This document shows positions 1 to 26,226 of a DNA stretch of 26,226 nt, piece after piece. Position numbers and translations under genes: made by a program. The stretch's first letter is position 1, and each line of letters opens with the position of its first letter. The notes under the pieces are model-generated. The model searched no databases. It was not told the origin of the DNA and saw only the letters and a program-made list of their open reading frames with translations. Origin of the DNA: a virus; IMG/VR virus record IMGVR_UViG_3300027741_000242, positions 1-26,226 of that record, one strand, 5' to 3'.

Positions 1-1
1 A

Positions 2-205
2 TCTAGAATCAGATCATTATACGAATCCATTATCAACGTAGGATCAGGATTCATTATCTCAACGATCTCCCAAATCCTCCTGTTCCCCCTATTCAATATC
101 AACATAACACTAACAGACAATATCATTATAGGATTAGTATTTACAACCATCAGCATTGTAAGAAGTTATATTATCAGAAGGATATTCAATCAATATGAGT
201 CCTAA
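2..205 (+). CDS. Partial small membrane protein (start lies before the window)
   Basis: An open frame runs from the first bases to TAA at 203-205; its start codon is outside the window. About 67 residues are visible. Two hydrophobic stretches (SGFIISTISQILLFPLF and NIIIGLVFTTISIV) are followed by a basic tail (RSYIIRRIFN). This layout, with a polar gap between two membrane segments and an Arg-rich end, matches a small two-TM protein common in phages and prophages. I know no established function for it. It overlaps the next start by 11 nt, so the two are probably translationally coupled. Reading frame and stop are seen; the family resemblance is from memory. Confidence 0.72.
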   Translation, partial: SRIRSLYESIINVGSGFIISTISQILLFPLFNINITLTDNIIIGLVFTTISIVRSYIIRRIFNQYES

Positions 206-317
206 TAAACGAAAAGAATTACTTGAACAGTATATGAAGATGCTCGATAAAGAGTTGATTCTATTTTATGCGTATATTATAATCCTTCTTGTGATAGGGG
301 CAATGATTATATTATGA
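195..317 (+). CDS. 40-residue single-TM protein
   Basis: The start ATG at 195 lies inside the end of the upstream membrane gene, and the stop TGA (315-317) overlaps the next ATG (314) in an ATGA junction. The N-terminal half is charged (KRKELLEQYMKMLDKEL). The C-terminal half is one hydrophobic helix (LFYAYIIILLVIGAMIIL) reaching the end, so it would be a tail-anchored or type II single-pass inner-membrane peptide. Function unknown. Support comes from tight gene packing and the clean amphipathic/hydrophobic split rather than recognised homology. Confidence 0.6.
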   Translation: MSPNKRKELLEQYMKMLDKELILFYAYIIILLVIGAMIIL

Positions 318-502
318 ATAACGAGAAGTGGGAGTATCAAGTAGAACAAGTAAATGGTCTGGGATGGGTTACTGTAAGCCAATCTACTAATGATACCGAA
401 CAAGTAGCTATTCTAAGACTTAATCAAATGGAACGTCTGTATAAGACACAAGGTAAGAGAGTACGAGCACGCGTTAATGGCTCATTGTATGATATTCGAT
501 GA
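314..502 (+). CDS. Hypothetical small soluble protein, 62 aa
   Basis: Starts in an ATGA overlap with the preceding TM peptide and ends at TGA 500-502, just before the long gene-free repeat region. It is mixed charged/polar (WEYQVEQVNGLGWVTVSQS near the N-terminus, basic KTQGKRVRARV near the end) with no membrane segment or cysteines. The alternating hydrophobic pattern suggests a small beta-rich fold. I do not recognise the family. It is the last of three coupled genes whose promoter lies outside the window. Confidence 0.6.
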   Translation: MNNEKWEYQVEQVNGLGWVTVSQSTNDTEQVAILRLNQMERLYKTQGKRVRARVNGSLYDIR

Positions 503-629
503 CTTAACATATGTCTAAATTGTTTCGCCAAAGAGAATATGTATGAATGCGAGAAGGGGGATCGCGACGCATAGCGCGTGTCTGATAAGGTCTCTCCCAT
601 ATTATCTCTGCGTTTCTCTCTCTCCTGTT

Positions 630-848
630 CTATGCTAAAACTCTATGCGCTCCGCTATGCAACAGGTAAATAAAAAGAGTCCATAAACCGCTATGCTCAC
701 GGCTATGGACTCTCTATATGAGTAACTCTATGCAACGCTATGCAGTAGCGAAAGCAAACTGCTATGCGATCCTTCTATAAAGCCGCTATGCTATACAGCT
801 AAGGCTTATCTAGAAATAAAATCTATGTAATGCTATGCGCTACTATGT
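630..848 (+). repeat. CTATGC repeat array
   Basis: Nine exact CTATGC copies start at 630, 643, 655, 691, 728, 738, 762, 786 and 833, with near copies CTATGG at 703 and CTATGT at 823 and 843. One inverted copy (GCATAG) lies at 569-574. Several copies are preceded by CG or G (CGCTATGC, GCTATGC). Steps are 13, 12, 36, 12, 25, 10, 24, 24, 37, 10 and 10 bp, so many are close to multiples of 12. The spacers are not conserved, so this is not a simple tandem repeat or a CRISPR array. It looks more like a cluster of protein-binding sites (iteron-like). Confidence 0.75.
676..713 (+). other. Perfect 10-bp stem-loop within the repeat array
   Basis: AGAGTCCATA (676-685) is the exact reverse complement of TATGGACTCT (704-713). 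A further CCG (688-690) can pair with CGG (700-702), leaving a loop that displays one CTATGC copy. No T-run follows, so it is not a typical intrinsic terminator. It could fold in RNA or extrude as a cruciform. The pairing is read directly; its role is unknown. Confidence 0.6.
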
Positions 849-962
849 ACAGCAAATGACTTGCAGCATTATACTTTCGCAAATCACTAGCGCAAACAGA
901 TACAGCTAGTCATTAGCGCATTCAGCTTTCGCGCACATAATCTTCCATTATGCCTGATCTCT

Positions 963-1185
963 GAAATTAAATCAACTCAGATCAGTAGCGCAATTTGTTT
1001 GCGGTGCTAGGGCTGTGGGCCACCCGTCCCGTCCATCCCAGGCGTGCCTTTCGAATCATTAAAGACATTGTACTGGGGCGCGGAAATTAAAACAACTGTA
1101 GGGGGTAGCGAAAGTGTCTGAGGCTAACGCCCACCCTCGCCGTCCATCCCGAGCGCGGCTCATCGAATCAGTAAGATCATTGTAC
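963..1185 (+). repeat. Imperfect tandem duplication, period 112-120 bp
   Basis: Two units share ordered blocks: GAAATTAA at 963 and 1083, TAGCG at 986 and 1106, GTCCATCCC at 1031 and 1142, TCGAATCA at 1051 and 1163, CATTGTAC at 1066 and 1178. The offset is 120 bp in the left half and 111-112 bp in the right half, so one unit has lost or gained 8-9 bp between them. The conserved blocks are separated by diverged, partly GC-rich sequence that can form small stems. Neither unit encodes a protein. The second unit ends about 45 bp before the first early promoter. Confidence 0.7.
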
Positions 1186-1230
1186 GCGTTTCCGGAAAAA
1201 AAGACCAGCACTTTTGGGGCGAGAAAGTTG

Positions 1231-1259
1231 TTGACTTTTTTTCCGGGCTCATGCATAAT
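1231..1259 (+). promoter_or_regulatory. Early promoter copy 1 (sigma70-type)
   Basis: TTGACT at 1231-1236 and CATAAT at 1254-1259 are separated by 17 bp. A purine leader with AGAGAGAGGAG lies just before ATG 1289. It is the first of a family of near-identical promoter/leader cassettes in this region and drives the 76-aa gene. The strong -35 suggests recognition by unmodified host RNA polymerase. Confidence 0.8.
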
Positions 1260-1288
1260 AGACGTACATTAAGAGAGAGGAGTAGGAA

Positions 1289-1519
1289 ATGAGCAATCAA
1301 CGTGAAATGCGTGAAATGGTTCTCGAAAGCCAATTGAGCATCCTGGATAAAGCAATCGTTGCATTGTGTCGCACGATCGATGAACTGGATGAAGCTGATC
1401 GCTTTCCGGATCTGGATACGAAAGAAGCTATCGCTAAACTCGAAGACGTTCGTCAGGATCTGGAAGATCAGCTGATGGGTATCGAAGAAGAGTTGAACGA
1501 AATCGAAGATAGCTTTTGA
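1289..1519 (+). CDS. Coiled-coil early protein, 76 aa (paralogue A)
   Basis: The start at ATG 1289 follows GAGAGAGGAG by about 8 nt. The protein is almost entirely helical and acidic (MSNQREMREMVLESQ at the start, then IDELDE, KLEDVRQDLEDQL, EEELNEIED), with a heptad-like spacing of Leu/Ile, so a two-helix coiled coil is likely. The gene at 1985 encodes a clear paralogue: same MSNQREM start, same VL(E/D)SQ, same DLDT block, same (V/I)RQ(D/E)L. Each copy has its own promoter, so this is a local duplication with divergence. No function is recognised; position and promoter suggest an early host-interaction protein. Confidence 0.75.
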   Translation: MSNQREMREMVLESQLSILDKAIVALCRTIDELDEADRFPDLDTKEAIAKLEDVRQDLEDQLMGIEEELNEIEDSF

Positions 1520-1529
1520 ACGACGTCGC

Positions 1530-1558
1530 TTGACTTTATTTCGGATGCCAGCGATGAT
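1530..1558 (+). promoter_or_regulatory. Early promoter copy 2 (degenerate -10)
   Basis: TTGACT at 1530-1535, 17-bp spacer, GATGAT at 1553-1558, then a leader with GAGAGGAGAGAG before ATG 1587. The -35 is intact, but the -10 departs from consensus by two bases compared with the TATAAT copies, so it should be weaker. It lies 11 bp after the upstream stop. Confidence 0.6.
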
Positions 1559-1586
1559 GAACGAACTATGACGAGAGGAGAGAGCA

Positions 1587-1925
1587 ATGATTGACTGTGG
1601 ACAGTATGATGCGATGCGAGACCGTCCTGTGAATAGCAATGATGATGTGTTTATTAGGTTTGAAGAACGATTGAAGAAACTGAGAGAGGAGAGAGAAATG
1701 ATCTACACGGAATCAATGATTGACCACATGATGGGTCTCGATGCATCGAGTATCGAAAAGGGCTTTCGCAATGCAGAGTACTTCGATATCAAAATTAAGT
1801 CAAGCAAGTTCGTTGGTCTGAATAGCGATGGCCATTTCGTATATAAGTGCGAGTTCTCAGAAGGAATGAAGCAAAACGTTTTCGCTACTCTTAACGAGAA
1901 CTCGAAGCTGATGTGTGAGTTTTGA
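1587..1925 (+). CDS. Hypothetical early protein, 112 aa, with a possible internal start at 1698
   Basis: ATG 1587 follows a good leader (GAGAGGAGAGAG). The frame also contains, at 1684-1697, a second complete leader GAGAGAGGAGAGAG before an in-frame ATG at 1698. In the long product those bases are read as LREEREM. The 75-aa product from 1698 (MIYTESMIDHMMGLDASS...) has a mixed, globular composition ending in CEFSEGMKQNVFATLNENS. Its first 37 codons in the long form may be a remnant fused to a once-separate cassette. Both products could be made. Function not recognised. Confidence 0.65.
   Translation: MIDCGQYDAMRDRPVNSNDDVFIRFEERLKKLREEREMIYTESMIDHMMGLDASSIEKGFRNAEYFDIKIKSSKFVGLNSDGHFVYKCEFSEGMKQNVFATLNENSKLMCEF
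1684..1700 (+). promoter_or_regulatory. Internal ribosome-binding leader inside a coding frame
   Basis: GAGAGAGGAGAGAGAA followed by ATG 1698 is identical to the leader in front of the 1985 gene, yet it sits inside the open frame that starts at 1587. It probably decides a second translation start, giving a 75-aa product. No TATAAT-like box sits in front of it, so initiation would be internal on the same mRNA. Confidence 0.6.
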
Positions 1926-1927
1926 GC

Positions 1928-1956
1928 TTGACTTTATTTTCGCGTCAGGATATAAT
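1928..1956 (+). promoter_or_regulatory. Early promoter copy 3 (consensus)
   Basis: TTGACT at 1928-1933, 17-bp spacer, TATAAT at 1951-1956. It lies 2 bp after the stop of the preceding gene and is followed by the family leader to ATG 1985. The spacer (TTATTTTCGCGTCAGGA) is identical to copies 4 and 5, so similarity extends well beyond the -35 and -10 boxes. Confidence 0.88.
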
Positions 1957-1984
1957 GAATCATCATGAGAGAGAGGAGAGAGAA

Positions 1985-2200
1985 ATGAGCAATCAACGTG
2001 AGATGGTTCTTGACAGCCAGATGGATGTTCTGGATAGCGCAATCATCGCCATCGGTCGTGCGATTCAAGAACTGGATAGCGGTGATCGCTGGTGCGATTT
2101 GGATACCAATGATGTGATCTTGAAGCTTGAAGCGATTCGTCAAGAACTGACAGCTCAGTACATGCTTATCGAAGACGAATTGCGTCAAATCGAGGCTTGA
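1985..2200 (+). CDS. Coiled-coil early protein, 71 aa (paralogue B)
   Basis: ATG 1985 is chosen because it follows GAGAGGAGAGAGAA. An upstream in-frame ATG at 1955 overlaps the -10 box and would not be transcribed. The protein starts MSNQREMVLDSQMDVLDSA and is a clear paralogue of the 76-aa protein at 1289: three codons are missing after the first motif, and the GDRWCDLDT block replaces ADRFPDLDT. It is acidic and mostly helical, probably a coiled-coil dimer. The next promoter's -35 overlaps its stop codon. Function unknown. Confidence 0.75.
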   Translation: MSNQREMVLDSQMDVLDSAIIAIGRAIQELDSGDRWCDLDTNDVILKLEAIRQELTAQYMLIEDELRQIEA

Positions 2201-2225
2201 CTTTATTTTCGCGTCAGGATATAAT
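2197..2225 (+). promoter_or_regulatory. Early promoter copy 4 (consensus)
   Basis: TTGACT at 2197-2202 overlaps the TGA stop of the upstream gene. A 17-bp spacer identical to copies 3 and 5 leads to TATAAT at 2220-2225. The leader AACATTGAGAGAGAGAGGAG precedes ATG 2256. Confidence 0.88.
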
Positions 2226-2255
2226 GAATCAACATTGAGAGAGAGAGGAGTGAAT

Positions 2256-2579
2256 ATGCTGAAATATACTTTTGCTGCTAGCGTTAGCAAGGAATTTATT
2301 GAAGATGAGTTGGGCTATGAATTTGATGTATATGATGGCGAAGGCGTTTATAGCATTAAAAGTGATGAAGGTGTGATTGAAAAGGTTGCTAGCGGTAATA
2401 GTCTGCTGGTTAAAGAAGATGAAGATATTATTGCTGAGCAGTTGAGCAAGGGTATTGCGCTGAGCGATAAAGATAAAGAGTTTTGTTTTGGAATGGAAAT
2501 GGAAGATTGTTTTGGAATAATGATGTATGTGGAGAATTATGAAGAAGAAGTTGCTGTAGATTATTATTATGTGAAGTAA
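2256..2579 (+). CDS. Acidic AT-rich hypothetical early protein, 107 aa
   Basis: ATG 2256 is preferred over an upstream in-frame start because GAGAGAGGAG lies 6-7 nt before it. The protein begins MLKYTFAASVSKEF and is strongly acidic, with YEFDVYDGEG, KEDEDII, KEFCFGMEMEDCFG and a Tyr-rich end (VDYYYVK). Codon use is visibly more AT-rich (GAT, GAA, ATT, GTT) than in genes a few hundred bases downstream, which suggests a different origin. It has no membrane segment. The acidity would suit a DNA-mimic or inhibitor role, but that is speculation. Confidence 0.72.
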   Translation: MLKYTFAASVSKEFIEDELGYEFDVYDGEGVYSIKSDEGVIEKVASGNSLLVKEDEDIIAEQLSKGIALSDKDKEFCFGMEMEDCFGIMMYVENYEEEVAVDYYYVK

Positions 2580-2585
2580 GTAGAG

Positions 2586-2612
2586 CAAGCCCCTGGCGGG
2601 ATTGGGGGCTTG
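2586..2612 (+). terminator. Stem-loop terminator fused to the next promoter
   Basis: CAAGCCCC (2586-2593) pairs with GGGGCTTG (2605-2612), an 8-bp perfect stem with an 11-nt loop, followed by ACTTTATTTT. The 3' arm supplies the first bases of the next -35 (TTGACT, 2610-2615). Terminator and promoter therefore share sequence, the arrangement described for T4-type PeSL (promoter-early stem-loop) cassettes. Confidence 0.78.
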
Positions 2613-2638
2613 ACTTTATTTTCGCGTCAGGATATAAT
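2610..2638 (+). promoter_or_regulatory. Early promoter copy 5 (consensus)
   Basis: TTGACT at 2610-2615, the family 17-bp spacer, TATAAT at 2633-2638, then GAATCATCATGAGAGAGAGG and ATG 2664. The -35 lies partly within the 3' arm of the upstream terminator stem. It drives two overlapping genes (2664 and 2849). Confidence 0.88.
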
Positions 2639-2663
2639 GAATCATCATGAGAGAGAGGAGAGT

Positions 2664-2852
2664 ATGATGACGGAACTGAAACAAATCACGCTGATGCTTA
2701 ACGCCGACGAGGCTGAGTTCTTGGCGCAGGCGTTGGAGATTCACGCAGACAAGTACGCAGGCAGAATCTCGTTTGTTGAGGAGCTCGATCGCTATGTGCG
2801 TTCGACTCTGCAGACGAAGTTCGATCCGGCTTTCGCGGAGGACGTAGAATGA
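2664..2852 (+). CDS. Hypothetical early protein, 62 aa
   Basis: ATG 2664 (or ATG 2667) follows GAGAGAGGAGAG directly. The start at 2643 in the same frame lies in the untranslated leader. Sequence begins MMTELKQITLMLNADEAEFL and continues with a helical, charged stretch (ALEIHADKYAGRISFVEELDRYVRSTL). The size and helix-turn-helix-like spacing might suit a small ribbon-helix-helix or phage helical protein, but I do not recognise it. It overlaps the next gene by 4 nt (ATGA at 2849-2852). Confidence 0.68.
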   Translation: MMTELKQITLMLNADEAEFLAQALEIHADKYAGRISFVEELDRYVRSTLQTKFDPAFAEDVE

Positions 2853-3010
2853 CTGAGCAACAAATTGAGCTGATCGTTGAGAAGTGGTTCGACCGCATCG
2901 ACCGTCAGTATATGGGCAACGAGTTATCCTATCAAGACTACATGGCAGAGGTCGAGGCCGTGCGCCTCTGGGCTGATGCAAAGTATGCTGAGATGACGGT
3001 GTTGCATTAA
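2849..3010 (+). CDS. Hypothetical early protein, 53 aa
   Basis: Starts in an ATGA overlap and stops at TAA 3008-3010; the next promoter's -35 (TTGCAT, 3002-3007) lies inside its last codons. The protein (MTEQQIELIVEKWFDRIDRQ..., then YQDYMAEVEAVRLWADAKYAEM) is amphipathic and helical, about 6 kDa. Translational coupling to the 2664 gene suggests a shared task. Function not recognised. Confidence 0.66.
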   Translation: MTEQQIELIVEKWFDRIDRQYMGNELSYQDYMAEVEAVRLWADAKYAEMTVLH

Positions 3011-3030
3011 TTTCCTCAGGAAGCTACAAT
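3002..3030 (+). promoter_or_regulatory. Early promoter copy 6 (subtype with GTGAGAGAGGAG leader)
   Basis: TTGCAT at 3002-3007, 17-bp spacer, TACAAT at 3025-3030, then GAAGTACATT and GTGAGAGAGGAG (3041-3052) before ATG 3060. It differs from copies 3-5 in spacer and leader, but its TTTCCT...GAAGTACATTGTG layout closely matches copy 7 at 3611. These two form a subtype flanking the structured RNA region. Confidence 0.75.
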
Positions 3031-3059
3031 GAAGTACATTGTGAGAGAGGAGAAAGACG

Positions 3060-3227
3060 ATGTATGATGCAGATGGATGGGATAGCTACGCCGCGTACGC
3101 TCATGAGCAGATGCTCGAGCTGATGTTCAAGGAGTCGGATGACTGTATTGAGTTTGTCAACAAGTGGATCCAGGATCAGCTGGCCACTGCAGTTCCTACG
3201 GAAGTGTTTCAGGAGATTGAGCAATGA
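3060..3227 (+). CDS. Hypothetical early protein, 55 aa
   Basis: ATG 3060 lies 7 nt after GTGAGAGAGGAG. The protein (MYDADGWDSYAAYAHEQMLE..., ending PTEVFQEIEQ) is acidic and helical with three Trp/Tyr-rich positions near the start. It ends TGA 3225-3227, overlapping ATG 3224 of the next gene by 4 nt. No recognised family. Its ribosome-binding leader (3041-3052) is exactly complementary to the loop of the RNA region downstream (3528-3539). Confidence 0.68.
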   Translation: MYDADGWDSYAAYAHEQMLELMFKESDDCIEFVNKWIQDQLATAVPTEVFQEIEQ

Positions 3228-3418
3228 GTGCAATGAGTGATCTGGATATCGTCAAGCAAGAGGTCTTCGAGTTCTTGGATGATCTGCGGATTAGCGGTAT
3301 CACCAACATGTATGGTGCTGCACCGTACATCGTCGAGGAGTTTGGCGTGAACAAGGCTGAGGCGCGCGTCCTGTTGAGTGCATGGATGCAGACGTTCAGC
3401 GAGCGTCACGCAGCGTAA
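3224..3418 (+). CDS. Conserved small phage protein (FLDDLR-S-TNM-GAAPY family), 64 aa
   Basis: Starts by ATGA overlap with the 55-aa gene and ends at TAA 3416-3418, just before the structured RNA region. The pattern VFEFLDDLRISGITNMYGAA, then a (I/V)EEFGVNKAEAR helix and LLSAWMQTFSERH, is one I recall from small early proteins of several phages. It is probably a compact helical bundle, and no biochemical role is known to me. A second in-frame ATG at 3233 (MSDLD) is possible but has no better leader. Confidence 0.7.
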   Translation: MSAMSDLDIVKQEVFEFLDDLRISGITNMYGAAPYIVEEFGVNKAEARVLLSAWMQTFSERHAA

Positions 3419-3428
3419 GAACCGACCA

Positions 3429-3600
3429 GGTGGTGTACGGCTGCCAAAGCCACCGGGTGACTATGAGCAGGGTCGAGCCTGGGACATGACCCAAAAACAG
3501 GCAACGATTTTCCCCCGGTGGCCTCGGCTCCTCTCTCACTCTCCGCAGAGGCCACCACCCAACCTGTCGCCCGTGTGCGACCCCGGACCAGTAACCGGGA
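3429..3600 (+). ncRNA. Structured RNA region with pseudoknot, switchable stems and an anti-RBS loop
   Basis: No credible gene lies between 3419 and 3669, but pairing is dense. Stem A is GCCACCGGG 3449-3457 with CCCGGTGGC 3514-3522 (9 bp). Inside it GGGTC 3470-3474 pairs GACCC 3488-3492, and the loop GCCTG 3477-3481 pairs CAGGC 3498-3502, an H-type pseudoknot with an AAAAA connector. Stem B is GGTGGCCTC 3517-3525 with GAGGCCACC 3548-3556 (9 bp) and excludes stem A. The loop of stem B holds CTCCTCTCTCAC (3528-3539), the exact reverse complement of the leader GTGAGAGAGGAG before the genes at 3060 and 3670. A terminator-like stem follows. No own promoter is evident, so it may be a processed 3' UTR or a cis regulator. 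Class unknown. Confidence 0.6.
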
Positions 3601-3606
3601 TCTTTT
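3582..3606 (+). terminator. Candidate terminator after the structured RNA
   Basis: CCCGG (3582-3586) can pair with CCGGG (3595-3599), with an 8-nt loop, followed by ATCTTTTCT. The stem is only 5 bp and the T-run is broken, so termination may be partial. It sits immediately before the next early promoter, as in the other stem-loop/promoter cassettes here. Confidence 0.45.
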
Positions 3607-3610
3607 CTGG

Positions 3611-3639
3611 TTGCGTTTATTTCCTGAAGACGTCATAAT
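3611..3639 (+). promoter_or_regulatory. Early promoter copy 7
   Basis: TTGCGT at 3611-3616, 17-bp spacer, CATAAT at 3634-3639, then GAAGTACATT and GTGAGAGAGGAG (3650-3661) before ATG 3670. It is a near copy of the promoter at 3002. Its leader is complementary over 12 nt to 3528-3539 in the upstream RNA region. Confidence 0.75.
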
Positions 3640-3669
3640 GAAGTACATTGTGAGAGAGGAGTGAAAGAA

Positions 3670-4041
3670 ATGCAAGCAACCTACACCTTCGACGAAAACA
3701 TCGTCAGCGATCTGCACAAGGATGCATACGGCTTCCGTCCGAGCCAGTCGTTCTGGGAGTACTGGACCGGAGCCGACGACGACCGCAAGCAGCGGATCTG
3801 GGACGACCTGCTGGATGCCCTGGATCGCGAGATGGAGTACCAGCGTCAGCGTGAAGCTGAGGCCGTGGAGGATTTCGATGAGATGCTCGATCGACTGTAC
3901 CGGGCCGGTGCGAAGGACTTCGCGATGGCGATCAAGTGGGCACATGATGCGCACGAGACGAACGGTGACGATGAGTACCTGGAGTACACACTCGGTCTGC
4001 CGTTCAACCACATCCGCAAAGCACGCGAGGCCACGAAGTAG
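3670..4041 (+). CDS. Conserved phage early protein (SDLHKDAYGFRP family), 123 aa
   Basis: ATG 3670 is chosen because GGAG ends 8 nt before it; the GTG at 3661 would overlap the ribosome site. The protein begins MQATYTFDENIVSDLHKDAY, continues with GFRPSQSFWEYW, a long charged helix (DDLLDALDREMEYQRQREAE) and ends with NGDDEYLEYTLGLPFNHIR. I recall the N-terminal pattern and the C-terminal YTLGLP motif in a family of uncharacterised phage proteins; no function is assigned. GC content is clearly higher than in the 2256 gene. Its TAG stop (4039-4041) lies partly inside the loop of its own terminator. Confidence 0.78.
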   Translation: MQATYTFDENIVSDLHKDAYGFRPSQSFWEYWTGADDDRKQRIWDDLLDALDREMEYQRQREAEAVEDFDEMLDRLYRAGAKDFAMAIKWAHDAHETNGDDEYLEYTLGLPFNHIRKAREATK

Positions 4042-4053
4042 TGGCCTTTTTTT
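4028..4053 (+). terminator. Strong intrinsic terminator
   Basis: AGGCCAC (4028-4034) pairs with GTGGCCT (4041-4047) around the loop GAAGTA, and seven T residues follow (4047-4053). The stem includes the last codons and the stop of the preceding gene, so translation to the stop would disrupt folding only briefly. This is the clearest rho-independent terminator in the window. Confidence 0.88.
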
Positions 4054-4070
4054 CGTGTGGCGCCGATAAT
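4042..4070 (+). promoter_or_regulatory. Early promoter copy 8 (degenerate, -35 lost to the terminator)
   Basis: GATAAT at 4065-4070 and the leader GAATCATCAAGAGAGAGAAA match the family. The expected -35 position (4042-4047, TGGCCT) falls inside the terminator stem and is far from TTGACA, so activity may be weak or depend on an extended element or phage factor. Confidence 0.45.
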
Positions 4071-4103
4071 GAATCATCAAGAGAGAGAAAGAGGAGTAGG
4101 GAA

Positions 4104-4193
4104 ATGAAAGAACTGATCTTTGTTGCATTCTGCGTTATGGGTGGTTACGGTCTGCATGACATGGTTATCACTTTGAGCAAGCTGGCTCACTAA
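4104..4193 (+). CDS. 29-residue hydrophobic peptide
   Basis: ATG 4104 follows AGAGGAGTAGGG and the frame ends at TAA 4191-4193. The peptide (MKELIFVAFCVMGGYGLHDM, then VITLSKLAH) has one short hydrophobic stretch, enough for a small membrane peptide. The next gene's leader (GGAGAGAGAG) begins right at its stop. The strong leader is the main support; function unknown. Confidence 0.55.
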   Translation: MKELIFVAFCVMGGYGLHDMVITLSKLAH

Positions 4194-4205
4194 GGAGAGA
4201 GAGAA

Positions 4206-4469
4206 ATGAGTCTAGAATGGGAATTGAGCTGTTACGGTGTTGCTGAGAAGCATCTAGAAGAGACCTTCAAGTCGTCGTACGTGCAGATGATCGGTATCGA
4301 CATGTACGTGGCAGGCATCATGAGTGACTGTCAGGAGATCCTGGAGCACTCGGACGACAAGGAGGCTGTCCGTCAGCTCCTGAATCAGGCGAAGTACTAT
4401 CTGAGCCGTCGTTATGATGATCAGCGCCAGGCTGCTGATGAAGACTTCCGGAAGACGAGGGCTGCATGA
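4206..4469 (+). CDS. Hypothetical early protein, 87 aa
   Basis: ATG 4206 directly follows GGAGAGAGAG (4194-4203). The protein (MSLEWELSCYGVAEKHLEET...) is helical and acidic in the middle (SDCQEILEHSDDKEAVRQLL) and basic near the end (YYLSRRYDDQRQ, FRKTR). There is no recognisable motif or membrane segment. It ends in an ATGA overlap with the next gene (4466-4469). It probably shares a transcript with the 29-residue peptide upstream. Confidence 0.7.
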   Translation: MSLEWELSCYGVAEKHLEETFKSSYVQMIGIDMYVAGIMSDCQEILEHSDDKEAVRQLLNQAKYYLSRRYDDQRQAADEDFRKTRAA

Positions 4470-4678
4470 TGGAGTACAGTGTCGAGTTATATGAGGACCC
4501 GGACCAGTGGTCCTTCTGGGAGGTGATCCAATGGGGCAATCCAGATCTCCGAGCCCCTGGAGAGCGACCCACGAAGACCGGCAAGATCATCCACCGTGTC
4601 CGTGGCAATGACTGGGTATCTGAAATGGCTGCTCGTGAGTGGCTACACAATTACAAAAAGGAGAATGGAATTGAATAA
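4466..4678 (+). CDS. Hypothetical early protein, 70 aa
   Basis: Starts ATGATGGAG overlapping the upstream stop; either Met could be used. The protein is Trp-rich (DQWSFWEVIQW, NDWVSEMAAREWLHNY), with a basic middle (KTGKIIHRVRGNDW) and a soluble character. Trp and basic residues suggest nucleic-acid or protein binding, but nothing specific is recognised. AAAAAGGAG near its end is the ribosome site of the next gene. Confidence 0.68.
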   Translation: MMEYSVELYEDPDQWSFWEVIQWGNPDLRAPGERPTKTGKIIHRVRGNDWVSEMAAREWLHNYKKENGIE

Positions 4679-4760
4679 TGGTGACAAGTACGTGGGCTAT
4701 GCTCTCTGGTTCGTGGCAGGCTTCTTGTTCGGCTACATCGTGTTAGGGCCATTCGTATGA
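4665..4760 (+). CDS. 31-residue single-TM peptide
   Basis: ATG 4665 lies just after AAAAAGGAG (4655-4663) inside the end of the 70-aa gene. The peptide MELNNGDKYVGYALWFVAGF continues LFGYIVLGPFV. It has a short polar N-terminus and then a single hydrophobic helix with small residues and Gly. It ends in an ATGA overlap with the next membrane gene. Probable inner-membrane peptide of unknown role. Confidence 0.55.
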   Translation: MELNNGDKYVGYALWFVAGFLFGYIVLGPFV

Positions 4761-4900
4761 TCTACTTACAGTACGTAGTGACACTAGTATGTGCACTGCT
4801 GGTGCCGGTGTTCGTAGTACGAGGTGACACATACCATGCCGTCATCTTCTCCATCATGGCCGGCGTCAACCTGGTCATGATACTGGACCGCCGCACATGA
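4757..4900 (+). CDS. 47-residue two-TM protein
   Basis: Starts and ends in ATGA overlaps (4757-4760 and 4897-4900). Two hydrophobic segments (YVVTLVCALLVPVFVV and VIFSIMAGVNLVMIL) flank a short polar loop (RGDTYH), and the tail is basic (DRRT). A hairpin membrane protein of this size followed by a lipoprotein could be a small lysis or membrane-remodelling unit, but no homology is recognised. Confidence 0.58.
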   Translation: MIYLQYVVTLVCALLVPVFVVRGDTYHAVIFSIMAGVNLVMILDRRT

Positions 4901-5001
4901 GGCACTATTGTACACTGTTGCTGGTTTTAGCTCTAGCCGGGTGTGCTGCATGTGTAGGCCCAGATAGCCAGCCGTGCAAGGTGGTGGTGCATCGCTTTTA
5001 G
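4897..5001 (+). CDS. 34-residue lipoprotein
   Basis: ATGA overlap with the two-TM gene. The N-terminus MRHYCTLLLVLALAGC is a textbook lipoprotein signal peptide with lipobox LAGC (Cys16). The mature part is only about 19 residues (CAACVGPDSQPCKVVVHRF) with two further Cys. Lys is absent before the hydrophobic core, but Arg2 supplies the charge. Very short outer-membrane lipoproteins next to membrane proteins are typical of Rz1-like o-spanins. Here the partner would be the 47-aa or 31-aa protein. Lipidation is well supported; the spanin role is a guess. Confidence 0.62.
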   Translation: MRHYCTLLLVLALAGCAACVGPDSQPCKVVVHRF

Positions 5002-5187
5002 GTGGCTGACGCAAAAACCAAAAAGAAAGAACTTGCAATTTTGCAAAAGCGTGGTACAAAAAAAGTTAGTAGTGGTGCAGCTTTAACTGTATCTGTTTTA
5101 GCGCGATCTCTCCCTCCCTGTTTTGCGCCCCGTATTGATCTCTCTTCTCTCTATATCCCCCAGTACAAAAATAGTGCGTCACTTTGA
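5002..5187 (+). CDS. Possible 61-residue protein with GTG start
   Basis: A GTG directly after the upstream TAG would give a protein that begins ADAKTKKKELAILQKRGTKK and then turns hydrophobic and Cys/Pro-containing (ALTVSVLARSLPPCF). A clean ribosome site is missing, and the second half is pyrimidine-rich DNA (CTCTCCCTCCC, CTCTCTTCTCTC), which may instead be untranslated. The basic N-terminus looks like real protein and the rest may not be. Confidence 0.35.
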   Translation: MADAKTKKKELAILQKRGTKKVSSGAALTVSVLARSLPPCFAPRIDLSSLYIPQYKNSASL

Positions 5188-5201
5188 GATTTTTTACTCA
5201 A

Positions 5202-5222
5202 GGAAAATTTTCCGCGCGGAAA
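5202..5222 (+). promoter_or_regulatory. Two overlapping palindromes, possible operator
   Basis: GGAAAATTTTCC (5202-5213) and TTTCCGCGCGGAAA (5209-5222) are both perfect palindromes and share five bases. They lie 28 bp upstream of the -35 of the next promoter. Overlapping palindromes suggest alternative dimer binding. No long T-run follows, so a terminator role is less likely. Confidence 0.45.
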
Positions 5223-5249
5223 TCGGGTCTAAAACAAACTCGCAAAACG

Positions 5250-5279
5250 TTGATAATATTTCTCATTCAAGTATACAAT
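5250..5279 (+). promoter_or_regulatory. Promoter for a probably leaderless mRNA
   Basis: TTGATA (5250-5255), 18-bp spacer, TACAAT (5274-5279). Start ATG 5287 lies 8 bp after the -10, where transcription would begin, and there is no purine leader. The transcript would therefore begin at or next to its start codon. This promoter does not belong to the GAGAGAGGAG family. Confidence 0.6.
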
Positions 5280-5286
5280 ACACCGT

Positions 5287-5430
5287 ATGACAATTAAGCG
5301 TATCACAAAGACCTGTAAGATCTCTACTACAAAGAGATCAGGCACAAGGACTTACACTAAGAGTCAATCCGGATCTTGGAGTATCACTGGATGGTCTGGA
5401 AAGGCTCCTAGGAAGAGGAAAGTTAAGTAG
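5287..5430 (+). CDS. Very basic 47-residue protein, probably nucleic-acid binding
   Basis: The frame from ATG 5287 to TAG 5428-5430 encodes MTIKRITKTCKISTTKRSGT, then RTYTKSQSGSWSITGWSG and a basic tail (KAPRKRKVK). It has about 15 Lys/Arg and no acidic residue at all, which is striking for a real or a random frame. The Ser/Thr/Gly-rich middle with two Trp suggests a small beta fold on DNA or RNA. No Shine-Dalgarno sequence is seen, consistent with a leaderless mRNA from the promoter above. Function unknown. Confidence 0.58.
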   Translation: MTIKRITKTCKISTTKRSGTRTYTKSQSGSWSITGWSGKAPRKRKVK

Positions 5431-5480
5431 GAGAAATTTTTTGGTTTTTACGGCCGTGGATAAGAGATGAAAGGAATAGA

Positions 5481-6101
5481 ATGAATTACGAATTTGTAGA
5501 ATTGCCGACGGATAGCCTTGAGTATGAGATTTTGTATGAGGCGGCTAAGGCTATCAAGGACGTCCCCGGGCTGACGTGTGAGCTTGGTGTCCGGCGTGGC
5601 GGTGGGTCGCGTCTTATTATTGAAGGACTGATGGATAATTCTGATCATGGACGCACGCATATCTGTGTTGATCCATATGGTAATATTGATTATCCTGAGG
5701 GAGATGATGGTCGAGTCATTAAGTGTGACTACACTAACCAGATGCGGAATGACTGCCTCAAGAACATCTATGCCTACATTCGTCACAAGCCTATCGGCGT
5801 CCTCTTTTATGTGATGGAAGATACTGAGTTCTTCAAGCGGTTTGCTGATGGTGTTCCCGTCTATAATGAACACAAGCAAATCGTCAACACCTATGCGCTA
5901 GTGCACTTCGATGGACCCCACACCCGGGATATTCTCTATCCTGAAATCGACTTCTTCCAGGAGCGGTCGGTCCCCGGCTCGCTGTGGGTGTTCGATGATG
6001 TCGAGTTGTATGACCATGACAGTGTCGAGAAGTACGTCCTTGAACGAGGATGGGAGCTGGTCAAGAAAGGCCAACGTAAAGCCAGCTACGTCAAGAAGTG
6101 A
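5481..6101 (+). CDS. Class I SAM-dependent methyltransferase-like protein, 206 aa
   Basis: ATG 5481 begins MNYEFVELPTDSLEYEILYE. A Rossmann motif I-like segment, CELGVRRGGGSRLIIEGL (residues about 33-50), is followed by an acidic end of strand 2 (ICVDPYGNIDYPEGDDG). A later block, LVHFDGPHTRDILYPEIDFF, and VFDDVELYDHDSVEKY resemble the TylF/Methyltransf_24 type of class I methyltransferase found in phages and sugar gene clusters. The substrate is not evident; small-molecule, sugar or protein methylation are all possible. It is isolated between an early region and a strong terminator, so it is probably the last gene of the early block. Confidence 0.72.
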   Translation: MNYEFVELPTDSLEYEILYEAAKAIKDVPGLTCELGVRRGGGSRLIIEGLMDNSDHGRTHICVDPYGNIDYPEGDDGRVIKCDYTNQMRNDCLKNIYAYIRHKPIGVLFYVMEDTEFFKRFADGVPVYNEHKQIVNTYALVHFDGPHTRDILYPEIDFFQERSVPGSLWVFDDVELYDHDSVEKYVLERGWELVKKGQRKASYVKK

Positions 6102-6120
6102 AATCCTAGCTAGAGAAGAT

Positions 6121-6144
6121 AACGCCGCGTTTGATCGCGGCGTT
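6121..6144 (+). terminator. Intrinsic terminator after the methyltransferase-like gene
   Basis: AACGCCGCG (6121-6129) pairs perfectly with CGCGGCGTT (6136-6144), a 9-bp GC-rich stem with loop TTTGAT; TTCT follows. It separates the early block from the late structural block. Confidence 0.85.
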
Positions 6145-6153
6145 TCTATGTCT

Positions 6154-6161
6154 GATAAATA
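6154..6161 (+). promoter_or_regulatory. Possible T4-type late promoter (GATAAATA)
   Basis: GATAAATA matches the T4 late -10 TATAAATA in seven of eight bases and fits the looser NATAAATA seen in T4-like cyanophages. It lies just after the terminator and 38 bp before a perfect late box, so it may be secondary. Confidence 0.45.
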
Positions 6162-6198
6162 TAGTAGCAACAGCAAACTGGCTTGAGCAGCTATAAAT

Positions 6199-6206
6199 TA
6201 TAAATA
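6199..6206 (+). promoter_or_regulatory. T4-type late promoter (TATAAATA)
   Basis: An exact TATAAATA, followed by CCTTTACGG, lies 44 bp before ATG 6250 of the first late structural gene. In T4 this octamer is read by host polymerase carrying gp55 and gp33, with gp45 as sliding clamp. No -35 box is needed, and none is seen. Confidence 0.8.
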
Positions 6207-6249
6207 CCTTTACGGATAAGTCTACGGAAAACTCCGATAAAGGAAAAAC

Positions 6250-7563
6250 ATGCCATTAGATGATTTAACTATGTCTAGCCCAGAACCGGGCAAGAAGCAG
6301 CGTTCTGCTTCTAAAAATTCTAAGAAAAAATTCAAAGATGAGATCGTTATCAACCCAGTCCTGGGTGATAAAGAAGATAAATTGATGGGAGAGAGTAATG
6401 TTCTTAATTCTCTCTTCAAAAAATCAATAAATCACAACATTCCCCTGTCAGCCATCACTGAAGTCTATCAGAGAGGACTTGTCGAGTATTGTCTTCTTAA
6501 GCCAGAAAACAAAACAGCACAGCAATATGCGTTTGACCGTGTTAATTCCTTCATTAACAACGGCGCTGCTGCAAGAATCGACAGCGATATTGCTGAAAAT
6601 CTCAGAGATTGGTTCAAAGATAAGTGGGTCAGAATGGACACACAAGGTAATATTAAAGGACCATGCGCAAGAGAAGAGGGTGAAGGTAAACCAAAGTGTC
6701 TTCCTTCAGATAAAGCTCACTCGATGGATAAAAAAGACAGGGCAAGTGCTGCAATTCGTAAAAGAAGAGAAGACCCTAACCCAGAAAGAACGGGTTCGGC
6801 TATTAACGTACGAACTGAAGAGAAAGACGCCTGCTACAATAAGGTCAAATCAAGATATAACATATGGCCAAGTGCATATGCATCAGGCGCATTATCAAAA
6901 TGCAGAAAAGTAGGTGCTAAAAACTGGGGCAACAAGACAGAAGAATATCAAAGCAATGAAAATTTTATTAATACTAGCATGGGCACGGTAACTAACATGG
7001 ATATTAACCAAAAATTCAAAGAATTGTTCGAAGGTTCAGGTCCAAAAGAAAAGCAAAAGACACCTTACCGCGATATCAACAGTCCAGAGTATAAAAAAGC
7101 TGTAGAGAAGCATAAGAATGCTATGGACTCTGAGCAAAAAGCTAGCAAGGGTAAAGAACTCTTGAAGAGATTGATGAAAAAAGAAGAATTTGAACAGGTT
7201 GATGAAATTTCCTCTGCTACTAAGATGAGATACGTTGCCAAAGCTGCTGCATCTACTCATGAGCCAAAAGAAGGTGAATCTCAATCAGAATATCTTGGCA
7301 GAATGAGCAAGAGAATGTCAGGAATTAAAACAGCTCTTAAAAAAACTAATCCATCAGAGCGTTTTCAAAAAGAATCGGTTCAGATTCCTGATAAAACAGT
7401 AAGACATCTTAGAAAAATCACTAAGCAGCTTGATAAGTCTGTAAGGACCCATCATAAACAGAGTCAAGCACTAAAAAAATTAGTTGATGCTGATATGCCA
7501 GATGTAAAAGAAAATAAGAACTGCGGCTGTGGTCAGACACCTTGTAAGACATATGGCAAGTAA
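6250..7563 (+). CDS. Late virion-associated protein, 437 aa, modular
   Basis: Starts at ATG 6250 after AAAGGAAAA and a perfect late promoter. Residues about 50-118 (PLSAITEVYQRGL ... AFDRVNSFINNG) match a domain I recall in many T4-like structural proteins (DUF5824-type). Residues about 137-230 hold a Cys-containing basic module with KCLPSDKAHSM and SRYNIWPSAYASGALSKC, seen in phages and also in large eukaryotic viruses. Residue 312 begins EEFEQVDEISS, a prohead-protease-like site repeated in the 9524 protein. The C-terminus is Cys-rich (NCGCGQTPC). It is probably packaged in or attached to the virion. The domains are recognised from memory; their activity is unknown. Confidence 0.75.
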   Translation: MPLDDLTMSSPEPGKKQRSASKNSKKKFKDEIVINPVLGDKEDKLMGESNVLNSLFKKSINHNIPLSAITEVYQRGLVEYCLLKPENKTAQQYAFDRVNSFINNGAAARIDSDIAENLRDWFKDKWVRMDTQGNIKGPCAREEGEGKPKCLPSDKAHSMDKKDRASAAIRKRREDPNPERTGSAINVRTEEKDACYNKVKSRYNIWPSAYASGALSKCRKVGAKNWGNKTEEYQSNENFINTSMGTVTNMDINQKFKELFEGSGPKEKQKTPYRDINSPEYKKAVEKHKNAMDSEQKASKGKELLKRLMKKEEFEQVDEISSATKMRYVAKAAASTHEPKEGESQSEYLGRMSKRMSGIKTALKKTNPSERFQKESVQIPDKTVRHLRKITKQLDKSVRTHHKQSQALKKLVDADMPDVKENKNCGCGQTPCKTYGK

Positions 7564-7564
7564 A

Positions 7565-7753
7565 ATGATATCTTTTAAGCTATTTGTCGAGAATTTTATG
7601 GATGGAAGAAATCCGCAAGATAAAGGCGATATGTCTAGACACGGCTTAAAAGGTAAAAGTATTTCACAGCTTAAGAAAATTAGATCTTCAAAAACTGCTT
7701 CAGCTAGAACCAAACAGCTTGCTCATTGGTTCATTAACATGCATAAGAGATAA
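7565..7753 (+). CDS. Small putative capsid-internal protein, 62 aa
   Basis: ATG 7565 lies 1 nt after the upstream stop and is preferred over 7529 because the product then begins MISFKLFVENF, which resembles the N-terminal capsid-targeting peptide of T4 internal proteins (MKTYQEFIAEA type). The rest (SRHGLKGKSISQLKKIRSSK, then ARTKQLAHWFINMHKR) is very basic, as expected for a protein packaged with DNA. The cleavage-site match (FVE) is weaker than in the next gene. A packaged role is inferred. Confidence 0.65.
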   Translation: MISFKLFVENFMDGRNPQDKGDMSRHGLKGKSISQLKKIRSSKTASARTKQLAHWFINMHKR

Positions 7754-7754
7754 A

Positions 7755-8033
7755 ATGCTATCATTTAAAGAATATATTAATTTAGAAGAAGCTGAATATA
7801 AGGGTAGAAAGGTTACCTTAGGTAAGCCTTTCTTAACTCCTGACGGCCCTAAAAAGCGTTCAGTCTATGTTCGCAATGAAAACGGTAACATTGTTAAGGT
7901 AAACTTCGGTGATCCTAACATGAGAATCAAGAAGAACATTCCTGCAAGACGCAGAAGCTTTAGAGCTAGACACCATTGTGCAACTCCTGGTCCAAAGACT
8001 AAGGCAAACTATTGGAGCTGTAGAGCATGGTAA
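7755..8033 (+). CDS. Small basic putative capsid-internal protein, 92 aa
   Basis: ATG 7755 lies 1 nt after the previous TAA; the in-frame ATG at 7719 is rejected because the product from 7755 begins MLSFKEYINLEEAEYKG, a close match to the T4 capsid-targeting sequence with a gp21-type site LEE before Ala. The body has VTLGKPFLTPDGPKKRSVYV and NENGNIVKVNFGDPNMRIKK, then an Arg-rich end (ARRRSFRARHHC) with two Cys and KANYWSC. After cleavage it would be strongly basic. It overlaps the next gene by 7 nt. Confidence 0.7.
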   Translation: MLSFKEYINLEEAEYKGRKVTLGKPFLTPDGPKKRSVYVRNENGNIVKVNFGDPNMRIKKNIPARRRSFRARHHCATPGPKTKANYWSCRAW

Positions 8034-8455
8034 AGACTTTTAATTCGTTTCTCTTCGAAGAAGCTACAGGTTGCCCGCTACCAACTCACGATCTAGGTCT
8101 GAATCTTAAAAATAGACAGACTGCTATTGATAAGTATGGGTATGGTCCTATGAATCCCATGGAGCCTTCGAAAGAGTTCTGGGAAGCTAAGGCCAAGATG
8201 TGGCGTGTTACTCCTGAATATGCTAAGACAGCAAGATGTGGAAATTGCGCTGCATTTAATATTACAGATAAAATGAGAGATTGTATTGTATCTGGTCGCA
8301 GCGACTCTGGAGATACAAAAGAAGTAGATAATTTCGATGCAACAGTAGAGAAAGCAGATTTAGGCTATTGTAATATTTTACACTTTAAGTGTGCTGGTAC
8401 AAGAACCTGTGATGCATGGTTAACTAACGGACCTTTAGATAACAAGGATGTATGA
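8027..8455 (+). CDS. Cys-rich virion-type protein, 142 aa, possible metal or Fe-S binding
   Basis: The N-terminus MVKTFNSFLFEEATG has the shape of a T4-type capsid-targeting peptide with cleavage near LFE/E. Cys occur at 16, 71, 74, 86, 115, 122 and 128. The block ARCGNCAAF, then DC, GYCNILHFKC and GTRTCDAW could bind one or two metal centres; the CxxC plus later GxC and TC layout recalls high-potential iron-sulfur proteins, but I cannot confirm it. Residues 30-65 (NRQTAIDKYGYGPMNP) are a conserved-looking phage segment. It overlaps Dps downstream by 4 nt, which may link iron chemistry and Dps. Confidence 0.65.
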   Translation: MVKTFNSFLFEEATGCPLPTHDLGLNLKNRQTAIDKYGYGPMNPMEPSKEFWEAKAKMWRVTPEYAKTARCGNCAAFNITDKMRDCIVSGRSDSGDTKEVDNFDATVEKADLGYCNILHFKCAGTRTCDAWLTNGPLDNKDV

Positions 8456-8901
8456 TGGAAGAACTTATTAATTTAATGAACAAGTTGTTAGCAGATACAT
8501 TTACATTGTATCTGAAGGCACACTATTATCACTGGAATGTTGAAGGCAGTAACTTCCCTCAGTATCACGAGTTTCTTGGAGATCTTTATCAAGAAATTTT
8601 TGAATCAGTAGATACTATGGCTGAGCATATCAGAGCTTTAAACTCGTATGCACCAGGCACGCTTGCAAGATTTAAAGAACTTACTTCAATTACAGAAACT
8701 ATCACAGTACCTCATGCTCGTGAGATGATGCAAGATTTATATACACAAAACAGCAATTATATTGCTACATTAATGGTAGTTTATAATGCTGCTGACAGAT
8801 ACAATGAATTAGGTCTTTCCAATTTCATCCAAGACAGAATGATTGCTCACAAGAAGCACCAATGGATGCTCCGTTCAATTCTCAAGGTAGAAAATGAATA
8901 A
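8452..8901 (+). CDS. dps: Dps-family ferritin-like protein, 149 aa
   Basis: The Dps signature is clear: LADTFTLYLKAHYYHWNVEG, then FPQYHEFLGDLYQEIFESVD and TMAEHIRALN. Ferroxidase residues H27, H39, D54 and E58 have the same 12-15-4 spacing as H31, H43, D58 and E62 of Listeria Dps, so the inter-subunit iron site looks intact. Length is slightly short of typical Dps (about 155-165 aa) because the N-terminal DNA-binding tail is missing, so DNA binding would not use that tail. Dps proteins form 12-mers that oxidise and store iron and consume peroxide. It sits in the late block between putative packaged proteins, and starts in an ATGATG overlap. Confidence 0.88.
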   Translation: MMEELINLMNKLLADTFTLYLKAHYYHWNVEGSNFPQYHEFLGDLYQEIFESVDTMAEHIRALNSYAPGTLARFKELTSITETITVPHAREMMQDLYTQNSNYIATLMVVYNAADRYNELGLSNFIQDRMIAHKKHQWMLRSILKVENE

Positions 8902-9514
8902 GTTCAGATCCCTAGAAACTATTATTAGAAGTGTTGTTGCTGGAAAGGAAACCAGCAGAGGGTATACATGTCTAGAAAATGCTATTAGACGAGTTGTATC
9001 TGAGCAACGCTCTAAAATAGAAAACGATCAAGGCGATCAGATTGCTGCCGGGTCATATAAGACTAAGAATTTTGAAATGGGTGGAATGCCTGCACAGGGC
9101 CTATACACAAGCCTTCCAAAGACTGTTAATCCTGATGATGCTGAGAAATGTGCAATTCTTCAGGATCAGTTATTTGCACTTCAAAAGCAAGTAGTTGCAA
9201 AAGAAAGAGCTACTCCAGAAGACGTAGCGGATGCAGATCAACTTGTTAAAAGAATAATGCTTTTTGCTAAGAAGATGAATCTAGAAAAAGAGCACTCATA
9301 CGTTAATAAGTCGTTTAATGATATTAAACAGTATGAGACGACAGCCGGTGATATTATCGCAGGTAAGACTCAAAATAGCGAAATTGAAAGAAGATTCACA
9401 TCACCACCACGCACAAAGACAAAAGAACGCGATACAGACCTCGATAATACAAAGTTTTTACTTTCCCGTAATTTAAAAGCGCAACGTAAATTAAAAATTA
9501 TAGACAACGACTAG
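8894..9514 (+). CDS. Late structural-type protein, 206 aa
   Basis: Overlaps Dps by 8 nt. The N-terminus MNKFRSLETIIRSVVAGKE, with a second copy-like segment YTCLENAIRRVVSEQ, resembles the F-R-x-L-E-x-x-I-R-x-V start shared by small virion proteins of marine T4-like phages. The middle is helical (CAILQDQLFALQKQVVAKER) and the tail is basic and polar. No enzyme motif is seen. It is probably a minor virion or core protein; its position between Dps and the modular protein supports this. Confidence 0.65.
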   Translation: MNKFRSLETIIRSVVAGKETSRGYTCLENAIRRVVSEQRSKIENDQGDQIAAGSYKTKNFEMGGMPAQGLYTSLPKTVNPDDAEKCAILQDQLFALQKQVVAKERATPEDVADADQLVKRIMLFAKKMNLEKEHSYVNKSFNDIKQYETTAGDIIAGKTQNSEIERRFTSPPRTKTKERDTDLDNTKFLLSRNLKAQRKLKIIDND

Positions 9515-9523
9515 GAGAAAAAA

Positions 9524-11212
9524 ATGTCTGATTTTAAGAAGGTATCATCCTCTTTTTTAGATGCCATTAATAAAGTGGTAGGTGACGATAGAAAGAAATT
9601 CTTTGAAGAGCAAAAAGAACATGAGAAACTAGTGGCTGAAAAAATGCTTTCACCTAAGCAAAAGAAGATTGCTAAAGTAGCTGGTGACCCAAATAAGATT
9701 GATGCTGCTGATTTTGCTGCTCTTCGTTCAGGTAAGAAGATGAATAGTGAAGGATATAATGCCAAGAGAGAGCATGAGCTAAACATGGATGCAGCTCAAA
9801 GACATATGGATCGCAGAGCAGCTGAAGGCGAAGACATGACTGGTGCTAAAATTCATCCTAAGACATATGAAATTATTATGCCTAAGAGCAATACTAAGAA
9901 AATGGCTAAGGAAGAAGTCGAACTAGATGAAGGGGTACGTAGTTGGCTTGTTGGTAAAGTAGCAAAACACGGTGGTATGATACCAAGAGAAGTTGCTAAC
10001 GTTATAGTATCCAATTTGCACAAATCCGCACCAGAAACACTGAGAAAGCATCCTAATTATAATCGCATGACTAAGGAATTGCATCAGCATATTTCTGGCG
10101 CAAAAGATGCTGAAGAAGCCGTTCGTCGTTCTACAGACAAGAATTATCTTAGAAGTTTAGAAAAAAAACATATATCTGACATTACCGAAGAAATTGAGCA
10201 TCTGGACGAACTCACCGTAGATTTACTTAAAAGAGCTCGTGATAAAGCAGAAAGAATTTCTGGCGATTCACTTGGTAAAAATCCAATAAAGATGAAAGCA
10301 TATCAGCGCCAAGCAGACACATTTACTGATGCACTTCACAAGAAATATAAGGCACAACTATCATCTGGTAAAAGAAAGTATGTTGAAGAAAACGAACATA
10401 TTGATGAAACTTTAGGTGCAACTTTAAGAAAATATGTTCCTGGCTTAGGAAAAGAAGAATTAAAAAAAAGATACTTGGATGCTGATACTCGCACTAGATA
10501 TACTTTAGGTAAAGCTCCTGAAAATCATACTGATGCAGATAAAAAAGAATTGGAAATGCATGCAAAGAAACTCAGGAGATATGGTAAGTTAGTGGACAAA
10601 CACATCGGTGAAGCATACGATGAAGAAGTAGAGCAAGTTCAGGAAGGAGACCCTTCGTACTACAAAGGAAAGAGCACCACTGGTAATGCTTTACCACCAC
10701 CAGGTTCTTTTGCAGACAGAAAGCGAACTGGCAATACTTTTTTGAAGGGATTCAAGTCCAATCCGCAGCCAATCAAGCCCTACGTAGCCCCTAAAAGCAA
10801 AAATGAAGAAGTAGAGCAGATCGATGAACTGAGTCCTAATACAATGCACAATTTTAAGGCGGGGAGGCGTGAAAAACAACGCGATTTTAAGCTCGATCCG
10901 CATATGAGTGCAGGCGAATATGATGACAGGAGTAAAAAAGTTGTACAGGGCCTTAAACTAGCCAATAGAAGACTGAAGGCTCAAGGGCAGTCCACAAAGA
11001 CCCCGGATTACTTGCGTAGCATGCGTAGCGAAGCTACAGACACACCAGGAAACGGGCGCGAGCATCAATGCGCGATTCATGTAAAGAATGAACAATTTGG
11101 CGAAGGTAGAACTCTAACTACTAACATGCCGAGCCAGATGAATATGGCAATATCGCTTGGTATGATGTTATGTTCGAACATGGTATCGAAAGAGTCGACT
11201 CTGATGAACTAG
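9524..11212 (+). CDS. Modular virion/core protein with repeated protease-like sites, N-terminal part (frameshifted)
   Basis: Starts at ATG 9524 after AGGAGAAAAAA. Five linker motifs recur: EEVELDEG (130-137), EEIEHLDEL (222-230), EENEHIDET (288-296), EEVEQVQEG (367-375) and EEVEQIDEL (428-436). Each precedes a helical or basic module of about 60-90 residues. (I/L/V)-x-E is the cleavage motif of T4 prohead protease gp21, so processing into pieces is plausible. Near the C-terminus REHQCAIHVKNEQFGEG RTLTT begins a small domain that continues in another frame (HAEPDEYGNIAWYDVMFEHG, from 11125). The last 30 residues read in this frame are therefore probably wrong, and the native gene likely runs on to 11664. 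Confidence 0.78.
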   Translation: MSDFKKVSSSFLDAINKVVGDDRKKFFEEQKEHEKLVAEKMLSPKQKKIAKVAGDPNKIDAADFAALRSGKKMNSEGYNAKREHELNMDAAQRHMDRRAAEGEDMTGAKIHPKTYEIIMPKSNTKKMAKEEVELDEGVRSWLVGKVAKHGGMIPREVANVIVSNLHKSAPETLRKHPNYNRMTKELHQHISGAKDAEEAVRRSTDKNYLRSLEKKHISDITEEIEHLDELTVDLLKRARDKAERISGDSLGKNPIKMKAYQRQADTFTDALHKKYKAQLSSGKRKYVEENEHIDETLGATLRKYVPGLGKEELKKRYLDADTRTRYTLGKAPENHTDADKKELEMHAKKLRRYGKLVDKHIGEAYDEEVEQVQEGDPSYYKGKSTTGNALPPPGSFADRKRTGNTFLKGFKSNPQPIKPYVAPKSKNEEVEQIDELSPNTMHNFKAGRREKQRDFKLDPHMSAGEYDDRSKKVVQGLKLANRRLKAQGQSTKTPDYLRSMRSEATDTPGNGREHQCAIHVKNEQFGEGRTLTTNMPSQMNMAISLGMMLCSNMVSKESTLMN

Positions 11213-11664
11213 AAATTCTTGTTTCAGAGGCTCATGTTCACTCGACTAAGAAGTCGATGAAGGAAAGCACCATTAAATCTCTTAGAGATATCACCGAAGG
11301 TCGTGGCCGCCCACGTAAGAATCCAGATGATCCTAAGTGGAAGAAGATGGAAGCTAAGCCTGCTGCCTCATCAGATGATGATGAAGAAGACAGCGGCCCG
11401 GCAAGACCAGGTTCACCTCATCTTGCTACAGAACCGGATAAGCACATTTCAGTTCAACTTAAAGTTGCACAGGATATGAAGGATGAAAAGGGTGGTGCCG
11501 ATGTTAAGTTTGCAAACGGTAAGACACATTTCGTTAAGCATGACGTCGCTTCTAAAGTGCTTAGTGGTCTAGAAAAACTTAAGCCTGCAGATAGAGCAGA
11601 TGTTCATGACCATATTGCTCAGTCTCATGAAAACTTAATGCAAGTACACAAAGTATTAAGCTGA
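11170..11664 (+). CDS. C-terminal part of the modular virion protein, downstream of a frameshift
   Basis: The open frame actually begins at 11125 (HAEPDEYGNIAWYDV), directly after an in-frame TAA at 11122-11124; the first ATG is 11170 and has no good ribosome site. The sequence continues the domain begun in the 9524 gene, then has SLRDITEGRGRPRKNPDDP (another I-x-E/G site with an AT-hook-like GRGRPRK), an acidic spacer (SSDDDEEDSG) and a final domain with HISVQLKVAQ, DVKFANGKTHFVKHD and ADVHDHIAQSHENLMQVHK. I recall this last module in other T4-like virion proteins. It is best seen as part of one split gene of about 712 codons. Confidence 0.7.
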   Translation: MFEHGIERVDSDELEILVSEAHVHSTKKSMKESTIKSLRDITEGRGRPRKNPDDPKWKKMEAKPAASSDDDEEDSGPARPGSPHLATEPDKHISVQLKVAQDMKDEKGGADVKFANGKTHFVKHDVASKVLSGLEKLKPADRADVHDHIAQSHENLMQVHKVLS

Positions 11665-11665
11665 T

Positions 11666-11893
11666 ATGCCAATATTTGCCAAGAACTTTATTATAAGCGG
11701 TACTGAAAGTCAAGAAGCTACAAACAGTGCTAGCGAGCCTAGCACTGTTGTTGAGCCCAAGGTAGTGGTTGAAGAATCAGTTAGCACAACACCTACTCCT
11801 GAAGCAGGAGTGATTATTAATGGCAAAGTTAAAAAGATTAGCAAAAAATCAGCATCTACTTATTTACTTGATATGTTAACTTTAGACGATTAA
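11666..11893 (+). CDS. Hypothetical 75-residue late protein
   Basis: ATG 11666 lies 1 nt after the upstream TGA. The protein begins MPIFAKNFIISGTES, is low-complexity in the middle (Ser/Thr/Val/Glu/Pro, e.g. TVVEPKVVVEESVSTTPTPE) and ends with a basic-then-hydrophobic segment (KVKKISKKSASTYLLDMLTLDD). It is probably disordered with a C-terminal helix; a role as a small core or linker protein in virion assembly is possible. A late-promoter box overlaps its end. Confidence 0.6.
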   Translation: MPIFAKNFIISGTESQEATNSASEPSTVVEPKVVVEESVSTTPTPEAGVIINGKVKKISKKSASTYLLDMLTLDD

Positions 11894-11899
11894 TAAATA
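11892..11899 (+). promoter_or_regulatory. Late promoter before a virion protein gene (AATAAATA)
   Basis: AATAAATA differs from the T4 late octamer at one base and fits NATAAATA. It lies 33 bp before ATG 11932, with AAGGAG in between at 11918-11923. Its position at the start of an abundant-type structural gene supports it. Confidence 0.65.
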
Positions 11900-11931
11900 C
11901 ACTAGAAGCTCAACTTTAAGGAGAAGTAAAA

Positions 11932-12948
11932 ATGGCTCTATGGGGAAGAAACGACCAATCGGTAACTGCTAATAGCACTACTACGGTTGAGTCATCAAAC
12001 GGTGCTCCAATCGGCACCCACGTTTTTGTAAAGAGTGGTGGTGGCAATTCATCAGTTCGTGTTGACGGTGCTAATGCTCACTACGGTAATACATCAGCCG
12101 GTTCACGTGCAAACGTTGACGTTGCTATGTTTGGCAACGTAACAATGAGCGCATTTGTTCCAGGTATTGCTGTTGGTGTTTTTGGCGTGAGCGCTAATGA
12201 CACAGGTACTACACCAAATGAAATTGGTACATATAGTGGAAACTTATCATCTGCTTATGTTTCTACCGGTGGTTCGGGGTATTCGGCAAACGCTGTCGTA
12301 ACTCTTACATTTGCTAACGGTTCTTCAAATGCAACTGCTGTCAACGCATTTGCTAACGTAACTGCAGGTGTCGGCGGTCATATTACAGCTCTTCTGATTA
12401 ACCAACCTGGTTCTGGCTATTCAGTACCACCGACAGTAACAATTGCTGCTCCATCTGCAATTAACATTACTGCTAATACAACCGGTGTAAGCAATACTAC
12501 AGATACAATTCTAGTATCGACAGCTAACAGCAAGTTCCAAGCCGGTGACAGATTATACTATACTGTACCAACCAACAATACAGCTATTACTGGTCTAACA
12601 GGTAACTCATATTACTATGTAACATTTGCTAATACCACAGCACTTGCTGTTTCACTCACAAAGGGTGGAGCTAATGCTGATATCGCTGAAACAAGAGTCG
12701 GAGCTGGTGAAGTCCATACTCTTACCGGTGATACTGCAACAGGTTTCGTAGTTGTTGGTGGTGCAAAAAATATGGGCATTGCTCACGCCGGATGGAATCT
12801 TAGAACAGTTGGGTCAGGTGGTCGCGCCGGTCGCGTTCAATACGAAACACTAGTTGCAATGGGGTCGCTAGGTGCTCAAACTGCTGCTTATGGTACACCT
12901 GCTAATGTCTCTGATGCTGCTGACGATGCTGTCTTACCTGACGCCTAA
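11932..12948 (+). CDS. Virion structural protein, Gly/Ser/Thr/Asn-rich, 338 aa
   Basis: Starts MALWGRNDQSVTANSTT after a late promoter and AAGGAG. Composition is very rich in Ala, Gly, Asn, Thr and Val with no Cys, typical of beta-rich exposed virion proteins. Repeats such as TGGSGYSANAVVTLTFANG and PGSGYSVPPTVTIAAPSAI suggest tandem beta or Ig-like units (about residues 110-185). The end, GIAHAGWNLRTVGSGGRAGR followed by VQYETLVAMGS, is one I recall in structural proteins of marine T4-like phages. Probably a capsid-surface or tail decoration protein; the exact location in the virion is not evident. Confidence 0.75.
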   Translation: MALWGRNDQSVTANSTTTVESSNGAPIGTHVFVKSGGGNSSVRVDGANAHYGNTSAGSRANVDVAMFGNVTMSAFVPGIAVGVFGVSANDTGTTPNEIGTYSGNLSSAYVSTGGSGYSANAVVTLTFANGSSNATAVNAFANVTAGVGGHITALLINQPGSGYSVPPTVTIAAPSAINITANTTGVSNTTDTILVSTANSKFQAGDRLYYTVPTNNTAITGLTGNSYYYVTFANTTALAVSLTKGGANADIAETRVGAGEVHTLTGDTATGFVVVGGAKNMGIAHAGWNLRTVGSGGRAGRVQYETLVAMGSLGAQTAAYGTPANVSDAADDAVLPDA

Positions 12949-12952
12949 TTAA

Positions 12953-13270
12953 ATGACAACAAAGAAGATAACTGAGCTACCAGCACATACTAATGCTTCC
13001 GGGGATGATCTACTCTTAGTAGTAGACTCCCCGGCAGCTAATGCTGAAACAAGGAAGATGACTTTAACTAACTTCTTCGCTAATGTTTCAGCTAATGTAA
13101 GTGTAACCAGTAAGATTACAACAAATGCATTGTATCTTTCTAATACAACCAATACCCCTGCAAATTCCTCTGCAGCCGGGTCTCCTGGCGAGATTAGGGT
13201 TGGCGCAAATTATATCTACGTTTGCGTCAGTACTAACACGTGGAAAAGAGCATCTATAAGTAGTTGGTAA
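12953..13270 (+). CDS. Small virion protein with tail-fibre-like motifs, 105 aa
   Basis: Starts 4 nt after the preceding stop. The N-terminus MTTKKITELPAHTNASGDDL, then LLVVDSPAANAETRKMTLTN, matches the I-(S/T)-E-L-P ... D-x-L-x-V-V-D pattern at the start of many phage tail-fibre and tail-appendage proteins. The C-terminus (SPGEIRVGANYIYVCVSTNTWKR) is a short beta motif common at fibre tips. The protein is short for a fibre, so it may be a tip or connector. It is the last gene of the clear structural block. Confidence 0.7.
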   Translation: MTTKKITELPAHTNASGDDLLLVVDSPAANAETRKMTLTNFFANVSANVSVTSKITTNALYLSNTTNTPANSSAAGSPGEIRVGANYIYVCVSTNTWKRASISSW

Positions 13271-13273
13271 ATT

Positions 13274-13666
13274 ATGCATAATGATGTTCTTGATGAATCA
13301 AATTTTTTATTATACGCTGCAAAAAATTATGATAACCCTTCTTGCTTTGACACAGAAGAGTTTTATGAAGATTTGAATAGATTTAAGTATATTAAAAGAT
13401 TGTTTAGTAAGTATGAAGAGACAGGTGATATAAAAGAGAGACTTGTTCTTAATCATATTATCGTTCTTTATAATCTGTTCGGTGTTCCCGCAACTACAAG
13501 AATGCTCTTTTTAAAACTAAAAGATTTTTATCATCTTTTAGTTCCTTTTTTAATTTTGCTTAATTATTGCCCTGAAAGGGTCGATAATATTAGTGATGCC
13601 GGTAGTATTTTTATTACTGACATAATGTTAGACCCTTACATAGTAAATGCTTTAAGAGAGATATGA
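13274..13666 (+). CDS. Conserved T4-like protein (DUF7207-like), 130 aa
   Basis: Begins MHNDVLDESNFLLYAAKNYD and carries CFDTEEFYEDLNRFKYIKRL, then GDIKERLVLNHIIVLYNLFG and TRMLFLKLKDFYHLLVPFLI. This pattern is widespread in T4-like phages, where I remember it as a domain of unknown function (DUF7207). It is helical, partly hydrophobic, with no signal peptide. Codon use is AT-rich. It overlaps the next small gene by 4 nt, and both sit upstream of the lysis genes. Confidence 0.72.
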   Translation: MHNDVLDESNFLLYAAKNYDNPSCFDTEEFYEDLNRFKYIKRLFSKYEETGDIKERLVLNHIIVLYNLFGVPATTRMLFLKLKDFYHLLVPFLILLNYCPERVDNISDAGSIFITDIMLDPYIVNALREI

Positions 13667-13818
13667 ACAGAAAAAAACTTAAAGAAGACGCGGCTCCGGC
13701 TAATGTAGTAGGGGATGGCAAGGTAGCAGGATTAGGAGTAGGTGCTCAGGGTGAGCCTCCTGTTAATAAGAAGTCTCGCACTCTTAAAATTATAAGAAGG
13801 GTAGTTAAAATAAAATGA
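13663..13818 (+). CDS. Small conserved phage protein (AGLGVG-QGEPPV), 51 aa
   Basis: A short frame with ATGA overlaps at both ends (13663-13666 and 13815-13818). The product MNRKKLKEDAAPANVVGDGK continues VAGLGVGAQGEPPVNKKSRT and a basic tail (LKIIRRVVKIK). The VAGLGVGxQGEPxV block is one I recall from short proteins in this position in marine T4-like phages. Basic ends and a Gly-rich middle suggest a flexible virion or regulatory peptide. Function unknown. Confidence 0.68.
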   Translation: MNRKKLKEDAAPANVVGDGKVAGLGVGAQGEPPVNKKSRTLKIIRRVVKIK

Positions 13819-14219
13819 AAGTGTTACTTCTTGTTCCTATTTTATCTCTTATTACTGGTTGTGCAGCTATAGACGCTTTCAAGACACGTCCGTTTGATAA
13901 TGTAGAGCAGGATAAGATAAACTATATCAGAACACTATCTGGTGAAATGAAGCAGCAATGTTCATCCCCAAATAGTATAAAAGCGGATCTAGCCATTTTA
14001 AAATTTAAGGCGTTAGAATTAAAAAATTATTCTAACAGTCTCCCTGATAATCAAGAGACCGCAAAACTTTCAGTTCTTCTATTTAATTTAATCGAGCCTA
14101 TGAGCAATGCTTATCAGCTCGATGATGCACCTGGAGAAACTTTTTGTAAGCTAAAATTGGATAATATAGAAGAATCAGCCAAAAAAATACAACTGGTTAC
14201 TTCTAAGAGGCCAAAATGA
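13815..14219 (+). CDS. Outer-membrane lipoprotein, 134 aa
   Basis: Begins MKVLLLVPILSLITGCAAID: a signal peptide with lipobox ITGC (Cys16). The mature chain is helical with charged and Asn/Gln residues (EMKQQCSSPNSIKADLAILK, ALELKNYSNSLPDNQETAKL) and a second Cys pair. It sits two genes before a holin, so a spanin-type or superinfection-exclusion lipoprotein is plausible. At about 119 mature residues it is long for an Rz1-type o-spanin. The possible inner-membrane partner is the 198-aa protein at 16760. Confidence 0.72.
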   Translation: MKVLLLVPILSLITGCAAIDAFKTRPFDNVEQDKINYIRTLSGEMKQQCSSPNSIKADLAILKFKALELKNYSNSLPDNQETAKLSVLLFNLIEPMSNAYQLDDAPGETFCKLKLDNIEESAKKIQLVTSKRPK

Positions 14220-14464
14220 ACATTAATAGCTTACTAGAACCATTTATTGGTTCTACAGACCATGATGTAAATACTGCAGCTGCAAAACTTCACACATACG
14301 TAGAAGAGCTTAATAAGGGTCATATAACCAAAAAAGAATTTGACTTTCTAGTTCAAGATCTAAAGATACTAGAATCGGTTAATTTTGAAGTTGACAAGCT
14401 AAAGAAGCGTGAACAGCTCAACGGGCTAATAGATGATTTAATTAATCTCTCCTCAATAATATAA
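14216..14464 (+). CDS. Hypothetical helical protein, 82 aa
   Basis: ATGA overlap with the lipoprotein gene. The protein (MNINSLLEPFIGSTDHDVNT, then LHTYVEELNKGHITKKEFDF and a final LKKREQLNGLIDDLINLSS) is amphipathic with heptad-like hydrophobics; no membrane segment or enzyme motif. By position it could regulate lysis or be a small cytoplasmic partner of the lysis proteins. It is not recognised beyond that. Confidence 0.65.
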   Translation: MNINSLLEPFIGSTDHDVNTAAAKLHTYVEELNKGHITKKEFDFLVQDLKILESVNFEVDKLKKREQLNGLIDDLINLSSII

Positions 14465-14479
14465 TAATAAGAGGCTATC

Positions 14480-14776
14480 ATGCTCAATAAAGAAGAAGAT
14501 TGGATGAACACTAAGTGGCGACCAATGATGGGCTGGACATACATGGTTACGTGTATTTTTGATTTTATCGTTGGCCCTATCCTATATAATATACTACAGT
14601 TTTTAAACCCAGGCCAGCAAGTTGCAATGTGGCAACCCCTCACACTTGGTGGAGGTGGTCTTTATCACTTAGCAATGGGTGCAGTTCTTGGTATCGCCGC
14701 CTGGACAAGAGGTCAAGAGAAAGTGGCTGCTATTGAAAATAAAGCCACCGTTGATAGCAAATCAGTGGGTGAATAA
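14480..14776 (+). CDS. Holin, 3-TM GTA-type, 98 aa
   Basis: AGAGG precedes ATG 14480. The sequence KWRPMMGWTYMVTCIFDFIV, GPILYNILQF and MWQPLTLGGGGLYHLAMGAV matches the three-TM holin family known from gene-transfer agents and marine T4-like phages (GTA_holin_3TM type). The three hydrophobic segments are about residues 15-40, 55-63 and 68-82, and WQPLTLGGGGLYHLAMGA is the signature. A charged tail (RGQEKVAAIENKA) follows. Holins open the inner membrane at the set time of lysis. The next gene follows directly. Confidence 0.85.
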   Translation: MLNKEEDWMNTKWRPMMGWTYMVTCIFDFIVGPILYNILQFLNPGQQVAMWQPLTLGGGGLYHLAMGAVLGIAAWTRGQEKVAAIENKATVDSKSVGE

Positions 14777-15016
14777 ATGAGCGTAGAACAATTTGATACC
14801 GGTGCGAGGATTGCTGTGCTAGAAAATGAAGTTAGAAACATTGTTGGTGAGCTCAAAGAGCTTAGAGTTGAGCAAAAAGAGCAGCATCAACTTCTAATGC
14901 AGAAATTTAGTCACCTAGAAGACCGTTTGAGCAATCTTGAGAAGTGGCGGTGGATGCTTCTTGGCGGTGCTGCTGTTATTGGCTATCTAGTGTCACACTT
15001 CAGTCTATTTAAATAA
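14777..15016 (+). CDS. Coiled-coil protein with C-terminal TM (XhlA-like), 79 aa
   Basis: Starts immediately after the holin stop. The first 55 residues form a coiled coil (IAVLENEVRNIVGELKELRV, HLEDRLSNLEKWRW), followed by one TM helix (MLLGGAAVIGYLVSHFSLF). This is the layout of XhlA/hemolysin-type lysis accessory proteins. With the 3-TM holin it probably forms the host-lysis pair. No endolysin is visible in this window. Confidence 0.75.
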   Translation: MSVEQFDTGARIAVLENEVRNIVGELKELRVEQKEQHQLLMQKFSHLEDRLSNLEKWRWMLLGGAAVIGYLVSHFSLFK

Positions 15017-15017
15017 G

Positions 15018-15064
15018 TTGATATAGTATCCTGTTGCTGATATAATACATTGTCGGCAACAGGA
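15018..15064 (+). promoter_or_regulatory. Promoter embedded in an inverted repeat before the primase gene
   Basis: TTGATA (15018-15023), 17 bp, TATAAT (15041-15046) is a good sigma70 promoter. A 9-bp perfect inverted repeat, TCCTGTTGC (15029-15037) with GCAACAGGA (15056-15064), brackets the -10. The 3' arm contains the ribosome site AGGA (15061-15064) before ATG 15070. RNA starting from this promoter (about 15053) lacks the 5' arm and has a free ribosome site, while read-through RNA can fold and hide it. T4 uses this logic for genes such as e and soc. Confidence 0.72.
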
Positions 15065-15069
15065 TTATT

Positions 15070-16089
15070 ATGATTTACATTGATACCAAATATATTGGAC
15101 TCTTATCTAATCGTCTCGAAAGACTAAAGAAGAAGTCCGGAAATACTTTTAACTGCAGATGTCCTATCTGTGGTGACTCCCAAACAGATAAAACTAAGAC
15201 TCGCGGATACCTATACGAGAAGAAAGGTATCATGCTATACTATTGTCATAACTGTAATGCGTCCATGACATTTGGTAATTTCCTCAAAGCTATTGATCCA
15301 ACTCTGCATAGAGAATATGCTCAAGAGAAGTTCATTGAGAAGCATTCGGGAGCACTTGTAGTCGAAGAAAAAGATATCTCTAAGATTGTTATTCCAAAGT
15401 TTATGAGAGCATCTCCACTTAAGAATCTTAAGAAGATATCTCAGCTTGAATACAATCACCCTGCAAAGATGTATGTTGATAAGCGTAAGATTCCAGCAGG
15501 TTCACACTATAAGTTATTCTATGCACCGAAGTTTAAATCGTGGGTCAATACGTTTGTGCCGGATAAGTTTGAATCGGTAGAGTTTGACGAGCCAAGATTG
15601 ATTATTCCGTTTCTCGATGCCGATAAGAATTTTTTCGGTCTGCAAGGACGCTCATTTGCTCCTACTGGTATCCGCTACATTACGATTATGACGAATAATA
15701 CTAGGCCTAAAGTATTTGGACTAGATGCTGCTGATTTGAGCAAGACTACCTATATCACTGAAGGACCTATTGATTCCCTGTTTCTCCCTAACGCTCTTGC
15801 AATGGCAGGGGCAGATGTTAGTCTATCATGGGTTAAAGAGGAATACAAAAAGAATCTAGTGTTTGTGTATGATAATGAGCCTCGTAATAAAGACATCATC
15901 CGTAGAATGGAAAAGACTATCGAGCAAGGATATAATGTTTGTATATGGCCTGATACGATAGACCAGAAAGACATTAACGATATGATCTTAGCTGGCAGAT
16001 CAAATACCCAGATAAAACAAATTATAGATACGCATACATACAATAACCTTGAAGCAAAGCTAACATTGATGGTGTGGAAAAAAATATGA
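15070..16089 (+). CDS. 61: DNA primase, T4 gp61-type, 339 aa
   Basis: Zinc-binding domain with CPICGD (residues 31-36) and CHNC (59-62), then a TOPRIM catalytic core: the acidic motif YITEGPIDSLFL (228-239), the second motif VFVYDNEPRN (264-273) and DINDM (301-305). These match the bacteriophage T4 gp61 / DnaG-like primase that makes RNA primers for lagging-strand synthesis with the gp41 helicase. Length equals the T4 protein (about 340 aa). It is placed after its own promoter and overlaps ThyX by 4 nt. Confidence 0.9.
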   Translation: MIYIDTKYIGLLSNRLERLKKKSGNTFNCRCPICGDSQTDKTKTRGYLYEKKGIMLYYCHNCNASMTFGNFLKAIDPTLHREYAQEKFIEKHSGALVVEEKDISKIVIPKFMRASPLKNLKKISQLEYNHPAKMYVDKRKIPAGSHYKLFYAPKFKSWVNTFVPDKFESVEFDEPRLIIPFLDADKNFFGLQGRSFAPTGIRYITIMTNNTRPKVFGLDAADLSKTTYITEGPIDSLFLPNALAMAGADVSLSWVKEEYKKNLVFVYDNEPRNKDIIRRMEKTIEQGYNVCIWPDTIDQKDINDMILAGRSNTQIKQIIDTHTYNNLEAKLTLMVWKKI

Positions 16090-16751
16090 ACGTACGTATT
16101 GTGAGCTACTCACAACCTCTTAGAGGGGAAGATAGCAATCTTATTAATGCGCAGGACCTAGTTGCATTTTGTGCACGGGTTTCTAATCCATCTAATCAGC
16201 TTAATACAGAAACATCAGATAAGCTTATTCGATATCTAGTAAAGAACAAACACTGGTCGCCGCTTGAAATGGTTTCTGTGTGTCTAGAAGTCGTTACTAC
16301 AAGAGATATTGCGCGGCAACTTCTACGTCATCGTAGCTTTAGTTTTCAAGAATTCAGTCAACGATACGCAGACCCGGTCAAAGAGCTTAACTTTGTAACT
16401 AGAGAGGCCAGGCTGCAGGATCCAAAAAATAGACAAAACTCAATTGAGATACATAATAAGCTGTTACAAGAGCAGTGGGTGTCTCATCAACAAGAAGTTA
16501 TTGATCTGGCTCGTGAGAAGTATGAATGGGCCATTAGATCAGGTATTGCGAAGGAGCAGGCTAGAGTTGTTCTTCCGGAAGGCTTGATAGAATCAAAGCT
16601 TTATGTTAATGGGACGCTTAGATCATGGATTCACTATATTCAACTAAGATCCGCTAACGGGACTCAAAAAGAACATATCGAGATAGCCAAAGCATGTGCT
16701 ACAGTTATTTCGGATATCTTTCCCCTTGCGGATGAGTTTGTCGAACAATAA
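16086..16751 (+). CDS. thyX: Flavin-dependent thymidylate synthase ThyX, 221 aa
   Basis: Start ATG 16086 (MNVRIVSYSQPLRG) is preferred over 16074 because it gives the standard ThyX N-terminus and a 4-nt ATGA overlap. The ThyX motif RHRx7S is at residues 81-91 (RHRSFSFQEFS). The preceding HWSPLEMVSV contributes to FAD/dUMP binding, and the C-terminal EGLIESKLYVNGTLRSWIHY contains the conserved substrate-binding part. It makes dTMP from dUMP using methylene-tetrahydrofolate and reduced FAD. With NrdAB downstream it provides dNTPs for phage replication. Confidence 0.93.
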   Translation: MNVRIVSYSQPLRGEDSNLINAQDLVAFCARVSNPSNQLNTETSDKLIRYLVKNKHWSPLEMVSVCLEVVTTRDIARQLLRHRSFSFQEFSQRYADPVKELNFVTREARLQDPKNRQNSIEIHNKLLQEQWVSHQQEVIDLAREKYEWAIRSGIAKEQARVVLPEGLIESKLYVNGTLRSWIHYIQLRSANGTQKEHIEIAKACATVISDIFPLADEFVEQ

Positions 16752-16759
16752 GAGGGCTT

Positions 16760-17356
16760 ATGTGGTTAATTAATTTTATCCCTGATTGGGTATTTCATCT
16801 ATTTGTTCTTTCAGGCTTGCTCATCTTTGTATCCTCTCTGGTGCTAGGCGCTATCCCTTTTATTAAAACCTATAAACTTCCAGTACAAGCTTTGGGAATA
16901 GTTGTGCTTTGTGCGGGACTATTTTTTGAAGGGGCATTATACTGTAATGCTACCTGGAATGAAAAGGTCGTGGAGCTCGAAAAGAAAGTTGCGGCAGCTC
17001 AGATAGAGTCAGCACAATCAAATACTAAGATTGTAACCAAGTATATTACAAGAGTAGAAAAAGCGAAGGATAATACAAATGAAAACATCAAGTATGTTGA
17101 GCAATACGTTACCGCTGATGATGATAAGTGCAATGTGCCTAACTCTGTTGTCGTGCTCCACGACAGTGCCAGTAAAAATGAAGTTCCCCCAAGCACCGGA
17201 GGAACTTATGAAGGAACCTCCGATGTTAAAATCAGTGAAATCACAACCACAGTCGTCGAAAACTACGGAACCTACTACCAAATCTCCGAACAATTAAAGG
17301 CGTGGCAAGAGTGGTATAAAACACAAAAAGAAATCTTCGAAAAAGCTTTTAATTAA
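16760..17356 (+). CDS. Inner-membrane spanin-like protein, 198 aa
   Basis: Two N-terminal hydrophobic segments (residues about 8-33 and 40-62), then a long periplasmic coiled coil (NEKVVELEKKVAAAQIESAQ, AKDNTNENIKYVEQYV), a CNVPNSVVVLHDSAS motif and a C-terminal helix (YQISEQLKAWQEWYKTQKE). The C-x-x-P-x-x-x-V-x-L-H-D-S-A block and the Y-x-Q-I-x-E-Q-L-x-A end resemble Rz-like i-spanins of other phages. It would fuse inner and outer membranes with a lipoprotein partner, possibly that of gene 13815. It lies away from the holin, between ThyX and NrdA. Confidence 0.66.
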   Translation: MWLINFIPDWVFHLFVLSGLLIFVSSLVLGAIPFIKTYKLPVQALGIVVLCAGLFFEGALYCNATWNEKVVELEKKVAAAQIESAQSNTKIVTKYITRVEKAKDNTNENIKYVEQYVTADDDKCNVPNSVVVLHDSASKNEVPPSTGGTYEGTSDVKISEITTTVVENYGTYYQISEQLKAWQEWYKTQKEIFEKAFN

Positions 17357-17364
17357 GAGGTAGT

Positions 17365-19152
17365 ATGGACAATATTGTACACGGTATTACGGTAGACTAT
17401 TCGCGCGATTCTTTGTTCGATGAACTAGGTATCAAGCGCTTAAAAGAATCATATATGACGGATGAAGAAGTATCACCTCAAGAGAGATTTGCTTATGTTT
17501 CTAAAACTTTTGGCTCAAATCCTGAACATGCTCAAAGACTTTATGACTATAGTAGCCGGCATTGGCTATCTTATAGTACTCCTATCCTTTCATATGGCCG
17601 TAGTAAGCGGAGTCTTCCTATATCATGTTTTCTACCTTATTTACACGATAGTGCAGAAGGCCTGGTTGACTGCTTATCAGAAGTAAACTGGTTGTCAATG
17701 CTTGGAGGTGGTATTGGAATTGGTCTTGGTATTCGCAGTGCTGATGATAAGTCTGTTGGTATTATGCCTCATCTTAGAACTTATGATGCATCTTCTCTTG
17801 CCTATCGTCAAGGCAGGACTCGTCGCGGTAGCTATGCTGCTTATCTTAACATTTCTCATCCAGACATTCTTATCTTTTTAGAAATGCGCAAGCCTACGGG
17901 CGATCAAAACATGCGCTGTCTAAATTTGCATCACGGCATTAACATTACAGATGACTTCATGCATATCATTGAAAGATGCATGATTGATCCTGCAGCTGAT
18001 GACACCTGGGATCTTAAAGATCCACACAATAATGAAGTCAAGGAAAAGGTATCTGCGCGCGAGCTTTGGCAGCGTATTCTTGAAATGCGTATGGTTACTG
18101 GTGAGCCGTACCTACACTTTATTGATACTAGTAATAAGGCGTTACCAGAATCACAAAAAGCTCTTGGACTTAAGGTTCAGCAATCAAATTTATGTTCGGA
18201 AATAGTTCTACCAACGGATAAAGATAGAACCGCAGTGTGCTGTCTATCATCAGTCAATCTGGAGTATTACGATGAATGGAAAAATGATCCTAGATTTCTT
18301 CGGGATATTGCGGAGATGCTTGATAATGTTCTACAACACTTTATTGATAACGCTCCAGATGTTATTCACCGTGCTCGTTTTAGCGCCGCTCGTGAGCGGA
18401 GTATTGGTATCGGAGCTCTTGGCTTTCATGCGTATCTACAAAAGACCAACATACCCTGGGAGTCGCCGTTAGCAGTTAGTGCTAATCATCGTATTTTTAA
18501 GTATATGAGGGAGCAGCTAGATGTCGCAAACAAACAACTTGGTAGTGAGCGTGGCGAAGCACCAGATGCGGCTGGCACTGGAAACCGTTTCTGCCACCTT
18601 ATGGCTATCGCGCCTAACGCCTCTTCATCAATTATCATGGGAAATACTTCGCCAAGTATTGAACCATACCGTGCTAATGCCTACAGACAAGACACACTCT
18701 CAGGTTCATTCTTGAATAAAAATAGATGGTTAGATGCAGTTATAAAAGAAAAAGTACCGCAAGACGAATATAATGATGTTTGGTCTTCTATTATTGCTAA
18801 TGATGGATCTGTACAACATCTTGATTTTCTAGATGACTGGGCTAAAGATGTATTTAAGACGTCGATGGAGATTGATCAAAGATGGATTATTCAGCATGCA
18901 GCAGATCGCCAGCAATATATTGACCAGGCTCAATCGTTAAATCTTTTCTTCAGACCTAATACGAATGTTAAGTACTTGCATGCAGTTCACTTTATGGCTT
19001 GGAAACAAGGTCTAAAGACGCTATACTATTGCCGTTCTGAGAAAATTGGTAAAGCTGATAAGGTAGCAAAGAAGATCGAAAGACAAGTTATTAAAGAACT
19101 AGACCTTAAACAAATAGCAGAAGGCGATGTTTGTCTTGCATGCGAGGGATAA
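17365..19152 (+). CDS. nrdA: Ribonucleoside-diphosphate reductase large subunit NrdA, 595 aa
   Basis: Class I catalytic residues are visible: C88 (SLPISCFL), N275-C277-E279 (NLCSEI), C292 (AVCCLSSVNL), the radical-transfer tyrosine pair (KTLYYCRS) and the redox CxxC at the C-terminus (C590, C593). The glycyl-radical and vitamin-B12 types are excluded. At 595 residues it lacks the about 100-150-residue N-terminal ATP cone of E. coli NrdA (about 760 aa): the catalytic barrel begins almost at once. Overall ATP/dATP activity control is probably absent. NrdB follows with no gap. Confidence 0.95.
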   Translation: MDNIVHGITVDYSRDSLFDELGIKRLKESYMTDEEVSPQERFAYVSKTFGSNPEHAQRLYDYSSRHWLSYSTPILSYGRSKRSLPISCFLPYLHDSAEGLVDCLSEVNWLSMLGGGIGIGLGIRSADDKSVGIMPHLRTYDASSLAYRQGRTRRGSYAAYLNISHPDILIFLEMRKPTGDQNMRCLNLHHGINITDDFMHIIERCMIDPAADDTWDLKDPHNNEVKEKVSARELWQRILEMRMVTGEPYLHFIDTSNKALPESQKALGLKVQQSNLCSEIVLPTDKDRTAVCCLSSVNLEYYDEWKNDPRFLRDIAEMLDNVLQHFIDNAPDVIHRARFSAARERSIGIGALGFHAYLQKTNIPWESPLAVSANHRIFKYMREQLDVANKQLGSERGEAPDAAGTGNRFCHLMAIAPNASSSIIMGNTSPSIEPYRANAYRQDTLSGSFLNKNRWLDAVIKEKVPQDEYNDVWSSIIANDGSVQHLDFLDDWAKDVFKTSMEIDQRWIIQHAADRQQYIDQAQSLNLFFRPNTNVKYLHAVHFMAWKQGLKTLYYCRSEKIGKADKVAKKIERQVIKELDLKQIAEGDVCLACEG

Positions 19153-20139
19153 ATGATCAAGAAAACAAAATCAAAATTAACCGATGAGCGGGAATCATTT
19201 AAGCCATTTAATTACCCCTGGGCATATGAGGATTGGCTTAAACATGAACAAGCACACTGGCTTCATACAGAGGTGCCAATGCTTGAGGATGTCAAGGACT
19301 GGAAGAACAAACTCACACCGGCTCAGAAGCATTTCTTAACTAATATTTTTAGATTCTTTACACAAGGTGACGTAGACGTGGCCGGTGGTTATGTAAAGAA
19401 CTACCTACCTTATTTTCCACAGCCGGAAATAAGAATGATGCTGATGGGGTTTGCTGCTAGAGAAGCACTGCATGTTGCAGCTTACTCACATCTAATCGAA
19501 ACTCTAGGTATGCCAGATTCAACATATGCAGAGTTTCTAGAATACTCGCAAATGCGTGATAAACATGATTATTTTGTTGATTTATCGCATAAGAATGGAA
19601 CAGCGGCATCAGTAGCAGCAAATATTGCAGCTTTTTCTGCATTTACTGAAGGTATGCAATTATTCAGCTCATTTATCATGCTGCTTAATTTTCCAAGACA
19701 CGGCCTTATGAAAGGCATGGGTCAAATAGTTACATGGTCTATTGTTGATGAAACAATGCATGCCGAGTCTATGATTAAGCTATTTAGAACATATATTGAA
19801 GAAAACAAAGAATTATGGAACGATGAACTTAAGGGTACAATTTATACCATCGCTGAAAAAATGGTTGAGCTCGAAGACAAGTTTATTGACCTTGCTTTTA
19901 ACATGGGCGACATGCCAGGTCTTACAGCAGAGGATGTCAAGCGCTATATTAGGTATATTGCTGATCGTAGGCTTATATCTCTCGGTCTCAAGGGAATATT
20001 TAAAGTTAAGAAAAACCCTCTCCTGTGGGTAGAGGAAATGATTAACGCACCAACTCATACCAACTTTTTTGAAAATAGAGCCACTGATTATGCAAAGGGT
20101 GCACTATCAGGGACATGGGAGGATGTATGGGCCGCTTAA
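19153..20139 (+). CDS. nrdB: Ribonucleotide reductase small subunit NrdB, 328 aa
   Basis: Starts directly after the NrdA stop. Di-iron ligands and radical tyrosine are recognised: E104, H107 and Y111 (EALHVAAYSH, spacing as in E. coli E115-H118-Y122), then E166 (SAFTEGMQLF), E200 and H203 (DETMHAE). The first acidic ligand, usually Asp, may be Glu here (HTEVPMLED). It generates the tyrosyl radical for NrdA. The last codons overlap the start of the secreted nuclease gene. Confidence 0.94.
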   Translation: MIKKTKSKLTDERESFKPFNYPWAYEDWLKHEQAHWLHTEVPMLEDVKDWKNKLTPAQKHFLTNIFRFFTQGDVDVAGGYVKNYLPYFPQPEIRMMLMGFAAREALHVAAYSHLIETLGMPDSTYAEFLEYSQMRDKHDYFVDLSHKNGTAASVAANIAAFSAFTEGMQLFSSFIMLLNFPRHGLMKGMGQIVTWSIVDETMHAESMIKLFRTYIEENKELWNDELKGTIYTIAEKMVELEDKFIDLAFNMGDMPGLTAEDVKRYIRYIADRRLISLGLKGIFKVKKNPLLWVEEMINAPTHTNFFENRATDYAKGALSGTWEDVWAA

Positions 20140-20606
20140 CACCTTTAGCTTTACTACTAGTATCATTTAATTCTTTTGCTGCTGATTTACCGAATCCGGC
20201 CATCACTCCTGGAGCTACAGATCCCGCTGCAACTAAAGATGTTATTTGCGTACGCAGATATACTAGCGGCACCAAGGCTGATGGTACAAAGGTACGGAAC
20301 GTTTCCGAAGCCACCAAACTTCAAGCGTATCGCAACTACGGTATCGAGAGCAACTATAAAGGTTACTGCGATCCTAAGGTAGGCTGTGAGATTGATCATC
20401 TTATCAGCTTACAGTTGGGAGGATCAAACGATATTAAAAATCTCTGGCCACAGTCATATGCTGGAGAGTGGAATGCACATCTTAAAGATGGTCTTGAAAA
20501 CACACTTCATTCTAAGGTCTGCAAGGGCGAGATTAGTCTAGAAGAAGCACAAAAGGCTATATCCTCAAATTGGATAGAAGCTTGGAAAAAATACGTTAAA
20601 AAATAG
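20127..20606 (+). CDS. Secreted HNH-type nuclease, 159 aa
   Basis: ATG 20127 is chosen because GGGAGG (20117-20122) lies 4 nt before it; ATG 20115 is further from the ribosome site. The N-terminus MGRLTPLALLLVSFNSFAAD is a signal peptide with probable cleavage after FAA. The nuclease core is GCEIDHLISLQLGGSNDIKN (residues 86-105), followed by LWPQSY and the basic/His-containing end (WNAHLKDGLEN, LHSKVCKGEISLEEAQ). Three Cys (41, 81, 87) plus a fourth at 132 suit disulfides in the periplasm. It overlaps the NrdB end by 13 nt. A role against superinfecting or host DNA outside the cytoplasm is inferred. Confidence 0.8.
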   Translation: MGRLTPLALLLVSFNSFAADLPNPAITPGATDPAATKDVICVRRYTSGTKADGTKVRNVSEATKLQAYRNYGIESNYKGYCDPKVGCEIDHLISLQLGGSNDIKNLWPQSYAGEWNAHLKDGLENTLHSKVCKGEISLEEAQKAISSNWIEAWKKYVKK

Positions 20607-20614
20607 GAGTTCGT

Positions 20615-20824
20615 ATGTTAGAAATAGAAGAAAGTTCAAGTGACTATAACTATTTTTGCTATTCATGCGATACGGAATTTGCCGTAGTGCCTGCATTTGA
20701 ATTGGGTGAACAAGTTTCGTTCTGCCCATACTGTGGTAGTGAAGTTGAAGAACCAGTTGATGAAGATCTTGATGATATGGAAGAAGAAGATCTAGATGAA
20801 GATGAGGATATAGAGGATGAGTAG
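20615..20824 (+). CDS. Zinc-ribbon protein with acidic tail, 69 aa
   Basis: AGGAG precedes ATG 20615. A CYSC / CPYC pair (residues 15-18 and 37-40) forms a zinc ribbon. The last 25 residues are almost all Asp/Glu (VDEDLDDMEEEDLDEDED). This shape, a small zinc fold plus acidic tail, suggests binding to a basic partner protein or nucleic-acid mimicry. Its stop TAG overlaps the GTG start of the resolvase gene, so the two are coupled. Confidence 0.76.
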   Translation: MLEIEESSSDYNYFCYSCDTEFAVVPAFELGEQVSFCPYCGSEVEEPVDEDLDDMEEEDLDEDEDIEDE

Positions 20825-21381
20825 TGGTATGTGCCGGGATTGACTTATCACTAACCTCACCTGCTATTTGTATCAATTTAAATGGTGATGAATTTAGTTT
20901 AGATACCTGTACATTTAACTACCTTACTGATAATGTAAGCAAAGTTAAATGTACAGGTAATGTTTATGGTTCAGTTTTTCCAAACTACGTAACACAATCG
21001 GAAAGATATCATAACATATCTAACTGGGCTTTGCAGGTGTTAAATAATTATGGAATTACTAAAGTATTTCTTGAAGATTATAGTTTCGGCTCGACCGGTA
21101 GAGTATTTCATATAGCAGAAAATACCGGAGTTCTTAAATATACTCTTTGGCGTAATTCTATAGAAGTAGTTACTATTCCTCCTAGCGTGGTTAAAAAAAT
21201 AGCTACTAATAAAGGCAATGCTAATAAAGAGCTGATGCAAGAAGCTTTTATTTCTGAAACAGGTGTAAACTTTAAAAGCATGTTTGCACTAACAGAAAAA
21301 CAATGGAATCCTTCCTCCGACCTTATAGACAGTTATTACATCTGTAAATATGGTTCCCTAGAGTACTCTAAACAAAGTTGA
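20824..21381 (+). CDS. RuvC-fold Holliday-junction resolvase-like nuclease, 185 aa
   Basis: GTG start, sharing a base with the upstream TAG stop. RuvC/RNase H-fold motifs: GIDLSLTSPAI with D7, VFLEDYSFG with E84, and SSDLIDSYYI with D166 and D169. The sequence between has NTGVLKYTLW and a basic KKIATNKGNANK segment for DNA. Classic RuvC acids D-E-D-D are present in order. T4 itself uses endonuclease VII (gp49) for branch cleavage; many marine T4-like phages carry RuvC-like resolvases. It probably resolves recombination or replication branches before packaging. Confidence 0.82.
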   Translation: MVCAGIDLSLTSPAICINLNGDEFSLDTCTFNYLTDNVSKVKCTGNVYGSVFPNYVTQSERYHNISNWALQVLNNYGITKVFLEDYSFGSTGRVFHIAENTGVLKYTLWRNSIEVVTIPPSVVKKIATNKGNANKELMQEAFISETGVNFKSMFALTEKQWNPSSDLIDSYYICKYGSLEYSKQS

Positions 21382-21406
21382 ATTTATTTTTTATTTCCGC
21401 TAATAT
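21378..21406 (+). promoter_or_regulatory. Early-type promoter
   Basis: TTGAAT at 21378-21383, 17-bp spacer starting TTATTTT as in the main early family, TAATAT at 21401-21406, then GGAGG at 21413-21417 before ATG 21422. The -35 overlaps the resolvase stop. It drives the group of small genes 21422-22585 and possibly the sugar cassette. Confidence 0.6.
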
Positions 21407-21421
21407 TAATGTGGAGGTAAT

Positions 21422-21655
21422 ATGAGCAAACAAGATTATTCATACAGTTACGACTACTCAAATAAGCACCCGCAGTATAAATTCTTTAACGAAAAGAATA
21501 AGACTCTTATAGAGATTTTTAGAGAACAATATTGCTTTACCCTTGTTCAGAAAAACGATAAAGGTCAACAACGCTTAAAGTTAGATGAAGTCTCTCTTCA
21601 AAAAATGATTACTAATCTCGTTAATAACGGCTGGAATGAACTCACATGCAAGTAA
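21422..21655 (+). CDS. Hypothetical protein, 77 aa
   Basis: GGAGG before ATG 21422. The N-terminus is Tyr-rich (MSKQDYSYSYDYSNKHPQYK); then a basic helical part (VQKNDKGQQRLKLDEVSLQK, MITNLVNNGWNELTC). No membrane segment or known motif. Ends overlapping the next gene by 10 nt. Unknown function. Confidence 0.65.
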   Translation: MSKQDYSYSYDYSNKHPQYKFFNEKNKTLIEIFREQYCFTLVQKNDKGQQRLKLDEVSLQKMITNLVNNGWNELTCK

Positions 21656-21969
21656 TAGAATATTTAATAGTTGCGGTTCTCGGATGGTTTTGTATCAGTT
21701 TTACTTTAGGATACTTGTCTAATAGAATTAACGGAGAAGAACAAGAGCCTGAAGAAAATTATGATGGCGAGTGGATTTTACCAATTAAATTAGGCCATAA
21801 TGGTAGTACTTGGTATGCATGGGACACAGCAGATGCGTTCATACTCCAAGCTGATTCACGTGAAAAACTAATTCAAGATATTTTAAATGAATTTGAAATT
21901 CCACCTAAAAGACTAGAAATTATAAGCGAAAGTCATGTAAATGAACTCAAATCGACGACCAGTGTATAA
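21646..21969 (+). CDS. Membrane-anchored conserved phage protein, 107 aa
   Basis: The N-terminal TM helix (IEYLIVAVLGWFCISFTLGY) is followed by a charged linker (NRINGEEQEPEENYDGEWIL) and a small soluble domain (STWYAWDTADAFILQADSRE, IPPKRLEIISESHVNEL). I recall the WYAWD ... FILQADS pattern from T4-like phage proteins without known function. The soluble domain faces either the cytoplasm or periplasm; the single TM does not settle which. It overlaps the next gene by 29 nt. Confidence 0.7.
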   Translation: MQVIEYLIVAVLGWFCISFTLGYLSNRINGEEQEPEENYDGEWILPIKLGHNGSTWYAWDTADAFILQADSREKLIQDILNEFEIPPKRLEIISESHVNELKSTTSV

Positions 21970-22138
21970 AATTAAAGAAAATGTTACCCTAAAAAACATT
22001 TTCTCTACTAGTGTCCATACCGGAGATATTATTGATGAGCAAGATATCGAAGGTAAGACTTTCTATGTTATGAGAAGTAACAACAAGGTTTTTAAACTAG
22101 CAAAAGAAGCGCATATTATTAGGAAGAATAATGACTAA
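21941..22138 (+). CDS. Hypothetical small protein, 65 aa
   Basis: Starts inside the previous gene (MNSNRRPVYKIKENVTLKNI) and ends at TAA 22136-22138, overlapping the next start. Beta-rich pattern (HTGDIIDEQDIEGKTFYVMR, NNKVFKLAKEAHIIRK), SH3-like in outline, basic at both ends. It could be a nucleic-acid binding domain; no family recognised. Confidence 0.62.
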   Translation: MNSNRRPVYKIKENVTLKNIFSTSVHTGDIIDEQDIEGKTFYVMRSNNKVFKLAKEAHIIRKNND

Positions 22139-22298
22139 CTCGACATTTAAGTTTGACCGGTATCTTAAGCGGATGGTTTGCCTCGTTGCAGATAAGACCA
22201 AGGCAAACGCATTTAAACAAGTTTTTATTGACGCTCAAGTATCTGAGCAGAAAGCAAAGCAGCAAAAATTTAAGGCTAAGGAAGGTTCAGAAGAATAA
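22131..22298 (+). CDS. Hypothetical basic protein, 55 aa
   Basis: An unlisted short frame from ATG 22131 to TAA 22296-22298, overlapping both neighbours. The product MTNSTFKFDRYLKRMVCLVA continues DKTKANAFKQVFIDAQ and a basic tail (EQKAKQQKFKAKEGSEE). Tight overlap on both sides and sensible codons support it. Function unknown. Confidence 0.65.
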   Translation: MTNSTFKFDRYLKRMVCLVADKTKANAFKQVFIDAQVSEQKAKQQKFKAKEGSEE

Positions 22299-22585
22299 TG
22301 ACTACTACTTTTGTTGAACCAGTTGCTAAGGAATGGCTAACTGGTGTGCTAAAAGAAAGACCAGTGGTAATTAAATTTACAAAAGTTGATGGTTCGGAAA
22401 GAACCATGAAGTGTACTCTTAATGAGAGTCTAATTCTACCTCTGCCCGAGCCGGTTCAAGAGAAGGAAAAAAAGGCTCGTAAAGAGAATGAAAATGTTAT
22501 TCGTGTATATGATCTAGAGAAAGAATCCTGGAGATCATTCCGCCTAGATAGTATTATTAGTGTTAACTTTGATCTGGTAACCTGA
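22298..22585 (+). CDS. DUF2693-like small protein, 95 aa
   Basis: ATG 22298 overlaps the stop of the 55-aa gene. The pattern VVIKFTKVDGSERTMKCTLN, then a charged linker and NVIRVYDLEKESWRSFRLDS, is the one I know as DUF2693, common in T4-like phages. The final beta strands (VYDLEKESWRSFRLDSIISV) resemble the WYL-like end that binds small ligands or nucleic acid. No experimental function is known to me. It ends 10 bp before the sugar cassette. Confidence 0.75.
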   Translation: MTTTFVEPVAKEWLTGVLKERPVVIKFTKVDGSERTMKCTLNESLILPLPEPVQEKEKKARKENENVIRVYDLEKESWRSFRLDSIISVNFDLVT

Positions 22586-22595
22586 GATACTTATT

Positions 22596-23000
22596 ATGAG
22601 AATTGGCTTTACTTGCTCTGCATTTGATCTTCTCCATGCAGGGCATATTGATATGTTAAGACAAGCTAAGGAACAATGTGATTATCTAATCACCGGCTTG
22701 CAGGTCGATCCTAATATTGACCGCCCACAGAAGAATAAACCTGTACAAAGCATTATCGAGCGGTATATTCAGCTTAAAGCTGTCCGCTATGTTGATGAGA
22801 TTATTCCATATTCTACAGAAGAAGATCTCGAAGATCTTCTTAGCATGTTGCCAATTAATGTTAGAATTGTTGGTGAAGAGTATAGAGAGACAACCTTGAC
22901 TGGTCGTGATATCTGCACTCAAAGAGGTATTGAAATTTTTTACAATAAACGTGAACATAGATTTAGCTCTTCCGAGCTTCGTAAGCGCATGAGCGCCTGA
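22596..23000 (+). CDS. Sugar-phosphate nucleotidyltransferase, HldE-C/TagD fold, 134 aa
   Basis: GFTCSAFDLLHAGHIDML (residues 4-21) is the cytidylyltransferase signature with the HxGH nucleotide-binding motif at HAGH. The C-terminus REHRFSSSELRKRM carries the R-x-x-S-S-T/S-type second motif. Relatives include the C-terminal half of HldE (ADP-heptose synthesis) and glycerol-3-phosphate cytidylyltransferase. With HddA and GmhA nearby, transfer of AMP or CMP to a heptose 1-phosphate is the likeliest reaction; substrate and nucleotide are not read from the sequence. A glycosyltransferase follows after 7 bp. Confidence 0.82.
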   Translation: MRIGFTCSAFDLLHAGHIDMLRQAKEQCDYLITGLQVDPNIDRPQKNKPVQSIIERYIQLKAVRYVDEIIPYSTEEDLEDLLSMLPINVRIVGEEYRETTLTGRDICTQRGIEIFYNKREHRFSSSELRKRMSA

Positions 23001-23007
23001 GGATAAA

Positions 23008-24000
23008 ATGGGATTTGAAGAAAATGAAATTTCGATTAACTCGCAAGGTGGTACCGAGTTAACAAAGCGAAATATTGCTAGTAAGATGCCGCCTGAGCTA
23101 GCCAATGAATTTCAAATAATCTGCTCACGTCTTCGTAATTTAGAAGAAGACAAGATTAGAGTATATTGGCTACACGATTTGCCTGAAGATCCTGAGATTA
23201 ACCATCTCAAGGATAAGTCAAGCCGAGACCGCTTTCATAAATTTGTCTTTAGCAGTCAATGGCAATATGAAAGGTTTAGAAACGTTATCGGCATGCCATA
23301 CGATGATAAGTCAATAGTCATTGAGACTTGTGTTGACCCTATTGAGCATGTTGAGAAGAGTAAAGATGAGATTCGACTTATCTATACGTCTACCCCACAG
23401 CGCGGGTTGTCTATTCTTGTACCTGTATTTGAAAAGCTCGCAGAGAAATATGATAATATCTACTTAGATGTATTCTCAAGCTTTAAGATTTACGGTTGGG
23501 AAGAATCTGATAAGCAGTTTGAGCCTCTATATGAGCGCTGCCGCAATCATCCTAGGATTACATATCATTCGTTTGAACCAAATGATGTAGTTCGGACGGC
23601 GTTGCAAAAAGCTCATATCCTTGCCTATCCATCTATCTGGATGGAGACTAGCTGCAGATCTGTTATTGAAGGTATGTCAGCAGGCTTGTTATGCGTACAT
23701 CCTAATCTAGGAGCCTTGTCAGACACTTCGGGTGGTCTCAACTTTATGTACCAGGGCCATGCCGATCATAATAAGCATGCTAATGTATTTTATCAGGCGC
23801 TTGACGATGCTATTCAAAAGGTAAATAGAGACGACGTACAAAGCTACCTTAAGCTTGTTAAGATGTATGCTGATAGTAGATTTGGAACTTATAAGGTAGC
23901 GCAGCAGTGGCAAGACTTGCTTGAAGGTCTGCATAAGACTTATGAAACAGTAGAAAGTCGTAAGCTACCTAGTGCTCAGATGTTTAGGTATAACACATAA
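23008..24000 (+). CDS. Glycosyltransferase, GT4-like (GT-B), 330 aa
   Basis: GAGGA precedes ATG 23008. The N-terminal half carries GGTELTKR near the start (GT-B acceptor side). The C-terminal half has LIYTSTPQRGLSILVPVFEK and the catalytic EX7E motif at residues 213 and 221 (WMETSCRSVIEGMSAG), typical of retaining GT4 enzymes. There is no signal or membrane segment, so it acts in the cytoplasm. The activated sugar is probably supplied by the neighbouring enzymes. The acceptor, whether phage DNA, a virion protein or host lipopolysaccharide, is unknown. Stop TAA overlaps the next ATG. Confidence 0.82.
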   Translation: MGFEENEISINSQGGTELTKRNIASKMPPELANEFQIICSRLRNLEEDKIRVYWLHDLPEDPEINHLKDKSSRDRFHKFVFSSQWQYERFRNVIGMPYDDKSIVIETCVDPIEHVEKSKDEIRLIYTSTPQRGLSILVPVFEKLAEKYDNIYLDVFSSFKIYGWEESDKQFEPLYERCRNHPRITYHSFEPNDVVRTALQKAHILAYPSIWMETSCRSVIEGMSAGLLCVHPNLGALSDTSGGLNFMYQGHADHNKHANVFYQALDDAIQKVNRDDVQSYLKLVKMYADSRFGTYKVAQQWQDLLEGLHKTYETVESRKLPSAQMFRYNT

Positions 24001-24968
24001 TGATAGTTTCTAAGACGCCGTTAAGAGTATGCTTTTTTGGTGGGGGTAGTGACCTGCCTAATTACTATTCTAATAAAACGGGTATCTGCTTATCTACAAC
24101 CATTGACAAATACATGTACGTTACTGCATGTAAGACGTTTGTCAAAGGTTTTAAAATTGTGTATAGTGAGATCGAAAATGTAGACAGCTATGATGATATT
24201 AAGCATGACCGCATAAGAGAATCTCTTAAGATGTTTAATATCACCGGCGGTCTAGATATCTCATCGTATGCGCAGATACCTACGAAAGGCACAGGACTCG
24301 GCTCATCCTCAACATTTACAGTAAGCCTGTTAAATGCTCTAAGTACACTAAAGGGCAAACAAATGAGCAGACACGATCTTGCTGAGACTGCCTTTGATGT
24401 AGAATTTAATAAGTGTAGTGAATACCTGGGTAAGCAAGATCAATACGCAGCAGCATTTGGAGGTTTCAACGCTTTTCATTTCTCTGCTGATGGAGTCAGA
24501 GTAGAGCCTGTTAATATATCCTCCGAACGAATTGCCGGCCTTAACAATAATCTCCTAATGTATTATACAGGTATTACTAGATCTGCATCGAATATTCTAA
24601 GAAATTATGATGATGGTGAGTCTAGTGCTAGTATGGATAAAATGGTTGAGCTAGGCCATCAAGCGCTGGACTTTATTATTAAAAATAAGTATGATGACTT
24701 TGGTGCACTACTACACGAGACTTGGCAAGTAAAAAAGAAACTTGCAAGTGGTGTAAGTAATACTACTCTCGACGATTATTATGAGACAGCATTGAAAAGT
24801 GGTGCGCTAGGTGGTAAGATTCTAGGCGCAGGGGGTGGTGGTTACTTCTTGTTCTATGTTCCGGAACAGCAACAAAATTCCTTTAAGGAAAAGATGAAGC
24901 TAACAGGTATGCAAGAGTTTAACTTTAAATTTAGTGATGAAGGATCTAAAATTGTCTGCGCGGACTAA
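24000..24968 (+). CDS. hddA: GHMP-family heptose 7-phosphate kinase (HddA-like), 322 aa
   Basis: The GHMP hallmarks are present: TPLRVCFFGGGSDLPNYY (residues 6-23), the ATP loop TKGTGLGSSSTFTVSLLN (95-112) and LGKQDQYAAAFGGFN (143-157), then a final GGKILGAGGGGYFLFY. This is the form seen in D-glycero-alpha-D-manno-heptose 7-phosphate kinase, which makes the 1,7-bisphosphate. Length fits the family (about 340 aa). Other GHMP kinases such as L-fucokinase share the fold, but the adjacent GmhA favours heptose. Overlaps GmhA by 32 nt. Confidence 0.84.
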   Translation: MIVSKTPLRVCFFGGGSDLPNYYSNKTGICLSTTIDKYMYVTACKTFVKGFKIVYSEIENVDSYDDIKHDRIRESLKMFNITGGLDISSYAQIPTKGTGLGSSSTFTVSLLNALSTLKGKQMSRHDLAETAFDVEFNKCSEYLGKQDQYAAAFGGFNAFHFSADGVRVEPVNISSERIAGLNNNLLMYYTGITRSASNILRNYDDGESSASMDKMVELGHQALDFIIKNKYDDFGALLHETWQVKKKLASGVSNTTLDDYYETALKSGALGGKILGAGGGGYFLFYVPEQQQNSFKEKMKLTGMQEFNFKFSDEGSKIVCAD

Positions 24969-25545
24969 AGACTTTATTTCTGAGTATAGCAGAAAGCTAC
25001 ATGAAGCTATTAATACAATAGATGCTGAGGTTTTTGACCGTGCTGTTGTTGCTATAACTAATACACATCGCGGTCGAGGCCGAATTTTTGTTTGCGGTAA
25101 TGGTGGTTCTGCTGCTATCAGTGATCATTTTATGTGTGACCATTCTAAGGGTGTAGAAGCAGATACATGCTTTATTCCTTCCGTTCAGTCGCTTGCATCT
25201 AACATGTCGCTTATTACTGCAATTGGTAACGATATCTCCTATGATGAGATTTATTCATACCAGCTGAGTATGTTTGGGCAGGCTGCAGATCTTCTAGTAG
25301 CGATCTCATCGAGTGGAAATTCACCAAATATTATTAAAGCTCTGCAAACGGCAAAGCAAAACGGTATTAAGACGATTGCGTTTGTAGGGTTTGATGGTGG
25401 CCAGGCAAAGTCCTTAGCCGATATCGTATTTCATATTCCAGTAAAAAATTATGGTATTGTAGAGGATGCACATCAAGCATTGATGCATATTCTTGCACAA
25501 TATATTCGAATTAATAACTCTGTAAAGGTTGATATAAAACTGTAG
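24937..25545 (+). CDS. gmhA: Sedoheptulose-7-phosphate isomerase GmhA, 202 aa
   Basis: ATG 24937 is used; a GTG lies one codon earlier. SIS-domain motifs are clear: FVCGNGGSAAISDHFMCD (residues 51-68), SLASNMSLITAIGNDISYDE (85-104), SSSGNSPNIIKAL (124-136) and EDAHQALMH (176-184) with the Glu/His pair used in catalysis. It converts sedoheptulose 7-phosphate to D-glycero-D-manno-heptose 7-phosphate, the first step of bacterial heptose synthesis. Length matches E. coli GmhA (about 192 aa). The DE-containing linker and N-terminal helix needed for the tetramer are present. Confidence 0.92.
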   Translation: MKDLKLSARTKDFISEYSRKLHEAINTIDAEVFDRAVVAITNTHRGRGRIFVCGNGGSAAISDHFMCDHSKGVEADTCFIPSVQSLASNMSLITAIGNDISYDEIYSYQLSMFGQAADLLVAISSSGNSPNIIKALQTAKQNGIKTIAFVGFDGGQAKSLADIVFHIPVKNYGIVEDAHQALMHILAQYIRINNSVKVDIKL

Positions 25546-25563
25546 TAGGGTTATTATAACAAG

Positions 25564-26226
25564 ATGATACTATTAGATCTTAATCAAGTGTGCATATCTA
25601 ACCTGATGGCACAGCTAGGAAACCATACTAATACAGTCGTAGAAGAAGATCTTCTACGACATATGGTTTTAAATACTATCAGGTCACTTAAAAGCAAGTT
25701 CTCCGAATATGGAGAGCTTGTTGTCTGCTGTGATGATAAGAAAGTTTGGCGTAAAGAAGTATTCCCGTTCTATAAGGCAAATCGAAAAAAGAGTAGAGAT
25801 GATTCAGAACTAGACTGGGGGCATATCTTTAGCTGTCTTAATAAGATTAAGAGTGAACTTAAAGAGCATTTTCCGTATAGAGTCATTCAAGTCGAAGGTG
25901 CTGAAGCGGATGATGTTATCGGTACTTTAGTTATTAAAAATGGTCAGCTGCTAAATACAGGTGAGAAGATTCTTATTTTGTCAGGTGATAAAGATTTTAT
26001 ACAACTACAAGTTTTCGGTAATGTTATTCAATTTGACCCTGTGAGAAAGAAGTCATTGGTTTGTGATAATCCAATTCTATTTACACGAGAGCTTATTTTA
26101 AAAGGCGACCGTGGAGACGGTATTCCAAACATTCTATCAGCAGATGACTGCCTTGCTACAGGTGCGAGACAGAAACCTATCAGAGTAGAGCGTTTCTCAG
26201 GTCTTTCAAACCCGCACAATGAACTT
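25564..26226 (+). CDS. rnh: RNase H / 5'-3' exonuclease, T4-type, cut off by the window end
   Basis: ATG 25564 opens a frame that is still open at 26226 (221 codons seen; T4 RNase H has 305). It begins MILLDLNQVCISNLMAQLG. The flap-nuclease acids are visible: D5, the VCCDDKKVWRKEVFPFYK block, EGAEADDVIGTL, then SGDKDFIQLQ and KGDRGDGIPNI. These match T4 RNase H, which removes RNA primers and flaps from lagging-strand fragments during replication. There is a 18-nt gap after GmhA and no clear separate promoter, so it may be co-transcribed with the sugar genes. Confidence 0.88.
   Translation, partial: MILLDLNQVCISNLMAQLGNHTNTVVEEDLLRHMVLNTIRSLKSKFSEYGELVVCCDDKKVWRKEVFPFYKANRKKSRDDSELDWGHIFSCLNKIKSELKEHFPYRVIQVEGAEADDVIGTLVIKNGQLLNTGEKILILSGDKDFIQLQVFGNVIQFDPVRKKSLVCDNPILFTRELILKGDRGDGIPNILSADDCLATGARQKPIRVERFSGLSNPHNEL

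Follow-up and report, generated by a model that had tools for sequence, protein, structure and literature searches.

The window examined here, a 26,226-base virus contig that is itself a fragment, contains a row of three small genes whose products begin like the T4 internal proteins. Are these products carried in the phage head, cut there by the phage protease, and delivered into the host? A first-pass annotation proposed that they are injected effectors, and its coordinates and N-termini for the three open reading frames (ORFs; starting at 7565, 7755, and 8027) were confirmed. All three products are probably cargo of a T4-like phage, internal head proteins targeted by capsid-targeting (CTS) leaders, cut by gp21, and most likely ejected with the DNA. 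An 8–12-residue N-terminal CTS, with aromatic residues at positions 4 and 7, would attach its protein to the scaffold core as the prohead grows. A gp21-type protease would then cleave behind an (L/I)xE triplet where leader and body meet, releasing the mature body within the head, where it would stay with the DNA and most likely leave with it into the host. We infer packaging and cutting of the three window proteins as likely, whereas their ejection with the DNA into the host, suggested by analogy with T4, is held with less confidence. Action of the three proteins against host defense is only one option among several.

The features concerned are the following.

6250–7563, + strand: 437-aa cluster protein; weak DUF5824 match; phrog_727 and phrog_3477; homologues detected in virions in published mass spectrometry
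7565–7753, + strand: candidate cargo gene 1; 62 aa, basic; N-terminus MISFKLFVENF; leader MISFKLFV; body from about ENFMDGRNPQDKGDM
7565–7588, + strand: CTS-like leader of gene 1 (MISFKLFV)
7755–8033, + strand: candidate cargo gene 2; 92 aa, basic; N-terminus MLSFKEYINLEEAE; leader MLSFKEYINLEE; predicted cut after LEE; body AEYKGRKVTL...YWSCRAW; phrog_7595
7755–7790, + strand: CTS-like leader of gene 2 with cleavage triplet LEE
8027–8455, + strand: candidate cargo gene 3; 142 aa; N-terminus MVKTFNSFLFEEATG; leader MVKTFNSFLFE; predicted cut after LFE
8027–8059, + strand: CTS-like leader of gene 3 with cleavage triplet LFE
8452–8901, + strand: Dps/ferritin-like protein; PF00210, E = 9e-25; phrog_3636; no CTS-like leader
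9524–11212, + strand: 562-aa module protein; all six [LI]xE triplets at or beside acidic linkers (EEVEQIDE-like)

Three small genes within a larger cluster

Frame closures in the window and its relatives make the start sites of the three ORFs credible. The gene 1 frame is closed one codon upstream of the leader Met in G007/L015, the gene 2 frame is shut directly upstream of the leader Met in G009, and the gene 3 frame is shut directly upstream of its Met in the window itself. The description of two very basic bodies and one Cys-rich member also holds. Genes 1 and 2 have a mature pI of 11.1 each, with net charges of +9 and +16. Gene 3 has seven Cys residues, all invariant across 22 aligned sequences, and its body includes the motifs CPxxTxDL, CGNCAAF, and GYCxxxxFKC. 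Given their pI of 11, the products of genes 1 and 2 may well bind DNA or RNA, and the seven invariant Cys residues suggest that the gene 3 product probably binds a metal or an Fe-S cluster.

Database searches assigned few of these bodies to families. Gene 1 matched no Pfam or PHROG family, gene 2 matches phrog_7595 (E = 3.9e-12), for which no function, leader, or virion role is recorded, and gene 3 has neither a Pfam nor a significant PHROG match. The AlphaFold model of gene 2 has a pLDDT of 80.9 (mostly below 50 for leader residues 1–8), and its Foldseek search gave a best E of 0.35 and no meaningful fold. The gene 3 model (pLDDT 47.7) was too poor and was therefore left out of the fold search. 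PDB profile searches with genes 2 and 3 gave no credible relative, and searching the phage collection for near-identical DNA gave no match. The gene 3 domain also occurs in DSL-LC01 (52% identity) and in Manatee Spring phages (about 30%), where the copies have no CTS leader and were labeled "high potential iron-sulfur protein" (HiPIP) by the depositors. That label is unsupported for gene 3 by the Pfam and PHROG results, and no HiPIP was found among PDB sequences.

The row exists as proposed, but it is not limited to three genes and forms part of a larger cluster (approximately 6250–11893). The same-strand run comprises the gene at 6250 (437 aa), the three small genes, the Dps-like gene at 8452, genes at 8894 (206 aa) and 9524 (562 aa), and others. 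Downstream are genes for a DUF7207 protein (13274) and a primase homologue (15070), followed by thyX-like, nrdA-like, and nrdB-like genes. The reported adjacency to Dps is correct, as the ferritin/Dps gene directly follows the three small genes; it is an unproven candidate member of the cargo set, being adjacent but leaderless. Portal, Peptidase_S77, and gp23 genes were searched for in the 26-kb window and none were found. Peptidase_S77 and a T4-type capsid are present in the collinear relative G002, and also in G003, G008, and C48C1. The G002 genome (155.5 kb) has the window gene order at 104232–112442, and its portal, protease, and capsid genes are of the T4 type.

The linker triplets of the 562-aa protein lie approximately 65–95 aa apart (134, 220/227, 293, 361, and 433). 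The window has six occurrences of this polyprotein-linker motif compared with 0.65 expected by shuffling, numbers in close relatives are moderate, and the counterparts in G001, G002, G006, G007, and G009 have two or three such linkers each. In C48C1, HTVC008M, Melnitz, and T4 the motif is near chance, and it is therefore not claimed as general. The 562-aa protein is a candidate internal polyprotein that would be cut at multiple sites in the prohead.

Leaders and bodies as separate modules

The bodies of the three genes occur in a variety of contexts. The gene 1 body (ENF.DG.NPQDKGDMARHGLKG...) is found behind other leaders (MVSFKVFL, MISFKLFS, and MKTFKEIR), without a leader in L011, where it is fused at the C-terminus of a 6250-type protein, and within larger proteins in G003, G006, and G009. 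The gene 2 body has a leader in the window, G009, G010, G006, and C48C1; it is widespread, being embedded in long proteins of many phages, leaderless in Kolga (MAKYQGRTVKL...) and CRP-2, and fused to NMNAT and DUF5824 in Melnitz. G007 keeps the three-gene arrangement, with the second body, behind leader MLSFLEFIQLEE, swapped for one of the DUF6321 kind; G001 also shows a body swap, and its copy matches DUF6321 (1.8e-22). In L048 the gene 3 domain forms part of an NMNAT-like fusion protein, and in DSL-LC01 the domain adjoins genes for capsid proteases. A single open frame in a Burkholderiales MAG contig (L212:723-3923) encodes a seven-Cys gene-3-like domain together with DUF5824, a prohead protease (S78), and an HK97 capsid domain; a gene-3-type cargo domain would there reach the head by fusion and not by a leader. 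A second leader style, F..LR.E or F..IR.E, is present in L016, L018, G003, and G006, and within L016, L018, and G006 it sits on different bodies of one genome, which suggests that leader style tracks the genome and not the body. These comparisons support the view that leaders and bodies are separate modules.

The same contexts bear on where the proteins act. They could be packaged and cut but work inside the head only, in DNA condensation or as part of the core/scaffold, and not be host-acting effectors. In their small size and strong basicity, the products of genes 1 and 2 resemble the T4 internal proteins, which co-purify with gp22 and influence head shape (PMC9026906), and the N-terminal fusion of the gene 3 domain to a prohead protease and HK97 capsid domain, together with its place beside capsid protease genes in DSL-LC01, would also fit such a role. 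However, the body swaps at the same position in G007 and G001 resemble accessory effectors more, and other CTS-tagged cargo in relatives is enzymatic (NMNAT-like proteins, superoxide dismutase, SAM hydrolase, and kinase). A role confined to the head is less likely than not, and cargo that also leaves with the DNA is the preferred reading.

CTS-like leaders and predicted cleavage sites

The first-pass annotation had likened the three N-termini to the CTS of T4 internal proteins, and the likeness is borne out. From the T4 internal-protein leaders MKTYQEFIAEA and MKTFKEF (T4 record), the motif M.{1,3}[FY]..[FYL][ILV].{0,2}E was derived. The spacing before the Glu was widened to allow zero residues because gene 1 otherwise fails, T4 having one residue there. 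All three genes fit this motif, with aromatic residues at positions 4 and 7, a hydrophobic residue, and a Glu; the fit of gene 3 is offset by one residue, and the Glu of gene 1 comes one residue early. When each peptide was shuffled within its own residues, the chances of a match were 1.3%, 2.1%, and 1.4% (product 3.5e-6). Across the window and eight relatives, 34 first-ATG matches were found compared with 2.3 expected (about 15-fold), and none of 2000 shuffles gave as many. C48C1 has seven matches (0.39 expected), and T4 has three (0.47 expected), namely IPII, IPIII, and gp61.1. Among the 179 genes of Kolga, CRP-2, and T7, which are without Peptidase_S77, there were no matches. HTVC008M, Melnitz, and immuto have the protease, yet few or none of their proteins have the strict motif.

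If the leaders were ordinary amphipathic N-termini without a targeting role, the three products would be normal intracellular phage proteins. The motif is indeed short and degenerate; shuffling puts chance matches at about 0.2% of genes, and certain matches plainly do not mark cargo (UvsX-like proteins in G001, G007, G008, and G009 and a 2OG oxygenase in S-SCSM1). Given these clear chance matches, the motif is informative but is no proof for any single gene. Against ordinary N-termini, the motif stands on three consecutive genes, is overrepresented in such T4-like phages with the protease, and is found on proteins of S-CREM2 virions (see below). Moreover, residues 4, 7, 8, and 10 are kept in leaders that have otherwise diverged. 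In the alignment of nine gene 3 orthologues (T4 numbering), all nine have F/Y at position 4, L/I/V at position 8, and E at position 10, and eight have F at position 7, while positions 5, 6, and 9 vary; mean identity is 0.45 in the leader compared with 0.70 at the body start. Mutagenesis of the IPIII leader in T4 traced packaging to residues 4 and 7 and processing to residues 8 and 10 (PMC9026906). Leaders without a targeting role are therefore improbable.

The motif also drew attention to other genes. The T4 protein gp61.1 (NC_000866 18966-19130, minus strand; 54 aa, MKTFKEFIKEDMVAG; annotated as hypothetical) has a clear CTS-like N-terminus and adjoins the primase gene, making it a possible unrecognized T4 internal protein. 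G002 encodes an Fe/Mn superoxide dismutase (124883-125434, L131:4883-5434; PF02777, 6e-23) with an extra CTS-like leader, MKNFSHFIEEKDN, and this enzyme is a candidate packaged SOD. The gp21-type protease of G008 (59356-60009) starts with the CTS-like peptide MKLFTELVED, which fits a published suggestion that gp21 propeptides may direct the protease to the core.

The predicted gp21 site at the leader/body border was found in part. Genes 2 (LEE/A) and 3 (LFE/E) have an (L/I)xE triplet there, whereas that of gene 1 (FVE/N) is off-consensus; the corresponding gene 1 site in L016 is IRE/N. For the gene 2 body, [LI]xE lies exactly two residues upstream in 47/93 sequences, in contexts otherwise unlike each other (LEE|AE, LTE|AE, IEE|AE, and LNE|AE), and the remaining 46/93 bodies are preceded by GKAAE, ALGAE, and similar peptides. 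Among records of at least 48 kb searched for Peptidase_S77, 11 of the 12 that bear the protease have [LI]xE at this position, compared with 3 of the 22 without it (Fisher p = 1.3e-5); the sole protease-bearing exception is Melnitz, with MME|SE before the gene 2 body. This association partly reflects shared ancestry, with four to seven label changes on the gene 2 body tree, and the informative independent pairs all agree (about 2.5 vs. 0) but are too few for significance (p ~0.25). In 16 of 20 distinct contexts, [LI]xE precedes the gene 3 body by six residues or fewer. The major capsid protein sites examined are of the T4 type (TLTE|A in G002 gp23, LLTE|A in S-CREM2, and FLTE|A in T4), and no HK97-type protease (S78) at the loci was over the cut-off in 49 records.

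Virion proteomes and known systems

Published virion proteomes of relatives provide experimental context. For S-CREM2, 52 proteins were detected in CsCl-purified virions, in a table that gives no N-termini (PMC10665884). Three of its 219 annotated proteins match the CTS motif: a SAM hydrolase (MKDFDSFLEEF), an APH-like kinase (MKRFDAFLTEEE), and a cytidylyltransferase (MKNFSSFLTEADE). All three are in the virion, compared with 10/177 other non-structural proteins (p = 3e-4; p = 0.003 for proteins of at least 250 aa and p = 0.013 with structural proteins included), although its authors did not exclude co-purification of virion-detected proteins (PMC10665884). Of the three motif proteins in S-SCSM1 (PMC9602691; MK867354), two, one of them an NMNAT (MKSFLQFLKEAAES), are recorded in the virion, a difference that is not significant (p = 0.076). 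The region of S-SCSM1 syntenic to the window cluster, ORF89-97, has virion proteins as seven of its nine genes, including the CTS-bearing NMNAT, and it precedes primase-nrdA-nrdB as the window cluster does. This synteny is anchored by the window genes at 13274 and 15070, which match ORF159/96 and ORF162/99, respectively. The 6250 protein has homologues in S-CREM2 (ORF160, E = 1.9e-21) and S-SCSM1 (ORF29, E = 2.1e-16), both detected in virions. Because searches of S-CREM2 and S-SCSM1 gave no homologue of the three small bodies, we infer the virion presence of the window proteins from these relatives and from their own leaders. In addition, the virion-detected "Cas9 nuclease" ORF12 of S-CREM2 (OR473000 7704-10313, L208) has the peptide LRFASFMAEA approximately 16 residues past its annotated start, and its true start may be at this CTS-like peptide, at a CTG codon.

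It is very improbable that the row is a broken-up polyprotein split from larger 6250-type or NMNAT-type proteins, with leaders as remnants and the larger virion protein as the functional unit: the bodies of genes 1, 2, and 3 do occur in a 6250-type protein (L011), in an NMNAT/DUF5824 protein (Melnitz), and in an NMNAT-like protein (L048), respectively, but the ORFs are intact and adjoining, each piece has its own leader, many body residues are invariant, and the three-gene arrangement is also kept in G007. For packaged and cut cargo, the CTS-like leaders, the border triplets in two of the three genes, and the motif proteins in the virions of a relative are supportive, whereas the gene 1 site is not, and the interpretation overall is partly supported.

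For T-even phages, the CTS, its cleavage, and the injection of inhibitors of GmrSD are established knowledge (PMC9026906, PMC12373910), and the T4 review noted CTS-like sequences in related T-even phages. Like T4 IPI, IPII, and IPIII, the window proteins have a short leader with aromatic residues at positions 4 and 7, an (L/I)xE site in two of the three, small and mostly basic bodies, and unrelated bodies behind similar leaders; as in T4, the genes are accessory and fast-changing (PMC12373910). Unlike IPI–III, the window bodies are widespread modules that are also fused in other phages, no body similarity was found, and the genes lie between helicase and primase/nrdAB and not at the T4 ip loci. 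In tblastn searches of the phage collection, genes 2 and 3 had no match in T4 or other coliphages, and gene 1 had no match. The three proteins are not classed as IPI–III members because the bodies are unrelated. The NMNAT/cytidylyltransferase, SAM hydrolase, and APH-like kinase of S-CREM2 and S-SCSM1 virions share the CTS motif (MKNFSSFLTEA, MKDFDSFLEEF, MKRFDAFLTEE, and MKSFLQFLKEA), but these are large enzymes, in contrast to the small window bodies. The NMNAT lies within the syntenic cluster and is experimentally in virions. The passages considered from the two papers treat the motif proteins as virion-associated and mention no targeting signal (PMC10665884, PMC9602691).

The cargo set had been put forward as an undescribed package. 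Use of the CTS here seems undescribed in the literature searched, whereas the mechanism itself is known. A search for the CTS signal in cyanophage-type T4-like phages, of partial coverage so that an earlier description is possible, found only the T4 review. Proteins carried by phages are normally learned of only through proteomics, and a CTS signal valid beyond T-even phages would make injected effectors predictable in aquatic T4-like phages, which are abundant and mostly uncultured. CTS targeting would also account for NMNAT, SAM hydrolase, and kinase being detected in virions of cyanophages, where the S-CREM2 paper leaves co-purification as a possible cause (PMC10665884). New candidates named in this way are the seven-cysteine protein beside Dps and the CTS-tagged superoxide dismutase of G002. 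Since Dps adjoins the row and G002 has this CTS-tagged enzyme, iron/redox protection at entry is a reasonable alternative to anti-restriction; the gene 3 product perhaps acts with Dps in such protection or against host defense.

More broadly, and only tentatively, aquatic T4-like phages related to Kyanoviridae may have a general modular head-cargo system. Its interchangeable modules, centered on the helicase-to-primase/nrdAB cluster, would enter heads as single CTS-led proteins or (L/I)xE-linked polyproteins cut by gp21, and HK97-type heads by capsid/protease fusion. Among its cargo would be the three window proteins along with NMNAT, SAM hydrolase, superoxide dismutase, and a kinase.

Two other parts of the window are distinct from this cluster. 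Four genes at 22596–25545 resemble a sugar-nucleotide/heptose pathway (cytidylyltransferase, group 1 glycosyltransferase, GHMP kinase, and SIS isomerase). The region 3001–5000, with short unassigned ORFs, has a G+C content of 0.52–0.55 compared with approximately 0.38–0.40 over most of the window, and is possibly a recent insertion.
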